64,000 bases of DNA, from NCBI GenBank assembly GCA_003216465.1, contig QCIU01000005.1, forward strand, positions 62,001 through 126,000. The letters are read 5' to 3'. This DNA comes from Prochlorococcus sp. AG-402-N10. Its GTDB lineage: Bacteria > Cyanobacteriota > Cyanobacteriia > PCC-6307 > Cyanobiaceae. Each line of letters starts with the position of its first letter. Positions within the stretch are counted from its first letter, which is position 1. Position numbers and translations under genes: made by a program. Shown piece by piece: positions 1-64,000 of the stretch. A model generated the notes under the pieces. The model ran no database searches, was not told the DNA's origin, and saw nothing but the letters and a program-made list of their open reading frames with translations.

Positions 1-108
1 GAAGCTAGTAAACTACAATTAAGTTCCTACTTCCAAGAAATAATTTCATGTATTCCTGTTTCAAAAGATAGATGGAATTTGCTTGATAAACTTTTAGAAG
101 AAACTTAA
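1..108 (+). CDS. sufD: SufD, Fe-S assembly protein, C-terminal end only
   Basis: The window opens inside this gene. Only the last 35 codons are present, read in frame 1 to a TAA that overlaps the ATG of the next gene by one base (TAATG), so the two are probably translationally coupled. The short tail cannot be identified by motif. The call rests on position: in cyanobacteria sufD normally sits directly before sufS in the sufBCDS operon. SufD is the scaffold partner of SufB and SufC in iron-sulfur cluster assembly. Confidence 0.7.
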   Translation, partial: EASKLQLSSYFQEIISCIPVSKDRWNLLDKLLEET

Positions 109-1361
109 TGGAAACAATTCAGAATTTACCAAAAATAGATAAAAAAGACTTTCCTCTATTAGAAAATAATTTTAAAAGTAAAAATAAAATTATTTATCTA
201 GATCATGCTGCAACAACGCAAAAACCAATTCAAGTTCTAGTAAAACTTGACGAATATTATAGAAATTTCAATGCAAATGTTCATAGGGGGGCTCATCAAT
301 TGAGTGCAAAAGCAACAGATGAATTTGAAAAAGCAAGATCTTTAATTGCTAGATATGTAAATGCTTATTCAACCAAGGAAATAATTTTCACAAGGAACGC
401 TACTGAAGCTATAAATTTAGCAGCTAGATCATGGGGAGAATTCACATTAAAAGAGAATGATGAAATCCTTTTATCAATAATGGAACATCATAGTAATATT
501 GTCCCTTGGCAAATGGTAGCTGCAAAAAATAAATGTAAACTCAAATTTGTAGGTATAGATCAAAATGGGAGATTAGATATTGATGATTTAAAGTCGAAAT
601 TAACAACAAAGACAAAATTAGTAAGTCTATTACACATCAGCAACACTTTAGGTTGTTGTAATCCAATCAAAGAAATAACTAAATTAGCAAAACAACAGGG
701 TTCCTTAGTTTTGTTAGATGCTTGCCAGAGTTTAGCTCATCAAAAGATAGATATTCGTGATCTAGAGATAGATTTTTTGGCTGGTTCAGGACATAAGTTA
801 TGTGGCCCGACAGGTATAGGATTTTTATGGTCTAAGAGAGAAATTCTAGAAAAAATTCCTCCTTTTTTTGGGGGTGGTGAAATGATCCAAGATGTTTTTG
901 AAGAGACAAGTACTTGGGCAGAACTTCCCCACAAATTTGAAGCAGGTACACCAGCTATTGCAGAAGCAATAGGATTAGCAGAAGCAATTAAATATATTAA
1001 CAATATTGGATTAGATAATATTAAAGAGTATGAAAAAGAGATTACTAAATATTTATTTGAACAATTAAACCAAATAAAAGGCCTTGAAATAATAGGTCCT
1101 TGTCCAAAAATAGACCCAAACAGAGCTTCGTTAGCAACTTTCTATGTAAAAGGGATACATTCAAATGATATTGCTGAAATTCTTGATTCGAAAGGTATTT
1201 GTATTAGAAGTGGTCATCACTGCTGTCAACCGTTGCATAGACATATCGGAATTAATTCAACCGCAAGAGTTAGTATGAACTTCACTACTACCCAAGAGGA
1301 AATAAATACTTTTATCGAGAAACTTAAAGAAACTATTAGTTTTTTAAATATAAATTCTTAA
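108..1361 (+). CDS. sufS: SufS-type cysteine desulfurase
   Basis: A PLP enzyme (417 aa, full length for group II NifS/SufS) that takes sulfur from cysteine for Fe-S cluster assembly. Visible features are the N-terminal YLDHAATTQKP, the cofactor-binding EHHSNIVPWQ stretch, the PLP lysine in SGHKLCGPTGIG near residue 232, and the catalytic cysteine in RSGHHCCQPLHR near residue 372. The start ATG overlaps the stop of the upstream sufD-like frame. Its stop overlaps the end of the convergent S9 peptidase by 4 nt. The family and the Suf context agree. Confidence 0.95.
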   Translation: METIQNLPKIDKKDFPLLENNFKSKNKIIYLDHAATTQKPIQVLVKLDEYYRNFNANVHRGAHQLSAKATDEFEKARSLIARYVNAYSTKEIIFTRNATEAINLAARSWGEFTLKENDEILLSIMEHHSNIVPWQMVAAKNKCKLKFVGIDQNGRLDIDDLKSKLTTKTKLVSLLHISNTLGCCNPIKEITKLAKQQGSLVLLDACQSLAHQKIDIRDLEIDFLAGSGHKLCGPTGIGFLWSKREILEKIPPFFGGGEMIQDVFEETSTWAELPHKFEAGTPAIAEAIGLAEAIKYINNIGLDNIKEYEKEITKYLFEQLNQIKGLEIIGPCPKIDPNRASLATFYVKGIHSNDIAEILDSKGICIRSGHHCCQPLHRHIGINSTARVSMNFTTTQEEINTFIEKLKETISFLNINS

Positions 1362-3286
1362 ATATTTAAAGTTTTCTCTAAAAATTTTTGACTTTTTAAA
1401 AGAACTTTTTTCTTATTATCAATATTTCTAAAACCATGGCCCTCATTATCAAAAAAGATAACTTCTGAATACTTATTATTTTTAAGAATTTCTTCTTTAA
1501 TTTTTAATGTTTGTTTGTATGAAATAACTAAATCTTCTTTGCCATGAAATAATAACATTGGCTTTTTTAATTCACTAATTTTATTAATTGGTGATCGAAA
1601 TTTGTACTCATTACGAAATTTTGAATATTCACCTATGAGAGAATTTAGGTAAGCTTTCTCAAATCTATGAGTTTTATAATGCATATCATTTAAATCAAGC
1701 ACTGGGTATTTACAAATCGCTACTTTAAAAAGGTCACTTTCACATAATGAATTAATTGCAGTTAAACCGCCAGCACTATTTCCAAAAATTGCGACCTTAG
1801 CACTATTAACTAAATTTAACCTAATCAAATTTAGTACTAGTGCTTTACAGTCATAGGAATCAACAATTCCCCATTTATAATTCAATCTCTCTCTATACTC
1901 TCTACCAAAACCAGATGAACCTCCATAATTAACTTCAGCAACAGTAAATCCTAGCGAAGTCCAATATTGCACTTCCGAATTTATAGACCCATCAAAGTAG
2001 GCAGTAGGACCACTATGTGCCTTTACAATTAATGGTGATTTTATAAACCTTTCTAATATTGGCTTATAAATAAATGAATGTGTCCATTGATTATTAAAAC
2101 CTTTAAACCAAAAAGATTCTGGTTTTGAATAATCATTTACAGACTCAAATGATATCTTTTTTAATAAAGTAGCAGAATCTTTTTCTTCAAAATCATTCTC
2201 AATTAAATAGCCAAAGTAGCCCATAGTATTACCTTTAATAACTAATTTTTGATCAGAAACACTGAAATCACTTATTGAACTAAAAGGTAATGAGAACTCT
2301 TCGATACATGAAAGGTTCTGGTACTTTTCGAGTATCCAACTATTTTCTTTTTTAGCTAAACAAAATAAGTTTTTAATGGTTCCAGAAAAAAATGAAATTC
2401 CTGATAACCACTGAGGAGATCCGTATTCAGTTAAAGATTTAATTATTCTTTTCTTGAGAACAATCTTTTTAATATCAGTTACATCAAGAAAACATAAATT
2501 CCACCAACCTGTACTATCTTCAGAACAGACTAATAGGTTCTCAGTAATCCAATAAGGTTGAAAAAAAGAAACATTTTTTCCCTGATTAATAACTTTATTA
2601 GTAAATTCTTTAATTTCTTGTATCTCTCCATCATTATCAAAGCTTGCAAAAAATAGATGATTTTTTTCCCAAGGCATATAAGAATTATTCCATTCTAACC
2701 AACAAAACAAATTACCTTTGGTATTAGAAGATAAATTTCCAGCGAAAAAATCAAACTTTTTAAGTTTACGAATTTTTTGTTTAGTTTTTTTTAAATTTAA
2801 TGAGAATAAATAATCTTTATTTTTTATTTCACATAAACCGTATAAAAGATTTTTTTTATAAATAATAAATGAAGTATCAAAATTACTCTCTAATGATTTA
2901 GTAAGTTGTCTTGGTTTCATATCAGATAAAAGATATTCATTATTATTTTTAAGCACAATCTCTTTAACTTTAAAAATTTGTAACCATAGCGCTCTTGAAA
3001 ACTGATCGATCCATATCAAATAGATTTGATCATTTACATCTTTACATTGATATGGTTTCCCCCCATAACCATGAAAATTACTTTTAATATAAAAATTATC
3101 ACCCGTTAATTGTTGTGGGATTGCTTCTTTATCATTAAAAGGCCTAGCAAAAATTGCATTTTTATATGTTTGCTTATCAGGAATAACATCTACCCAGAAG
3201 ATCATATTCTTTATAAGTGATGTCTCTTTAAAAGATATTTTTTTAATATCGCTTTGTCTAATTTTTAAATTCTCAGTATTACTCAT
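1358..3286 (-). CDS. S9 family prolyl oligopeptidase-like serine peptidase
   Basis: A 642-aa protein with an N-terminal beta-propeller-like half and a C-terminal alpha/beta hydrolase half, as in the S9 dipeptidyl/acylaminoacyl peptidases. The catalytic serine lies in FGNSAGG near residue 503, the aspartate in HGKEDLVIS and the histidine in NEGHGF close to the C-terminus. No signal peptide is apparent, so it is probably cytoplasmic. It is convergent with sufS (4-nt overlap) and divergent from def. Its substrate cannot be told from sequence. Confidence 0.88.
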   Translation of the reverse strand: MSNTENLKIRQSDIKKISFKETSLIKNMIFWVDVIPDKQTYKNAIFARPFNDKEAIPQQLTGDNFYIKSNFHGYGGKPYQCKDVNDQIYLIWIDQFSRALWLQIFKVKEIVLKNNNEYLLSDMKPRQLTKSLESNFDTSFIIYKKNLLYGLCEIKNKDYLFSLNLKKTKQKIRKLKKFDFFAGNLSSNTKGNLFCWLEWNNSYMPWEKNHLFFASFDNDGEIQEIKEFTNKVINQGKNVSFFQPYWITENLLVCSEDSTGWWNLCFLDVTDIKKIVLKKRIIKSLTEYGSPQWLSGISFFSGTIKNLFCLAKKENSWILEKYQNLSCIEEFSLPFSSISDFSVSDQKLVIKGNTMGYFGYLIENDFEEKDSATLLKKISFESVNDYSKPESFWFKGFNNQWTHSFIYKPILERFIKSPLIVKAHSGPTAYFDGSINSEVQYWTSLGFTVAEVNYGGSSGFGREYRERLNYKWGIVDSYDCKALVLNLIRLNLVNSAKVAIFGNSAGGLTAINSLCESDLFKVAICKYPVLDLNDMHYKTHRFEKAYLNSLIGEYSKFRNEYKFRSPINKISELKKPMLLFHGKEDLVISYKQTLKIKEEILKNNKYSEVIFFDNEGHGFRNIDNKKKVLLKSQKFLEKTLNI

Positions 3287-3361
3287 TTAGAAAATCTATT
3301 TAAAGTGAATTTTAAGTGCTAGTATTTTTATAGCTTAACTGTTGAGTAAATAATTTTTTCC

Positions 3362-3967
3362 GTGGCAAATCATTTTTCACAACTCGCAAAGAAGTCAGAA
3401 TCAAATGGGGCTACTAAAAAAGTTTCTAAAGAGCAAACAGGAGCTCCATCACTAGAAATATACAAACTTGGTGATGACGTATTAAGGCAAAATGCCAAAA
3501 GAATAAGTAAAGTTGATGATTCTATAAGAAATTTGGCAAAAGAAATGCTTCAGAGCATGTATGCAGCAAAAGGGATTGGACTAGCTGCTCCACAAATAGG
3601 AATCAATAAAGAGCTACTTGTAATTGATGTAAATTTTGAAGATTCAGCTGCTGATCCATTAATTTTAATAAATCCAGAAATTACCGATTTTGGAACAACA
3701 TTAAATTCATATGAAGAGGGTTGTTTAAGTATCCCAGGAGTTTATTTAAACGTTGTAAGACCATCAACAATTAAATTAAAATTTAGAGATGAAATGGGCA
3801 GACCACGTAAAATGAAAGCTGATGGACTCTTAGCAAGATGCATTCAACATGAAATGGACCACCTAAATGGAGTTTTATTTGTTGATAGGGTTACTTCAAA
3901 AGAAGATTTAAATACGGAACTAATTAAAGAAGGATTTCATGCAAAAGATGTAATACCCATCAACTGA
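3362..3967 (+). CDS. def: Peptide deformylase
   Basis: Removes the N-formyl group from nascent proteins. All three family motifs are present: GIGLAAPQIG, EGCLSIPG with the metal-binding cysteine, and QHEMDHLNG with the HExxH-type metal ligands. At 201 aa it is slightly long because of a polar N-terminal extension of about 25 residues. The start is a GTG; no ATG lies upstream in frame. A HIT-family gene follows 20 nt later on the same strand. Confidence 0.96.
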   Translation: MANHFSQLAKKSESNGATKKVSKEQTGAPSLEIYKLGDDVLRQNAKRISKVDDSIRNLAKEMLQSMYAAKGIGLAAPQIGINKELLVIDVNFEDSAADPLILINPEITDFGTTLNSYEEGCLSIPGVYLNVVRPSTIKLKFRDEMGRPRKMKADGLLARCIQHEMDHLNGVLFVDRVTSKEDLNTELIKEGFHAKDVIPIN

Positions 3968-3987
3968 TTTAATATTTCAAAAAAATA

Positions 3988-4329
3988 ATGACAGAAACAA
4001 CCATATTTAGCAAAATAATAAGTGGTGAAATTCCTTGCGAAAAGCTTCATGAAGATAAACTTTGTATTGCATTTAATGATATTGCTGCTCAAGCTCCAGT
4101 TCATTTTTTAGTAATTCCTAAAAAACCATTAGTTAGTTTATATGAGTGTTTGGAGGAAGATAAAGATTTATTAGGTCATCTTCTTTTGATAGGAAAAAAT
4201 ATTGCTAAATCTAAGAAATTAAAGAATTGGAGAACTGTTATAAATACTGGAGAAGAATCTGGGCAAACGGTATTTCATTTACATATACATTTTTTAGCTG
4301 GTAGAAAAATGAGCTGGCCTCCTGGCTAA
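3988..4329 (+). CDS. HIT family (HINT-like) nucleotide-binding protein
   Basis: A 113-aa histidine triad protein, the usual size for the HINT branch. The N-terminal TIFSKIISGEIPC and the C-terminal HLHIHFLAG triad are typical. The family hydrolyses nucleoside phosphoramidates or AMP-linked substrates; the in vivo substrate here is unknown. It follows def closely on the same strand, so co-transcription is plausible. Confidence 0.93.
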   Translation: MTETTIFSKIISGEIPCEKLHEDKLCIAFNDIAAQAPVHFLVIPKKPLVSLYECLEEDKDLLGHLLLIGKNIAKSKKLKNWRTVINTGEESGQTVFHLHIHFLAGRKMSWPPG

Positions 4330-4375
4330 AACTCTCAAAAAAATTTGTTTTTAGCTATAAATAAAGATAAAGAAC

Positions 4376-4663
4376 ATGAATACTCCTGAATCTCTAAAAA
4401 GTAAACCAAAAAATCTCGTCAATACAATTACCTCTAATTGGGAAAGGCTAGATGAATCTCAAAAAATAGTTTTAATTAAAATTTGGAAAGTATTAACATA
4501 CAAATGGCAATTACAAATTTTATTTAATTTACCATTTCTGATTTGGTGGTTATTAGATGTATCATTTACTAAAGTACACAACTTTGACCTAAAATTAATA
4601 TCTTATCTCAATCTTCCAGATTGGGCTCTCACATTTATAGGATTCGGTCAATCTTCTGTCTAA
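4376..4663 (+). CDS. Conserved-looking small membrane protein, unknown function
   Basis: I do not recognise this 95-aa protein. The N-terminal half is polar. A Trp-rich hydrophobic segment (LQILFNLPFLIWWLLDVSF) looks like one membrane span, and the C-terminus is moderately hydrophobic. It lies 46 nt after the HIT gene and 36 nt before the ABC gene on the same strand, which supports it being a real gene in a small transcription unit. Confidence 0.7.
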   Translation: MNTPESLKSKPKNLVNTITSNWERLDESQKIVLIKIWKVLTYKWQLQILFNLPFLIWWLLDVSFTKVHNFDLKLISYLNLPDWALTFIGFGQSSV

Positions 4664-4699
4664 AATAATTTTAACTACGATTAAGAACAATATATATTT

Positions 4700-6685
4700 A
4701 TGACAAAATCAATAAGACAAAATAAATCAAAAATAATATTTCAACTTCAAAAATTAAGAAGATTATCTCAACCTTTTTTTCTACCAATTGAACAAAGTAA
4801 TGGGATTCAATTTATTTGGCTTTTAATTTCTCTCTTGTTTTGCGTTGGTGGAATCGTACTTGTATTACTCACAGGCCTTTTAAATTTACTAGAAAACTTT
4901 CAACCAGTTTTACTGGATAAATATTTTGGAGGAGTTGTTGAAACTCTAAATACAATTTGGTCTGGGAAATGGGGTTTAATCTTTTCAGCACTATTTCTAG
5001 TAGGTTCATCAAGTTTCTTTAGTTTTAGACATCAACTCAAAGCGAAAAGATGGACGCATTGGATACTTTTAGGAATAATCGTTTTAATGCTTTTGGTAAT
5101 TAATGGAATCAATGCGGGTATTGGTTTCATTGCTAGAGATCTAACAAATGCCTTAGTTCAAAAAGAACAGGAAGGATTTTATAGGATTTTAGCTATATAT
5201 GCTTCATGCTTCATCATTGCCCTCCCAATAAGATCTCTTCAAATTTTCTTTACTCTAAAATTAAGCATTATTTGGAGAGAATGGTTATCAAAAAGCTTAA
5301 TAACTCAATACCTGACTAATAGAGCATATTTCAAGTTAAATCCAAATGATGAACAGGCAACTGATGTTGACAACCCAGATCAGAGAATTTCTGAAGATAC
5401 AAGAACATTTACGGAACAAAGTCTTGAATTCACAATTGGGGTATTTGATGCAATTTTAACTTTTTCGCTAAATATACTTATCTTATACACGATCAGCAGA
5501 ACTCTTACTTTTTCTTTGTTTACATTCGCAGCTATTGCTTCGTCTCTATTGATTTATGCAGGAAAAAAGTTAGTAAAAATAAATTTTGATCAACTAAGAT
5601 ATGAAGCCGACTTTAGATATGGGTTAGTTCATATAAGAAATAATTCAGAAGCAATCGCTTTTTATTCTGGAGAATTTCCAGAAAAAGTTGAGAATCAAAG
5701 AAGATTAGGGGTGCTAGTTAACAATTTCAATCTCCTAATTATCTGGAAGACAATTATATATACAATGAAGAGATCTACAAATTATGCAGGTATATTTTTT
5801 CCATATTTAATTATGGCTGTTCCATATTTTACTGGGGTAATTGATTATGGAAAATTTATTCAAGCAAATTTTGCATTTAATATGGTTGAAGGATCCCTAT
5901 TTTTCATAGTTAATAGAATTGATGAACTTGCAAAGTTCACTGCTGGTATAAGTAGGTTAGAGGGGTTTCAATCTGAGGTTGAGTTAATAAGTAAAGAAAA
6001 ACCATCTTCAAAAAATATTTCAATTACGAAGAAACCAGAAATAGTAATAAACAATGCTTACTTATGTACTCCTGGTTCAAGTGACCCTATCATTACAGAT
6101 CTAAGCCTAAGTATTCAAAATAAGGATACTCTCCTAGTGACAGGTCCTTCAGGCTGCGGTAAAACTTCTCTTCTTAGAATGATTAGTGGTTTATGGCAAC
6201 CTGAGAAAGGATCAATCCAAAAACCTCAAACAGGAGATCTACTTTTTATTCCTCAAAAGCCATATATGATTTTAGGCTCACTGAGAGAACAGCTTTGCTA
6301 CCCTACAGAAGTTAATAAATTTAGCGATGATCATTTATTTTCTGTGCTTAAAGAAGTTAACCTTAACTCTCTTATAGAAAGATACCCAGATCTTGGAGTA
6401 AAACAAGATTGGCCAAGAATATTATCTCTTGGAGAACAGCAGAGGCTTGCTTTTGCAAGACTTTTGCTTAACTCTCCCCAATTTGCCGTTCTTGATGAAG
6501 CAACCAGTGCATTAGATATTGAAACTGAAAAACATCTTTATCAATTACTAATCAAACGAGAGATATCTCTTATAAGTGTTGGCCATCGTCCTACTTTAAA
6601 AGAATTTCATAATAATGTTTTAGCATTAAATGGTAAAGGAAACTGGAAATTATTATCAACAAATAACTATAATTTTGATAATTGA
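4700..6685 (+). CDS. ABC transporter, fused permease and ATPase (SbmA/BacA, ABCD-like)
   Basis: A 661-aa half-transporter. The first 400 residues contain about five or six membrane spans of the ABC_membrane_2 type (SbmA/BacA, peroxisomal ABCD). The C-terminal ATPase has Walker A GPSGCGKTS, signature LSLGEQQR and Walker B FAVLDEATSALD. The EEA-like loop DNPDQRISED in the membrane half is typical of this branch. The substrate is unknown; relatives move long-chain acyl compounds, vitamin B12 or peptides. An hli gene follows 9 nt later, so the two are probably co-transcribed. Confidence 0.9.
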   Translation: MTKSIRQNKSKIIFQLQKLRRLSQPFFLPIEQSNGIQFIWLLISLLFCVGGIVLVLLTGLLNLLENFQPVLLDKYFGGVVETLNTIWSGKWGLIFSALFLVGSSSFFSFRHQLKAKRWTHWILLGIIVLMLLVINGINAGIGFIARDLTNALVQKEQEGFYRILAIYASCFIIALPIRSLQIFFTLKLSIIWREWLSKSLITQYLTNRAYFKLNPNDEQATDVDNPDQRISEDTRTFTEQSLEFTIGVFDAILTFSLNILILYTISRTLTFSLFTFAAIASSLLIYAGKKLVKINFDQLRYEADFRYGLVHIRNNSEAIAFYSGEFPEKVENQRRLGVLVNNFNLLIIWKTIIYTMKRSTNYAGIFFPYLIMAVPYFTGVIDYGKFIQANFAFNMVEGSLFFIVNRIDELAKFTAGISRLEGFQSEVELISKEKPSSKNISITKKPEIVINNAYLCTPGSSDPIITDLSLSIQNKDTLLVTGPSGCGKTSLLRMISGLWQPEKGSIQKPQTGDLLFIPQKPYMILGSLREQLCYPTEVNKFSDDHLFSVLKEVNLNSLIERYPDLGVKQDWPRILSLGEQQRLAFARLLLNSPQFAVLDEATSALDIETEKHLYQLLIKREISLISVGHRPTLKEFHNNVLALNGKGNWKLLSTNNYNFDN

Positions 6686-6694
6686 AAAAATATT

Positions 6695-6946
6695 ATGAAC
6701 ACTAGTGAAGAAAAAAGTGATTTAGAAGCAGAAGTTTTGAATGATAATAAAGAAGAAGAAATTAACTACATCTCTGAAAGTAATAAAGAAAAGGAAACCG
6801 AAGATATTCCAAATATTTATAAATTTGGATGGAGTAATTATGCAGAAATCACAAATGGAAGATTTGCAATGCTGGGATTTTTAGCAATTATTTTAATTGA
6901 ATTATTCAGCCAAAAATCATTCTTAAATTGGGCTGGGATTATTTGA
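6695..6946 (+). CDS. hli: High-light-inducible protein (Hli/SCP)
   Basis: An 83-aa single-span relative of chlorophyll a/b-binding proteins. The diagnostic stretch is WSNYAEITNGRFAMLGFLA, containing the chlorophyll-binding ExxNGRxAM core, followed by one hydrophobic helix. A long acidic N-terminal extension of about 45 residues precedes it. These proteins bind chlorophyll and carotenoid and protect photosystem assembly under excess light. It is tightly linked to the ABC gene upstream and ends one base before the convergent ycf66. Confidence 0.92.
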   Translation: MNTSEEKSDLEAEVLNDNKEEEINYISESNKEKETEDIPNIYKFGWSNYAEITNGRFAMLGFLAIILIELFSQKSFLNWAGII

Positions 6947-7876
6947 TTAATCATCAAACCTGGAACTGTTATCTCTAGGCTTATTTTTTTTTGTTCCTAC
7001 AGTATATCTTCCTGTTTGACTTTTAGAAGTTGATCTTCCAGTAGTGGATGTTCTACGAGCTTGACGAGGCTTTTTGACTTCATTAATATTTTGAGAAAAT
7101 GATGCATCTTCTATTTTTTCTATTTTAGTCTGTGATCTTATTGATGGTTTATTTATTTTATTTGAGGAAAGAGAGGAATCTATAGGAGATGAATTATTTG
7201 ATTGCCTAGAAACTTCCTGATTAGGTAATGGTCGAGAACCTCTTTTTACTTCACTTCTTGAAGATCGCCTTTCTCCAAAACTACTTCTTCTCTCATCATT
7301 ACTCACTCTTTCTCTAGAAAGATTTCTTCTTCTATTTGGCTCATCATTATTAAACTGATCAGATTCTCTTAATGAAGAGCGTCTTCGACTAACTGCAGAT
7401 TCAGGGATTGCTCTTGATGAATTTCTGCGTTGCAATCTACCTTCCATATACTCATCTTCTATCTCATCTTCTTGAGGTTTGAATCTTCTAGAACGTCTAC
7501 CAGAATCTTCAAATTGATCATATTCATCATCAAATCTATTTCTTGAAGAATTTCTGGGAATATCTGGGATCTGCTCATCTTCAAAATAAGACGACCTTCT
7601 TGCTTGATCAGTTGCTACACCTCTCAATCGAACACTTTCATATGCAAAAAATACTGTCGTTCCTGCTAATAAGAACTGTCCAAATTGCAGAATAGGATCT
7701 AATCTCCATCCTTGAAAAAATAATATACCTCCGCATAAAAGACCTATTGCTGCAAAAAAAACATCATAATCTCTTGCTAATGCTGGTTTAAATGACCTCA
7801 GAAAATATAGGCCACCTCCACATACAGCTAGAACGATGCCAACAATACTGGCCCAATTTAGACTAGCATTGACCAC
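6947..7876 (-). CDS. ycf66: Ycf66 family protein
   Basis: The first 90 residues contain three or four hydrophobic helices (SIVGIVLAVCGGGLYFL and following) matching the Ycf66 family of cyanobacteria and plastids. The remaining 200 residues are low-complexity and rich in Arg, Ser and Asp, with recurring RRSS-like patterns, and are probably disordered. The function of Ycf66 is not established. It lies downstream of psbX on the same strand with an 81-nt gap. Confidence 0.85.
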   Translation of the reverse strand: MVNASLNWASIVGIVLAVCGGGLYFLRSFKPALARDYDVFFAAIGLLCGGILFFQGWRLDPILQFGQFLLAGTTVFFAYESVRLRGVATDQARRSSYFEDEQIPDIPRNSSRNRFDDEYDQFEDSGRRSRRFKPQEDEIEDEYMEGRLQRRNSSRAIPESAVSRRRSSLRESDQFNNDEPNRRRNLSRERVSNDERRSSFGERRSSRSEVKRGSRPLPNQEVSRQSNNSSPIDSSLSSNKINKPSIRSQTKIEKIEDASFSQNINEVKKPRQARRTSTTGRSTSKSQTGRYTVGTKKNKPRDNSSRFDD

Positions 7877-7957
7877 ATTTTTTCTCCAAAAAACTTATTT
7901 TAATAAGATGCAAAAAAAACACCTCTATTTATAGTTTACTTAAATCTTCTATAAAAA

Positions 7958-8146
7958 CTAGCGTCTACGTGAAGCTGAAGTACGATCAAGTGAATCTTTT
8001 TGGCTAACAAAGATCAAAAAGGCCGCTGCAGGAACAACTATTAGTAAGGCAGCTGCTAAAAAACTCCCTATCATATTAACTGCAGAACTATTAGTCACTT
8101 CTGGAGAAAGAGCAGTAGCTATTATTAAATTTGAAATTTGAATCAC
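7958..8146 (-). CDS. psbX: Photosystem II protein PsbX
   Basis: A 62-aa protein with one transmembrane helix ([31 protein letters not shown]). The helix followed by the SQKDSL motif is characteristic of PsbX, a small subunit at the periphery of photosystem II near the cytochrome b559 side. It has a short N-terminal extension. The order yggT / psbX / ycf66 / hli fits a photosynthesis-related neighbourhood. Confidence 0.9.
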
Positions 8147-8228
8147 TTTTTTAAAATTTAAATTCTGAATTAATAATAAGAATTAAATCCTAACTTATGG
8201 GATCTTTATTAAGATGAATTAAATAATT

Positions 8229-8543
8229 GTGATTTCATTGTTTCAAAACTATTTGCCAATTTTAGATCTTACGCTAAGCATTCTACTGTCGTTTCTAACG
8301 CTAGTATTTTTAATAAGATTAATATTAAGTTGGTATCCTAAAGTTGATTTAAGTAAAGGTTATTGGTTATTGATTGCAATCCCAACTAGTTCTATTTTAA
8401 ATTTCACAAGAAAACTTATTCCTCCTATTGGCGGGGTAGACGTAGGTCCAGTCATTTGGATAGGAATAATAAGTTTTTTAAGAGAAATATTAGTTGGTCA
8501 ACAAGGACTAATCAAACTAGCTATTCAACAGACTATTAGTTAA
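8229..8543 (+). CDS. YggT family membrane protein
   Basis: A 104-aa protein with two hydrophobic helices and the family pattern LRLILSWYPKVD followed by an amphipathic segment and PPIGGVDVGPVIWI. YggT proteins are membrane proteins related to plastid CCB3, involved in heme attachment or membrane organisation. The precise role here is unknown. The start is GTG; no earlier in-frame start is evident. It is divergent from psbX. Confidence 0.88.
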   Translation: MISLFQNYLPILDLTLSILLSFLTLVFLIRLILSWYPKVDLSKGYWLLIAIPTSSILNFTRKLIPPIGGVDVGPVIWIGIISFLREILVGQQGLIKLAIQQTIS

Positions 8544-8561
8544 GTAATGAGCATGTCTTAT

Positions 8562-9911
8562 TTAATAGTTAGGTAATAGCTCTTCTTCAACATATTTTGT
8601 ATGAATTTTACCTTCCACAAATTTTCTTTTATTAAGAAGGCTTAAATGAAAATTAATAGTTGTTGGAATCCCTGTAACGGCGCATTCATTTAATGCTCTA
8701 TTCATTCTTTTGATAGCAGTATTACGGTCTTTGCCCCAAACTATTAATTTACCAATGAGTGAATCATAAAATGGAGGAATTTCATAACCAGTATAAACAT
8801 GACTATCAACTCTTACTCCAGGACCTCCAGGAGGAAGCCATCCAGTTATCTTACCAGGCGAAGGACGGAAATTATGTGAAGGATCTTCTGCGTTAATTCT
8901 GCATTCAATAGCATGGCCATTTAATTGAATATCGTCTTGATTAAACTCTAAATTCTTACCTCCAGCTATCTTTATTTGTTCAGCAATTAGATCAACCCCT
9001 GTAACCATCTCAGTAACTGGGTGTTCTACTTGAATTCTTGTATTCATTTCCATAAAGTAAAAATTATTATTATCATCAACTAAAAATTCAACCGTACCAG
9101 CTCCTTCATAAGAGATACTTTTCGCTGCAGAAATGGCAGCCTTACCCATTTTCTGCCTTAGAGAAGGACTAATGGCTGGACTGGGAGATTCTTCTAATAA
9201 TTTTTGATGTCTTCTTTGTACAGAACAATCTCTCTCTCCAAGATGAATGACATTGCCTGACCTATCAGCTAAGATTTGAACCTCCACATGCCTTGGCTTT
9301 TTGATAAATTTCTCCATATATAAACCATCGTTACCAAATGCCGCTTCTGCTTCACCTTGAGCTGCTTTAAACATTTTTTCTAAATTAGCTTTATTTTCAA
9401 CCAATCTCATTCCTCTACCTCCACCCCCAGCTGTAGCTTTGATAATGACAGGGAATCCAATATCATCAGCCATTTTATAGGCCTCTTCAACACTTGATAA
9501 TAAACCTTTACTTCCAGGTACAGTAGGTACGCCAACTCTTTCCATAGTCTCTTTAGCAGTAGATTTGTCACCCATTGATCTGATGGCATTAGGAGATGGT
9601 CCAATAAAAGTTATGCCATGATCGCTACACATTTCCGCAAATTTATCATTCTCCGCGAGAAAACCATAACCTGGGTGAATAGCATCAACACCTCTTGATG
9701 TGGCTGCAGCTAAAATATTTGGAATATTTAAATAACTTTTATTACTTAGAGAGTCTCCAACACAAACGGCTTCATCAGCTAATTGTACGTGTAATGCCTT
9801 CTTATCCACAGTGCTATAAACAGCAACAGTCGCAATGTCGAGCTCTCTACAACTTCTGATGATTCGTAAAGCTATTTCTCCACGATTAGCAATTAAGACT
9901 TTTTCAACCAT
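8562..9911 (-). CDS. accC: Biotin carboxylase subunit of acetyl-CoA carboxylase
   Basis: A 449-aa ATP-grasp enzyme that carboxylates biotin on AccB, the first step of fatty-acid synthesis. Visible are the N-terminal [14 protein letters not shown], the glycine-rich ATP loop GGGGRGMR, and [19 protein letters not shown] with the metal and biotin-site residues. Length is standard. Its partner accB lies about 48 kb away (57527-58033), as is normal for cyanobacteria. Confidence 0.97.
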
Positions 9912-10186
9912 TACAAAATTAAATTGAAGAAATGAAAATGAATTTAAATTGAAAAATACTCTAGAAAGTATCCAATAAAATTTTTTTGAATTTCATGAAT
10001 CCATTGATTAACAATACAACCTAAAACGTAATATATGAACAATTATTTGTTTTATGCAATAGAAAGAATTAGGAATTAAAACTATATAAAAAATTAATTA
10101 ATTAAAAATGATTCTTTTAAAAAATTTTAAAGATCTACATCAATAAAATGGTATCCCAATTAATACAATTAATGTATGATGACTTA
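9912..10186. other. Intergenic stretch upstream of accC and tRNA-Leu
   Basis: Very AT-rich. I see no convincing gene; only ORFs shorter than about 15 codons. It should contain the accC promoter (leftward) and the tRNA-Leu promoter (rightward). A TATGAT hexamer at 10175-10180 is a candidate -10 box for the tRNA; I see no clear -35 box. Confidence 0.4.
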
Positions 10187-10222
10187 GTGGGTTCAGAACC
10201 CGCCTGTGCGGGAAAACCCTTT
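10187..10222 (+). promoter_or_regulatory. Structured leader of tRNA-Leu with alternative hairpins
   Basis: Just before the tRNA, an unusually GC-rich 33-nt stretch can form GGGTT-cag-AACCC (closed further by a G-U and a G-C pair, 10187-10203). Alternatively it can form CCCGC-ctgt-GCGGG (10199-10212). The two share the CCCGC strand, so they exclude each other. It lies just after a possible -10 box and is probably the 5' leader removed by RNase P. A regulatory role is speculation. Confidence 0.4.
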
Positions 10223-10304
10223 GCGGACGTGGCGGAATTGGTAGACGCGCACGTCTAAGGAGCGTGTGGCTTAGGCCTTGCGAGTTCAAGTCTCGCCGTC
10301 CGCA
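10223..10304 (+). tRNA. tRNA-Leu, anticodon reads AAG
   Basis: An 82-nt class II tRNA. Acceptor GCGGACG pairs with CGTCCGC, with discriminator A. The D-arm GGCGGAATTGGTAGACGC is typical of leucine tRNAs, a variable arm is present, and the T-arm has loop TTCAAGT. The anticodon stem CACGT/GCGTG closes loop CTAAGGA, giving anticodon AAG. CCA is not encoded. A34 would need conversion to inosine to read CUU/CUC/CUA. Confidence 0.93.
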
Positions 10305-10329
10305 TTTAATTTATTTTGGATTGACTGCA

Positions 10330-11598
10330 ATGAAAAAAAAATCAATTGCAGTAGTAGTTATTACTAATGGCCCTGGAGAGTTGTCGACTTGGGTAAAGCC
10401 TGTATTAAATCATTTAGATAAAATAAATAACTCCTTAAATAAAAATAATCGATTAAATTTCACAATTAGATTAGTGCTGGTTCCTTGCCCAAATGCGACT
10501 GGAGCAGAATACGAGGTTGCTAAATCATGGAATCAATTTGAATTAGTTACTAAAGCAAAAATCTTTTGGAAATTATTAATCAAACCCTACAAATTTGCTA
10601 AATGGCCTCGAAAAGGTGTGGTTGTATTTCTTGGAGGTGATCAATTTTGGAGCGTTTTACTATCGATAAGATTAGGTTACATAAATATCACATATGCTGA
10701 ATGGGTTGCTAGATGGCCACGATGGAACAATATCATTGCCGCTATGAACCAGGATATTAAAAAGAAAATTCCTAAAAAATATAGATATAAGTGTAAAGTT
10801 ATTGGTGATTTAATGGCAGACATCTCTGATAACAAAGAAGTCTCTTCGAATCTTGAAGGGGAAAAGTGGATTGCATTACTCCCAGGCTCTAAGAAAGCAA
10901 AGCTCTCAGTTGGTATTCCTTACTTTCTAGAAATGGCAGATCATATTGCAGAGAAAAATAATGATATTAATTTAATAATTCCTATCGCTCCAACAACAAA
11001 TACAAAGGAATATTTATTTTTCCAAAGTAATAAAAATCCTATTGCAAAACATTATTCATCGAAAATCAAAAGAATTAAAAGTATGCAAAGTTCTACTTTT
11101 GATTATGTTATTGAAACTTCAAATAATACAAAAATCTATTTAATTAATAAACATCCTTGCCATGAAATATTAAAAAAATGCGATCTCGCTATAACGACGG
11201 TTGGAGCAAATACTGCAGAATTAGCAGCACTAACTTTGCCCATGATAGTTGTTCTTCCTACTCAGCATTTAAATGTCATGAATTCTTGGGATGGCCTATT
11301 CGGAATAATTGGAAAAATTTCTTTCTTCAATAAATTTTTTACATTTATCATCGAAAATTGGTATTTGAAAAAAAAGAAATTTTTTGCATGGCCGAATATT
11401 AAATCTAAAAAGTTAATTGTTCCTGAAAGGATAGGTCATATTTCACCTAAACAAATCGCAAAAGAAGCTTTATTTCTAGTAAATAATAGAAAATATTTAA
11501 GGGAACAAAAAGATAATTTATCAATGCAAAGGGGCAAAACAGGTGCTGTTGAAAAATTAGCATATATTATTTTTAATTCTATCAAGAAGCTCAGTTAA
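10330..11598 (+). CDS. Cyanobacterial lipid-A-disaccharide synthase-like protein
   Basis: The ORF track opens at 10264 inside the tRNA, so I place the start at the ATG MKKKSIAVVVITNGPGEL, giving 422 aa. The N-terminal NGPGELSTWVKPV and later LPGSKKAKL and TTVGANTAELAAL resemble the LpxB/GT-B glycosyltransferase fold. As I recall, cyanobacteria without normal lipid A have such a protein of unknown substrate. It lies 25 nt after the tRNA, and its stop abuts the convergent PRC-barrel gene. Function is inferred from resemblance only. Confidence 0.75.
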   Translation: MKKKSIAVVVITNGPGELSTWVKPVLNHLDKINNSLNKNNRLNFTIRLVLVPCPNATGAEYEVAKSWNQFELVTKAKIFWKLLIKPYKFAKWPRKGVVVFLGGDQFWSVLLSIRLGYINITYAEWVARWPRWNNIIAAMNQDIKKKIPKKYRYKCKVIGDLMADISDNKEVSSNLEGEKWIALLPGSKKAKLSVGIPYFLEMADHIAEKNNDINLIIPIAPTTNTKEYLFFQSNKNPIAKHYSSKIKRIKSMQSSTFDYVIETSNNTKIYLINKHPCHEILKKCDLAITTVGANTAELAALTLPMIVVLPTQHLNVMNSWDGLFGIIGKISFFNKFFTFIIENWYLKKKKFFAWPNIKSKKLIVPERIGHISPKQIAKEALFLVNNRKYLREQKDNLSMQRGKTGAVEKLAYIIFNSIKKLS

Positions 11599-12651
11599 TC
11601 ACCAAGGATCATCAATTTCGACAGATTCTTGTTGCGGATTTTCAACTACTAATTTTTTATCATCAACAGGTTCGATATCTAAAGGTTCTATAGACCTTTG
11701 AATTGGTCTCTTTGAAGCAGGATAAGAACTGGACTTTCTTTTTTCTACAAATTCTGTCACATCTTCCTCATCAATTTGATTTTGTTCGCCAATTTGAGAG
11801 CTTAATTTCTTTGAATTATCATTATCCATATATAGTTGTTTCTTGGTATTGATTTTTTCGTTAACAGTTCCAACTTCTATATATTCCATGTCATCTTCAT
11901 ACTCATCTTCATCCTCATCCTCATCTATCAATTCTTCTTCTTTAAATTCTTCCATCAAATTATTTTGTTCTTCTGATTCGGAACCTGACAATAACTGATT
12001 TTCTACTGGAACAAGATTTGCGATATATCTATTAGCTTCCCTTTCTTCCCAAGATGAACCGCCTACTCCAAGTTTTTCAAGTAATCCACTACTTAGCTGA
12101 TTCAACTTTTCCTCTGCTCCTTCGTAAACAATTATCCTATCAGTACCACTACTAACTATCTCATCTACAGGTATTTCCCAAGTACTTAAAACACCTTCAC
12201 CTAAAAGAGGCACCCCCACAGCACCCATAACAAGAGAAATTAAATCTCCAGTCTCAATATCAAAAGAAAAACCAAGAACTCTTCCTAAAAGCTGGCCAGA
12301 CTCTGTAATGACTTGACAATTTATAACTTTCCCATATCGTTCCGGAGAAAAATCTTCACTTAAAGAATCGAGAGAATCAACCAATATTACATCCCCTACC
12401 TGCTTTATACTTTCCAAAGGCATCCATTTAGGTAAGCCTGGCAAAAATCTTGTCAGAGGATTATCTCTAAGACCCAAAGCTACTACCTCTCTTCTATCAA
12501 TATCAACAACCACTTCCCCGACGACACCTAATCGCCTACCAGTATCAGTAGTAATAACTTGAGTCCCCATTAGTTCAGACCTCAACCATAGACGTTCGCT
12601 GGGTACAGAATTGCGAGGATTATTATTTGTGGATGTGTTCGACAAACTCAT
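11599..12651 (-). CDS. PRC-barrel domain protein
   Basis: 350 aa. The first 170 residues hold two PRC-barrel repeats: LRSELMGTQVITTDTGRRLGV, then VINCQVITESGQLLGRVLG. The rest is acidic and low-complexity, with a run of Glu and Asp around residues 235-255, and is probably disordered. PRC barrels occur in the photosynthetic reaction centre H subunit and in RNA-processing proteins; the role of this form is unknown. It is 45 nt downstream of smc on the same strand. Confidence 0.85.
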   Translation of the reverse strand: MSLSNTSTNNNPRNSVPSERLWLRSELMGTQVITTDTGRRLGVVGEVVVDIDRREVVALGLRDNPLTRFLPGLPKWMPLESIKQVGDVILVDSLDSLSEDFSPERYGKVINCQVITESGQLLGRVLGFSFDIETGDLISLVMGAVGVPLLGEGVLSTWEIPVDEIVSSGTDRIIVYEGAEEKLNQLSSGLLEKLGVGGSSWEEREANRYIANLVPVENQLLSGSESEEQNNLMEEFKEEELIDEDEDEDEYEDDMEYIEVGTVNEKINTKKQLYMDNDNSKKLSSQIGEQNQIDEEDVTEFVEKRKSSSYPASKRPIQRSIEPLDIEPVDDKKLVVENPQQESVEIDDPW

Positions 12652-12696
12652 GAATATCTTTCTATCATTCTGACGTAAAAAATTAAAAAAGTGAGA

Positions 12697-15600
12697 TTAT
12701 GCAGCATTTGGTAATCCAATAACTTGGGTATTAGCACCTCGTGCCTGAGCAACACCGATTGTTCTTTCAGATGCACTTATCATAGGTCTTCTATGGCTAA
12801 CAACTATAAATTGAGCATTTGATGACTGATTTGATATTAATTTTGACAATCTTTCAACGTTAATCCCATCTAAAAAACTATCTACTTCATCTAATGCATA
12901 AAAAGGAGAAGGCTTATATTTTTGCAAAGCAAATAAAAAACTTAAAGCCGTTAAGGATTTTTCGCCACCTGACATTGAAGCTAATCTTCTAACATTTTTT
13001 CCTTTAGGATGAGCCACTAAAGTTAAACCTCCATCCAAAGGGTTGTCAGGATTTTCAAGCTGAAGAAAGCCATCTCCATCAGATAAATTAGCAAAGATCT
13101 CTCTAAAATATTTATCAACTTCTACAAATGCCTTCATAAATGCTTCTTGACGCATAGTTGAAACAGTTTCTATTCTTAATAACAGTTCAGATCTCTCATT
13201 AGACAAAACTTGCAATCTTTGCATTAAATCATTTAGTCGTTCAGTCAATTCTTCTAATTCATTAAGAGCTAACATATTTACTGGCTCTAAATTTTCTAAT
13301 TTTGCATTAATCATTGCAATATCTGATTGTAATAAATCAAGAGTTTTACCCTCGTATTCTCCAAAATCAGGCAAAGAATCAGGTAAATCTTTTTTATAAT
13401 TATTTAACTTGATAGTTTCACTACGCATTTCCTCATTTAGAGAACTTATATCTCTTTCAAGATATTCCAATTTAAGCGAAAACTGATTTATTTCTTGTCT
13501 TTTATTAGAAATTGATGAATTCAACTCATCTCTTTTCCTTCTTAATACACCTAAATCTTTTTCTAGCTCAGATTTTTGATGATCAAGAGATAAAAGCTCT
13601 CTTTTGTAATGATCTCTTTTCTTTATCCATTGATTATGTGTATTAGAAAGCTCTTTAACTGATTCATGTAAATTCTTTTCTTCCAAGGATATTAGTTTTA
13701 ATTCATTTTTTATACGTTCCTGATTTAAAACAAATTGATTCTTTTTATTCAATAATTCATCTTTTTCTTGAATGAGTGATTCAAGTTTTGTATTTAACTT
13801 TTCAAAATCATTATTGTGAGTCATTAATGATGATGTTTGATTATCTTCATAATTCTTTTTAAGAATAATCTCCAATTCACATAACTTTTTTTTAAAAGGT
13901 TTTATTTCGTTCTGAATAAGTTCTAATTTTTTGTTTAACAAATTATTTTGACAAGTAATTTTATTTAACCTCAGAGTATTATCATCGATTCTTTGAGTTA
14001 CAACTTTAAGAGAATTATTATTTACTTCAATTTCTTTATTAGAGGATGCACAGTCTTCTATGATTTCTCTTTGGTTTAAATATAGTTTATTCAAATTATT
14101 AGTTTTATTTAAAAGATCTTTATCTGATTTCCTCAATGCTTCTTCAATTACACATAACCTTTCTTTTATGGGGTTTGCTTCATCAATATCATTATTTGTT
14201 CCAAACTTATAAGCAAGATCTTTATTTACTTTACTACCTCCAGTAATTGCGCCACTTGCTTCTAATAGTTCTCCATTTAAAGTGACTAATCTACTTTTCT
14301 TTAAAGATAATTTTGCTGATTCTAAATCTGAGAAGACTAATGTATCACCAAAAACATAATTAAAAACATCGGTATAAACATCATCAAAATCAATTAAATT
14401 AATAGCTTTATCTATTAATCCATTCTCTTTAGAATTATCAAATCTTGTTAATGCATAATTTTTTTTATAACTTTTAATTCTATTAAGTGGAAGAAAGGTT
14501 AATCTCCCTGCTTTCTTTTTTTTAAGAATTTCAATTGCTTTAGAGGCAATATTGTCATTATCCACAACAATTTGTCCCAGTCTATTGCCTGCTGCAATTT
14601 CTAATGCATATCTATTTTTTTCATTCACTTCTCCTAATTGAGCAACATAGCCATGTATACCCTCTAAACCTGCCTCTAATAATACTCTTAATGCATATGA
14701 TCCCCTTGTTTCATTTAGAGCTTCTTTTCTGCTTTCACATCTAGATACATCCTTTTCAAGTCTTAATTGTTCGTTATTTAGCCTTAATTTAGTTTTATTT
14801 AACAACTGAATATCATTTTTTAAAATATCAATTTCAGATCTAATTATGGTCAACTTGTGATTTTTTGTTTTAGTTAATTTTTCATTTGTTTGATTAAAAT
14901 CTAAAATCTTTTGTTTTTCAGAAGTTAGAACATTTATCTGAGAAACTATTTCATCTCTTTGAATATTAATTTGTATGATTTCTTCTTCAATATTCCTTTC
15001 ATTAGATTCAAGAGGTTGAATTAATGATTTTATATTTTCTAACTCATTATTTAACTTTATGCTTTGCCTTGAAAATTCACCAGATTCCCCTGCAGCATCA
15101 GAAAGTTTTTTTCTAGATAACTTATGCTTTAATGTTAGATCTTGTATCTCCAAGTTTAATTTTTCTAGGTGATTATCATTAAAGTTGTCTTGTTGATTCT
15201 TTTCTAATTCAGCATTTTTTTTAGATATTGCTATTTTATCTCTCTGCGCTTGCAATTTAAGCCCTTCCTCTTTATTAACAGCCGCTATTCTTTCTAATTC
15301 TCTTAAATTTGAATTTATACTTCCAATATCAGAATTTACCTTGATTAAAGTATCTTCTCCTTTCTCTTTTAATTCTCCAATAATAACTTTCATTGCATCA
15401 TTCAAGACTATGATTTCTTTACCAAGAGCTTCCTTTTGTTGATTAAATAAAATCTTATTCTTATCAAAAGCAAGTGCTTTTTTCTTGATTAACTCAATAT
15501 TTTTAACTTGATTATCAAATAAAAGTACTTTTTCAAGTTCCCTAATATGAATTAATTTTGCCTTTAATTCTTTATATTTTTTAGCTTTTTCACATTCTTT

Positions 15601-16281
15601 TTCTAGTTTCGTTTTACTAGATTGCAATTCGTTTTCTAAAATCTCACATCTTTCTTGTCTTTCAAAAACATCATTTAGTTTTGAATGAGATTGTTCGATT
15701 CTGCTATCAAAAAGAGCAACCCCTGCTAATTCATCAATAAGAATTCTCCTCTCTTTGTTATTCATAGATACTATTCTTGTAACATCTCCCTGCATAACAA
15801 CATTACTACCTTCTGGATCAACACTTATATCTCTAAGAACTCTTTGAATTTGTTGTAAGGTACACTGTCGACCGTCTGAGGTATAAGTTGATGCATAAGA
15901 TCCACCAGGCATTAACCTCAATTTTCTAGAAACTACCCATTCTTTTTGATCTTTATTAAGTTCAATATCATCTTCTTCTAACTCTAAAGGTGGAATATCT
16001 TCCCTAGGAGACCAATCTTCAATATTGAATTTTACAGAAACAAACGTCTCCGATGATTTACCTTCTTTTACCTTCGAATTGTTTATTAAATCTGGTAGTC
16101 TATCTGCTCGCATACCTTTACTGTTAGCCAAACCCAAACAGAACAAAATTCCGTCCAAAATATTACTTTTTCCAGAACCATTTGGTCCAGTGACCACTGT
16201 AAAACCTTCTTCAAGAGGAATTTTTACACTTCCCCCGAAAGATTTAAAATTTTCAAACTCGACCTGATTGATGTATACCAA
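12697..16281 (-). CDS. smc: Chromosome segregation protein SMC
   Basis: A 1194-aa condensin ATPase. Walker A VTGPNGSGKSN is at the N-terminus. A first long coiled coil of about 300 residues leads to the hinge (LEGIHGYVAQLGEV to GGSKVN, around residues 520-680). A second coiled coil follows, then signature SMSGGEKSLTALSF and Walker B FYALDEVDSFLD. It acts with ScpA and ScpB to compact and align chromosomes; neither is in the window. Length and architecture are normal. Confidence 0.97.
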   Translation of the reverse strand: MVYINQVEFENFKSFGGSVKIPLEEGFTVVTGPNGSGKSNILDGILFCLGLANSKGMRADRLPDLINNSKVKEGKSSETFVSVKFNIEDWSPREDIPPLELEEDDIELNKDQKEWVVSRKLRLMPGGSYASTYTSDGRQCTLQQIQRVLRDISVDPEGSNVVMQGDVTRIVSMNNKERRILIDELAGVALFDSRIEQSHSKLNDVFERQERCEILENELQSSKTKLEKECEKAKKYKELKAKLIHIRELEKVLLFDNQVKNIELIKKKALAFDKNKILFNQQKEALGKEIIVLNDAMKVIIGELKEKGEDTLIKVNSDIGSINSNLRELERIAAVNKEEGLKLQAQRDKIAISKKNAELEKNQQDNFNDNHLEKLNLEIQDLTLKHKLSRKKLSDAAGESGEFSRQSIKLNNELENIKSLIQPLESNERNIEEEIIQINIQRDEIVSQINVLTSEKQKILDFNQTNEKLTKTKNHKLTIIRSEIDILKNDIQLLNKTKLRLNNEQLRLEKDVSRCESRKEALNETRGSYALRVLLEAGLEGIHGYVAQLGEVNEKNRYALEIAAGNRLGQIVVDNDNIASKAIEILKKKKAGRLTFLPLNRIKSYKKNYALTRFDNSKENGLIDKAINLIDFDDVYTDVFNYVFGDTLVFSDLESAKLSLKKSRLVTLNGELLEASGAITGGSKVNKDLAYKFGTNNDIDEANPIKERLCVIEEALRKSDKDLLNKTNNLNKLYLNQREIIEDCASSNKEIEVNNNSLKVVTQRIDDNTLRLNKITCQNNLLNKKLELIQNEIKPFKKKLCELEIILKKNYEDNQTSSLMTHNNDFEKLNTKLESLIQEKDELLNKKNQFVLNQERIKNELKLISLEEKNLHESVKELSNTHNQWIKKRDHYKRELLSLDHQKSELEKDLGVLRRKRDELNSSISNKRQEINQFSLKLEYLERDISSLNEEMRSETIKLNNYKKDLPDSLPDFGEYEGKTLDLLQSDIAMINAKLENLEPVNMLALNELEELTERLNDLMQRLQVLSNERSELLLRIETVSTMRQEAFMKAFVEVDKYFREIFANLSDGDGFLQLENPDNPLDGGLTLVAHPKGKNVRRLASMSGGEKSLTALSFLFALQKYKPSPFYALDEVDSFLDGINVERLSKLISNQSSNAQFIVVSHRRPMISASERTIGVAQARGANTQVIGLPNAA

Positions 16282-16363
16282 TCGTAAGTCACAACAGCTA
16301 AGTAAGAATAGCTACTTTTGAGAAAATCTCAAGAGAAATATTAAGATTATTTCTAAAATTAAT

Positions 16364-16726
16364 TTAATTATTTTTAGTTAATTTACAAAAATTACTATCT
16401 ATTGTTAGTAAACCATTTAATATATTGCCATTTAAAATAATTCTGAGTTCTCGATAATCTTTTTTATGAAAAATATTTGAGAAAGTTCCATGATCAATTC
16501 TTTTAACTAAGCCTCTATTGTTAGAAAGTTGGTATTCAACTCTTGAAAGCCAAACTAATCTATGATTTGGTTGTTTTTCTATTTCAACAAAACTTTTATT
16601 AAGTGATGGAATTTCAAGAAATTTCCAAGTTAAACAGTCTAACTTATTTTCAATGAGAAAATCATAATGAATATCGACTAAATTTTTACCATCAATTTTA
16701 TGTTCAAGTAAAACCCATCGATTCAT
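16364..16726 (-). CDS. Hypothetical protein, 120 aa
   Basis: I do not recognise a family. The protein is soluble-looking, with alternating charged and aromatic residues (NRWVLLEHKIDG and WKFLEIPSL) suggesting a beta-rich fold. No signal or membrane span is seen. It sits alone between smc and a tiny membrane-protein gene, both on the same strand. Coding looks plausible because the frame is open for 120 codons in AT-rich DNA with sensible composition. Confidence 0.65.
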   Translation of the reverse strand: MNRWVLLEHKIDGKNLVDIHYDFLIENKLDCLTWKFLEIPSLNKSFVEIEKQPNHRLVWLSRVEYQLSNNRGLVKRIDHGTFSNIFHKKDYRELRIILNGNILNGLLTIDSNFCKLTKNN

Positions 16727-16816
16727 TGTTTAGAGCATCAAAAATTATTTTATTTATATAGTTGATTCCAAAAATATGCTAATGGATTAGCTCAAATGAT
16801 ATAAGAAAAAGAAATC

Positions 16817-16954
16817 CTAATTACCTGCATCAGGAACAAATCTCAAAGCAATAAATAGCAAACTGCCAGCTCCTGCAATAGCTGCTGCTACCAATCCAAA
16901 ATCAGTTGGAATTGTGCGTGATGCAAAAATAATTGCTGCGAGTGTGATATCCAT
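16817..16954 (-). CDS. Small single-span membrane protein, 45 aa
   Basis: Too short for the ORF track. The translation begins MDITLAAIIFASRTIPTDFG and continues through an Ala/Gly-rich helix (LVAAAIAGAGSLLFIALRF) to VPDAGN-stop. One membrane span with a proline-containing N-terminal region resembles small photosystem or cytochrome subunits, but I cannot match it to a named one. Composition is clearly not random for such AT-rich DNA. Confidence 0.65.
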   Translation of the reverse strand: MDITLAAIIFASRTIPTDFGLVAAAIAGAGSLLFIALRFVPDAGN

Positions 16955-17141
16955 GATGAAATAAAAAACTTAATTTAATAAAGTCAGTAATAGCTTAACA
17001 AAACCTTATTACAGAACATGAGAGATAAATGAAATGTAAATAAAATTTTATATGTCTATTTTTTTTATTAAAAATAAATCTTCATTATAGGGTTTCAATT
17101 TAATAAATACAGACTACTCTAAAGGTAACGATGGCGGATTA

Positions 17142-17603
17142 ATGGAAGCTTTTCATCCTCCCAAAGAAGTTAAAGAAACAGTTGATGATTCTACTCTTCC
17201 AAAGAGAGAAGGAATTTCAGATAAATGGTTACGTGAAAAAATTAATAGTTTAATTCCCTTAATACAAGAAAAATGGCCTAATATTGCCCAACAAACTCTT
17301 GAAACTGCTAAGGGAAACATTGATGATTTGGTTGGAGTAATATCAAGTCATACTGGCTCTTCTGCGAGTGGCATTAAAAATCAATTATTTGAAATTATTG
17401 ATTCAATTCAAGACAATAATTGGGACATTGCAGAAAAAATTGAACCAATTGAAAGTCAATTAGAGGAATTACTAGATGAACTGAATAATACATTGAGACC
17501 AAAAATAGAAAGTCCAATTAGAAAAAAACCAATTTTATCTATTGCAATTGCTGCTGGCATAGGATTATTAATAGGTAGCTTATTGAATAGCGGAAAGAAA
17601 TAA
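17142..17603 (+). CDS. Membrane-anchored protein, YqjD/ElaB-like (DUF883-type)
   Basis: A 153-aa protein with a charged helical body and a C-terminal glycine-containing membrane anchor (ILSIAIAAGIGLLIGSLL) ending in GKK, the layout of YqjD/ElaB proteins that tether ribosomes or other partners to the membrane. Direct homology is not certain. The next gene begins right after the stop codon, and the pair resembles the yqjD-yqjE arrangement. The ATG start fits; the upstream frame is closed by a stop about 45 nt earlier. Confidence 0.7.
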   Translation: MEAFHPPKEVKETVDDSTLPKREGISDKWLREKINSLIPLIQEKWPNIAQQTLETAKGNIDDLVGVISSHTGSSASGIKNQLFEIIDSIQDNNWDIAEKIEPIESQLEELLDELNNTLRPKIESPIRKKPILSIAIAAGIGLLIGSLLNSGKK

Positions 17604-17990
17604 ATGGAAAAGCCTCACAACAAAAATTTTGCTAATACAGCTGCAAGAATCTCTGCAATTGCGAGTTCTGTAATGGATTTGCATGTGAGAATAGCACTTC
17701 AAGAAGTTGATAGAGAAAAAAGAAGATTAATAAGCGGAGGAATATTTATTGCTATAGGTGCCATATTATTATTATTAGTTTTAATTTCTATTCACATTAT
17801 TTCTTACCTAACTCTTAACAAAATTAATGATTGGAGCACGGAATATAATTTACTTTTAATAATTTTTATTGATTTATTTCTTGCAGGTCTCAGCCTAAAA
17901 TTGGGCGGTCAACTAGCAAAAGGGCCTTATCTCCCTCAAACATTAGAGGGATTGGGTAAAACAACTAAAGCAGTGTTAGGTAAAAAATAA
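17604..17990 (+). CDS. YqjE/holin-like family membrane protein
   Basis: 128 aa with an N-terminal amphipathic helix, then two membrane spans (GGIFIAIGAILLLLVLISIHIISYL and LLLIIFIDLFLAGLSLKLGG), as in the Actinobacterial holin-like / YqjE superfamily. It starts immediately after the upstream gene with no gap, so the two are almost certainly one operon. Function is unknown; stress-related envelope roles are suspected for relatives. Confidence 0.72.
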   Translation: MEKPHNKNFANTAARISAIASSVMDLHVRIALQEVDREKRRLISGGIFIAIGAILLLLVLISIHIISYLTLNKINDWSTEYNLLLIIFIDLFLAGLSLKLGGQLAKGPYLPQTLEGLGKTTKAVLGKK

Positions 17991-17991
17991 A

Positions 17992-19116
17992 TTATCTTAT
18001 TAAATATTTAATCCATCTACAATCAATACCCCCATTGCTTATGGGGATTTTTAAAGAAGATTTCATTTTTAAATATCTGGTAAGTTTAGGATTCCCGCTA
18101 AGTAACCAAAATTCCCAGCCAGAAAAATTTTTTTTCAAGAAGTCTCCCATTTTTCCATATAAAGTAATTAATTCATTTTCATCCCCTAATTTTTTACCAT
18201 AAGGAGGATTACATAAAATTAATCCATCTGAATATTTGGATTGAATTTTTGAAAAATCATTATTTTGTAATTCAATATAGTTTTCAAGTCCTGCTAGTGA
18301 TATATTAACTTTTGCTTGATCAAATACATCTTTATTAATCTCGGAACCAATTATTTTCGATAACTTTTCAAATGCAAATACTTTTTTCTTAGCCTTACTT
18401 TTCTCATCTAGATAAATCTCTTTTTTAAAATCAAGCCAATTTTCAAAAAGATAAAATTGCTGAAATTTAAGTGGGACTTTTAGAGTTTGATTAATAGCCT
18501 CTATTAAAAATGTTCCTGAACCACACATAAGATCAATCAAAGGTATCGTCCCGTCCCATTCAGTAATCTTTAATAAACCAGAAGCTATATTTTCTTTAAG
18601 TGGAGCATTTCCAATAGCAGGTCTATAACCTCTTTTATGAAGACTTTCAAAACTACTCTGCAAACTAAGAATTCCTCTATCGTTATTTAAATGTAAATGA
18701 ATTATCAAATCAGGATTATCTAAAGAAATATTTGATCTCTTATTCCAAACAGATTGTTGAAGATCTGTTATTGAATTTTTAACCTCCAGAGCGGTGAAAT
18801 GAGAATGACTTAAAGATGATGTCCTGCCAGTTACTTGAACACTAAATGTTTTTTCAGGAGGTAACCATTTCACCCAATCAAACGAATTTTTAACGCTCTT
18901 ATACAAAGAAAGCCTGTCATAACATGCAAAACGTGCAACTTCTCTATAAAAACGAAAAGCAAGTCTTGAAAAAAAATGTATTCTATAGAAAGTGGCATAA
19001 TCACATTCAAAAGACACTGATCTTTTGTAAGTATCAATATTAAATCCACCTAAATCAACAATTTCCTTAGCTAAATATTTCTCTAAACCTTCAGGAACTG
19101 ATGCAATGATATTCAT
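17992..19116 (-). CDS. THUMP-domain rRNA N2-guanine methyltransferase (RlmL-N/UPF0020 type)
   Basis: 374 aa. The N-terminal 150 residues (SVPEGLEKYLAKEI, and VQVTGRTSSLSHS) form the ferredoxin-like plus THUMP region. The C-terminal Rossmann methylase has LIDLMCGSGTFLIEA for SAM and the catalytic NPPYGKKLG. This matches the N-terminal half of E. coli RlmL, which methylates 23S rRNA G2445, without the fused RlmK half. Its stop lies one base from the convergent YqjE-like gene. Confidence 0.88.
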   Translation of the reverse strand: MNIIASVPEGLEKYLAKEIVDLGGFNIDTYKRSVSFECDYATFYRIHFFSRLAFRFYREVARFACYDRLSLYKSVKNSFDWVKWLPPEKTFSVQVTGRTSSLSHSHFTALEVKNSITDLQQSVWNKRSNISLDNPDLIIHLHLNNDRGILSLQSSFESLHKRGYRPAIGNAPLKENIASGLLKITEWDGTIPLIDLMCGSGTFLIEAINQTLKVPLKFQQFYLFENWLDFKKEIYLDEKSKAKKKVFAFEKLSKIIGSEINKDVFDQAKVNISLAGLENYIELQNNDFSKIQSKYSDGLILCNPPYGKKLGDENELITLYGKMGDFLKKNFSGWEFWLLSGNPKLTRYLKMKSSLKIPISNGGIDCRWIKYLIR

Positions 19117-19172
19117 ATTATATTTAAAAAAATGATGAAATAACTATTCAATACTCATTTTGCCTGCCAGAA

Positions 19173-19452
19173 TATAAATGTCCAATTGGACTAGGTGATC
19201 TAAACCAATGTTTCGGACAGCGGTTCGATTCCGCTCAACTCCATTTTGATTAGGGGTTGTAATGGTTTCGACGGGGCGTCAGGAAGATGACTGAAGCCTG
19301 CTCGGTTAGAGCAAAAACACAAACGCTAACAAAATCGTTAGTTTCTCCCGTCAAACAGCACCAGTTGCTGCTTGATCTTAAAGGAGATGGGGTTATATCA
19401 GCCTTATCAACCAAATGATGCAAGGAGCCTGGAAGGGCTCCACCACTTTAAA
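19173..19452 (+). ncRNA. ssrA: tmRNA (ssrA), circularly permuted two-piece form
   Basis: The acceptor piece comes first: TTTCGGAC, T-arm AGCGG-TTCGATT-CCGCT, then CAACTCC plus discriminator A ending at 19243, with CCA not encoded. A short spacer (19244-19252) follows, then the coding piece begins GGGGTTG at 19253. GGGGTTG pairs with CAACTCC, which proves the permutation. The coding piece carries the tag reading frame and a GGAGCC/GGCTCC hairpin near its end. This matches the two-piece tmRNA of Prochlorococcus and marine Synechococcus. Outer ends are estimates. Confidence 0.93.
19325..19375 (+). other. tmRNA proteolysis tag reading frame
   Basis: GCT AAC AAA ... GCT GCT TGA encodes ANKIVSFSRQTAPVAA followed by stop. 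This is the degradation tag added to proteins from stalled ribosomes. The resume codon is the GCT at 19325. The tag ends in APVAA, as expected for ClpXP-type recognition. Confidence 0.93.
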
Positions 19453-19604
19453 TTTTTCAAAATTTAGTATTAGATAATTTGTTAATTTGTAAAATTTACT
19501 GCAATAGAATGTATTAGAAATTATTTTTAATATTTTATGAGTATAAACACTTAGAACTTAACGAGAAAATTATTTTAAGGTATTAAAAATTCTTGCTTTG
19601 AATA

Positions 19605-19730
19605 ATGAGTTTCAAAAAAAATGTTAATGAGGCGTTAATAAGCCTTAAGCCAAAAGTTATAAGATTTACAGGTGATAAATTTCCAGCAGAACTATGGGGT
19701 AATAATAATCTTCAAAAGACAAAAAATTAG
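19605..19730 (+). CDS. Possible small protein, 41 aa
   Basis: An ATG-started frame reading MSFKKNVNEALISLKPKV then RFTGDKFPAELWGNN to a TAG. Composition (Trp, Pro, Gly, balanced charge) looks more protein-like than the flanking AT-rich DNA. It lies 150 nt after tmRNA and 24 nt before the convergent aldo/keto reductase stop. No family recognised; conservation in other genomes would decide. Confidence 0.42.
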   Translation: MSFKKNVNEALISLKPKVIRFTGDKFPAELWGNNNLQKTKN

Positions 19731-19754
19731 CTTATAAAAGTTAAGTAAATAAAG

Positions 19755-20717
19755 TCAAAAACTAGAAAAAGGATTACTTGGCAATTTTTTTAAACAATTT
19801 TTAGAGGCTTGTTGAAGCATTTGAAATTCTTGCGCATTTAAATTCCATTTATATACATTTGCAATATCGATAACCTGAGACCTTTTCCTCATCCCTACAA
19901 GTGGAATAGCTCCCTGATAACAACACCAATTAACTGCTACTTGCGCCTGCGAAACTGACCTTGAAATAGCTATCCTTTTAATACACCGCCTTAATTCGAT
20001 AGTTGATTTTTTATAGTTTTTAAAAATTAAACTTCTTAAAAAAGAATTTTTTTTGTTTTCATCTTCTTCAGGATCAATGCATAGTATCCCAAAAGATAAA
20101 GGGCTATAGGCTAAAAAATCAATATTATTATCTTCACAAATTCTTTTTACTTTGGTCTGTTTCATGAAATCTGGAGATAATAAAGAAAACTGGGTCTGAA
20201 CACTTTTCACTTTCTTATCTCTTTTTGATAAGTGTTGAATAATTTTTTTTAATCTTTGAGGCCCGATGTTTGATAATCCAATTTGAAAATTAAAACCTTG
20301 ATCAATTAAATCGCAAAGATTATTTAACAATTGCAATTCTTGCCAAGGATTATATTTTGCAGTTGACCAATGCATTTGGACTATATCTAATTTATTATTT
20401 AATCTTTCTAAACTATTTAAAAAAGGCTTATTAAATCCTTTATTACCAACTCTCCAAGGATAAGGAGCAAGCTTTGTGGCTATTTGAATTCTTTTTTTTT
20501 GAAAAGAGGAAGTATCTAATAAAAATTTTCCTAAAAGTTCCTCACTTCTGCCATTAATTTTTCCAGTTCCATAAGAATCTGCACTATCAATTAGGTTAAA
20601 ACCTCTTTTTAAAGCTTCTTTAAAAGTCTCACGCAAATCATCGTCGTCACTAGTTTGATAGTTCCAAAATAATTTATTCCCCCAAGACCATGTACCTAAT
20701 CCAATTCTTTTTTTCAC
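19755..20717 (-). CDS. Aldo/keto reductase
   Basis: 320 aa, standard length for the (alpha/beta)8 family that reduces carbonyls with NADPH. The catalytic tetrad is visible: Asp and Tyr in DSADSYGTG, Lys in IATKLAP, and His in VQMHWSTA. LAYSPLSFGILC in the C-terminal half is typical of plant-type AKRs. Substrate not predictable. Confidence 0.92.
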   Translation of the reverse strand: MKKRIGLGTWSWGNKLFWNYQTSDDDDLRETFKEALKRGFNLIDSADSYGTGKINGRSEELLGKFLLDTSSFQKKRIQIATKLAPYPWRVGNKGFNKPFLNSLERLNNKLDIVQMHWSTAKYNPWQELQLLNNLCDLIDQGFNFQIGLSNIGPQRLKKIIQHLSKRDKKVKSVQTQFSLLSPDFMKQTKVKRICEDNNIDFLAYSPLSFGILCIDPEEDENKKNSFLRSLIFKNYKKSTIELRRCIKRIAISRSVSQAQVAVNWCCYQGAIPLVGMRKRSQVIDIANVYKWNLNAQEFQMLQQASKNCLKKLPSNPFSSF

Positions 20718-20869
20718 TTAACTCTTTTTAAACATGATTTATTAGATTACTCCAAACTAAATATTCAACAGAAGAATATTTAGGAAGTATAAGTTTTAAA
20801 ACTTTTCAAATAATTACCTATTGACATTAATAAATTGTTCTCCAAAGTAAGATAAATATTAGTGAAAAA

Positions 20870-21541
20870 TTGTTTATTACTGTTTGTGGACAAAAAGGAG
20901 GTGTTGCCAAAACTTGTACAAGTATACACCTTGCAAGTGTCTGGCATGCTGAAGGCAAAAAAGTCTGTATAGTAGATGCTGATAAAAATAGATCTGCTTT
21001 AGCGTACTCATCCAGAGGAAAACTTCCATTTCCCGTAATTCCAGTTAACTCAGCAGCAAAAGCATCAAGATCTTCTGAAATTGTTATTACTGATGGACAA
21101 GCAAGCAGTGATGAAGAAGAACTTAAACATCTTGCCTACGGATCAGATTTAGTAATTCTTCCAACAACTGCAAAGGCAAGATCAGTTGAATTAACTGTTG
21201 AATTATCTAGTTTATTAAAAAGCTTAAAAGTTAACCATGCAGTGGTTATTGTAAAAGTAGATTCTAGACAACAAAAAGCTGCTCAGCAAGCAAAGGAAGC
21301 TTTAGAAAATTTCGGTTTACATGTTTTTAATACATTTATCCCCTTGCTATCAGCATTTGACAAGGCAGAGGCATCTGGGAATGCAGTTTTTGAAGCAGTA
21401 GACGATTTAGGAAGATCAGATCCCCGTCGCATGACGGGCTGGTCTGCCTACTGTTCTATCGCATCTCAAATTCCATGCCTGATTTCGAAGCACTCATCCG
21501 ACACCAACAACTTAAACAACCAACATCCAATCAGCGCTTAA
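20870..21541 (+). CDS. ParA/MinD-family ATPase
   Basis: 223 aa. The deviant Walker A motif GQKGGVAKT is near the N-terminus, followed by VCIVDADKNRSALAY; DLVILPTTAKARS is the switch region. It is a small stand-alone ParA with no parB next to it, so partition or positioning of an unknown cargo is the family inference. The start is a TTG (or an upstream ATT); the nearby GTG is out of frame. Its 3' end overlaps the following frame by 67 nt. Confidence 0.87.
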   Translation: MFITVCGQKGGVAKTCTSIHLASVWHAEGKKVCIVDADKNRSALAYSSRGKLPFPVIPVNSAAKASRSSEIVITDGQASSDEEELKHLAYGSDLVILPTTAKARSVELTVELSSLLKSLKVNHAVVIVKVDSRQQKAAQQAKEALENFGLHVFNTFIPLLSAFDKAEASGNAVFEAVDDLGRSDPRRMTGWSAYCSIASQIPCLISKHSSDTNNLNNQHPISA

Positions 21542-21717
21542 AAGTTGTTGATTCGCCTAATTTCGAAAAAGCAAAAAACGAATATCAAAAAATTAGTCAG
21601 CCTAGAATATTAACTAATCTTTTAGGAGGTTTTATAGGTTCTTTAATTGGAACTTTAACAATTCTTTTCCTTTACATAAATGATTATCTACCAATTGATT
21701 TACTAAAAATTCAGTAA
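21475..21717 (+). CDS. Hypothetical protein with C-terminal membrane span
   Basis: An 80-aa frame that starts inside the end of the ParA-like gene. It has a charged N-terminal half and one membrane helix (GGFIGSLIGTLTILFLYI). The extension beyond the parA stop is 59 codons with sensible composition, so it is probably real and coupled to parA. Its last codons coincide with what looks like a decayed copy of the argJ 3' end (21711-21733). Confidence 0.6.
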   Translation: MPDFEALIRHQQLKQPTSNQRLKVVDSPNFEKAKNEYQKISQPRILTNLLGGFIGSLIGTLTILFLYINDYLPIDLLKIQ

Positions 21718-21733
21718 TATAATCACTATTAGT
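21711..21733 (-). repeat. Probable decayed copy of the argJ 3' end (distal)
   Basis: On the minus strand the sequence reads T-N-S-D-Y-I-T then TGA one frame off, against I-N-S-E-Y-T-T-stop in argJ. The match is weak alone. Support comes from position: the first 11-bp repeat pair begins 74 nt away, as it does for the clear copy at 22557. Confidence 0.4.
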
Positions 21734-21784
21734 TTTATATACCTTAAAAAAGATTGCTATGACTATGTTATACCCTATGAATTT

Positions 21785-21803
21785 AGTGGTATTTAGGTGG
21801 TAC
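21785..21803. repeat. Direct-repeat pair, 11-bp period
   Basis: GTGGTA occurs at 21786 and 21797 (AGTGGTATTTAGGTGGTAC). A weaker pair (TAGTAT / CGGTAC, also 11 bp apart) follows at 21847-21863. Candidate recombinase arm-type sites. Confidence 0.6.
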
Positions 21804-21954
21804 AAAACTATTTTTATCCCTGAAATCGTAGTGATACATTAAGCAATAGTATTTTGACGGTACAAAAACTAAATTAAAATGAAATTTAAGAAATTAAAAT
21901 TTTCTTTTCTAAATATTTAAATGCATGCAAAAATAATAAAAAAATAATTTAATT

Positions 21955-22473
21955 ATGTTGAAGTTTTTATTATTCATTTTGATATCTTTATTTCCTATTA
22001 GTGCCTTCGCAATTGAGATCAGTTCACCTGCATTTAAAGATGGAGAAACAATTCCCAAAAAGTATGGATGTAAATACAACGGTGGTAAAGACATATCCAT
22101 GCCAATAAATTTTTCAAACGTCCCAAAAAATGCACAATCAATCGTCCTTATAATGGATGATCCTGATGCAAAAAAAGTCGTAGGAAAAACTTGGGTACAT
22201 TGGATATTGTCAGATATTCCTCCTGATACAAAATATTTAGATGAAGTTAAATATGGAAAAGTTGGTATTGGAGTTACAGGGAAAAACAGTGATAGAAGTA
22301 AAAAGTATTTTGGTCCTTGCCCACCCAAAAATGAACATCAATACAACATCAAAGCTTATTCTCTAAACACAAAATTAGAGAAAAGTTTAAAAGCATTAAC
22401 CCAGGAACAATTTGAGAAATTATATGAAAACCAAATTATCAGTTCATTTATGATTTCTGGTAAATTTAAATAA
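21955..22473 (+). CDS. PEBP family (YbhB/YbcL, Raf kinase inhibitor-like) secreted protein
   Basis: 172 aa. An N-terminal signal peptide (LKFLLFILISLFPISAFA) is followed by the PEBP fold: MDDPDAKKVVGKTWVHWILSDIP holds the DPD and the conserved HW ligand-pocket residues, and YFGPCPPKNEHQYNIKAYSL is the second signature. Bacterial PEBPs are periplasmic or cytosolic and their ligands are largely unknown. It lies alone between two argJ-tail copies, suggesting arrival as element cargo. Confidence 0.9.
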   Translation: MLKFLLFILISLFPISAFAIEISSPAFKDGETIPKKYGCKYNGGKDISMPINFSNVPKNAQSIVLIMDDPDAKKVVGKTWVHWILSDIPPDTKYLDEVKYGKVGIGVTGKNSDRSKKYFGPCPPKNEHQYNIKAYSLNTKLEKSLKALTQEQFEKLYENQIISSFMISGKFK

Positions 22474-22489
22474 TTAAAGTTTCTAATTT

Positions 22490-22508
22490 AGTGGTAAAAA
22501 AGTGGTAT
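22490..22508. repeat. Direct-repeat pair, 11-bp period
   Basis: GTGGTA at 22491 and 22502 (AGTGGTAAAAAAGTGGTAT). It lies 67 nt before the argJ-tail copy at 22557, the same distance as the pair at 24141 from the copy at 24208. Confidence 0.6.
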
Positions 22509-22556
22509 CAACAAAACATCATCTCTCAAAACATATGCCCTGGAATGGATTTGGCG

Positions 22557-22583
22557 TTAGGTAGTATATTCCGAATTGGTTTC
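22557..22583 (-). repeat. Copy of argJ 3' end (ETNSEYTT-stop)
   Basis: On the minus strand it reads E-T-N-S-E-Y-T-T-stop, reproducing the NSEYTT-stop of argJ with several synonymous changes (AAT TCG GAA TAT ACT ACC TAA). No gene leads into it; it is an isolated gene tail, as expected for an attachment-site core. Confidence 0.75.
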
Positions 22584-22630
22584 CACGGACCTTTAAATCC
22601 ATTGGTATAACTAGATTTATGTCTTCAAAA

Positions 22631-22718
22631 TTGGTGTTTTACTGGTGTTATAAAGCAATTTCAACACTATCAAACCTATTCTATTGGTCTCACTAAGTTG
22701 GTGTTATAAAAGTGCTAT
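22631..22718. repeat. Two direct-repeat pairs, each with 11-bp period
   Basis: TGGTGTT at 22632 and 22643; then GTGTTAT at 22701 and GTGCTAT at 22712. Two successive pairs at one element end recur at the guaA locus (49203 and 49262; 46935 and 47006). Confidence 0.55.
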
Positions 22719-22815
22719 ACAGGCACTAATAGTAAGTATTAATTAAACAGTAAGATTTATGCATGTCGAAATTAAGTTAAAAAAATGCTATTTTAAAACA
22801 TAGATTTTTATTTTT

Positions 22816-23112
22816 ATGGAAAGAGAAGGTTATTCGAGTTTAAGTATTACTTCCTTTATCTTTTCAATTTTAGGATTCCTATTTTTATTTGCATGGGCAT
22901 ACGCGGCAGTAATTAATGCTGCAGAAATGACTGTAGGAATTTTAATTATAATTCAATGGACAATGAATTTAATTGGTCTTGGTACAGGAATTCCTTCTTT
23001 ATTCACTAATTCCAAAAAAAGACTATTTGGAATATTAAGTGTTGTGTTCTCAACCAGTACAGGTTTGATAACTCTTTCAATGGTTTTAATTGGTTTATCC
23101 ATTTCATCATAA
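22816..23112 (+). CDS. Small membrane protein, 98 aa, unknown
   Basis: Three hydrophobic stretches (ITSFIFSILGFLFLFAWAYAAVI, TVGILIIIQWTMNLIGLGTGI, and a C-terminal helix) give a likely three-span membrane protein. No family recognised. It is the sole gene of its unit. Confidence 0.65.
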   Translation: MEREGYSSLSITSFIFSILGFLFLFAWAYAAVINAAEMTVGILIIIQWTMNLIGLGTGIPSLFTNSKKRLFGILSVVFSTSTGLITLSMVLIGLSISS

Positions 23113-23288
23113 AATTAAAAAATCTAATCCAATTAAAATATTTTTTTTCGTAAGTTTAGATCAAATATTAAAAATATGACTTTCATAAAAACTTAATTTA
23201 GAAAATTTATTAAGTGGAAATCAAGAGTTAAAACACCGTTATATAAAATTTAAATCACCAAGATCCCCTGCCCTGCGATAGGTTTGAA

Positions 23289-23318
23289 TCAGGTTGTATA
23301 CTCGCTATTAGTATCTGC
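23289..23318 (-). repeat. Copy of argJ 3' end (ADTNSEYTT-stop)
   Basis: The minus strand reads A-D-T-N-S-E-Y-T-T-stop, with AAT AGC GAG TAT ACA ACC TGA against AAT AGC GAA TAC ACG ACC TGA in argJ. This is the closest of the copies at DNA level. No coding frame leads into it. Confidence 0.8.
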
Positions 23319-23413
23319 ACCTCTCTAAAATCGATATAATCGCTTGCAGTCAATGTATTTGTAATTAATTCTTTAAGTTTGAGCATACTATTTCCAATAA
23401 AAATAATTAAAAA

Positions 23414-24115
23414 TTATATGCAATATCCACGTTGCCTATAGTTAAATTGAATCTCATGGTTCCAAACAGGCTGTGAGAGAAAAACTAAAGAAAATTTCAC
23501 TTCTTTATTTTTTAAATCTTTTAAGATTTCAATGAAATCATCAAAATCTTTGAGGATTCCTTTTATATCTTTAGAAGAAATTCCTGAAGATACTTTTTTG
23601 TCAAAATTTGCAATATAATTTTCGATTGAATTTTTTAGGTCCAGTAAAGTTTTTATCCCTTTATCAGGATCATTAGAACTTGGATTATTACGAGCATCCA
23701 AAAAATATGACAATCTTTCAGTACCTTTTGAAATTGGAATTCTCTCTAAAAAATTAATATATTCAAGGATAAAATATCCTGCAGAGAAATTAGTTTTTAC
23801 GTGTGTTTCTGCTTGCCAATTTTCCTTTCCAAAACCATTCCAATAAGTAGGTGGACAAATATTTATATCTGTCTGTATTACTAATCTTTCATATTCACCA
23901 TTAATATCTTCCAATAGGGCACTTATAAACCAATAAATCACCAAAAGGGATACAGGTAAACCAATAAAAAATTGCCAAAGAGGACTTGGTGGTGAAAAAA
24001 TCGCCCACAATGAAAAAATTGCTAATAAAAAGCATATCAACGGAATAGGATTAAATAAATTTGCAAGGACCCTATTCCTTTTTCTACGTTTCTTACTTAA
24101 AAAGACTACATCCAT
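23414..24115 (-). CDS. Membrane protein of unknown function
   Basis: I start it at the internal ATG (MDVVFLSKKRRKRNRVLANL), giving about 233 aa; the track's TTG is 9 nt upstream. A basic N-terminus precedes two membrane spans (PIPLICFLLAIFSLWAIF and LWQFFIGLPVSLLVIYWFISAL). The remaining 170 residues are soluble, with helical charged segments. No family recognised. It occupies its unit alone. Confidence 0.65.
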   Translation of the reverse strand: MDVVFLSKKRRKRNRVLANLFNPIPLICFLLAIFSLWAIFSPPSPLWQFFIGLPVSLLVIYWFISALLEDINGEYERLVIQTDINICPPTYWNGFGKENWQAETHVKTNFSAGYFILEYINFLERIPISKGTERLSYFLDARNNPSSNDPDKGIKTLLDLKNSIENYIANFDKKVSSGISSKDIKGILKDFDDFIEILKDLKNKEVKFSLVFLSQPVWNHEIQFNYRQRGYCI

Positions 24116-24140
24116 TTTTAGCAAAATATATTCATAATTT

Positions 24141-24159
24141 AGTGGTATTTTAGTGGTAT
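24141..24159. repeat. Perfect direct-repeat pair, 11-bp period
   Basis: AGTGGTAT at 24141 and 24152, separated by TTT. It is 67 nt from the argJ-tail copy at 24208. Confidence 0.65.
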
Positions 24160-24207
24160 CTTGATTTTTAGAATTCTTAAATTGATTAGTATCACTGGGT
24201 TTTGAGG

Positions 24208-24234
24208 TTAAGTGGTATATTCACTATTAATACA
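24208..24234 (-). repeat. Copy of argJ 3' end (INSEYTT-stop)
   Basis: The minus strand reads C-I-N-S-E-Y-T-T-stop (ATT AAT AGT GAA TAT ACC ACT TAA), against I-N-S-E-Y-T-T-stop in argJ. Isolated from any coding frame. Confidence 0.8.
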
Positions 24235-24314
24235 AACCTTTTGGATGTGTAATACAAAACTTTTTTAGAGTTCAATCATAGCAAGTGATTTAAAGCACTA
24301 AAAAGAAGAAATAG

Positions 24315-24355
24315 TTATCACACCATTATCACAATCGGGTCACAGAGTTATCACA
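24315..24355. repeat. Two direct-repeat pairs, 11-bp period (TTATCACA type)
   Basis: TTATCACA at 24315 and 24326 is exact. TCACA at 24340 and 24351 is the second pair. Related TCACA copies at 24631 and 24642 mark the other side of the unit. Confidence 0.6.
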
Positions 24356-24371
24356 CGTTGACTAAGTGATT

Positions 24372-24611
24372 TCATTGGCAGCCCATAGGGTAAAGGTCAG
24401 GATCAGCACAAGGGTTTAAATCAGGGTCTGCCTTCCAGTTGAGATCAGGGTCTGCCTTCCAGTTGAGATCAGGGTCTGCCTTCCAATTAAGGTCACTATC
24501 TCCGTAAAGATTGCCTCCTGCCTTGTTTCTATATCCCGCATCCACTTGAATACTGGAAAAAAGCAATCCAGATAAAGCAAGAGAAGAAAGAAAAAGATTA
24601 GAGAGTTTCAT
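24372..24611 (-). CDS. Secreted short-repeat protein, 79 aa
   Basis: A signal peptide (LFLSSLALSGLLFSSIQVDA) is followed by a mature region of only about 55 residues made of 8-residue repeats DPDLNWKA (three nearly exact, then DPDLNPCA and DPDLYPMG). The DNA repeat unit is 24 bp (about 24398-24493). Two cysteines lie in the last 15 residues. Function unknown; the acidic Asp-rich repeat could bind cations. Confidence 0.7.
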   Translation of the reverse strand: MKLSNLFLSSLALSGLLFSSIQVDAGYRNKAGGNLYGDSDLNWKADPDLNWKADPDLNWKADPDLNPCADPDLYPMGCQ

Positions 24612-24629
24612 ATTCTTTACTAATTAGTT

Positions 24630-24646
24630 ATCACAATCTAATCACA
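24630..24646. repeat. Direct-repeat pair, 11-bp period (argJ-proximal)
   Basis: TCACA at 24631 and 24642 (TATCACAATCTAATCACA), with further ATCACA and ATTACA copies at 24649 and 24661. The spacing of the later copies (8 and 12) departs from 11. Confidence 0.45.
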
Positions 24647-24716
24647 CCATCACAATATGTATTACAAAACTAATACTTTTTAATAGTGATACCTATGCTT
24701 TTGAGTTATCACAAAA

Positions 24717-25955
24717 TCAGGTCGTGTATTCGCTATTTATTTCAACGTATTTTTTAGACAAATCACAACCCCAAGCAGTTCCTTTTTCCGTACCAGAATT
24801 AAGATTAAGAGCTATAGATACTATATCCTCAACTAAATATTTACCATTCATTTTTGTTCGCATGTAATTGGCAACTTTGTTGGCATCATATTTATTTAAC
24901 TTGCCCTTTTTCAAAATCTGAAAATTTCCAATATATAAATCAATGACATCTAATTTAAAATCAATCCCAGAATTGCCTGCAGCTGAAATAATTCTGCCCC
25001 AATTGGGATCACAACCGTGAATTGCAGTTTTTACCAGTGAAGAATTACATATAGATTTAGCCATCTTGATTGCATCTGAATTATTCTTTGCTCCCTCAAC
25101 CAATACCTCTAACAAACAATTTGCGCCTTCTCCATCTCTAGCGATATTTTTTGCCAAGCTTTGGCATACAATATCAATTCCTGATTGAATCTTTGATAAA
25201 AATTTCTTATCAATTTTTTTTCCTGAATTTATTGCTAAAAAGGCATCATTAGTACTTGTCTCTCCATCCACCGAAATAGCATTAAAAGACTTTTTAACAG
25301 CAATAGAAATCATCTTATCCCACTCTTCTTTATCAACACCAACATCACATGTAAGAAAGGCTAACATTGTAGCCATATTTGGATAAATCATTCCTGATCC
25401 TTTTGCAAAACCAGATATCTTTACCTTTCTACCTTCAATAAATGTTTCTATAGTTATTTTTTTATCAACTAAATCAGTGGTTAAAATAGCTTCTGCAGCA
25501 TTCTGTAAACTATTTGTTTTTAACGCCTTGACCAAATTAGGTAAATTATCAATTAAATTTTTTATTTGAATGGGTATACCAATTACACCAGTTGAGCACA
25601 TTAAAACTTCTTCTTCATTTATTCCTAATAATTTTGAGACCTCCTTCGTAGCAATCAAAGTATGTTGAATACCAGAATCCCCTATACATGCATTTGCTTG
25701 TCCGGAGTTTATTAATATTGCTCTTATAAGACCTGAAGATTTTTTAATCCTTTGTTCACAAATATCGACACAGGATGCTCGGACTATTGATTGTGTAAAC
25801 AGACCACTACAAATGCTATTTTCTGGAGCTAATATTAAAGCCAAGTCTTTCTTCTTAGAATCCTTTAATCCTGCAGAGATGCCTGCAAAAGAAAAACCAT
25901 CAGGCGTTTCTTCACCATCACTCACAAATGACCAATTAGTCTCAAGCTCAATCAA
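24717..25955 (-). CDS. argJ: Bifunctional ornithine acetyltransferase / N-acetylglutamate synthase
   Basis: A 412-aa Ntn-type enzyme of arginine synthesis that transfers acetyl from acetylornithine to glutamate. The autocleavage site is seen in KGSGMIYPNMATMLAFLTCD, with the conserved Thr that becomes the N-terminus of the beta chain. SVDGETSTND and GCDPNWGRIISAAG are further signatures. Intact. Its last codons (INSEYTT-stop) appear again in isolated copies to the left, which suggests the gene's 3' end is an integration target. Confidence 0.96.
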   Translation of the reverse strand: MIELETNWSFVSDGEETPDGFSFAGISAGLKDSKKKDLALILAPENSICSGLFTQSIVRASCVDICEQRIKKSSGLIRAILINSGQANACIGDSGIQHTLIATKEVSKLLGINEEEVLMCSTGVIGIPIQIKNLIDNLPNLVKALKTNSLQNAAEAILTTDLVDKKITIETFIEGRKVKISGFAKGSGMIYPNMATMLAFLTCDVGVDKEEWDKMISIAVKKSFNAISVDGETSTNDAFLAINSGKKIDKKFLSKIQSGIDIVCQSLAKNIARDGEGANCLLEVLVEGAKNNSDAIKMAKSICNSSLVKTAIHGCDPNWGRIISAAGNSGIDFKLDVIDLYIGNFQILKKGKLNKYDANKVANYMRTKMNGKYLVEDIVSIALNLNSGTEKGTAWGCDLSKKYVEINSEYTT

Positions 25956-26029
25956 TCTTTTTTATAAATTAAATTCATAATAACTATTCTTTCTATTAAA
26001 ACACTGCAATATAGATTCTTATTAAATTT

Positions 26030-26644
26030 ATGAGCATCCAACCAAAATTCAAAAATCAACAACGAAGAATAGGTCTAACTGGAGGTATTGCAAGTGGAAA
26101 ATCTACAATAGCCAACTACATAAAAAAATATAGAGACATTCCAATATTAGATGCAGATCAGTATTCAAAAGAACTAATCAAGCCGAGAAGTAATTGCTAT
26201 GAGAAAGTTTTAGCATATTTTGGACCTCAAATTGTTGATGAGTATTCTTCAGGGAATGAAATAAATAGGTCATTATTAAAAAAAATTATTTTTGAAAATT
26301 CTATACATAGAACATGGATTCAAAATCTACTTCATCCCTTAATCAAAGAAAAAATGATAGAAGGGTGTAATTTATACAAAAATAATAAAATTATACTTTT
26401 AGTTATCCCATTATTATTCGAAGCAAAATTTGAAGATATTTGTACAGAAATATGGCTAGTCAAATGTTCTGAGTTAGAACAAATACAAAGACTTATTAGA
26501 AGAGACAAAATTAATGAAGAAACAGCACGTAAGGTTATAAAACTTCAATTAACTTTCGAAGCAAAAACAGAATTTTCAGATGTTATTTTGGACAATTCAG
26601 ATGATAGAAACGGATGGATAGATAAAGTCAAAGACCTTATTTAA
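26030..26644 (+). CDS. coaE: Dephospho-CoA kinase
   Basis: 204 aa, the last step of coenzyme A synthesis. P-loop GLTGGIASGKST is near the N-terminus, then DADQYSKEL with the substrate Asp, and a lid RLIRRDKINEETA. Standard length. Its stop lies 4 nt from the convergent gatB stop. Confidence 0.95.
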   Translation: MSIQPKFKNQQRRIGLTGGIASGKSTIANYIKKYRDIPILDADQYSKELIKPRSNCYEKVLAYFGPQIVDEYSSGNEINRSLLKKIIFENSIHRTWIQNLLHPLIKEKMIEGCNLYKNNKIILLVIPLLFEAKFEDICTEIWLVKCSELEQIQRLIRRDKINEETARKVIKLQLTFEAKTEFSDVILDNSDDRNGWIDKVKDLI

Positions 26645-26648
26645 ATCT

Positions 26649-28121
26649 TTATCCATTTAATTTTTCTGAGAGAAGTTTATTTGCAAGTTTAGGGTCTGCT
26701 TTACCTTTAGTTCTTTTCATAAGTTGACCTACAAAAAAACCAAGTAATTTAGTTTTTCCATTTTTAAATGATTCTACTTCTTTAGGATATTCAATTAAAA
26801 GTTGATCGATTATTGGCAAAATGCTTGCAGAGTCTGATATCATTGCCAAACCTTTTTCTTCGACTAAATTTTTCGGAGATGTATTTTTTTCTATTAATTC
26901 AGGTAAAATTTCTTTAGCAATTTTTCCACTGATAGTATTATTAGAAATCATATTAATCATTTCGGCAAGATTTTCAGGACTAAGTTGTAATTCACTAAAA
27001 CTAAGTTTATTTGCTTTCAAATAGCCAACAATATCACTAGTGATCCAGTTTGATGCAAGTTTTGGATCAACATTATTCGCTACTGTATCTTCAAAAAAGT
27101 TTGCCATATAAATCTCATCAGAAATTACCCTTGAATCATATGGTGATAAACCTAATTCATTGACATATTTATTTCTTTTTTTAGAAGGTAATTCAGGTAA
27201 TTCATTTAACCATTTATCTTTTTGCTCTTTTGATATCTCAATTGGTCCTAAATCAGGATCTGGGAAATACCTATAATCGCTACTCCCTTCTTTTAATCTC
27301 ATACTTTTTGTTAATTGCTTAGCTTCATCCCATAACCTAGTTTCTTGATAAATTTCTCCTCCATTTTCATAAACTTCTATTTGTCTTGCAATTTCATAAT
27401 CACAAGCCTTTTGAATAGCAGAAAATGAATTCATATTCTTTATTTCTACTTTGGTACCAAAAGGTGCATTAGGTCCTTTTCTTACAGATATATTGACATC
27501 ACATCTTAATGAACCCTCTTGCATATTGCCATCTGAGACACCAAGATATCTAACGGTTCTCCTTATTTCAGAAGCATATTCAGATGCCTCTCTACCTGTT
27601 CTAATATCAGGTTTACTAACAATCTCACAAAGTGCTATTCCAGCACGATTGTAATCAACCAATGAATATTTGGAACCAGCTAATCGGTCGCTACCGGCGT
27701 GTACTAGCTTGCCTGCATCCTCCTCCATATGAAGCCTTTCGATTCCTATTTTTTTAATATAAGTTTCTTTATTTTTTTCTGTAATTTCAACTTCTAGCCA
27801 GCCATTCTCAGCTAACGGTTCATCAAATTGAGAAATTTGATAATTTTTAGGCAGATCAGGATAAAAATATTGTTTTCTATCAAATTTACAATGCTCTGAG
27901 ACATCTAAATTCAATGCTAATGAAGTTTTAACTGCGTACTCTAAGACAGTTTCATTCAAAACAGGGAGAGTACCTGGCAAACCACATACAACAGGATCTA
28001 CATGTGTATTAGGTTCATCCCCAAAAGCTGTTGAAGCAGATGTAAATATTTTACTTTTAGTATTAAGCTGTACATGAGTTTCCAATCCAATCACAGCTTC
28101 CCAAGATTCAAATTTTTTCAT
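26649..28121 (-). CDS. gatB: Aspartyl/glutamyl-tRNA amidotransferase subunit B
   Basis: 490 aa. The N-terminal signature WEAVIGLETHVQLNTKSKIF, then YFYPDLPKNYQISQFD, and the YRYFPDPDLGP motif of GatB. A C-terminal helical tail domain follows from about residue 330. GatCAB converts Glu-tRNA(Gln) (and Asp-tRNA(Asn)) to Gln- and Asn-tRNA; gatA and gatC are not in the window. Confidence 0.97.
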   Translation of the reverse strand: MKKFESWEAVIGLETHVQLNTKSKIFTSASTAFGDEPNTHVDPVVCGLPGTLPVLNETVLEYAVKTSLALNLDVSEHCKFDRKQYFYPDLPKNYQISQFDEPLAENGWLEVEITEKNKETYIKKIGIERLHMEEDAGKLVHAGSDRLAGSKYSLVDYNRAGIALCEIVSKPDIRTGREASEYASEIRRTVRYLGVSDGNMQEGSLRCDVNISVRKGPNAPFGTKVEIKNMNSFSAIQKACDYEIARQIEVYENGGEIYQETRLWDEAKQLTKSMRLKEGSSDYRYFPDPDLGPIEISKEQKDKWLNELPELPSKKRNKYVNELGLSPYDSRVISDEIYMANFFEDTVANNVDPKLASNWITSDIVGYLKANKLSFSELQLSPENLAEMINMISNNTISGKIAKEILPELIEKNTSPKNLVEEKGLAMISDSASILPIIDQLLIEYPKEVESFKNGKTKLLGFFVGQLMKRTKGKADPKLANKLLSEKLNG

Positions 28122-28201
28122 TATAAAATGTTCCTTCCTTAATATTATTGAATATAAAGTAAAAGAGGATCAAATCATATGTAAATTATAAAAATAATTA
28201 A

Positions 28202-29311
28202 ATGACTGAAAACACAAAAAATTCAATTTTAATTATTGGCGGTGGACTAATAGGATTATCTATTGCGTATAAATTCGCAAAAAATAATTTCAAAGTTACA
28301 GTTTTAAGCAAGAACAGAGGAGAATCTGCTGGTTTTGTAGCTGCAGGAATGTTAGCTGCTCATGCTGAAGGACTTCAAAATGAATTACTACAATTTGGGC
28401 AACAAAGTCAAAAATTAATTCCTAAATGGATTAAAAATATTGAAAAAGATAGTGGAATTGAGTGCGGCTTAAGGAAATGTGGAATAATAGTACCTTTTAA
28501 AAATATAAAGGAAATTGAGGAATTCCCAACTTATAAATATGGTAAATATCTAAATCAAAAAGAACTTAATAAAGAGATTCATGGGATAAATTCGATTTGG
28601 GAACATGGATTAGTTTTTGAACAAGATGGCCAGATAGATAATAGAAGAAGACTGATGCGTGCACTTGAAAAAGCATGCTCTTTGCATGGCGTGAAATTTC
28701 ATGAAGGATCAGAAGTTAAAGATTTAAGAATAGAAAATAACAAAATTGTTGGTGCAAAAGTGCTTATTGCGACAGGGGAACTAAAAGAAATTGATTGTGA
28801 AAAATCAATATTATGCAGCGGTGCTTGGAGTAAAAAAATTTTAAATAAAATTCCAGTCTTTCCCGTAAAAGGACAAATGCTATCAATACAAGGTCCTGCA
28901 AATTTTCTTAAAAGAGTTCTTTTTGGTACAACGACCTACTTAGTCCCTCGTGATGACGGACTAATAGTAGTAGGGGCAACGGTTGAAAAAGATGCAGAAT
29001 TTGATCAAGGCAATACTCCTAATGGGATCAGTCATCTGCAAGAGGGTATTCGATTATTATTACCTGAAGCGTTGAGTTGGCCACAAATGGAGCATTGGTG
29101 GGGATTTAGACCTTGTACTCCAGACTTAAAGCCAATCATAGGTAAATGTGAAGTTGAAAATCTTTTTCTAGCTACTGGACACTACAGAAATGGAGTTTTA
29201 TTCTCTGCAATAACGAGTGATATTATTTTCAAATTAATTCAAGATAAAACTCTACAAGACATTGAAATAAGCTTTTTAGAAAAATTTAGTTTGAATAGAT
29301 TTAAGATATAA
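28202..29311 (+). CDS. thiO: Glycine oxidase ThiO-like FAD-dependent oxidoreductase
   Basis: 369 aa with the dinucleotide-binding motif IIGGGLIGLSIAYKFAK at the N-terminus, PVKGQMLSI, and a C-terminal WWGFRPCTPDLKPIIG / GHYRNGVLFSAIT motif as in ThiO. It oxidises glycine to the imine used for the thiazole of thiamine. Its stop lies 4 nt from the convergent ndk. Related D-amino-acid oxidases share the fold, so substrate assignment is by family. Confidence 0.88.
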   Translation: MTENTKNSILIIGGGLIGLSIAYKFAKNNFKVTVLSKNRGESAGFVAAGMLAAHAEGLQNELLQFGQQSQKLIPKWIKNIEKDSGIECGLRKCGIIVPFKNIKEIEEFPTYKYGKYLNQKELNKEIHGINSIWEHGLVFEQDGQIDNRRRLMRALEKACSLHGVKFHEGSEVKDLRIENNKIVGAKVLIATGELKEIDCEKSILCSGAWSKKILNKIPVFPVKGQMLSIQGPANFLKRVLFGTTTYLVPRDDGLIVVGATVEKDAEFDQGNTPNGISHLQEGIRLLLPEALSWPQMEHWWGFRPCTPDLKPIIGKCEVENLFLATGHYRNGVLFSAITSDIIFKLIQDKTLQDIEISFLEKFSLNRFKI

Positions 29312-29315
29312 ATTT

Positions 29316-29774
29316 TTAGTTTTCAGAACGCCATTTTGAATCAGAAGGCTCCCATTCACATAACTCATCTTGATTAAACCATAAATTAATTTCAAATTTT
29401 GAAGTTTCTTCTCCGTCAGAACCATGAATTATATTCCTACCAATATCTACAGCTAGATCTCCTCTTATAGTGCCAGGTTCTGCATCAAGAGGTTTTGTAG
29501 CACCTATTAATTTTCGAGCACTTAAAATAACTCCTTCACCTTCCCATACCATTGCCACAACAGGACCACTTGAAATAAAATCTACTAAATCACTAAAAAA
29601 AGGTCTCTCTTTATGGACACCATAGTGATCTTGAGCAAGTTGTTTTGATGGAATTAATTGTTTTAGAGCTACTAATTTAAATCCTTTTTTTTCAAATCTA
29701 CCGACAATTTCAGCAACATATCCTCTTTGAACGCCGTCTGGTTTAATTGCAATAAAGGTTCTCTCTTGGGTCAT
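29316..29774 (-). CDS. ndk: Nucleoside diphosphate kinase
   Basis: 152 aa, standard size. N-terminal [15 protein letters not shown] and the catalytic histidine in [16 protein letters not shown]. Balances nucleoside triphosphate pools by ping-pong phosphate transfer through the histidine. Confidence 0.97.
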
Positions 29775-29896
29775 TTAATTTGTAATCACTCTATGTATAT
29801 TCATCTTTTAGGTGGTAACTTGGCAAGTAATCATTAAAATAAAAGATATTGTTTTGAGTTATTTTCAAAAACATTTATTAATTACTAAGGCATAAA

Positions 29897-31843
29897 TTGA
29901 ACAATTTTGAGCCAGAAAAATTAAATAAAAATTGGACTATCGAAGATAGTATTTCGACTTACAAAATCGACAAGTGGGGTGATCAATATTTTTCTATAAA
30001 TTCAAATGGAAATATCTCAATCACTCCAGAAAAAAAATCAGCAAAAATTATTGATCTTTTTAAGCTTGTCGAAGAACTTAAAAGTAGAGAAATTAATACG
30101 CCATTAATTATAAGATTTAACGATATCTTGAAAGATCGTATAAACGAACTACATGAAGCATTTTCAAAAGCAATTAAAAATTACGAATATAAGAATAATT
30201 ATCAAGGAGTTTTTCCAGTAAAATGCAATCAGCAGAAGAACGTTCTAGAAAAGATATTAGAGTTTGGAGAACCATGGAATTTTGGTTTAGAAGTGGGCAG
30301 CAAATCAGAATTATTAATTGGCCTTTCTCTTCTTGAAAACCAAAACTCTTTGTTAATTTGCAATGGATATAAAGACGCAAAATATATTGAAGTTGCTACT
30401 TTAGCCAGAAAACTAGGCAAAAATCCAATAATAGTTATTGAGCAGAAAGATGAGGTAAAAAGAATTATTGAAGCAGTTAAAAACCTTAAAGCAAAACCAT
30501 TGTTAGGAATAAGAGCAAAGTTATCAAGTAAAAGTAGTGGAAGGTGGAGCAAATCTGTTGGAGATAATTCCAAATTTGGGTTATCAATTCCAGAAATTAT
30601 GTCAACGATAAAAGAACTTACAGAAGCAAACCTATTAAATGAAGTGAAACTACTTCATTTTCACATAGGTAGTCAAATAAGTGATATAGCTGTGATTAAA
30701 GACTCATTACAAGAAGCAAGTCAAATATATGTTGAATTATGCAAACTAGGTGCCCCTATGAAATATATAGATGTTGGTGGAGGATTAGGAATAGATTTCG
30801 ATGGAACGAAAACTTCTTCCAATACATCTACAAATTATTCTCTTCAAAATTATGCTAACGATGTAATTGCAACAATAAAAGATTCATGCCAGGTCAACAA
30901 CATAGATCATCCAACCGTAATCTCAGAAAGCGGTAGAGCAATTATCAGTCATTGTTCAGTTTTAATCTTTAATGTTTTAGGTACAAGTCATGTAAGCTCA
31001 GAAATTAAAATATCTGATGAAAAACCCAAATCATTAATAATTGCAAATCTAATTGAAACTTTCTATCAACTAAAAAAACTTACGAAGAAGAAGGTAAATT
31101 TATCTGAAGTAATAGAACTATGGAACGATGCAAAAAAGTTTAAAGAAGATTGTCTAGTCGCTTTTAGATTAGGATTTTTAAATTTAAAAGAACGAGCACA
31201 AGCAGAAGAGCTTACCTGGGCTTGTGCAAAAGAGATTGCTAATAATCTAGATAGTGATGAAATAATTCATCCAGATTTATTGGAGATCACAGAAACACTC
31301 GCATCAACTTATTATGCAAATTTATCTATCTTTAAGTCTATTCCTGATAGCTGGGCAATAAATCAGATTTTTCCAATAATTCCAATACATAGGCACTTAG
31401 AAGAGCCATTCTGCAAAGGCAACTTTGCAGATTTAACTTGTGATTCAGATGGGAAATTAAATAGTTTTATTGATAATGGGAAAATCAAATCTCTTTTAAA
31501 TTTACATGAACCAGAGCAAAACAAAGATTATTTAATAGGAATTTTTATGGCAGGAGCATATCAAGAAGCATTAGGAAACTTCCATAATTTATTTGGTAAC
31601 ACAAATGTTATTCATATTGATATAAATCAAGATAATTCTTATAAAGTCAAAAATATTATTAAAGAAAATAGTAAATCTGAAATTTTAGAATTGCTAGATT
31701 ACAGTTCAAAAACTCTAGTTGAATCAATAAGAATTAATACTGAAGCTGCTATTGATCAAAAGCATTTGACAATTAAAGAAGCAAGAAAATTAATTGACCA
31801 AATCGAAACAAGTCTTAGAAAAAGCAGTTATTTATCGGAATAA
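29897..31843 (+). CDS. speA: Biosynthetic arginine decarboxylase
   Basis: A 648-aa PLP enzyme of alanine-racemase fold (group IV decarboxylase) making agmatine for polyamines. The PLP lysine is in [21 protein letters not shown] and [11 protein letters not shown] follow, and a C-terminal [11 protein letters not shown] motif is present. The start is TTG. It overlaps the convergent alaS by 16 nt. Confidence 0.95.
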
Positions 31844-34488
31844 CTTTTTAGCTTTTTAAACAAATCATTTCTTGCATATTCCAATGCTAAATTTAATTTA
31901 TCAATATCCTTAGCACCTGCCTGAGCAAAATTAGGTTTTCCTCCTCCCCCTCCAGAACAAATCTTGGCAATATCATTAATTAATTTCCCGGCATGAAAGC
32001 CTATTTTTACTATGGCATCTCCAAAAGAGACCACAAATAACAACTTTTTATTCTCTAGATTCGGTATTCCTCCAAGAATAACTAAGGATTTATCACCCAA
32101 TTTAGAAGTTAAGTTTAATGCTGCTGATTGAAGTGAATTACCATCTAGGCCATCAATATGACTTACTAAAATTGAAAAAGAACCAACTTTTTCTGCAGAA
32201 GAAATAAGGGAAGAATATTTATAATACGCAATTTCATCTTTCATTTTTTGTATCTCTCTATTCTTATTTATAAGTTCCGATTGCAAATAATTAACCCTAT
32301 CAAAGAGTTGATTAGGATTTGCTTTTAACAAATCACTAAGTTCATTTACTAAAGAATTTCTATCAGTAAAGTAATCAAAAGCTGATTGACCTGATAACGC
32401 TTCGATTCTTCTCACACCAGCTGAGATTCCTTCTTCACTAATTATTTTAAAACAACCTAATTCAGATGTACTTTTTACATGAGTTCCTCCACATAGTTCC
32501 ATCGAAACACCTGGTACATCTACAACTCTTACTTCATCATCATATTTTTCTCCAAACATAGCTACTGCCCCTTTTTCAAGAGCCTCACTCTTAGCCATAT
32601 TTTTTGTGGCAAGGAAATAGTTTTCCGTAATCCAAGAATTTACTAAAGTCTCAACTTTAGAAATTTGATCTTTAGAAATTGGTTGAGAAGAATTGAAGTC
32701 AAATCGTAATTTATTAAAGGCGACTAATGAACCTTTTTGTCCTACGCTTTTATTAACAACTGTTTTAAGAGCAGCTTGCAACAGGTGTGTAGCGGTATGA
32801 TTTGCTGCCGCCTTTGCTCTATTAGAAGCATTAACTTTAGTTTGAACCTTTTTCCCACAAGTTACTATTCCTTTTTTCACTACTCCATAATGTAGAAAAA
32901 CATTTTTCTTTCGTACGACATTTTCAATAATCACCTCTAGATCAGTTGAAAATATCGTTCCAATATCACCAACTTGACCACCAGATTCACCATAGAAAGA
33001 AGTCTGATCGAGAACAATTAGAATTTTCTGGCCTTCAATTGCTTCCTGAACCAAGGTAGATTCCAAAAATATACCCTTTATTTCTGCTTCTGAATCGAGT
33101 GAATCATAACCTGTAAAAACAGTTTTATTGAATAAGTCTATTTCCCGTTCTAATGAACCCTTGAGTGTCAAATCGATATTATTTGAAGCAGCTTTGGCTC
33201 TCTCTTTTTGTGCATTCATTTCTTTCTCAAATCCCTTTACATCTACCCCAATATTATTTTCCTTAGCAATTTCTTCTGTAAGTTCTAAAGGAAAGCCATA
33301 AGTATCATAAAGTTCAAAAGCTTTATAGCCAGTAATTAATTGCTCCCCTGAAGAAACTAATTCATCTAGTAATTTCTCTCCTCTATCAAGAGTTTCTCTA
33401 AATCTTACTTCTTCAATTTTTATCTCAGTCAATATTGAATCAATATTATTTTTTAAATCTTGATAATTTTCTTGCATTAATTTAATCCCTATTTTTGCAA
33501 TTTCAGACAAAAACTGATTTTTTATACCTAGTAATCTTCCATGTCTAACCATTCTTCTAATTAGTCTTCTGAGTACGTATCCCCTCCCAAGATTGCTTGC
33601 TAATACACCATCAGAAATGAGATGTATAACTGCTCTTGTATGATCTCCAATGATTTTTAAAGAAATTTTGGTTTTTTCATCTGCAGAAAAATAATCTATA
33701 TTTGAAATCTCTGAAGCCCTTTGAATAATTGGAAAAATCAAATCTGTCTCGTAATTATTTTTCTTCTTTTGCAATATTTGAGCCATTCTCTCAAGACCCA
33801 TTCCAGTATCAATATTTTTATTTTTTAAATCTGACAATTTACCATCAGATTCACGATTATATTGCATAAATACAAGATTATAAAATTCAATAAAACGATT
33901 ACCATCCTCTAAATCAATATTTTGAAGGCCTTTTTCAGGATTAAAATCATAATAGAGTTCTGAACATGGGCCACATGGGCCAGTTTTACCTGAAGACCAA
34001 AAATTATCTTTTTCATCAAGTTTTATTATCCTTTCTGGAAGAATCCCAATTTCTTCCTTCCAAATCTTTTCCGATTCATCATCTTCATGAAAGACACTTA
34101 CTATAATATTCTCTTCAGAAAGTCCATAAACTTTAGTAACTAATTCCCAAGCCCACTCAATTGCCTCTTGCTTGAAATAGTCTCCAAAGGAAAAATTCCC
34201 AAGCATCTCAAAAAAAGTGTGATGCCGAGCAGTAACTCCAACATTTTCAATATCGTTTGTTCTTATACACTTTTGACTAGATGTAGCTCTTTTTGATGGC
34301 CTTTCTTTCAAGCCTAAAAATATAGGCTTAAAAGGAAGCATTCCCGCGATTGTAAGTAAAACCGTTGGATCATCAGGAATTAATGATGCACTTGAAATAA
34401 TTTTATGAGATTTTTCATGATAAAAATTTAAAAATGCTTTTCTAATTTCATCTCCGGTAATTATTTTGTTAATTAGTTGAGATGTCAT
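31828..34488 (-). CDS. alaS: Alanyl-tRNA synthetase
   Basis: 886 aa, full length. The class II catalytic core is at the N-terminus ([19 protein letters not shown] and [16 protein letters not shown]). The editing domain carries the zinc-site [14 protein letters not shown] and CGGTHV. A coiled segment and a glycine-rich C-terminal domain ([15 protein letters not shown]) follow. It convergently overlaps speA by 16 nt. Confidence 0.98.
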
Positions 34489-34607
34489 GTATCAAGAATA
34501 AAAATAGTGAAAATAAAAAAAGAGTGTAGTTTCGGTAATTCCACAAAAACGATCACGCGGATTTATATTCTATATAACTAAAGTTAATTTATAAAGCGAA
34601 TTAATCT

Positions 34608-36383
34608 ATGATAGCCTCTGCGCAAACAAGTAATTCAAAATTGGCACAAATTGATAATAGGTTGTCAGTTCAAACTCAAATATTTGCTGAAGATTCCTGT
34701 GCTATTAGATCCTTAGATTGGGATCGTAGTAGATTTGATATTGAGTTTGGTTTAAGAAATGGAACTACTTATAATAGTTTTATTATAAAAGGTCAAAAAC
34801 AGGCAATAATTGATACTAGTCACGCAAAATTCGGAAAGATATGGTTTGAAGAATTAATTAAAGAAATTGATCCCCAGGAAATTGATTATCTAATTACAAG
34901 TCATACAGAACCTGATCACTCTGGCTTAATAGGAAATCTTTTAGAATTAAATCAAAATATTACTGTTGTTGGTTCCAAATTAGCACTCAAATTTATAGAA
35001 GACCAAATACATGTTCCTTTCAAACGTCTCGAAGTCAAAAGTGGAGAGTTTTTAGATCTTGGAACCAATCCTAGTAGTGGATTAAACCATAATATTGAAT
35101 TTATAAGCGCACCAAATTTACATTGGCCAGATACAATTTTTTCTTATGATCACGGGACTAGTGTTCTATATACATGTGATGCCTTTGGGCTTCATTATTG
35201 TTCTGAAGAATTTTTTGATTCTGATCAGAAAGAAATATATGATGATTTTCGTTTTTACTATGATTGTCTAATGGGTCCAAACGCAAGAAGCGTAATTCAA
35301 GCTATAAAACGCATTGATAAGTTACCTGAACTGAAAACCATAGCTGTTGGTCATGGCCCATTGCTTCAAAATCAAGTAAATTTTTGGAAAGGGAAGTATC
35401 TTGAATGGAGTAGCAATAAGAGTAAAGGAAATGAATTTGTATCCGTTTGCTATATAAGTGATTATGGATTTTGTGATCGACTAAGTCAAGCTATTTCTCA
35501 TGGCATAAGTAAGGCAGATGCACAAGTTCAATTAATTGATTTAAGATCTTCAGATTCCCAAGAGTTGGCAAGCTTAATTTCTGAATCTAAGGCAGTAGTA
35601 ATGCCAACATGGCCAGTTAATGCAGATAATGAATTAAAAGAATCTATTGGTACTCTCTTTGCAGCATTAAAACCTAAACAATTTACAGCAGTTTATGATG
35701 CATTTGGAGGGGATGATGAACCTATCGATTCATTAGCTAGTAAATTAAGAGAATTAGGACAAAAAGAAGCCTTTTCACCTTTAAGAGTTAAAAATATTCC
35801 TGATCCTATTATCTATCAACAATTTGAGGAAGCTGGCACTGACTTGGGACAATTAATTAACAAAAAGAAAAACATTGCATCAATGAAAAGTCTTGATTCA
35901 AATCTAGACAAAGCATTAGGTAGATTAAGTGGAGGGTTATACGTTGTTACAGCCAGTCAAGGCGAAGGTGCAACATTTAGGCAAAGTGCCATGGTAGCAA
36001 GTTGGGTCAGCCAAGCAAGTTTTAGCCCACCTGGTATTACAGTTGCCGTAGCAAAAGATAGAGCAATTGAATCTTATATGCAAGTTGGAGAAGGTTTTGT
36101 AATTAATATCTTGCGTGAAGATAACTATCAAAAAATGTTTAGACACTTTTTAAAAAGATTCGCACCTGGAGCAGATAGATTTGCTGATGTAGATATAGTA
36201 AGCAACATTGCAAATGGTGGGCCAGTCCTGTCTGATTCTCTTGCATTTTTAGATTGTGAAGTTAGATCCAGGTTAGAGACGCCAGATCATTGGATTATTT
36301 ACGGTATAGTTAAAAATGGGCGTGTCTCTGATTTATCCTGTAAAACAGCTGTTCATCATAGAAAAGTTGCCAACCACTATTGA
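34608..36383 (+). CDS. flv3: Flavodiiron protein, Flv3-type (canonical diiron ligands)
   Basis: 591 aa in three parts: a beta-lactamase-like diiron domain with canonical ligands in TSHTEPDHSG, a flavodoxin-like domain from about residue 280 (VSVCYISDYGFCDRLSQAI), and a C-terminal NAD(P)H:flavin reductase domain from about residue 430. With Flv1 it reduces oxygen to water downstream of photosystem I. I call it Flv3-like because its iron ligands are intact, unlike the partner at 37337. Its last codons (KVANHY-stop) seem copied at 37299-37319. Confidence 0.88.
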   Translation: MIASAQTSNSKLAQIDNRLSVQTQIFAEDSCAIRSLDWDRSRFDIEFGLRNGTTYNSFIIKGQKQAIIDTSHAKFGKIWFEELIKEIDPQEIDYLITSHTEPDHSGLIGNLLELNQNITVVGSKLALKFIEDQIHVPFKRLEVKSGEFLDLGTNPSSGLNHNIEFISAPNLHWPDTIFSYDHGTSVLYTCDAFGLHYCSEEFFDSDQKEIYDDFRFYYDCLMGPNARSVIQAIKRIDKLPELKTIAVGHGPLLQNQVNFWKGKYLEWSSNKSKGNEFVSVCYISDYGFCDRLSQAISHGISKADAQVQLIDLRSSDSQELASLISESKAVVMPTWPVNADNELKESIGTLFAALKPKQFTAVYDAFGGDDEPIDSLASKLRELGQKEAFSPLRVKNIPDPIIYQQFEEAGTDLGQLINKKKNIASMKSLDSNLDKALGRLSGGLYVVTASQGEGATFRQSAMVASWVSQASFSPPGITVAVAKDRAIESYMQVGEGFVINILREDNYQKMFRHFLKRFAPGADRFADVDIVSNIANGGPVLSDSLAFLDCEVRSRLETPDHWIIYGIVKNGRVSDLSCKTAVHHRKVANHY

Positions 36384-36506
36384 CCAGACTTTATATCTAG
36401 AATCTTGAGACTCTTTGATATGATTATTTCAAAAAAGAAATAACATATTTTAAAGTAAATTATAAAAATATAAATTATCTTTATAATTAGATTTTTTTCA
36501 TTAATA

Positions 36507-36525
36507 GTTGAAAATGAGTTGAAAA
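36507..36525. repeat. Direct-repeat pair, 11-bp period (left copy)
   Basis: GTTGAAAA at 36507 and 36518, separated by TGA. The same 19 bases recur exactly at 37254. Confidence 0.7.
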
Positions 36526-36685
36526 TTAATCACCATAATCAACCTTTATATGGATTTATTAAAGTTGTATTTAATAAAAATCATTTAATTTAGATCTTCT
36601 AAAAATTTATAAATAAGCGTTTCTTTTAATACAAAAAGTTTTTTATTAAGAATTTATATATTTTAGAAGAGTAAATTATTAAATC

Positions 36686-37096
36686 ATGAGACTAAAAACT
36701 TCAAAGATTATTTTCTTTTCAATAATTCTACTTTTTTGTGGCATTGGGCAAACTTCAGATGCTTTAAATTACTCAAATTATTTACGAATTTATGAAGATT
36801 CAAAAGAACTTTTAGCAAAAGAAGGGGGGGATAGTAAAAAGAGCTCAAGTAAGAAAAGTGGAGATAGTAAAAAGAGCTCAAGTAAGAAAAGTGGAGATAG
36901 TAAAAAGAGCTCAAGTAAGAAAAGTGGAGATAGTAAAAAGAGCTCAAGTAAGAAAAGTGGAGATAGTAAAAAGAGCTCAAATGAGAAGAAACAGTCCAAT
37001 ATTAATAAAGTGGAAAATAATCAAAACGCTATTAAAGAGGCAGCAAAAGAAAGATATGAGATATGGAAAAAAAATAAAAACAAAAATAAAATCTGA
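36686..37096 (+). CDS. Secreted Lys/Ser-rich repeat protein, 136 aa
   Basis: A signal peptide (TSKIIFFSIILLFCGIGQTSDA) leads to a mature part dominated by an 11-residue repeat GDSKKSSSKKS, four full copies plus a partial. The strongly basic low-complexity region suggests binding to polyanions or cell surface; function unknown. A run of seven G at the first repeat (KEGGDS) could slip. The antisense ORFs across it arise from the repeat. Confidence 0.72.
   Translation: MRLKTSKIIFFSIILLFCGIGQTSDALNYSNYLRIYEDSKELLAKEGGDSKKSSSKKSGDSKKSSSKKSGDSKKSSSKKSGDSKKSSSKKSGDSKKSSNEKKQSNINKVENNQNAIKEAAKERYEIWKKNKNKNKI
36827..36980 (+). repeat. 33-bp tandem coding repeat, about 4.6 copies
   Basis: The unit encodes GDSKKSSSKKS and the copies are almost identical at DNA level, suggesting recent expansion and likely copy-number variation. 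It begins in a run of seven G, rare in this AT-rich sequence. Confidence 0.85.
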
Positions 37097-37253
37097 TAAA
37101 ACTTTTCAAAATAATTTTGAAAGATTATCTACTGAAAGCAATTTTGAGAAATATATAGTCCTTTTAAAAAAAGATAGAACCAAGCAATATACTTTATGGT
37201 TATAATCAACAGATAATAAATGTTTTCCAAAGAATTAAATGTTCGGGTCGATT

Positions 37254-37272
37254 GTTGAAAATGAGTTGAAAA
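37254..37272. repeat. Direct-repeat pair, 11-bp period (right copy)
   Basis: Exact copy of the 19 bases at 36507. It ends 47 nt before the last base of the flv3-tail-like stop at 37319. Confidence 0.7.
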
Positions 37273-37298
37273 CCTTTTTCATCCCTGTGGTGGGAAAG

Positions 37299-37319
37299 AA
37301 GGTAGGTATTCACTATTAA
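37299..37319 (+). repeat. Probable copy of the flv3 3' end (KVGIHY-stop)
   Basis: Reads AAG GTA GGT ATT CAC TAT TAA against AAA GTT GCC AAC CAC TAT TGA at the end of flv3. CACTATT is exact; the upstream bases are diverged. It lies 17 nt before the flv1 ATG. Confidence 0.5.
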
Positions 37320-37336
37320 ATAATAAATCTTTGAAG

Positions 37337-39139
37337 ATGTCAGAAATTAATACAAGTTTACTTTCAGAAAATATATACTTTTCAAAATTTGAAATTACTA
37401 AGAATTTTACTTGCGTCAGATTTCTTGATCAAAATAAAGAAAGATTTGAGCTTGAATTTAACCTGGAGAAAGGAACTTCTTATAATACCTTTTTCATCAA
37501 AAGTAATGCAGAACTGTTCATTATTCATCCACCTGAAAAAGGATATTCAAAAGCAATTAATAAAATAATCTCTACCTTCCTTGATCAATATGAATTAAAT
37601 AAAATTAACATCATTACTGGGCATATAAATCCTAAAATTATTGAAACAATAAAGAGTATCAGTACTCAATTCCAAAATTTAACTATCACATGTTCGAATC
37701 CAGGCTTTAAACTTATCAGCGAGCTTTGGAATCAAAAAAATCCAAATTCAACAAATTTTATTGACGTTCAATTACCTATAATCAACGTTATAAAAAAAGA
37801 ACTTAGTTTAGAACTAGAAAATACTTCATTAGAACTTATTCCTGTACCAACCGCACGATGGCCTGGCGGATTAATCGTCTATGAATGTAATCAAGAAATA
37901 CTATTAAGTGAAAAAATTTTTTCTGCTCACATAGCAACTGAAGACTGGTCGGAGAGTAACAGAATAAGTACGGAAATTGATAGAAAGCATTTTTATGATT
38001 GTCTTATGGCACCAATGTCAAATCAAATTGTATCAATAGCGGAAAAAATTTCTGAATTGGATATTAAAACTATCGCTCCACTCCACGGTCCCGCAATTGA
38101 ATATAGCTTAAAAAGTTTTGTCAATGACTACATTAGATGGGGAGAAAATCTTTCAACAAATAATCCTAAAATTGCCTTAATATATGCTAGTGCATATGGC
38201 AATACAGCTTCAATAGGCGATGCTTTAGCAAAAGGTATCAATAGAACTTCAGTAGAAGTTGAAAGTATTAATTGCGAATTTACCTCTAATGATGTTCTCA
38301 TAAAATCTATTCATGATGCAGATGGCTATCTAATAGGATCGCCTACTTTGGGTGGACATGCTCCAACTCCGATAGTAAGTGCTCTTGGAACTTTATTATC
38401 AGAGGGTAATAGAGATAAACCAGTGGGCATATTCGGTAGTTTTGGATGGAGTGGAGAAGCAATAGATTTGCTTGAAACAAAATTAAAAGATGGTGGTTTT
38501 AAATTTAGTTTTGATCCAATAAGAATAAAATTTAGTCCTAATAAACCAAAAATTAAAGAGCTAGAAGAAATTGGTACTCATTTTGGAAGAAAAATTTTAA
38601 AAAAAGCAAAACAAAAAACTAGAAAATCTGATACTGGCATGATATCTAGTAAAACCGATCCAACATTGCAAGCTTTAGGAAGAGTACTGGGTTCACTATG
38701 TGTTCTTACTGCCTCAAAAGGAAAAGATGAAAATAATGTTAAAGGGGCAATGCTTGCATCTTGGGTTAGCCAAGCAAGTTTTTCTCCTCCTGGATTAAGT
38801 ATTGCAGTTGCAAAAGATAGATCAGTGGAATCACTGCTACAAATAGGTGACTATTTCGCCTTAAGTATTCTTAGCGAAAAAGATTTCAGAGAGCCTTTAA
38901 AAAGGTTCACAAAACCTTTTTCACCAGGCGAAGATCGATTTGAAGGCTTAAATATTGAATACACACCTAACCAGCAAGTAATTATTCCTGAGTCTTTAGC
39001 CTGGTTAGATGCTTCTGTAAAAGAAAGAATGGAATGTGGAGATCATTGGGTAATATATGCTGAGGTTTTACACGGCAATATATTAAAATCCGATTGTCTT
39101 ACCGCTGTTCATCACCGAAAGAGTGGAGCAAACTACTGA
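37337..39139 (+). CDS. flv1: Flavodiiron protein, Flv1-type (non-canonical ligands)
   Basis: About 600 aa with the same three-part layout as the upstream paralogue. The diiron motif is degenerate (TGHINPKIIET instead of HxExDH), as in cyanobacterial Flv1. The flavodoxin part is seen in LIYASAYGNTASIGDALAKG, and the flavin reductase part has ALGRVLGSLCVLTASKG. I prefer the ATG at 37337 to the track's TTG at 37331. Flv1 and Flv3 probably act together. An accessory gene now separates it from flv3. Confidence 0.88.
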   Translation: MSEINTSLLSENIYFSKFEITKNFTCVRFLDQNKERFELEFNLEKGTSYNTFFIKSNAELFIIHPPEKGYSKAINKIISTFLDQYELNKINIITGHINPKIIETIKSISTQFQNLTITCSNPGFKLISELWNQKNPNSTNFIDVQLPIINVIKKELSLELENTSLELIPVPTARWPGGLIVYECNQEILLSEKIFSAHIATEDWSESNRISTEIDRKHFYDCLMAPMSNQIVSIAEKISELDIKTIAPLHGPAIEYSLKSFVNDYIRWGENLSTNNPKIALIYASAYGNTASIGDALAKGINRTSVEVESINCEFTSNDVLIKSIHDADGYLIGSPTLGGHAPTPIVSALGTLLSEGNRDKPVGIFGSFGWSGEAIDLLETKLKDGGFKFSFDPIRIKFSPNKPKIKELEEIGTHFGRKILKKAKQKTRKSDTGMISSKTDPTLQALGRVLGSLCVLTASKGKDENNVKGAMLASWVSQASFSPPGLSIAVAKDRSVESLLQIGDYFALSILSEKDFREPLKRFTKPFSPGEDRFEGLNIEYTPNQQVIIPESLAWLDASVKERMECGDHWVIYAEVLHGNILKSDCLTAVHHRKSGANY

Positions 39140-39155
39140 ACATTATTTTTAATTT

Positions 39156-39680
39156 ATGACTAATTCTAAAGATTTAATAATCATTTCAGCTAGTTGTGGA
39201 AAAAATCTAGAACTTTCGAAAAAATTTCAAGATAAAAGTAATGAACTTAAAATAAATTCTGAGATTTTAGATCTTACTACGTTTGATATTCCTTTATTCA
39301 ATCCACGAATTCATACCAAAGAAAATATCCCGCTTGAAATTATTGAAATAAAACAGAAGCTTTTTTCATATGAAAAATGGATTATATGTGCACCTGAATA
39401 CAATGGTTCAATTCCTCCAATTCTATCTAATTTAATAGCATGGCTATCAGTCTCAGGAGATGATTTTAGAGATTTGTTTAATGGTCAACCAATTGCAATT
39501 GCAACTTTTTCTGGAGGTGTTGGATTAGAATTATTAACCTCATTAAGAATCCAACTAGTACATTTAGGAAGTCAAGTATTAGGGAGACAACTATTCTCAT
39601 CATTTAGTAAACCAGTGGACATGAAAACAGTTGAAGATATAATTCACCGAGTATCACAAATGAAAAAATTAAAAATATAA
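39156..39680 (+). CDS. NADPH-dependent FMN reductase family protein
   Basis: A 174-aa flavodoxin-fold protein. ICAPEYNGSIPPILSNLIAWLS is the family's flavin-binding signature, and the N-terminal IISASCGKN replaces the usual phosphate loop. It follows flv1 by 16 nt on the same strand and may be co-transcribed; a role supplying reduced flavin to the flavodiiron system is only a guess from position. Confidence 0.85.
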   Translation: MTNSKDLIIISASCGKNLELSKKFQDKSNELKINSEILDLTTFDIPLFNPRIHTKENIPLEIIEIKQKLFSYEKWIICAPEYNGSIPPILSNLIAWLSVSGDDFRDLFNGQPIAIATFSGGVGLELLTSLRIQLVHLGSQVLGRQLFSSFSKPVDMKTVEDIIHRVSQMKKLKI

Positions 39681-39711
39681 AAACTACATTACAAAAATTC
39701 AACCAATTTGT

Positions 39712-41502
39712 TTATTGATTTATATTCCAAGCTTTTAAAATTTCCCTAGCCATAGGTAAGGCATGTACAGATCCTCCGCCTGGTGTATTTTGTGCGAAAG
39801 CAACCACGAGCAACTCACTTTTATCAGAAGGAGTGAAGCAAACAAACCATGCATGATCAGAACCTCCTTCTCCATCTTCAGCTGTACCAGTTTTACCAGA
39901 AACTGGCGGCAAATTAGATACTCCATAATTTATAGAAACTCCTGTTCCAGATTCAACTACTTTTCTCAATCCATTTTTAACTAACTTAATATTATTTGGA
40001 TCAATATCAATTTTTTTACGCTTTTTATTTAAAAAGAGTTGGCTTTCTGTTTTGGATAAATGAGGAGTAACCAAATAACCACCATTTGCAATTGCTGCAT
40101 AAGCACGAGCTATTTGAATTGGGGTAACTTGAACTACAAATTGCCCTATAGACATACTTGCAATATCCTCTGGTACCCATGGAGTTCTTCCAGGACTTCC
40201 CCATCCCCTTCCTTCTTTGGCCCATGAGCTACTGGCTACCAAACCTATATTTTCTTGCTCAGAAATTTCGATCCCAGATAATTTGGTAAAACCAAGTTTC
40301 CTAGAAACATTATAAATTTCATCAACTCCTACCCCATAACCAATCTGATAGAAAAAAGTATTACTAGAAACCCTTAAGGCATCTTCATAACCTATTGTTC
40401 CAAAACCCAGATCATTATGTTCTCTAAAACATTGACTACCATATGTAATACAAGGTTTAGTTTCTAACAAAGTTTCAGCAGGAAACCTTCCACTTTCTAA
40501 GCCAGCTAAAGCAGTGACAACTTTCCAAACACTACCTGGATCATATGCATTTAAAGCTCTGTTAAATAATGGCTTAGATGAAGAATTAAAGAGCTCGTTA
40601 TATTCTTTTTCTGGTTTAAAGTCTTTTGAAAAGAAATTTAAATCAAAAGTAGGTTTGCTAGCCATTGCTCTTATTGCGCCATCTCTAGGATCCATAACAA
40701 TTACTGCTCCTCCTTTTTTGTCTTTAAGCACTTCCTCTGCAACCAATTGTAATTTCAAATCAATTGTCAAATGTATATCTTTGCCCTTTTTTGAAGGTTT
40801 AATGCCGAGGGATTTTTGAAATGAACCTAAAGAGTTTACCTCGATCATTTCACCACCCCATTCCCCTCTTATAAGATCTTCGAAGACAAACTCTATACCT
40901 GTTCTTCCTATTAAATCATTTAATTTATAGCCTTTTTCAGACAAGCTATTAAATTCCATATCTGTAATAGGTTGGGTATATCCGATTAAATGAGAAGCAA
41001 CTGTTTTGTAAGGGTAATTTCTAATCAATTTTCTGGATATTTCTATACCACGCAATATATTTTCATTTTCTTTAAATTTGATAACTTGATTAATTGTTAA
41101 ATTATCAAATAGAGTTATTGAATATTTATTATTTTTTAAGCCGTTAGCATATTTTTGTTGCAGTAAGTCAGTTGGTATCTCTAGCAGAATTGAAATCTTT
41201 GATTTATATTTCTGCCACTCTATCTCATTGACATATTGTGGTTTTAAAATAAGAGAATAATTAAATTTACTGTCTGCTAATATAACGCCATTTTTATCTA
41301 GTATCCTCCCTCTAATTGGCTGGGTTGCGATTAATCTAATTCTATTTTCATCAGACATTTTTTTATAAGTCTCATGATTTAATAATTGCAAAAAAATTAA
41401 TCTTATTAATATCAAAAAAAAAGCAAGAGATGTAAAAAGATAGATAACCAAAGGTTCTCTATTTAATGAAAAAAGTTTTTTTTTCAATTTATTATTTTTC
41501 AA
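39712..41502 (-). CDS. mrdA: Penicillin-binding protein 2 (peptidoglycan transpeptidase)
   Basis: 596 aa. One N-terminal membrane anchor (VIYLFTSLAFFLILIRLIFL), a dimerisation domain, then a transpeptidase domain with SVWK (catalytic serine, DPGSVWKVV), SSNTF and the KTG motif in VSGKTGTAEDG. Class B PBP for cell elongation. The start is TTG and overlaps the end of a 55-aa upstream frame by 11 nt, which favours translational coupling. Confidence 0.93.
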   Translation of the reverse strand: MKNNKLKKKLFSLNREPLVIYLFTSLAFFLILIRLIFLQLLNHETYKKMSDENRIRLIATQPIRGRILDKNGVILADSKFNYSLILKPQYVNEIEWQKYKSKISILLEIPTDLLQQKYANGLKNNKYSITLFDNLTINQVIKFKENENILRGIEISRKLIRNYPYKTVASHLIGYTQPITDMEFNSLSEKGYKLNDLIGRTGIEFVFEDLIRGEWGGEMIEVNSLGSFQKSLGIKPSKKGKDIHLTIDLKLQLVAEEVLKDKKGGAVIVMDPRDGAIRAMASKPTFDLNFFSKDFKPEKEYNELFNSSSKPLFNRALNAYDPGSVWKVVTALAGLESGRFPAETLLETKPCITYGSQCFREHNDLGFGTIGYEDALRVSSNTFFYQIGYGVGVDEIYNVSRKLGFTKLSGIEISEQENIGLVASSSWAKEGRGWGSPGRTPWVPEDIASMSIGQFVVQVTPIQIARAYAAIANGGYLVTPHLSKTESQLFLNKKRKKIDIDPNNIKLVKNGLRKVVESGTGVSINYGVSNLPPVSGKTGTAEDGEGGSDHAWFVCFTPSDKSELLVVAFAQNTPGGGSVHALPMAREILKAWNINQ

Positions 41503-41659
41503 AATTTGTATCTTTTTTACTAAAAAGTTTTTTTTCTAATAAATTGATATTTTCTTTAATATATTTTAGTTTCAAAATTAATAATTGATACTCATTTAAA
41601 TTCTTATCATTGTCTAACTTGGAATTTTTTATATCTTTAGGTTGTTCTTTACTATCCAT
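41492..41659 (-). CDS. Small charged protein, 55 aa, upstream of mrdA
   Basis: Below the ORF-track cutoff. The frame runs from MDSKEQPKDIKNSKLDNDKN through NEYQLLILKLKYIKENINLLEKK to FEK-stop. It is a short charged helix, possibly coiled coil. It overlaps the start of mrdA, which has a TTG start, so a real and coupled gene is plausible. No family recognised. Confidence 0.55.
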   Translation of the reverse strand: MDSKEQPKDIKNSKLDNDKNLNEYQLLILKLKYIKENINLLEKKLFSKKDTNFEK

Positions 41660-41771
41660 AATATAAGTGTTAGATAAATTGCTAACTAAATTTTTAATAT
41701 TTTAAATAATAAATGAAAAATTATCAAAATAATAATCCTTTTCAAATAAGGATACTCATTTTAAAAGAAAT

Positions 41772-42380
41772 TTAAATTGACTGATCTAAATTTTGTTCGA
41801 AATATGGATTGCAACTATTTTTTGATATTCCTGAAGACCAACCTATCAATGCAGATATAAAAACTACCACGATTAACGGTAAAAGAGCTTGATGAGTATT
41901 TTCCAAACTTAACCATTCCTTCCAACTTCTAATAAATCTATCCCTTTGAAATTTTCTTTTTTCGTTTTCTTCAGCTCTAGCTTTTTTAGCAAAAGACTTT
42001 TTTACCCACTTTTCAAAAGGAAGCTTTTTAGTAATCGACATTTTTCTCTCAACTTCTAATAATTGTCCAGAATTAAGCTGAGGATGAAATGTACTTATAA
42101 GCTCAAGAGTTTTTAAAAACATTTCTACACTTGCATCTTTTATCAGCTTTTGGTCTTGACTTAAATCACCCCAGTCTATTTCTGGATAGAACCGATTTCT
42201 GTTTGACTGAATTTGCTCTTCTGGCATTTGTCCAGGTTCTCTCAACCATCTATTAGTATTTTCATCGAACCTTCGCCAATATAAAAATGGATTAATAAAG
42301 ATTGTTTTGCCTGCAATTTTGACAATATCTTGTTGTAAATGCTTGCTAATTTTATTATCGGTAATTTTTTGTTTGTTCAA
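41772..42380 (-). CDS. Hypothetical protein with C-terminal membrane anchor
   Basis: 202 aa. The N-terminal half holds aromatic-rich IFINPFLYWRRFDENTNRW, the middle is strongly basic and helical (KKSFAKKARAEENEKRKFQRD), and one membrane span is near the C-terminus (ALLPLIVVVFISALIGWSSG). I do not recognise the family. It lies between mrdA and a nuclease gene on the same strand. Confidence 0.68.
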   Translation of the reverse strand: MNKQKITDNKISKHLQQDIVKIAGKTIFINPFLYWRRFDENTNRWLREPGQMPEEQIQSNRNRFYPEIDWGDLSQDQKLIKDASVEMFLKTLELISTFHPQLNSGQLLEVERKMSITKKLPFEKWVKKSFAKKARAEENEKRKFQRDRFIRSWKEWLSLENTHQALLPLIVVVFISALIGWSSGISKNSCNPYFEQNLDQSI

Positions 42381-42470
42381 AATCTGAAATTAATTATCTT
42401 CTTAAAGATTATCTGCATTTACAAATTTTTCCATACTTTTCAAATAATATTATTCGTTCAATTACCTTAA

Positions 42471-43184
42471 TTAAACTTTTGACAACTGCCAACGCTTTTT
42501 TAAATAATTACAATATTCACAATTTATGGAGGGTGGAGGAAACTCATCAGATCTTAGTAAATTTAATACTTGTAAAACTTTCTCTTCTACCCATGAGGTA
42601 GAGCAATCTAGCTTAATAATATGTACGTCAAATGTGAGCTGATTATTAAAAAACTTTTCATTCTTTTTTCCATTGAAATAAAGAAGATAGGCTTCATTTG
42701 CGACTTTGAAACCATTCTTTCTAAACAACCACTGATACATTTCTAGTTGTCTTTTATATGCTTTTGCATAATCATATTTATTAAAAGTTTCAAACCAATC
42801 AAAATTATTTCTTGAAGTTGCTTTTACATCAACGACTATAAGTTCCCCATTTTGTTTTTGCCATACATCATCTACCGCACCACCAAAATCGTAATTATGC
42901 TCAACAGATTTGTATCTTATACCTTTAAAATTACTTCTCCAAATATCTATATCTTTATGCTGAAAAGGAACAGCATCGATATTATTCTCAATAAATAGAG
43001 GATGAGGCTCCTGAATAGCTCGATAATAATCAAATTCATTTTTTACTAGATTATCTACAGCAATGTTTAAAGTAAATGGTAATGATGGTGGTTTAATTTT
43101 ATGTTTTTTATCAAGAACACAACATCTTGGGCAATTCAGATATTTTTCTACAGTAGACCTACTTAATTTGATAACTGTATCCAT
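42471..43184 (-). CDS. PD-(D/E)XK nuclease superfamily protein (Cas4/RecB-like)
   Basis: 237 aa. The nuclease core is seen as GGAVDDVW followed by ELIVVDVKATSR (the D...DxK pattern) and a helix YKRQLEMYQWLF with the conserved Gln. Cysteines at both ends (CPRCC near residue 20, CEYCNY near the C-terminus) could bind an Fe-S cluster as in Cas4 and AddB. No CRISPR array or recBCD gene is nearby. DNA repair is a family inference. Confidence 0.75.
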   Translation of the reverse strand: MDTVIKLSRSTVEKYLNCPRCCVLDKKHKIKPPSLPFTLNIAVDNLVKNEFDYYRAIQEPHPLFIENNIDAVPFQHKDIDIWRSNFKGIRYKSVEHNYDFGGAVDDVWQKQNGELIVVDVKATSRNNFDWFETFNKYDYAKAYKRQLEMYQWLFRKNGFKVANEAYLLYFNGKKNEKFFNNQLTFDVHIIKLDCSTSWVEEKVLQVLNLLRSDEFPPPSINCEYCNYLKKRWQLSKV

Positions 43185-43366
43185 TTTTTGAGAAATTTAA
43201 AAAAATATGAAAATGTTTTTAATTATTTGTTCCTTAAATTTGGATGAAATAAAACATACAATAATAAACAAAATTAATTTTTAAACAATTTCAACTAAAA
43301 ACGTTTGAAAATCACATTTATTAATTTTTAATGAATAAAATTAAGTTTTCAATTTAATTGTAGAGA

Positions 43367-43408
43367 ATTCTTTATTAAATATCAAAATTTTGATATTTAA
43401 TAAAGAAT
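43367..43408. promoter_or_regulatory. Perfect 42-bp palindrome upstream of the TPR-sulfotransferase gene
   Basis: The left arm (43367-43387, starting ATTCTTTATTAAATATC) and right arm (43388-43408) are exact reverse complements with no loop. A TGTAGAGAA motif shared with the downstream TPR-gene flanks precedes it. It could be a cruciform, an operator, or an mRNA hairpin 66 nt before the ATG. Not a typical terminator, because no T-run follows. Confidence 0.75.
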
Positions 43409-43473
43409 ATTCGATAGTTTCTAAAGAACTCTATAATTATAATCAACACTAAGTTGAACAATATTGCTAGAGA

Positions 43474-45168
43474 ATGAAAGCTTTTGAACATGAAGATAAA
43501 TTTCATAAAAAACTAAATAAAAACACCAAAAAAATTTACCTTTCTAAAGAACAAATATTAAGTAAAGCATTACAATTTCATTCACAAGGAAATATTTCAG
43601 AAGCAGCAAAATATTATCAATATTTTATTAATCAAGGATTCGCAGACGCAAAGGTATTTTCTAATTTTGGTGTACTGTTGCAAGGATTAGGAAAATTAAA
43701 GGAAGCAGAATTATATATTCATAAAGCAATAGAACTTAACCCTAATTACGCTTTAGCTCATTCAAATCTTGGAGGTATATTAAAAGAACTTGGAAAATTA
43801 AAGGAAGCAGAATTATATATTCGTAAAGCAATAGAACTTAATCCTAATTCTCCTGATGCCTATTCCAATCTTGGAGTAATATTAAAAGATCTTGGAAATT
43901 TAAAAGAAGCAGAATTATATATTCGTAAAGCAATAGAACTTAATCCTAATTCTCCTGATGCCTATTCCAATCTTGGAGTAATATTAAAAGAACTTGGAAA
44001 ATTAAAGGAAGCAGAATTATATATTCGTAAAGCAATAGAACTTAATCCTAATTCTCCTGATGCCTATTCCAATCTTGGAGTAATATTAAAAGATCTTGGA
44101 AATTTAAAAGAAGCAGAATTATATATTCGTAAAGCAATAGAACTTAATCCTAATTGCGCAATTGCATATTTTTCTCTATCGACACTTAAATACACCAATG
44201 AAAGTAACATATGGATAAATAAACTTTTCTCTAAAAATTTTTTAAATAACAAAAACATACAAGATCAAATTAACATTTTCTTCGCAAGAGCAAATATTCT
44301 TCATAATGATAAAAAATACCAAGAAAGTTCTAAATACCTTAAATTAGCAAATAAATTAAAACTTAATATAAAAAAATCTCAATCTGAAATCAGAATCAAT
44401 AAATCTAAAACATTACTTTTTGAAACTAATAAAAGAGAAATAAATCAAAAAAGATCCACTAACTATCCACAAAGTATTTTTATTGTAGGAATGCCAAGAA
44501 GTGGATCTACATTGATTGAGTCAATCCTTAGTATGAATAATGAAGTTTATAATTTAGGGGAAATTAACATACTAGAAGAATCATTCCTAGATCAAAAACA
44601 AATTAATCAAAAATTAACTCTTACTGATATTTATTGGAAAAAAATTAGCAAATATACAGGAAAATTTAATATCACAACTAATAAATGGTTATACAACTAT
44701 CAATATGCAGGCATTATCTCAAGAGAAATAATAAATGCCAAAATTATTCACTGTTTTAGAAATCCTTTAGATAATATTCTTTCAATTTTTCGAGCACATT
44801 TTGCTACAGGAAATGAATATTCATCGTCACTTGTTGATACTGCAAAAGTTTACATAGATCAAGAAGCAGTAATGACAGAATATAAAAATAGATTTAGATC
44901 AAAAATATATGACCTAAATTATGACTCATTAGTTACTAATCCAAATGAAGAAATTAAATCTTTAATATCTTGGTTACATTGGCAGTGGGAAGATACATAT
45001 TTATCACCTCATTTAAATAAACGCTCAGTATCAACAGCAAGCAATGTTCAAGTTCGTTCGCCTATAAATTCAAAATCAATTGGGGGTTGGAAAAACTACA
45101 AAGAAATGCTTCAACCTTCTATAGGAATCATTACTAAAAACGATAAATATAAAGACCTTAGGTATTAA
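43474..45168 (+). CDS. TPR-repeat protein fused to a sulfotransferase domain
   Basis: 564 aa. Residues 25-230 are TPR units of 34 residues (LKEAELYIRKAIELNPN). From about residue 330 a sulfotransferase domain follows: IFIVGMPRSGSTLIESIL is the PAPS 5'-phosphate loop and CFRNPLDNILSIFRAHF the 3'-phosphate site. Such proteins may sulfate polysaccharides or proteins. Nearly identical 102-bp units suggest recent expansion. It sits at the outer edge of the guaA-adjacent accessory array. Confidence 0.85.
   Translation: MKAFEHEDKFHKKLNKNTKKIYLSKEQILSKALQFHSQGNISEAAKYYQYFINQGFADAKVFSNFGVLLQGLGKLKEAELYIHKAIELNPNYALAHSNLGGILKELGKLKEAELYIRKAIELNPNSPDAYSNLGVILKDLGNLKEAELYIRKAIELNPNSPDAYSNLGVILKELGKLKEAELYIRKAIELNPNSPDAYSNLGVILKDLGNLKEAELYIRKAIELNPNCAIAYFSLSTLKYTNESNIWINKLFSKNFLNNKNIQDQINIFFARANILHNDKKYQESSKYLKLANKLKLNIKKSQSEIRINKSKTLLFETNKREINQKRSTNYPQSIFIVGMPRSGSTLIESILSMNNEVYNLGEINILEESFLDQKQINQKLTLTDIYWKKISKYTGKFNITTNKWLYNYQYAGIISREIINAKIIHCFRNPLDNILSIFRAHFATGNEYSSSLVDTAKVYIDQEAVMTEYKNRFRSKIYDLNYDSLVTNPNEEIKSLISWLHWQWEDTYLSPHLNKRSVSTASNVQVRSPINSKSIGGWKNYKEMLQPSIGIITKNDKYKDLRY
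43684..44157 (+). repeat. 102-bp tandem coding repeats (TPR), higher-order 204-bp period
   Basis: Units begin at about 43684, 43786, 43888, 43990 and 44092. They alternate between the ELGK and DLGN versions, so a two-unit block (204 bp) has duplicated almost exactly. This predicts strain-to-strain length changes. Confidence 0.85.
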
Positions 45169-45204
45169 TCAATAAATATATATTTTATGAATATCTGCAT
45201 TTAA

Positions 45205-45262
45205 AAAATATGTAGAGAAAACCATTAAACTACGATTTTTCAACAGAGAAAGTGCCAAATTG
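45205..45262 (-). promoter_or_regulatory. Remnant of a TPR-gene upstream region without its gene
   Basis: Contains TGTAGAGAAAACC and CTACGATTTTTC in the order seen upstream of the three TPR genes (46048, 47995, 49144). Here no TPR gene lies to the left, suggesting that a fourth unit was deleted and left its right end. Confidence 0.5.
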
Positions 45263-45264
45263 CC

Positions 45265-45344
45265 GTGACAAACCTATGACAAATAGAGGGTCGAAAACCC
45301 AGTCAAATCCTTTCTCTAATCTAGTTGACAAACCCGTGACAAAC
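45265..45344. repeat. Two direct-repeat pairs, 11-bp period (GTGACAAAC type)
   Basis: TGACAAA at 45266 and 45277; TGACAAAC at 45326 and 45337. The whole 80-nt block resembles 49203-49281 beside guaA, including the intervening TAGAGGG and CCCAGT. The second pair abuts the 3' flank of the next TPR gene, as if two element ends recombined and lost the core between. Confidence 0.7.
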
Positions 45345-45385
45345 CGAAGACTTCCATTCTTAATATTTTTCTTTGTAATTAGATG

Positions 45386-45410
45386 AACTAATTGTAGAGA
45401 ATTAGTTTTT
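45386..45410 (+). terminator. Possible hairpin terminator (rightward)
   Basis: AACTAATT-gtagag-AATTAGTT followed by further T. It points rightward, so it would serve transcripts from the TPR-sulfotransferase gene 220 nt away, though the same element recurs at 47207-47233 after another TPR gene. It may simply be part of the conserved TPR-unit flank. Confidence 0.4.
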
Positions 45411-45430
45411 ATAATAACTTCAATATCAAT

Positions 45431-46021
45431 TTAACAATTATATTTTATCCACCTATTTAGTATCTCTGTCACTTTATTAATTTTCGAGAATTTAAGTGCC
45501 CTTTTCATATCAGAACAAGCACCATTAAAATCGCCTATTTCTTTCTTTGCTAAACCTCGAAAATAATAAGGAAATAAATCATTTGAATCAATTTTGATAG
45601 ATTTATTATAGTCAGAAATTGCACCATAATAATCTCCTAATTCAAATTTAATATCTCCTCGAATTACAAAACTAAATTTATAATTTTCATCCATCTTGAC
45701 TGCTTTATCTATAATTTGAAGTGCCCCTTTATAATCTTGCAAATAATATTTACTCCTACCAATTCTACTTAATGCAAAAACAGAATAAGGATTTATTTTT
45801 AATGCTCGATTGTATTCAGATATTGCCCCATAGTAATCTTCATCGTCAAATTTCTTATTTGCTCTATCGATATAATAATCTGCACTCTCTGCATTTACTT
45901 TATTAGGAACAGAAAGTATCAATCCTGTCGTAGATAAAACTAAACTAGTTTTTATCATTAATGGATGCCCTAGTGGAATTAAAGATAATATTGCACCAAT
46001 AAAAGCAGTTCGTTTTTTCAT
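45431..46021 (-). CDS. Secreted or membrane-anchored TPR protein A
   Basis: 196 aa. The N-terminal MKKRTAFIGAILSLIPLGHP with a hydrophobic stretch to about residue 40 and VNAESA looks like a signal peptide or anchor. Three or more TPR units follow (YYGAISEYNRALKINPYS). The N-terminus is nearly identical to TPR proteins B and C, so the three are paralogues. TPRs mediate protein binding; partners unknown. Confidence 0.8.
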   Translation of the reverse strand: MKKRTAFIGAILSLIPLGHPLMIKTSLVLSTTGLILSVPNKVNAESADYYIDRANKKFDDEDYYGAISEYNRALKINPYSVFALSRIGRSKYYLQDYKGALQIIDKAVKMDENYKFSFVIRGDIKFELGDYYGAISDYNKSIKIDSNDLFPYYFRGLAKKEIGDFNGACSDMKRALKFSKINKVTEILNRWIKYNC

Positions 46022-46047
46022 GTCAAAATTTACTTTTCATTAATATA

Positions 46048-46090
46048 CCAACTGTAGAGAAAAAAGACTTTCTACGATTTCTCTTAAGAG
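46048..46090 (-). promoter_or_regulatory. Conserved upstream block of TPR gene A
   Basis: CCAACTGTAGAGAAAA, then CTTTCTACGATTTCTCT. The block contains GTAGA/TCTAC and AGAGAAA/TTTCTCT inverted repeats and is preceded, on the minus strand, by a TATATT candidate -10 box. It recurs upstream of TPR genes B and C. Confidence 0.55.
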
Positions 46091-46224
46091 ACGAAGAATA
46101 AGAGCCAGGTAAAACCGCCCTATATTTATTCGCCCAAAAGCACTGCTATGAAATAACAATCATCTTGTCTATTTCTCACATAAAACCGATTAATTTGAGT
46201 TATAACTTGGTTCTTAAAATCTAT

Positions 46225-46245
46225 TTATTCCCACTCAATAGAACA
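46225..46245 (-). repeat. Copy of guaA 3' end (SIEWE-stop)
   Basis: The first 15 bases on the plus strand (TTATTCCCACTCAAT) are identical to the end of guaA, encoding I-E-W-E-stop on the minus strand. The sequence diverges beyond. No frame leads into it. Confidence 0.75.
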
Positions 46246-46305
46246 ATCGTAAAAAACCCCTCTACTTCTATTGATATAATTGACATCTATAAAGTGGATA
46301 CTTTC

Positions 46306-46325
46306 GCAACAAACCCGCAGCAAAG
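46306..46325. repeat. Direct-repeat pair, 11-bp period (GCAACAAAC type)
   Basis: GCAACAAAC at 46306 and GCAGCAAAG at 46317. Starts 81 nt from the guaA-tail copy at 46225. Confidence 0.65.
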
Positions 46326-46396
46326 TTAAACCCATAATTCTTTATCCTTTTGAAGGATCCTTATTGATTTAAGTGTAAAAAAATTAAAATGGCATT

Positions 46397-46915
46397 CTAA
46401 AAATTAAAACATTTTCCATTGTAATTAGCAAAAGCAACTCCTCTATAATCAGAAATTATATTTGAACCACTTATATTTTTAGAATTTAGATCTAACATTA
46501 ATACAGTAATGTAAGGTCCTCCCTTTAAAGAAGTTCTTTGATCTGAAATTGCAATAATTTTATTCTTATCTTGATTAATTATTGAATAATCAAATTTGAG
46601 ATTATGTGTTTTACCCTCATAAAAAAAAGACACCTTTTGTATAAAAGTTCTTCGTTTTTGATCAATCTCTAATTGCCAATCATCTTCTGAATCTGACCAA
46701 ATAACATCATCACTATTTTTAAAATGATTTTTAATATCACAAGTTAATTTTATATTTTGAGCATTTACTTTTTCCGGAAATGCCAAAAAAAGCGGATTGA
46801 TTAATAAACTAACAGGTATCAAAAATGTACAAAAATATTTTCTGAATTTAATAAACAAAACTTTAAGAAAATAAATACTCTTAAGAAGAAATTTAATAGT
46901 ATTTGATTTCTTCAT
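46397..46915 (-). CDS. Secreted protein of unknown function, 172 aa
   Basis: An N-terminal hydrophobic segment (FLIPVSLLINPLFLAFPEKVNA) forms a signal peptide or anchor ending much like those of the TPR proteins. The mature part is beta-rich (IKLTCDIKNHF ... YITVLMLDLNS) with two cysteines and no family I recognise. It has its own flanking repeat pairs in the array. Confidence 0.68.
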   Translation of the reverse strand: MKKSNTIKFLLKSIYFLKVLFIKFRKYFCTFLIPVSLLINPLFLAFPEKVNAQNIKLTCDIKNHFKNSDDVIWSDSEDDWQLEIDQKRRTFIQKVSFFYEGKTHNLKFDYSIINQDKNKIIAISDQRTSLKGGPYITVLMLDLNSKNISGSNIISDYRGVAFANYNGKCFNF

Positions 46916-46934
46916 AAAGAAAGAAAAATATTTT

Positions 46935-47025
46935 GCAATAAACTGGCAACAAACTTACTAAATGAAATCGTAGTTATATTGTCATTTTTTCTTCATGATT
47001 TTCCCACAACAAACTCGCAACAAAC
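46935..47025. repeat. Two direct-repeat pairs, 11-bp period (CAACAAAC type)
   Basis: GCAATAAAC/GCAACAAAC at 46935 and 46946; ACAACAAAC/GCAACAAAC at 47006 and 47017. The second starts 59 nt from the guaA-tail copy at 47065. The unit shares this arm type at both ends (46306). Confidence 0.65.
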
Positions 47026-47064
47026 TGCAAGAATTAGGATATGACTACACTTTGACCCTACGAT

Positions 47065-47130
47065 TTATTCCCACTCAATGGTTCCACCCAATTTTGATGC
47101 TTCAAAGTCATTGATATCATTAACTTCTTC
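47065..47130 (-). repeat. Copy of guaA 3' end, about 20 codons (SKLGGTIEWE-stop)
   Basis: The minus strand reads VNDINDFEASKLGGTIEWE-stop; intact guaA ends [19 protein letters not shown]-stop, 10 of 19 identical and in register. The DNA is most alike in the last 20 bases. The short ORF reported at 47058-47243 crosses this in another frame and is not a gene. Confidence 0.85.
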
Positions 47131-47145
47131 AAAAGGGTAATTCTC

Positions 47146-47166
47146 GTGACAAATCCATGAAAAACC
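47146..47166. repeat. Direct-repeat pair, 11-bp period
   Basis: TGACAAATC at 47147 and TGAAAAACC at 47158. It directly abuts the conserved TPR 3' flank (GCTTCCATTCTTTATAC). Confidence 0.6.
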
Positions 47167-47262
47167 GAAGGCTTCCATTCTTTATACTTTTCTCTGTAAT
47201 TAGATGAACTAATTGTAGAGAATTGGTTTTTATTTTTAATCATTAAATAAGCAAAGTATCAA

Positions 47263-47967
47263 TTAAAACTTCATATCCCGGCACCAAGAAGCATTTTCTG
47301 TTTTTAACCAATTTGCGATTTTAGTATCTCCTAAAGAAATAGATTTTTTGTAATCTTTGCAAGCGCTTTTTTTATCCCCAAGTTTTTGTTTCGAGATGCC
47401 TCTATTTACAAAAGTAGAAGGGTCTTCAGGGGTTAATTCTATTGCTTTGTCATAATCTGATATTGCCCCTTCGTAGTCATTTATATTACGTTTTGAGTTT
47501 CCTCTATTGAAATAAATGTCGCCATCATTAGGATTTAATTTTATTGCCTTATTGTAGTCAGAAATTGCACCATAATAATCTCCAATTTTATTCCTTGCAA
47601 TACCTCGATTTTCGAAAGCATCAGTATATTTAGGTTCTAATTCTGTTGCTTTGTCATAATCTGAAATCGCCCCTTTATAATCGCTAATTTGATACTTAGA
47701 TAATCCCCTATTGTAATACCAAGTTGATTCATTAGGATCTAATTTAATTGCTTTAGTATAATAAGAAATTGCTAAATAGTGATCGCCTTGTTCCCATGCT
47801 TTTATTCCTTTTTTGTTATTTGACAACGCACTATCTGCCTCAACTTTTTCGGGTAAAGTGAGCATCATTGCAAAACTAGATACTAAGAAACTTGTTTTGA
47901 TTAATAAAGGTTGACCTAAAGGAATTAAAGATAATATTGCACCAATAAAAGCAGTTCGTTTTTTCAT
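47263..47967 (-). CDS. Secreted or membrane-anchored TPR protein B
   Basis: I start at the ATG aligned with its paralogue (MKKRTAFIGAILSLIPLGQP), 234 aa; the track begins 12 nt upstream at a GTG. Five TPR units follow the anchor (YLAISYYTKAIKLDPNE onward). The C-terminal KKSACKDYKKSISLGDTKIANWLK is shared with protein C. Conserved upstream and downstream flanks show descent from the same ancestral unit. Confidence 0.82.
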   Translation of the reverse strand: MKKRTAFIGAILSLIPLGQPLLIKTSFLVSSFAMMLTLPEKVEADSALSNNKKGIKAWEQGDHYLAISYYTKAIKLDPNESTWYYNRGLSKYQISDYKGAISDYDKATELEPKYTDAFENRGIARNKIGDYYGAISDYNKAIKLNPNDGDIYFNRGNSKRNINDYEGAISDYDKAIELTPEDPSTFVNRGISKQKLGDKKSACKDYKKSISLGDTKIANWLKTENASWCRDMKF

Positions 47968-47994
47968 ATCAAGATTCACTTTTAATTAATATAC

Positions 47995-48035
47995 CAACTG
48001 TAGAGAAAACAGACTTTATACGATTTCTCTATAGA
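47995..48035 (-). promoter_or_regulatory. Conserved upstream block of TPR gene B
   Basis: CAACTGTAGAGAAAACAG then ACGATTTCTCT, matching the blocks at 46048 and 49144. The minus-strand TATATT candidate -10 lies just toward the gene. Confidence 0.55.
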
Positions 48036-48051
48036 GATGAGATTTTACCCT

Positions 48052-48073
48052 CACGTGTAACCCACGTGTAACC
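48052..48073. repeat. Exact 11-bp tandem repeat
   Basis: CACGTGTAACC occurs twice head to tail with no change. It starts 60 nt from the guaA-tail copy at 48112. Confidence 0.75.
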
Positions 48074-48111
48074 AATTTGTTTAGACTATAAATGACTTTA
48101 TACCCCTTGGA

Positions 48112-48174
48112 CTATTCCCACTCAATGGTTCCACCCAATTTTGAAACTTCAAAGTCGTTGGTATCATTGACTTC
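48112..48174 (-). repeat. Copy of guaA 3' end, about 20 codons (SKLGGTIEWE-stop)
   Basis: The minus strand reads EVNDTNDFEVSKLGGTIEWE-stop, nearly the same as the copy at 47065 and in register with the guaA C-terminus. The two copies are closer to each other than to guaA. Confidence 0.85.
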
Positions 48175-48191
48175 TAAAAATTGGTAATTTC

Positions 48192-48213
48192 CGTGACAAA
48201 CCCGTGACAAACA
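48192..48213. repeat. Exact 11-bp tandem repeat
   Basis: CCGTGACAAAC occurs twice head to tail. GTGACAAAC starts 81 nt from the guaA-tail copy at 48112. Confidence 0.75.
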
Positions 48214-48309
48214 TATTAGTTCCATTCTTTATACTTTTCGTTGTAACCATATGAACTAATTGGAGAGAATACATTTTTATTTTCACTGATAAGATAAACA
48301 AATTTTCAA

Positions 48310-49116
48310 TTAAAACATCATTTTTCGGCACCACTTAGCATCAACTCCTTTTAACCAATTTGCAGTTTCAGTATCTCCTAATGAGATAGATTTTTTGTAA
48401 TCTTTGCAAGCAGCACGATCATCTCCCAATTCTTTTTTGATATTTCCCCTATTAACATATGCATTGTAGTATTTCGGATCAAACTTTATTGATTTTGTAT
48501 AATCAGCAATGCTTCCTTGAAGATCTCCAATTGCTTTCTTACTCCAAGCACGGTTATAGTATGCTAGAGCGTATTTTGAGTCTATTTTAATTGCTTTATT
48601 GAAGTCTGAAATTGCAGCATAATTATCTTCTAAATAACTTTTATTCAATCCACGATTCAAATATGTTTTTGCATTTTTTGGATCTATTGTAGTTACTTTA
48701 TCATAGTCTGAAATTGCTGCTTTATAATCTTTGATCACACTTTTACTCCAAGCACGATTACTATATGCCAAAGCATAATTTGGATTAATCTCAATTGATT
48801 TGTTGTAGTCTGAAATTGCGGCATACTCGTCACCTAACTTTGATTTATTCCAACCACGATTCATATAAGCAACATAATTATCAGGTTCCAATTCTATAAC
48901 CTTAGTAAAATTTTTTATTGCTCCTTTATGATCACCTTTATTGCCCATTTCATAAGCAATATCAAAATACTTATCTGCACTCTTTGCATTTACTTTTTGA
49001 GGAAGAGCAAGCATCAAACTTGTAGTTGATAAAACCACACCAGATTTAATAATTAAAGGTTGCCCTATAGAAATTAAAGATAACATTGCACCAATTAAAA
49101 CATTTCGTTTTTTCAT
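48310..49116 (-). CDS. Secreted or membrane-anchored TPR protein C
   Basis: The longest paralogue: 268 aa from the ATG MKKRNVLIGAMLSLISIGQP (the track starts 18 nt upstream at TTG). An N-terminal hydrophobic anchor is followed by six TPR units (EYAAISDYNKSIEINPNYA and so on). The C-terminus RAACKDYKKSISLGDTETANWLKG matches protein B. Confidence 0.82.
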   Translation of the reverse strand: MKKRNVLIGAMLSLISIGQPLIIKSGVVLSTTSLMLALPQKVNAKSADKYFDIAYEMGNKGDHKGAIKNFTKVIELEPDNYVAYMNRGWNKSKLGDEYAAISDYNKSIEINPNYALAYSNRAWSKSVIKDYKAAISDYDKVTTIDPKNAKTYLNRGLNKSYLEDNYAAISDFNKAIKIDSKYALAYYNRAWSKKAIGDLQGSIADYTKSIKFDPKYYNAYVNRGNIKKELGDDRAACKDYKKSISLGDTETANWLKGVDAKWCRKMMF

Positions 49117-49143
49117 ATCAAAATTTACTTTCAATCAATATAC

Positions 49144-49190
49144 CAACTGTAGAGAAAAAAAACTTTCTACGATTTCTCTTAAGAGATGGT
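49144..49190 (-). promoter_or_regulatory. Conserved upstream block of TPR gene C
   Basis: CAACTGTAGAGAAAAAA then CTTTCTACGATTTCTCTTAAGAGA. The GTAGA/TCTAC inverted repeat and the TTAAGAG extension are shared with the block upstream of TPR gene A. Confidence 0.55.
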
Positions 49191-49202
49191 CAATTAGGTC
49201 TA

Positions 49203-49281
49203 TGACAAACCCTTGACAAATAGAGGGGTGTAATCCCAGTATTACCCTTACTATCTCATACGTGACAAACTCGTGACAAAC
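49203..49281. repeat. Two direct-repeat pairs, 11-bp period, beside guaA
   Basis: TGACAAAC/TGACAAAT at 49203 and 49214; GTGACAAAC exact at 49262 and 49273. The second starts 59 nt from the guaA stop. The block is homologous to 45265-45344. Confidence 0.75.
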
Positions 49282-49320
49282 CCCAAAAATGAGGATATAA
49301 CTACAATCTGACCATATAAC

Positions 49321-50907
49321 TTATTCCCACTCAATTGTTCCTGGAGGCTTACTAGTAATATCGAAAACAACCCTATTTACCTGAGCTACTTCATTAACAA
49401 TTCTATTAGAAATTCTTTCTAGAGTTTCGTAAGGAATTCTTGACCAATCTGCCGTCATACCATCTTCGCTTGATACGCATCGTAATACTATCGGCCAAGC
49501 ATAGGTTCTTTTATCCCCCATAACCCCTACAGTCTTTACAGGTAGAAGAACTGCAAAAGCTTGCCAAATATCATTATAAAGACAAGCTTTTTTTATTTCA
49601 TCTCTTACTATCCAATCTGCATCTCTCAAACAATTTAGTTTTTCATTAGAAACTTCACCCAAGATTCTTATTGCTAAACCAGGGCCCGGGAATGGATGTC
49701 TTTTAATAATTTCATCTGGTAATCCAAGAGCTTTTCCAAGTTTCCTAACTTCATCTTTAAAAAGTTTTCTTAATGGTTCAACTAATTTAAATTGCAAATC
49801 TTTTGGTAAACCTCCCACATTATGATGACTTTTTATTTTTACTGCGATTCGCTCACCGGTCTTCGGATCTAAATTTGTTCCTGCGCTCTCAATAACATCT
49901 GGATAGAGAGTCCCTTGAGCCAAATATTGGAAAGGACCTAATCTGTTACTCTCCTCCTCAAAAACTCTAATAAATTCCCCACCAATAATCTTTCGTTTTT
50001 CTTCTGGATCAGTTATTCCATTTAATTTAAGAATAAATCTTTCCCTAGCATTGATATATTCAACTTTTATATCAAATTTTTTATCAAAAAATTCCATTAA
50101 AAATTCAGGTTCACCTTTTCTCATAAAACCTTGATCTATAAACATACATGTAAGCTGTTTACCAATAGCTTTGTTGAGAAGAAAAGCAAGGGTTGATGAA
50201 TCTACTCCACCAGAAAGAGCAAGTAAAACTTTCTTATCTCCTACTTGTTCCTGAATTCTTGGAATTGTTTCCTCTAGGAAAGTTTCAGTAGTCCAATCGG
50301 CTTTACATTTGGAAATAGAATAAACAAAGTTTTTAATTACAGTCATTCCAAATTCTGAATGAATAACTTCAGGATGAAATTGAACACCAAATAATTTTTT
50401 TTGTTTATTTGATATTGCAGCATGAAGTGTATTTTCCGTATGAGCAATTTGAAGAAATCCCTCAGGTAAATTATTGATAGAATCACCATGGCTCATCCAC
50501 ATAATCGATTTATCTTTCACACCAGCGAGTAAATCACTTTCGCAATCAAGATTTATTGGTGCTCTACCGTATTCAGCTTTATTTCTTGCTTGAATTACAG
50601 TACCTCCTAAATCTCTAACCATTAATTGCATTCCATAACATATACCTAATACTGGAATGCCTAAATTAAATATCTTTGCATCACATTTAGGGGCATTATT
50701 CTCATATACAGAATTTGGGCCGCCACTTAAAATAATTCCTTTAGGGTTTATATTCTGTATCTCTCTAATAGAAATAAAGTTACTAACTACAAGAGAAAAT
50801 ACATTTGCTTCCCTTATTCTTCTTGCAATTAATTCAGAATATTGAGATCCAAAATCTAATATTAATATTGAGGGATCTCTCTCTTTTTTTAATAATTTTT
50901 TACTCAT
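49321..50907 (-). CDS. guaA: GMP synthase (glutamine-hydrolysing)
   Basis: 528 aa, standard. The N-terminal class I amidotransferase has [10 protein letters not shown] (catalytic Cys) and GVQFHPEV. The ATP-pyrophosphatase has [13 protein letters not shown]; the C-terminal dimerisation domain ends [10 protein letters not shown]. Converts XMP to GMP. The 3' end is intact, but up to 20 codons of it appear in diverged copies at 46225, 47065 and 48112, which suggests this end is an integration target. Confidence 0.98.
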
Positions 50908-50955
50908 GTATAAAAGTTACCGCAATTTATTTGCAAAAACATAAACGACTTAAAA

Positions 50956-52074
50956 TTAGAAATCTTTGAAAGTAGAAATATAGTCTTTGCTGTTTATACC
51001 AGACCAACGGATTTTTCTATTTCTATCAAAGATAATTGCTGCAACTTGCATATCTGTTTTTGTATACCTATTAACGTACTCTATAGAACGCTTTTCAACA
51101 GTATCTGATAATTTATTCCATAGTTTATCAGCCATAGAAAGACTAAAACTTTCAAGAAGCAACAAAGCATCTTCAACTGTATATACTTGAGATAATTTTT
51201 TAATTATTTCTATTGGAACTTCTTCTTTTACAGCCAAATAAATTAGTATTTCAATCCTTGCATCAGCTAAATGATTATGAGTATGAAAAATACCTCCAGC
51301 TAGTTTAATCAATTTTCCATGATAACCAAAAAGAATTACTGTTTTTATTTTTTGTACTGCAGCATCAACTAATAATGGTCCTATCCAATTTCCTACTTTA
51401 ATAATAGGAAATTTTATATTCAAACTATTTACTAGATTTAAGCCATTTTCACCAATAACAAAAATAATAGTTTCACAAAATTCATTAGAAGTAATATGTT
51501 TCAGCTCTGCTTTTGCAATTTTTAATTGGTCAGGTGAAGCGCTTGAAAAAGTTTCAGCACTAGTACCGATAATAGATAATCCTTCGACAATTCCAAATGA
51601 TTTATTACTAGTTCTTTCTGCCAAAAATTTTCCATTTGGGAATATGATTTCTAAATTCAATTTATATCCCTTTGGAATAATATCTAGTAAATTTGCAATT
51701 AGAACTTCTTTGGCAAAATTAGAAATGCAGATCTCTGATGTCTGTTTATTAATACCAACACCATAACCTGGAATAATATTGATCAGATCTAATGAGGTAT
51801 GGTTTTTTTTATCAGTTTTGTCTAAAGAAACAATTGTCCATATTTCTAAGTTTTGAGTTAAGTCAAGATCCAATCCAGAATCTACAAAAGAAATTCCAAG
51901 AGCATTTGACTTTCTATTGATTAATCCAGAAGAATGAACCTTAATTTTTATTAGATTTTTGTCTTTAGGAATTGTAATTAATTCATAATCTTCAAATGGT
52001 AATCCTATTAATTTTTTTACTGCTGACTTAGCAGCTCCAGTTACCCATAAAGGTAAAGAAAATCCTTTTTTCAA
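50956..52074 (-). CDS. cbiD: Cobalt-precorrin-5B C1-methyltransferase (CbiD)
   Basis: 372 aa matching CbiD in length and in the N-terminal TGAAKSAVKKL, the PGYGVGINK motif, IVEGLSIIGTSAETFS and the FGYHGKLIKLAGGIFHTHNH motif near residue 275. It methylates C1 in the anaerobic-type corrin pathway. It lies 49 nt upstream of guaA on the same strand and may be co-transcribed. Confidence 0.92.
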   Translation of the reverse strand: MKKGFSLPLWVTGAAKSAVKKLIGLPFEDYELITIPKDKNLIKIKVHSSGLINRKSNALGISFVDSGLDLDLTQNLEIWTIVSLDKTDKKNHTSLDLINIIPGYGVGINKQTSEICISNFAKEVLIANLLDIIPKGYKLNLEIIFPNGKFLAERTSNKSFGIVEGLSIIGTSAETFSSASPDQLKIAKAELKHITSNEFCETIIFVIGENGLNLVNSLNIKFPIIKVGNWIGPLLVDAAVQKIKTVILFGYHGKLIKLAGGIFHTHNHLADARIEILIYLAVKEEVPIEIIKKLSQVYTVEDALLLLESFSLSMADKLWNKLSDTVEKRSIEYVNRYTKTDMQVAAIIFDRNRKIRWSGINSKDYISTFKDF

Positions 52075-52134
52075 ATCAAGTAATTGAAAAATATTTTATG
52101 ACTATTAATCTTAGAATGACTTATTACTCAAAAA

Positions 52135-53298
52135 TTGGCCATACAACAAAAATTATCATTGATGATACCTGGTCCCACACCAGTTCCAGAAAAAGTTTTA
52201 CAAGCACTTGGAAGGCATCCAATCGGACATAGAAGTAAAGATTTTCAAGATCTTGTTGAGATCACCACAAAAAATCTACAATGGCTACATCAAACAGAAA
52301 ATGATGTTTTAACGATTACAGGTAGTGGAACTGCTGCTATGGAGGCAGGAATTATAAATACTTTGAGCAAAGGAGACAAAGTTATTTGTGGTGATAATGG
52401 AAAATTCGGCCAAAGATGGGTAAAAGTTGCAAAAGAATTCGGACTCGAAGTTATTAAAGTTGATGCAGCATGGGGCGCCCCACTTGATCCAGAACGTTTT
52501 CAAGAAATTTTAGAAAAAGATGTGGAAAAAGAAATAAAAGCAGTTATTCTTACACATTCAGAAACCTCAACAGGAGTAATTAATGATTTAAAAACAATAA
52601 GTTCTCATATACGTAAACATGAAAAAGCTTTATCAATTATTGATTGCGTAACAAGTATTGGAGCTTGTAATGTACCCGTAGATAAATGGGAGCTGGACAT
52701 TGTTGCATCAGGTTCTCAAAAAGGATATATGATACCTCCAGGATTAAGCTTTGTATCTATGAGTCAAAAAGCATGGCAAGCTTCAGAAACCTCAAATTTA
52801 CCTAAATTCTATTTAAATTTAAAATCATACAAAAAAAGTCTTTCGAATAATAGCAACCCTTTTACTCCTGCAGTTAATTTAGTTTTTGCTTTAGATGAGT
52901 CTTTGAAAATGATGAAAGATGAAGGACTAGAAAAAATTTTTCAAAGACATATAAAAAATCAATTAGCCGTAACCGAGGCAGCAAAAACTCTAAATCTAAA
53001 ATTATTTGCACATGAAAAACATTTAAGTCCTTCTGTTACTGCGATACAAATAGAAGATATAGATGCAGAAAAGTTTCGAAAAACGATAAAAAATAAATAT
53101 GATATTTTATTAGCCGGAGGGCAAGATCATTTAAAAGGAAAGATATTTAGGGTAGGTCACCTAGGTTATATAAACAATAGGGATATAATTTCGGTAATAG
53201 CAGCTATTGGAAATACACTAATCGAACAAAATAAGATTTCTACTGAAGTAGCGGGAGAAGCATTAAAAGTAGCTTCATTTCATTTGTCAGAAACTTAA
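52135..53298 (+). CDS. Class V aminotransferase (serine-glyoxylate aminotransferase type)
   Basis: A 387-aa PLP enzyme. LMIPGPTPVPEKVLQALGRHPIGHR is the family's N-terminus, HSETSTGVIND binds the cofactor, and the PLP lysine is in VASGSQKGYMIPPG. Cyanobacterial members act in photorespiratory glyoxylate handling. The start is a TTG since the upstream frame is closed by TGA. Exact amino donor cannot be told by eye. Confidence 0.9.
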   Translation: MAIQQKLSLMIPGPTPVPEKVLQALGRHPIGHRSKDFQDLVEITTKNLQWLHQTENDVLTITGSGTAAMEAGIINTLSKGDKVICGDNGKFGQRWVKVAKEFGLEVIKVDAAWGAPLDPERFQEILEKDVEKEIKAVILTHSETSTGVINDLKTISSHIRKHEKALSIIDCVTSIGACNVPVDKWELDIVASGSQKGYMIPPGLSFVSMSQKAWQASETSNLPKFYLNLKSYKKSLSNNSNPFTPAVNLVFALDESLKMMKDEGLEKIFQRHIKNQLAVTEAAKTLNLKLFAHEKHLSPSVTAIQIEDIDAEKFRKTIKNKYDILLAGGQDHLKGKIFRVGHLGYINNRDIISVIAAIGNTLIEQNKISTEVAGEALKVASFHLSET

Positions 53299-53299
53299 T

Positions 53300-53497
53300 T
53301 TAAGTACCTGGTTCCTCGACGTTTCCGCCTAATTCAAATATCTTTTTTCTTAAAGATAGCGATTTTTCTTGATCACCCTTAGTTTGAGCAACTGCAAGAG
53401 CAAATTCTAATTTTTCAAGTTGATGCCCACCTTCAAAAAAAGATAATTTCTTTTTTATAGGGTTTCTATTACTTCTTAAAGAAATTTTTGAAGCCAT
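53300..53497 (-). CDS. Small basic hypothetical protein, 65 aa
   Basis: I prefer the internal ATG (MASKISLRSNRNPIKKKLSF) to the track's start 54 nt upstream, whose extra residues look non-coding. The rest reads EKLEFALAVAQTKGDQEKSL, a helical hairpin-like charged stretch. No family recognised. It ends 1 nt from the convergent aminotransferase stop. Confidence 0.65.
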   Translation of the reverse strand: MASKISLRSNRNPIKKKLSFFEGGHQLEKLEFALAVAQTKGDQEKSLSLRKKIFELGGNVEEPGT

Positions 53498-53700
53498 AAC
53501 AAATAATGCTTTCTTATTATTATGCCAACTGAAATGCCTAATATGCAGCAAAAAGTAAAACTAATTTTAAAATATTAATTCTTATTTAAAATTGGAAAAG
53601 ATTTTGAAGTTTAAAAAAGTAAATGGCATCATATTATGCACATATAATCATGCCTTAAATTTTTTTTCTAATATTATGTCCAAACAACTTATTTATTTTA

Positions 53701-54213
53701 ATGTCAAATATCAACCTAATTTATTATTTAATTGCGGGAACGACCATTGGAGCACTAGCTCTAAAAACTGGCATCCCTGCTGCTCCTCTTGCAGGTGCTT
53801 TAATAGGGGCAAGCATATTAAGCATTAGCGGAAAAATTGAAGCTGCTGCTTGGCCTAATGGAACAAGAACCATACTAGAAATCAGTATTGGAACCGTTAT
53901 TGGAACAAGCTTAACAAAAAGCTCTTTAACTGAGTTACAAACTTTATGGAAACCTGCGATTCTTATAACCTTTACATTAGTAATTACTGGTTTAGCGATA
54001 GGCTTATGGACCAGCAGATTACTCAACGTAGACATAATAACAACAATTCTTGGAGCAGCTCCGGGAGGAATAAGTGGAATGAGTCTTGTTGGTTCAGAAT
54101 ATGGAGTAGGGCCTGCAGTTGCGACTCTTCATGCCGTTAGATTAATTACCGTACTTTTAATCCTGCCATTAGTAGTAAAAATGTTGAACCTTTTCGGGAT
54201 AATTAAATCGTAA
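53701..54213 (+). CDS. AbrB-family membrane protein (half-length, PF05145-like)
   Basis: 170 aa with about five hydrophobic helices and the repeat signature AAPGGISGMSLVGSEYGVGPAVATLHAVRL typical of the AbrB/'ammonia monooxygenase' membrane family, in which two such halves are normally fused. Here there is a single half, as in many cyanobacteria. Substrate unknown. The short plus-strand ORF at 53592 overlaps it out of frame. Confidence 0.82.
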   Translation: MSNINLIYYLIAGTTIGALALKTGIPAAPLAGALIGASILSISGKIEAAAWPNGTRTILEISIGTVIGTSLTKSSLTELQTLWKPAILITFTLVITGLAIGLWTSRLLNVDIITTILGAAPGGISGMSLVGSEYGVGPAVATLHAVRLITVLLILPLVVKMLNLFGIIKS

Positions 54214-54272
54214 ACATATCTAGACATAACTGAAATAATCGATACTTTTTATATAGAGAATAAAAAAATTAA

Positions 54273-54692
54273 ATGAAAAGGTACATAAATAAAAAATTCC
54301 TTATACCTATATTTGCTCTTTTTGCTCCAACACTATTTTTTATCTCCGAAGCAAATGCAGCTTCTTTCGGAGCAGAAATCTTTTGCACAATGAGAGATGG
54401 AGGTAATGATCATGAAAGCAGTTGGGAAGCTGCTTACAGCTACATTAAAAGACAAAAAGGAGGAATTTTTAAAATCTCGCCTACACAAGCAGCAGCAATG
54501 ATAGTTGAGACAGTTGTCAGGGAAAGAGATAAGTTTTCATACTGCGTTGAATATTTAAATCAATTACACCCAGATAGGAAATTACAACTCGAACAAAATA
54601 GAAAAGAAAAAAAGATAAAAAAAGAACAGGAACTCCGTGAAAAAGAAAAAAATGATTTCTCTGAAGAAACATTTGATAGATACAGCTATTAA
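54273..54692 (+). CDS. Secreted hypothetical protein, 139 aa
   Basis: A signal peptide (LIPIFALFAPTLFFISEANA) is followed by a compact domain with two cysteines (FCTMRDGG ... SYCVEYL) and a C-terminal charged tail of Lys and Glu. No function known to me. The neighbouring stretch 54693-54862 is AT-rich without a visible gene. Confidence 0.75.
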   Translation: MKRYINKKFLIPIFALFAPTLFFISEANAASFGAEIFCTMRDGGNDHESSWEAAYSYIKRQKGGIFKISPTQAAAMIVETVVRERDKFSYCVEYLNQLHPDRKLQLEQNRKEKKIKKEQELREKEKNDFSEETFDRYSY

Positions 54693-54862
54693 CAGTCAAA
54701 AGGAAAATTAATTGTAATAAAACCTTAAAAAAATATTATTTAAAAAGTATAATTGTATACATAAAATATATTTAATTTAGCAAATATACTTTTTAAAGTT
54801 ATACAATTTCTATTGACTTTCATAAATTATCGGTCAAAATTACATGTAATTAAATAATCTGA

Positions 54863-55261
54863 ATGCACATTAAAGATGCGGTTTTTTTAGAAGATTTATG
54901 TCCTAAATTCAGATTCAGACAATGGAGAAAATCAATTCATAGATTTACGGGGAAAAGTTGTATATACTGTGGGAAACCTTCAGAGTCTATTGATCACGTG
55001 CTTCCGAGAAGCCAAGGCGGATTGAGCACAACTGAAAATTGCGTTCCAGCATGTTTATCATGTAATGGTGATAAATCAGACAATAACGCTTTATATTGGT
55101 ATCGAAAACAAAAATTTTATGATCCTAGAAGAGCTATGGCTATTAGAGCTTGGTTAGATGGAGATTTAAGATTAGCGATTAGACTTTTACAATGGGCAAA
55201 TCCAAGTTTTAAAGAAAGAAGTAAAAAAAATTTCGAAGATAATGAATATAACGCGGCTTAA
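54863..55261 (+). CDS. HNH endonuclease family protein
   Basis: 132 aa. The HNH/zinc motif is complete: CIYCGKPSESIDHVLPRSQGG, then NCVPACLSCNGDKSDN with the second CxxC and the Asn. The C-terminal tail is basic. Such stand-alone HNH proteins are common in cyanobacteria with unknown target. Nothing nearby suggests a phage or restriction system. Confidence 0.88.
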   Translation: MHIKDAVFLEDLCPKFRFRQWRKSIHRFTGKSCIYCGKPSESIDHVLPRSQGGLSTTENCVPACLSCNGDKSDNNALYWYRKQKFYDPRRAMAIRAWLDGDLRLAIRLLQWANPSFKERSKKNFEDNEYNAA

Positions 55262-55498
55262 TTACCAAACCAAGCATGCTGCTTTAGAATGATATTTTTT
55301 ACATAAATCTTCAAACTCCTTAGGGGAATCAGGAAATATTAAAAATGTAAACGATACTAAAATTACAACAAATAATTTTTGATATAATTTAAAATCTAAA
55401 TTAGATTTTAAATTAATTAATTTTTCATCAACTTGATAAGTTTCATTCTTACAACTTGCTATTTTTAGTTTTACTTGTGGCTTAGTTAAAGTTTGCAC
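55262..55498 (-). CDS. Hypothetical single-span protein, 78 aa
   Basis: A polar N-terminal half is followed by one membrane helix (KLFVVILVSFTFLIF) and a short tail with two cysteines (LCKKYHSKAACLVW). It ends directly against the HNH gene's stop on the opposite strand. No family recognised. Confidence 0.6.
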   Translation of the reverse strand: MQTLTKPQVKLKIASCKNETYQVDEKLINLKSNLDFKLYQKLFVVILVSFTFLIFPDSPKEFEDLCKKYHSKAACLVW

Positions 55499-55534
55499 TT
55501 TTTATTAATACATATGTACTATTTATAATAGTAA

Positions 55535-56419
55535 ATGAACAATTTGGCAAGCCCGCTTACAAATAAAGACAAATTTTTAATATTTGGAGGAGGTTTTAGC
55601 GGAGACTATTTTGCAAAATCAGTTAGAAAATTCGGTTGCACAGCATTAACAAGTTCGCGTTCAAAAAATAATGATCCATATAGTTTTATTTTTAATAGCG
55701 ACAATAATTTAATCCCTAAAGATTCAATATTTAATGAAGTAACACATATCCTTAGTTGTATCCCACCAGATAAAAATGGTAATGATCCTGTATTAAAAAG
55801 TCTGAAAAACAAATTAAAAAATTCATCTCTTAAATGGGTAGGATATCTATCAACAACTGGAGTTTATGGCAACACTAATGGAGATTGGGTGGCAGAAGAA
55901 GATCAACCTAACCCTTTTCAAGAAAGAAGTCAAAGACGATTGAATTGTGAAAAAGAATGGACTAACTCAAATTTGCCAATTCAAATTTTTAGATTACCAG
56001 GTATTTATGGACCAGGTAGATCAACTTTAGATGCAATTAGAAACCGAAAGATCAAAGTTATTCATAAAGAAAATCAAGTTTTTTCTCGTGTACATGTTGC
56101 TGATATAGCCAATTCAATAATTTACCTAATACAAAATATAAATAACCTGAATTTCCATCCGATAATTAATATTGCTGATGACGAGCCTTGCTCACAAATT
56201 GAAGTTATCCGATATGGTCATAAATTACTTGGATTACCTATGCCAAAAATAATATTATTTGAAGAAGCTAAAAAATATTTATCTCCAATGGCCCAGTCAT
56301 TTTGGATAGAAAATAGAAAAGTTTCCAATAAATTATTATGTGAGAAATTAGGATATAAACTTATATATAAAAACTATAAAGTAGGATTAGATAGCTGCCT
56401 TACAGCTATAAATAACTAA
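55535..56419 (+). CDS. NAD-dependent epimerase/dehydratase-like (SDR) protein
   Basis: 294 aa with a Rossmann start FGGGFSGDYFAKSVRKFG. YLSTTGVYGNTNGDW carries the extended-SDR tyrosine, RLPGIYGPGRSTLD is the substrate-side motif, and VHVADIANSIIYL follows. The glycine motif is GGGFSG rather than GxxGxxG, and the catalytic Lys is displaced, so this is an atypical SDR (YeeZ-like). Substrate unknown. Confidence 0.82.
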   Translation: MNNLASPLTNKDKFLIFGGGFSGDYFAKSVRKFGCTALTSSRSKNNDPYSFIFNSDNNLIPKDSIFNEVTHILSCIPPDKNGNDPVLKSLKNKLKNSSLKWVGYLSTTGVYGNTNGDWVAEEDQPNPFQERSQRRLNCEKEWTNSNLPIQIFRLPGIYGPGRSTLDAIRNRKIKVIHKENQVFSRVHVADIANSIIYLIQNINNLNFHPIINIADDEPCSQIEVIRYGHKLLGLPMPKIILFEEAKKYLSPMAQSFWIENRKVSNKLLCEKLGYKLIYKNYKVGLDSCLTAINN

Positions 56420-56509
56420 TAAATTATATATACTTTAATAAAATTAATTTGAAACAAATTTTAAAAAGCAAATCAAAACTTTAATGTTTTTCAATTTAGA
56501 ATTTTTATT

Positions 56510-57550
56510 ATGAATTATCAAAATAAAAGTATTAGGGGAAAATTTAAAATTGTTTTAAGTGTTGGAGATGAATCAGGTATTGGACCTGAGATAATTTTAA
56601 AAGCGCTTTGTTCGAATGATATCCCAAAAAATATTGATATTTTAATTGTTGGCTCAAAAAGGAACTTAGGAGAGACCTATAAAAAACTTATATCTTTGGG
56701 AATCAAAAATATTGCGGATCCAGATAATTATCAAATATACGACATGAAAATTCCTTTTGATATTCAGCAACCAAAAAAAAGTTATGGGAATGCAAGTTTT
56801 TATTACTTAAAAAAAGCAATTGATATTGTACAAGAATGTCCAAATTCTGCTTTAGTTACTGGGCCTATATGCAAAAAATCTTGGGCAATGGCAGGTCATT
56901 ATTACTCAGGCCAAACAGAAATATTAGCAGGCGCTTGTCAAGCAAAAAATGTTGGTATGTTATTTACTGCTAAATCTCCAATAACAGGTTGGAGATTTAA
57001 TACATTATTAGCAACTACACATATACCTCTTGCAGAAGTTCCGAAACAATTATCAACTCACCTTGTTCATTCAAAATTAGATTTACTTTCGCGATTTTGT
57101 AAAAATTATATAGAAAATCCCCTTTTAAAAGTTGCCGGCTTAAATCCCCATGCTGGTGAAGAAGGAATATTAGGAAGTGAAGAAAAGGATTGGATCAATA
57201 ATGCTGTTATTGAGTGGAGTAAAAAAAATCAAGAGGTCCAATTATTAGGTCCAATTTCTCCTGACACTTGCTGGAATTCATCAGCGCAAGCTTGGAGAGA
57301 TATAAAAGCTCCAAAGCATGATGGGATTCTTGCGATGTATCATGACCAAGGATTAATTCCAATAAAAGTTATAGCTCTCAATTATTCAGTTAATACAACT
57401 TTAGGTTTGTCTTTTATAAGAACATCTCCGGATCATGGCACAGGATTTGATATTGCAGGCAAAGGGCTTGCACAATCTCAAAGCATGGTTGAAGCAATCA
57501 AAACAGCTTTTGAATTAAGTATTAGTTCAAATCTGTTTGACACGCATTAA
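56510..57550 (+). CDS. pdxA: 4-hydroxythreonine-4-phosphate dehydrogenase
   Basis: 346 aa, pyridoxal phosphate synthesis. The N-terminal VGDESGIGPEIILKAL, the metal-site GHYYSGQTEILA, PHAGEEGILG, and YHDQGLIPIKV with FIRTSPDHGTGFDIAGKG are the family signatures. Full length. It overlaps the convergent accB by 24 nt. Confidence 0.95.
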   Translation: MNYQNKSIRGKFKIVLSVGDESGIGPEIILKALCSNDIPKNIDILIVGSKRNLGETYKKLISLGIKNIADPDNYQIYDMKIPFDIQQPKKSYGNASFYYLKKAIDIVQECPNSALVTGPICKKSWAMAGHYYSGQTEILAGACQAKNVGMLFTAKSPITGWRFNTLLATTHIPLAEVPKQLSTHLVHSKLDLLSRFCKNYIENPLLKVAGLNPHAGEEGILGSEEKDWINNAVIEWSKKNQEVQLLGPISPDTCWNSSAQAWRDIKAPKHDGILAMYHDQGLIPIKVIALNYSVNTTLGLSFIRTSPDHGTGFDIAGKGLAQSQSMVEAIKTAFELSISSNLFDTH

Positions 57551-58033
57551 AACTTGTCCAAACTCAACTGGTGTTCCATTTTCAACAAGTATTTCTACAA
57601 TTTCAGCATTAAACTCTGATTCAATTTCATTCATTAATTTCATAGCTTCCAATATACAAATCGTTTGTCCAACATTAACTTTACTTCCTAACTCAACAAA
57701 TGGGTCCTCTCCAGGAGCTGAAGCTCTATAAAAGGTACCAACCATAGGAGAGGTTATTTCTGTAAGATCTGAGCGCCCAGGAGGAGCTACCTGAGAAGAT
57801 TTGGAGGTACTTTCTAATTCAATTTTTTCATTTGGAGCTATTGGAGATGTAGTAATTTGCTTCTCTGCAGAATTATTTGTTAAAGAAGAATTACTTGATT
57901 GATTATTATCAAACTGATTTCTTTTTATTTCAAGTTTAAAATCTTCTCCCTCTAAAGAAAATTCTTGAATATCGCTTTTAGAAATTTTTTCTATTAAGCG
58001 ATCTAAGTCTTCATGATCTAATTTCATAGCCAT
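57527..58033 (-). CDS. accB: Biotin carboxyl carrier protein of acetyl-CoA carboxylase
   Basis: 168 aa. The C-terminal biotinyl domain carries the biotin lysine in ILEAMKLMNEIES and the thumb SPMVGTFYRASAPGEDPFVELG. The middle is a flexible Ser/Thr/Asn-rich linker. The stop of efp overlaps its ATG by one base, so efp-accB is an operon. Partner of AccC at 8562. Confidence 0.96.
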   Translation of the reverse strand: MAMKLDHEDLDRLIEKISKSDIQEFSLEGEDFKLEIKRNQFDNNQSSNSSLTNNSAEKQITTSPIAPNEKIELESTSKSSQVAPPGRSDLTEITSPMVGTFYRASAPGEDPFVELGSKVNVGQTICILEAMKLMNEIESEFNAEIVEILVENGTPVEFGQVLMRVKQI

Positions 58034-58593
58034 TAGTTTTCACGTCCAAGATAACTATCGTTACGAGTATCAACTTTAATCATTTCACCTACAGAAATAA
58101 ATAAAGGAACCATAACTTGAGCACCTGTCTCTAGGATAGCGGGTTTAGTGCCCCCACTAGCAGTATCTCCTTTAACCCCTGGATCTGTTTCTTTAACTTT
58201 CAAAGTTACGGAAATGGGAAGTTCCACTTCTAACACTTTATCTTTATAAAAAATTACATTTACTTCCATGCCTTCTTTTAAATACTTTGACCCTCTACCA
58301 ATCTGATCAGGGGATAGTCTTGTTTCTTCAAAACTTGTCATATCCATAAATACATAATCACCAGACTCCACATAAGTATGCTGCAGGTTAGACTTTTCAA
58401 GGATAGCCTGCTGCACTGATTCTCCTGCTCGAAAAGTTTTTTCGACTAAGTTTCCGTTTCGAACTGACTTTAATTTTGTTCGCACAAACGCAGAACCTTT
58501 ACCAGGCTTGACATGTAGAAATTCTACAACTCGCCAAACTTGCCCATCTAGCTCAATGGTGGTACCTGTGCGAAAATCGTTACTGGAAATCAT
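58033..58593 (-). CDS. efp: Elongation factor P
   Basis: 186 aa, three beta-barrel domains. The N-terminal loop [18 protein letters not shown] contains the lysine that is modified in some bacteria. The C-terminal [22 protein letters not shown] is diagnostic. Relieves ribosome stalling at polyproline. First gene of efp-accB. Confidence 0.97.
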
Positions 58594-58627
58594 TCCTGTA
58601 TTACCTACCCAAGGATCATAAACCTGT

Positions 58628-59728
58628 GTGAGTGCTATGCAAAACTTCTTATCAAATCAGAACAAACTATTTTTAATTCTAATAATCATCTTAGTACAAG
58701 TTTTTTTCTTAAATCCAACGAAAGTATTAGCTGATTTACCTACAGGTAATGCTGTCAAAGACCCCAGCGCAATACTAAGGAATGCTCTCCCCATAAAGCA
58801 AATTGAACTACAAGAAATTCAACATAAGTTGGAAGACACTAGTGATCTTGTCAGAGGAGGTAGATGGCCAGCCCTGACAAAAACTGTTACAAAATGTCAA
58901 TCTTTACTAAAAAAATATAAAAACCGAATTGTTGAAGAATTGCCACTAGAAAAACAAAAAATTGCTGAGGAAACGTTTTCAGAATTAAAAGATAATTTTG
59001 ACAACCTCCAAGATCAAGCAAAATTAAAAGACAAATATTCATTTATCAAAACCAGAAAAGAAGCTTTAGAGAAGATAGGCGGATTAGAAAATTATTTTTT
59101 ACCCAATAAATTTCCTTACTCTATTCCTAGAGAATTTAACGATCTTCCTAGATTACTTGGCAGAGCAAAAGTCAAAATTAAAACATCTAAAGGGGATATG
59201 TATGCAGTAATAGATGGATACAATGCTCCTCTTACTGCTGGTGCGTTTATAGATTTATCCTCAAAAAACTTTTACAGTAATCTACCCATCAACAGAGCAG
59301 AAGAGTTTTTTGTACTTCAAACTGGCGATCCGATTGGAGAAGAAATTGGATACGTAGACCCTGAAACAAATATAGAAAGGCATGTTCCATTGGAAATAAG
59401 AATACCTAATGAAAAAGAAACTTTCTACAACGAAACATTTGAAGAATTAGGTCTTTACACAGAAACCCCAACATTACCATTTGCCACACTTGGAACTTTG
59501 GGATGGTCTCATTCAAGTAGCGCGGTAGATGATGGTTCATCACAATTTTTCTTCTTTCTTTATGAAGCAGAACTCAATCCAGCTGGTCGAAATTTAATAG
59601 ATGGAAGGAATGCTGCGTTTGGCTATGTTATCGATGGCTTTGATGTATTAGAAGAATTAACAAAAGATGACATAATTGTTTCTATTGATGTCTTAGAAGG
59701 CTTAGAAAATCTTAAGTTAAATGCATAA
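58628..59728 (+). CDS. Secreted cyclophilin-type peptidyl-prolyl isomerase (TLP40-like)
   Basis: 366 aa. A signal peptide ([20 protein letters not shown]) is followed by a helical N-terminal domain of about 150 residues. The cyclophilin domain from about residue 190 has [25 protein letters not shown] and [19 protein letters not shown], as in thylakoid-lumen TLP40. Probably acts in lumen or periplasm. Overlaps thiL by 8 nt. Confidence 0.88.
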
Positions 59729-60704
59729 AGAATTATTAGAGGATATTGGCGAAAAAGAATTAATTAGAAGGCTTGCTCAGTTTATGCCAAGTAATCAAGC
59801 TTCGGATGACTGCGCTTTCCTAAAAACAAATAATAATTTATTAGTTAATACAGACTCACTAGTTGAAAATATTCATTTCGATGATCTTACAATATCACCC
59901 TTAGAAATAGGTTGGAAAGCGGTAGCAAGCAATGTATCTGACTTATTATCTAGCGGCTGCGACAAAGTTATAGGAGTTAATATTGGACTAATAGTTCCAG
60001 CCAAGACAGAGTGGATTTGGATTAAAGAATTATATGAAGGCATCAAACAAGCTTTAAAACATTTTGGGGGATTAATTCTTGGAGGAGATTGTAGTGTAGG
60101 CAAGGAAAAAGTCATCTCCATGACTGTTATTGGTAAACAAGGAAAACTGAAATTACGCAGATTCTCATCTAGACCAGATGAAATTATATTAACTACGGGA
60201 TTTCACGGCCTAAGTAAATTAGGACTCATGATTAAAAGTAAACATAATTTTGATAGTAATCTTTCCCTAAGTCAAACATTAATCAATAATTCCTTAAAAC
60301 AATTTTGCAAACCCAAACTAAAGCCTAAACTTCTTAAAAAAATTCTAAAAGCTCGCTCTGATAAAACAATTAAAAAAATTGGTTGTACTGATAGTAGTGA
60401 TGGTTTTTTTCAAGCATTATTAGATCTTTCAAATGAAAGTAATTGTAAAGCCATAATTGATTACAAAAAAATTCCAAAACATAAAAATTGGCCATCAGGG
60501 GTCGAATGGGACGAATATTATTTTTTTGGAGGTGAAGATTACCAATTAGTTTTTTCTTTACCAAGAAAATGGGCAGATAATCTCTTAGCTATAGATAAAA
60601 CTATCTGGGAAATAGGATATTTCGTTAGTGGTAAACCTTCTGTTAAATTTATAAACTGCGCAAACAATGAGTTTTTAAAAAAAAGCTCGTATTCTCATTT
60701 TTAA
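59721..60704 (+). CDS. thiL: Thiamine-monophosphate kinase
   Basis: 327 aa, the last step to thiamine pyrophosphate. DDCAFLKTNNNLLVNTDSLVENIHF binds metal and ATP, GGDCSVGKEK and the C-terminal GGEDYQLVF are family signatures. It overlaps the cyclophilin gene by 8 nt, so they are likely coupled, and its stop touches the convergent gap gene. Confidence 0.94.
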   Translation: MHKELLEDIGEKELIRRLAQFMPSNQASDDCAFLKTNNNLLVNTDSLVENIHFDDLTISPLEIGWKAVASNVSDLLSSGCDKVIGVNIGLIVPAKTEWIWIKELYEGIKQALKHFGGLILGGDCSVGKEKVISMTVIGKQGKLKLRRFSSRPDEIILTTGFHGLSKLGLMIKSKHNFDSNLSLSQTLINNSLKQFCKPKLKPKLLKKILKARSDKTIKKIGCTDSSDGFFQALLDLSNESNCKAIIDYKKIPKHKNWPSGVEWDEYYFFGGEDYQLVFSLPRKWADNLLAIDKTIWEIGYFVSGKPSVKFINCANNEFLKKSSYSHF

Positions 60705-61727
60705 TTATTGCCAATTTTTTGCTACTATCTCTGCTAGATCAACAACTCTTTGACTATATCCCCATTCATTGTCATACCAAGCAAGAACTTTAACAAGATT
60801 ATCACCAATACACATTGTCAAATCACTATCCACAATAGATGATTCATTAGTGCCTGCGTAATCACTTGAAACTAAGGGTAAATCTCCATATTTTATGATT
60901 CCTTTCATTGATCCCAAAGAAGCTTCTTTAAGAGCATTATTGACCTCTTCAGCAGTAACTGATTTAGAAGATTCAAAAACAAAATCTACAGCTGACACAT
61001 TTGGTGTAGGAACCCTCATGGCAATACCAGTAAGTTTACCTTTCATTTCAGGGTAAACCAAAGCAACTGCTTTCGCTGCTCCAGTAGAAGTAGGGACAAT
61101 ATTTGTAGCTGCAGCTCTAGCCCTCCTTAAATCTCTATGACTATTATCTAAAATCCTTTGATCTCCTGTATAACTATGGATTGTTGTCATCAATCCTTTA
61201 TTTATTCCAAAAGTTTGATCAAGAACTTTTACAACAGGAGCTAAGCAATTTGTAGTGCAGCTTGCATTACTCAAAATATCGAAATCTTTATGCTTGTATT
61301 TATCTGCATTAACTCCTACAACATAAGTACCAACACCAGCTCCTTTCCCAGGTGCAGTTAGTATTACTTTCTTAGCACCGACTTCAAGGTGTTTACTTGC
61401 ACCAACATCAGTATTAAATACACCAGTTGATTCAATAACTAAATCCACTCCCCAGTCTTTCCATGGTAAGTTCATTGGATTCCTATCGGAGAAGCACTTA
61501 ATTGTCTTATTATTAATTACAAACGTATCATCGGTATATTGGATATCTACCCCCTCCAATTGTCCAAGTACTGAATCATATTTGAGAAGATGAGCATTTG
61601 TTTTTGGATCTGAAGTTACATTAATCCCAACAACCTCGATATTGGTATAAGCACCTCTACTAAGCCAACAACGCATAAAGTTTCGACCAATTCTGCCAAA
61701 CCCATTAATTGCAACGCGCAAAGTCAT
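60705..61727 (-). CDS. gap2: Glyceraldehyde-3-phosphate dehydrogenase, Gap2 type
   Basis: 340 aa. NAD(P) motif [15 protein letters not shown], catalytic cysteine in [13 protein letters not shown], and [23 protein letters not shown] as in the photosynthetic Gap2 form. It works in the Calvin cycle and gluconeogenic direction with NADPH or NADH. The gap to murC (61728-61925) should hold both promoters; I see no further gene there. Confidence 0.96.
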
Positions 61728-61925
61728 AACTAAAAATTTCTAAATGATTAACCTAAGTTGCTGATCATACAGAATTTTGTGCAATAAAGTAAGTATTTTT
61801 TGATTTATTAAGCAAATAATTCTAGTTTTGTAATTTATCCATCAAAATATAATCAATTATTTTGTAAAACTTCAGTACCAAAATTATTCCTAAGAAGTTA
61901 TGTTGATTTAAGTAAACTATGACAA

Positions 61926-63335
61926 TTGCATACAAAATCGCTATTTCAAGAGCATTACCATTTTATTGGCATAGGTGGTATTGGAATGTCTGCAATCGCG
62001 ATGGCATTAATAAAAAAAGGAAACTCGGTATCAGGATCTGATTTAATTACAAATAAAGAAACAGAAAAATTAAAAAAATTAGGTGCATTAATATTTGAAG
62101 CTCAAGATAAAAATAATATTGATTTTATAAATTCTAAATTTAAAAGTCAAAAGATTAATTTTGTCTTTAGTTCCGCTATTAAAGAAGATAATGAAGAATT
62201 TTCTTATTGTAAGAAAAATAAATTTTTAATAAGGCATCGTTCAGAAATTCTTGCGATGATAATGAAATCTTACACTTCTTTATCAGTAGCTGGTAGTCAT
62301 GGGAAAACATCTACAAGTACGTTCCTCTCAACGTTATTACAGGTATGTACAAACAATTCATCCTCAATAACAGGCGGCATAATCCCAATTTATAAATCAA
62401 ATGCTCATATCGATAATACTAAGTTCTTAGTTGCAGAAATTGATGAATCTGACGGGACGATTAGTAAATATTACTCTGATATTGGAATAATTAATAATAT
62501 AGACTTCGATCATTGTGATCACTTTTCAGATATCAATGAAATATTATCTTCATTTAAAAAATTTGCTTCTAATTCTAAAAAATTATTAGTCAATTATGAT
62601 TGCAAAATTACAAGAGAGAACTTTAATTCAGAATATCGATGGTCCAATAAAGATTTTAAGAAAATAGCTTATTCAATCATTCCATATGTAATTAATAAAA
62701 CACATACTATTGGTAAATATTATGAAAATGGGATTTTTGTAGATATGATGACTATCCCAATACCTGGATTGCATAATCTGTCTAATATTACTGCTGCAAT
62801 AGCAGCATCAAGAATGATAGGAATATCTTTAAATAAAATTAAAAAAAATATTAAATTTTTAGAATTACCTAAAAAAAGATTTGAACTTAGAGGTGAGTTT
62901 GAAGAAAGGACGATATATGATGACTACGCACATCATCCTAACGAAATTAAAGCAACAATTGATTTAGCAAAATTATTTATTAAAGATAAACTTAATTGTA
63001 ATAAACAAAAAGGAAGATTAATTGCTATTTTTCAACCACATAGATTTTCAAGAGTTAAAGAATTTATTAATGAATTTGCTGAAGAACTTGCAAAAGCAGA
63101 TATTATCTATTTAACTAATATTTTTGGGGCTGGAGAAAAAAATATAAATAATATTAATTCTCAACTAATTGCTAACTTAATTTATAAAAGAAATAAGAAT
63201 GTTCAGTATTTTAAAGACAATTACGAAATTAAAAATAACTTTTATAAATTAACAAAGAAAAATGACTTTATCGTAAACATGGGGGCGGGTGATTGTCATA
63301 ACTTATGGCAAATCTTAAATAATCAAAATACATAG
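61926..63335 (+). CDS. murC: UDP-N-acetylmuramate-L-alanine ligase
   Basis: 469 aa. N-terminal HFIGIGGIGMSAIAMALI, ATP loop VAGSHGKTSTST, DESDGT, and DDYAHHPNEIKATI are the MurC signatures. Adds the first amino acid of the peptidoglycan stem. The start is a TTG; the nearby ATG at 61919 is out of frame. murB follows 17 nt downstream. Confidence 0.96.
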   Translation: MHTKSLFQEHYHFIGIGGIGMSAIAMALIKKGNSVSGSDLITNKETEKLKKLGALIFEAQDKNNIDFINSKFKSQKINFVFSSAIKEDNEEFSYCKKNKFLIRHRSEILAMIMKSYTSLSVAGSHGKTSTSTFLSTLLQVCTNNSSSITGGIIPIYKSNAHIDNTKFLVAEIDESDGTISKYYSDIGIINNIDFDHCDHFSDINEILSSFKKFASNSKKLLVNYDCKITRENFNSEYRWSNKDFKKIAYSIIPYVINKTHTIGKYYENGIFVDMMTIPIPGLHNLSNITAAIAASRMIGISLNKIKKNIKFLELPKKRFELRGEFEERTIYDDYAHHPNEIKATIDLAKLFIKDKLNCNKQKGRLIAIFQPHRFSRVKEFINEFAEELAKADIIYLTNIFGAGEKNINNINSQLIANLIYKRNKNVQYFKDNYEIKNNFYKLTKKNDFIVNMGAGDCHNLWQILNNQNT

Positions 63336-63352
63336 AAATAAATATATATTTA

Positions 63353-64000
63353 ATGAAAAATATTAATTTTGAAAAGAAAATAAAACTTTCTAACTATACA
63401 ACAATAAAAGTTGGCGGATTTGCAGAATATTTTTCTAAACCAAATACTTCTAGTGAATTCATCAATTTAATAAAGTGGTCGAATCTAAATAATCAACAAT
63501 GTAGGGTTATAGGGGCTGGTTCAAATGTATTAATAAATAATGTTTTATTAAAAGGATTAACAATATGTACTAAAAAAATGCGATCTATTAAAATTGAATC
63601 TCATTCAGGAATTGTAGTAGCAGATTCTGGTGTGATGCTTCCAACGATGTCGAATATGCTCGCAAAAAATGGATTACAAGGCGGTGAATGGACTGTAGGG
63701 ATTCCAGGAACAGTAGGCGGTGCTCTTTATATGAATGCAGGATCAGGAAAATTGTCATTGGCAAAGAATCTTTTATCAGTTCAAGTTATTGACACTAAAA
63801 CTCTTGAAATATCTGAAATTGAAAAAAAAGATATAAATTTTCAATACAGGTCCAGTCCTTTTCAACAAAATAATCTTTTAATAATAAGTGCAAAGCTATT
63901 ATTTGAACCTCAAGGAAATATTAAACAATTACTAAAAACTACAAAGGAAAATCTTAAAAGAAAAACCGAAACGCAGCCATACGATTTACCAAGCTTTGGA
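63353..64000 (+). CDS. murB: UDP-N-acetylenolpyruvoylglucosamine reductase, N-terminal part
   Basis: 216 codons are present before the window ends, so it is absent from the ORF track. It reads MKNINFEKKIKLSNYTTIKVG onward, with the FAD-binding VIGAGSNVLI, GGEWTVGIPGTVGGALYMNAG, and YRSSPF containing the conserved Tyr-Arg. The last residues (TQPYDLPSFG) lead toward the PxxGSxFKNP-type motif, cut off here. Paired with murC as in other cyanobacteria. Confidence 0.94.
   Translation, partial: MKNINFEKKIKLSNYTTIKVGGFAEYFSKPNTSSEFINLIKWSNLNNQQCRVIGAGSNVLINNVLLKGLTICTKKMRSIKIESHSGIVVADSGVMLPTMSNMLAKNGLQGGEWTVGIPGTVGGALYMNAGSGKLSLAKNLLSVQVIDTKTLEISEIEKKDINFQYRSSPFQQNNLLIISAKLLFEPQGNIKQLLKTTKENLKRKTETQPYDLPSFG

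Follow-up and report, generated by a model that had tools for sequence, protein, structure and literature searches.

How flexible genes are gained by the streamlined genomes of Prochlorococcus is an open question, and the integrative elements known in this genus sit at tRNA genes. The region between flv3 and flv1, a core photoprotection pair, raises this question at a protein-coding locus: an accessory gene lies between the two, with identical repeat pairs on either side. We analyzed this region in a 64,000-nucleotide window of the Prochlorococcus sp. AG-402-N10 genome (hereafter the window; coordinates are positions within it) and compared it with 266 genomes of the genus, which are mostly incomplete single-cell or metagenome assemblies.

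All features of the site lie on the plus strand. According to the list of open reading frames and domain matches, flv3 (591 aa) occupies 34608-36383 and its downstream neighbor flv1 occupies 37340-39139, with its ATG at 37340; the domains found (ODP/Lactamase_B, Flavodoxin and Flavin_Reduct) are consistent with these identities. Alignment with empty sites, together with a breakpoint common to all occupied relatives, places the putative attL core at the 3' end of flv3 (AGAAAAGTTGCCAACCACTATT, 36360-36381). The putative element itself covers 36382-37318 (0.94 kb), and the only part of flv3 that it replaces is the stop codon, which is TGA in the window versus TAG or TAA in empty relatives. It begins with a left terminal segment (TTGACCAGACTTT...TTTGATATGATT..., 36382-36506) that is conserved in an alignment of nine left ends, followed by a putative left arm-type repeat pair, GTTGAAAATGA-GTTGAAAA, with an 11-bp period (36507-36525). 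Next come a cargo gene of 136 aa (36686-37096) and, within the right end and approximately 130 bp upstream of flv1, an outward-facing -10-like box, TATAAT, that may act as a promoter (37201-37206). A putative right arm-type pair identical to the left one (37254-37272) and a candidate attR core (37296-37318), which terminates in CACTATTA and resembles the flv3 3' end in degenerate form, complete the layout. An Rfam search of this site gave no match.

The repeat pairs are unlikely to have arisen by chance. The 19-mer GTTGAAAATGAGTTGAAAA occurs at 36507-36525 and 37254-37272 with zero mismatches, as the initial annotation had reported for an exact repeat of 11-bp period, and a search of the 1.56-Mb genome detected no further copies beyond these two. 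The accompanying claim of a single gene between the copies also held, the 136-aa reading frame being the only one there. With a 33-bp coding tandem repeat excluded, 19 nt is the length of the longest exact direct repeat in 36384-37330, and none of 1000 dinucleotide shuffles reached it (shuffle maximum, 17).

The initial annotation had further pointed to flv3-flv1 adjacency in relatives without the gene and to a breakpoint at CACTATT, and both were borne out across the genus. The searched flv3 3' end is present in 216 of the 266 genomes, and 131 of the 266 have flv3 followed by flv1 after a gap of 20-25 bp; because one of these matches (G013) is in fact the right end of an insert (attR), 130 sites are counted as empty. 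From the occupied sites, 55 inserts of 309 to 5983 bp were extracted with both flanks. All 55 start directly after the CACTAT of flv3 (or its variants CATTAT and CACTAC), and a stop codon supplied by the insert comes next (TGA in 26, TAA in 19 and TAG in 10). Since the element brings a new stop codon, the Flv3 protein stays unchanged and intact, always ending in NHY. The accessory gene is not universal: homologs were found in only four of the 266 genomes, two of them at the flv3 site, including G080.

A sequence model of the right end, trained on eight flv3-site elements and applied with strict filters that make its counts lower bounds, matched at least 58 of the 266 genomes, and 57 of these 58 matches lie at the flv3 locus. 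With nearly all copies at one locus, the right ends give no sign of movement to other places. The only copy away from flv3 (L119 6082-6160 in G101) is partial and adjoins a TPR-repeat gene and CCTGACACAA repeats. Occupancy was also mapped on an flv3 tree built with the last 30 nt of the gene removed, which cannot separate gain from loss. It changes 16 times, at least 12 of them on well supported branches, compared with a mean of 17.8 for shuffled labels. As this is close to the random expectation, the occupied or empty state appears to turn over quickly; for example, two sisters only 1.4% apart differ, G003 being empty and G067 carrying a 4.4-kb insert.

The two edges of the window element were then compared with each other. 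Between the flv3 end and the flv1-side edge, CACTATTA matches at 8/8 positions, and the 18 nt upstream match at 7/18 (p about 0.30, chance level). Thus, of the likeness between KVGIHY before flv1 and KVANHY at the flv3 end that had been noted earlier, the part over CACTATTA stands, and the peptide resemblance is not significant in the window alone. The same upstream comparison in integrase-bearing relatives gives 13/18 matches in G066 and 12/18 in both G177 and G067 (p ≤ 0.0025), and the right edge of G177 reads GGAAAGTCACCAATCACTATTA versus AGAAAAGTTGCTAATCACTATTA in flv3. Because the resemblance runs longer in these relatives, the right edge of the window element is taken as a degenerate core copy, and CACTATTA is best read as the att core. 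In their overlap region, attL and attR differ from each other.

Junctions between elements bear on the same point. In G011, a small cargo element directly follows an element whose arms are of the G287 type. Only one core, AAAGTTGCTATGCACTATT, stands between the right end of the upstream element and the left end of the cargo element, and the contig stops short of any integrase gene that the upstream element may have. This arrangement has the appearance of tandem accretion, which would set the left boundary of the cargo element independently of flv3. A different kind of joint is seen in G080, which shares the cargo module of the window (82.9% identity over 818 columns). The match stops exactly at the arm repeat, beyond which G080 continues with the interior of another element (93.8% identical to G234), starting from that element's left arm. 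The composite in G074 is built in the same way. In both cases the arm repeats look like the joints, which could reflect either short-homology recombination or a site-specific activity.

The larger inserts encode a tyrosine recombinase of approximately 490-507 aa, whose gene starts 180-280 bp inside the flv3-side end. Seven genomes have it, namely G177 (AG-347-I21), G066, G287, G235, G264, G067 (MIT 9314) and G165, in elements of 3.1-6.0 kb; the gene is intact in six of them and broken by stops and frameshifts in G165. Genus-wide, recombinases with 41% or more identity to the G177 protein are always located at the flv3 3' end, and more distant ones (27-31%) are located away from flv3. The protein matches Phage_integrase (PF00589) in Pfam just above the cut-off, as well as the phage integrase families phrog_1 and phrog_216, and is only distantly related to curated families. 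In the alignment, catalytic-type motifs could be assigned by eye (R in GCR, K in SKTGRSR, R in SARH and Y in TYSH), with two histidine positions replaced. Its predicted fold has low overall confidence (pLDDT 61, pTM 0.31); all Foldseek matches of this model with E ≤ 0.001 are tyrosine recombinases, Cre and Tn1549 Int, and a sequence-profile search of the PDB with the recombinase gave no match. The N-terminus of the model consists of beta-strands plus a helix, the type known for arm-binding domains (PMC8138268), so that an arm-binding N-terminus is predicted. No related integrase was found in viral contigs, and the public records matching a related recombinase are from Prochlorococcus or uncultured Synechococcaceae. 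The G177 and G066 elements also encode a fusion of ParB_N and a DNA methylase and proteins with HUH-like motifs (HSHLYLG and HQHLYIY, read by eye), suggesting autonomous replication.

The window element contains no recombinase gene, and a genome search detected no member of the flv3-site subfamily in the window genome. The sole PF00589 match of that genome was considered as a helper integrase and rejected; it adjoins a cobO-like gene and does not belong to this subfamily. In G034, the recombinase is reduced to its N-terminus. On sequence comparison, a decay series is apparent, leading from the intact genes of G066 and G177 through the broken copy of G165 and the N-terminal remnant of G034 to the cargo-only elements.

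We then asked what the repeat pairs might do. Their position, 40-125 bp inward of the breakpoints, and their resemblance to accessory (arm-type) sites led us to reject them as the recombination points themselves. The repeat unit, GTTGAAAA, recurs at 11 bp: perfect 8/8 unit pairs at this period occur in 17 of 55 left ends and 8 of 55 right ends, and among the other periods tested (8-15) a perfect pair was found once at period 9 and never at the rest. In most elements, 85-87 bp separate the right pair from the flv1 ATG. The distance of the left pair from the edge is 67-70 bp in the majority of elements with a recombinase and approximately 121-132 bp in those with cargo only. G177 and G066 have AGTTGAAAATGAGTTGAAA, the window's own repeat sequence, at both element ends, and G287, whose recombinase is 53% identical, has TGTGATGAAACTGTAATGA and TGTAATGACAATATAATGA at the matching positions. 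When left-right arm identity was scored over the 55 elements, most shared one consensus, with the best pair often one base off register. Some small elements (G004 type) have neither a recognizable left arm pair nor a clean right core. Given the recombinase at the flv3-side end, the window pair in G177 and G066 and a different pair in G287, the 11-bp repeats are best read as arm-type integrase sites. Since relatives have such inserts with the integrating enzyme still present, the pairs in the window are most likely docking sites of that enzyme. Direct repeats that come in pairs to either side of an att core are a hallmark of integrase arm sites. In the attP of cluster J mycobacteriophages, for instance, pairs of direct repeats of approximately 10 bp lie on either side of the core and are ascribed to the N-terminal domain of the integrase (PMC3706429).

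The cargo is diverse. The window protein, which the initial annotation took to be secreted, is hydrophobic at its N-terminus, contains a Lys/Ser/Asp repeat, (GDSKKSSSKKS)n, and gave no convincing match to Pfam. A 133-aa homolog with this type of repeat (L143, G235:C8:33280-33666) is encoded outside the flv3 site, beside a putative polysaccharide-export gene. Other cargo at the flv3 site includes glycine-zipper and HNH proteins and, by eye, MORN-like or TPR-like proteins. The small RNAs Yfr10 and Cyano-1 were also detected inside flv3-site elements (L035 2393-2471 and 2560-2629; L042 750-816), which indicates that conserved cyanobacterial RNAs travel here as mobile cargo. In G004-type elements (L005, L020, L041 and L039), a conserved cargo that recurs in many elements combines a GAGGGCATTTNTTTGCCCTC hairpin with a long stretch of non-coding DNA and an ORF of approximately 48 aa (MKLITPFTILNQNFHEIDLIRDAM...).

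Besides the repeats, the right ends share a -10-like hexamer facing flv1, located 115-160 bp upstream of it in 53 of 55 elements compared with a background of 15% per equal-length window. As the flv3 transcript would no longer reach flv1 across an insert, the box may serve to restore expression of flv1; in a circular form of the element it may face the integrase.

Taken together, precise insertion, common ends, integrase-bearing relatives at the same site with arm pairs at both ends, and tandem accretion make it very probable that 36382-37318 belongs, as a member with cargo but no integrase, to a group of small integrative elements that target the 3' end of flv3 via a dedicated tyrosine recombinase. 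Its order, attL, arms, one gene, arms and attR, is best read as that of a derivative without integrase. In the proposed mechanism, CACTATT(A), present at both edges, would be the att core, and the two GTTGAAAATGAGTTGAAAA pairs would act as arm-type sites to which the recombinase binds through its N-terminal domain. Upon insertion, the element would provide flv3 with a new stop codon and flv1 with a promoter-like box. Forms reduced to cargo would be mobilized by the recombinase, either in trans or through accretion. In the integrated state, the outward box would drive flv1, and in a circle it would drive the integrase. Without the arrival of a helper, the window copy probably cannot move. A bolder version, which we regard as rather unlikely, is a cassette system at flv3 that is integron-like without an integron, in which the 19-bp arm pairs would be both integrase docking sites and joints for fusing or exchanging cargo (genes and small RNAs), and the right-end promoter would drive flv1 in the integrated state and the integrase in the circle.

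Other explanations have to account for the same observations. If the interval were an ancestral variable spacer, with contents swapped or lost by homologous recombination at the conserved flv3/flv1 flanks and ends and with no recent site-specific integration, one would understand why the right end is almost limited to the flv3 locus, why occupancy does not track the flv3 tree, and why the joints of two composites coincide with the 19-bp repeats, an outcome expected of short-homology recombination. However, a recombinase at exactly the flv3 site in seven genomes, the single att core at the G011 tandem junction and the precise empty sites in about 130 genomes argue against it, as do arm pairs that vary between elements yet match at the left and right ends of a given element (judged from G000, G177, G066, G187, G287 and G034/G165 only), and we consider a spacer improbable. 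Nevertheless, integration for arrival and homologous exchange for reshuffling may both be at work.

Direct repeats spaced by 11 bp, one helical turn, are typical of response-regulator sites, and a conserved -10-like box lies approximately 50 bp upstream of the right pair; the pairs might thus be operators for the cargo gene and flv1 rather than recombination sites. This is very improbable, given that they occur at both ends whatever the cargo, even in elements with only an integrase and replication-like genes, and are unique to the element within the window genome. Autoregulation of the integrase at these pairs would be compatible with the integrative-element reading. Another kind of transposon (IS200/IS605-type or MITE) with a preference for a CACTATT target can hardly be entertained: the small size and the hairpin-like inverted repeats seen by inspection near some right ends would suit it, but the elements have a single genomic target, larger members carry a tyrosine recombinase, and no IS200/IS605-type transposase was present among the ORFs read.

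The integrative-element reading points to a second route of gene gain in Prochlorococcus, in which small elements are aimed at the ends of protein-coding genes, here inside the flv3-flv1 pair. Cargo-only copies far outnumber integrase-bearing ones (about 50 versus 7 genomes), and a defined 22-bp target, paired arm sites and a named isolate with an intact copy (MIT 9314) are now in hand. The initial annotation had also suggested that the 3' ends of several core genes are used, which is borne out in part by a guaA duplication in the window and a trmD-side recombinase in G170. For guaA, on the minus strand, a duplicate of the 3' end lies at 47009 (47009-47085 and 49265-49341), with adjoining TGACAAACTCG-TGACAAACC pairs of 11-bp period around an island of TPR genes; the layout appears to match that of the flv3 site, here at the end of a second protein-coding gene. 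In G170 (L138 1370-2964), a recombinase 31% identical to that of G177 starts 76 bp past the trmD stop codon, apparently a further case of a protein-coding 3' end served by a recombinase clade of its own. Pairs of the TTTAGTGGTATTTTAGTGGTA type occur three times around accessory genes by the 3' end of argJ (21780-24158 and 24700; argJ, 24717-25955, minus strand), and GTATTCACTATTA is also present near 24216; argJ is a possible third target gene.

With regard to known systems, the flv3 elements have features expected of integrative elements, namely precise absence in 130 empty sites and the att core CACTATTA at both edges; a tyrosine recombinase of its own is absent from the window element and present intact in six same-site relatives. 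For excision and integration by the recombinase, the G011 tandem junction gives an indirect hint. Tyrosine-integrase genomic islands are known in the protein-coding genes guaA, dusA and trmE. As in these islands, the att core of the flv3 elements lies within the target gene, which is restored or left intact after insertion; unlike theirs, the flv3 recombinase is only distantly related to curated families. The direct-repeat pairs on both sides of the core are shared with cluster J mycobacteriophages, although the flv3-site sequence differs and its role in binding is putative. In the literature searched, we found no flv3 or other flavodiiron gene described as an integration target in Prochlorococcus, the original tycheposon paper aside, where protein-coding targets are possible.

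CIMEs and microCIMEs are decayed elements that keep attL and attR and have lost their recombination genes, with the 3' ends of fda, rpsI and rpmG among their targets; they undergo tandem accretion with an intact element and derive by definition from conjugative or mobilizable elements (PMC7563491). Like them, the window element keeps its att sites without recombination and transfer genes. As regards accretion, an integrase-type right end is joined in G011 to a cargo element, on a contig that ends before any integrase gene. Unlike in CIMEs, the helper at the flv3 site would be a small integrase/replication element rather than a conjugative parent; no relaxase or T4SS family was recognized among the few proteins scanned from intact flv3 elements. 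Tycheposons, as summarized in PMC10872708 from Hackl et al. 2023, measure 4-200 kb and are bordered by one of seven tRNA genes. By that summary, they share with the flv3 elements the Prochlorococcus host, a tyrosine recombinase, cargo and site-specific insertion at a gene end, whereas all 55 flv3 elements target the 3' end of a protein-coding gene instead of a tRNA gene, and most are 0.3-3 kb without a recombinase, the window element (0.94 kb) being below the tycheposon size range. Thus, judging from its organization, the flv3 element resembles tycheposons and CIMEs in how it would work and falls within the definition of neither.
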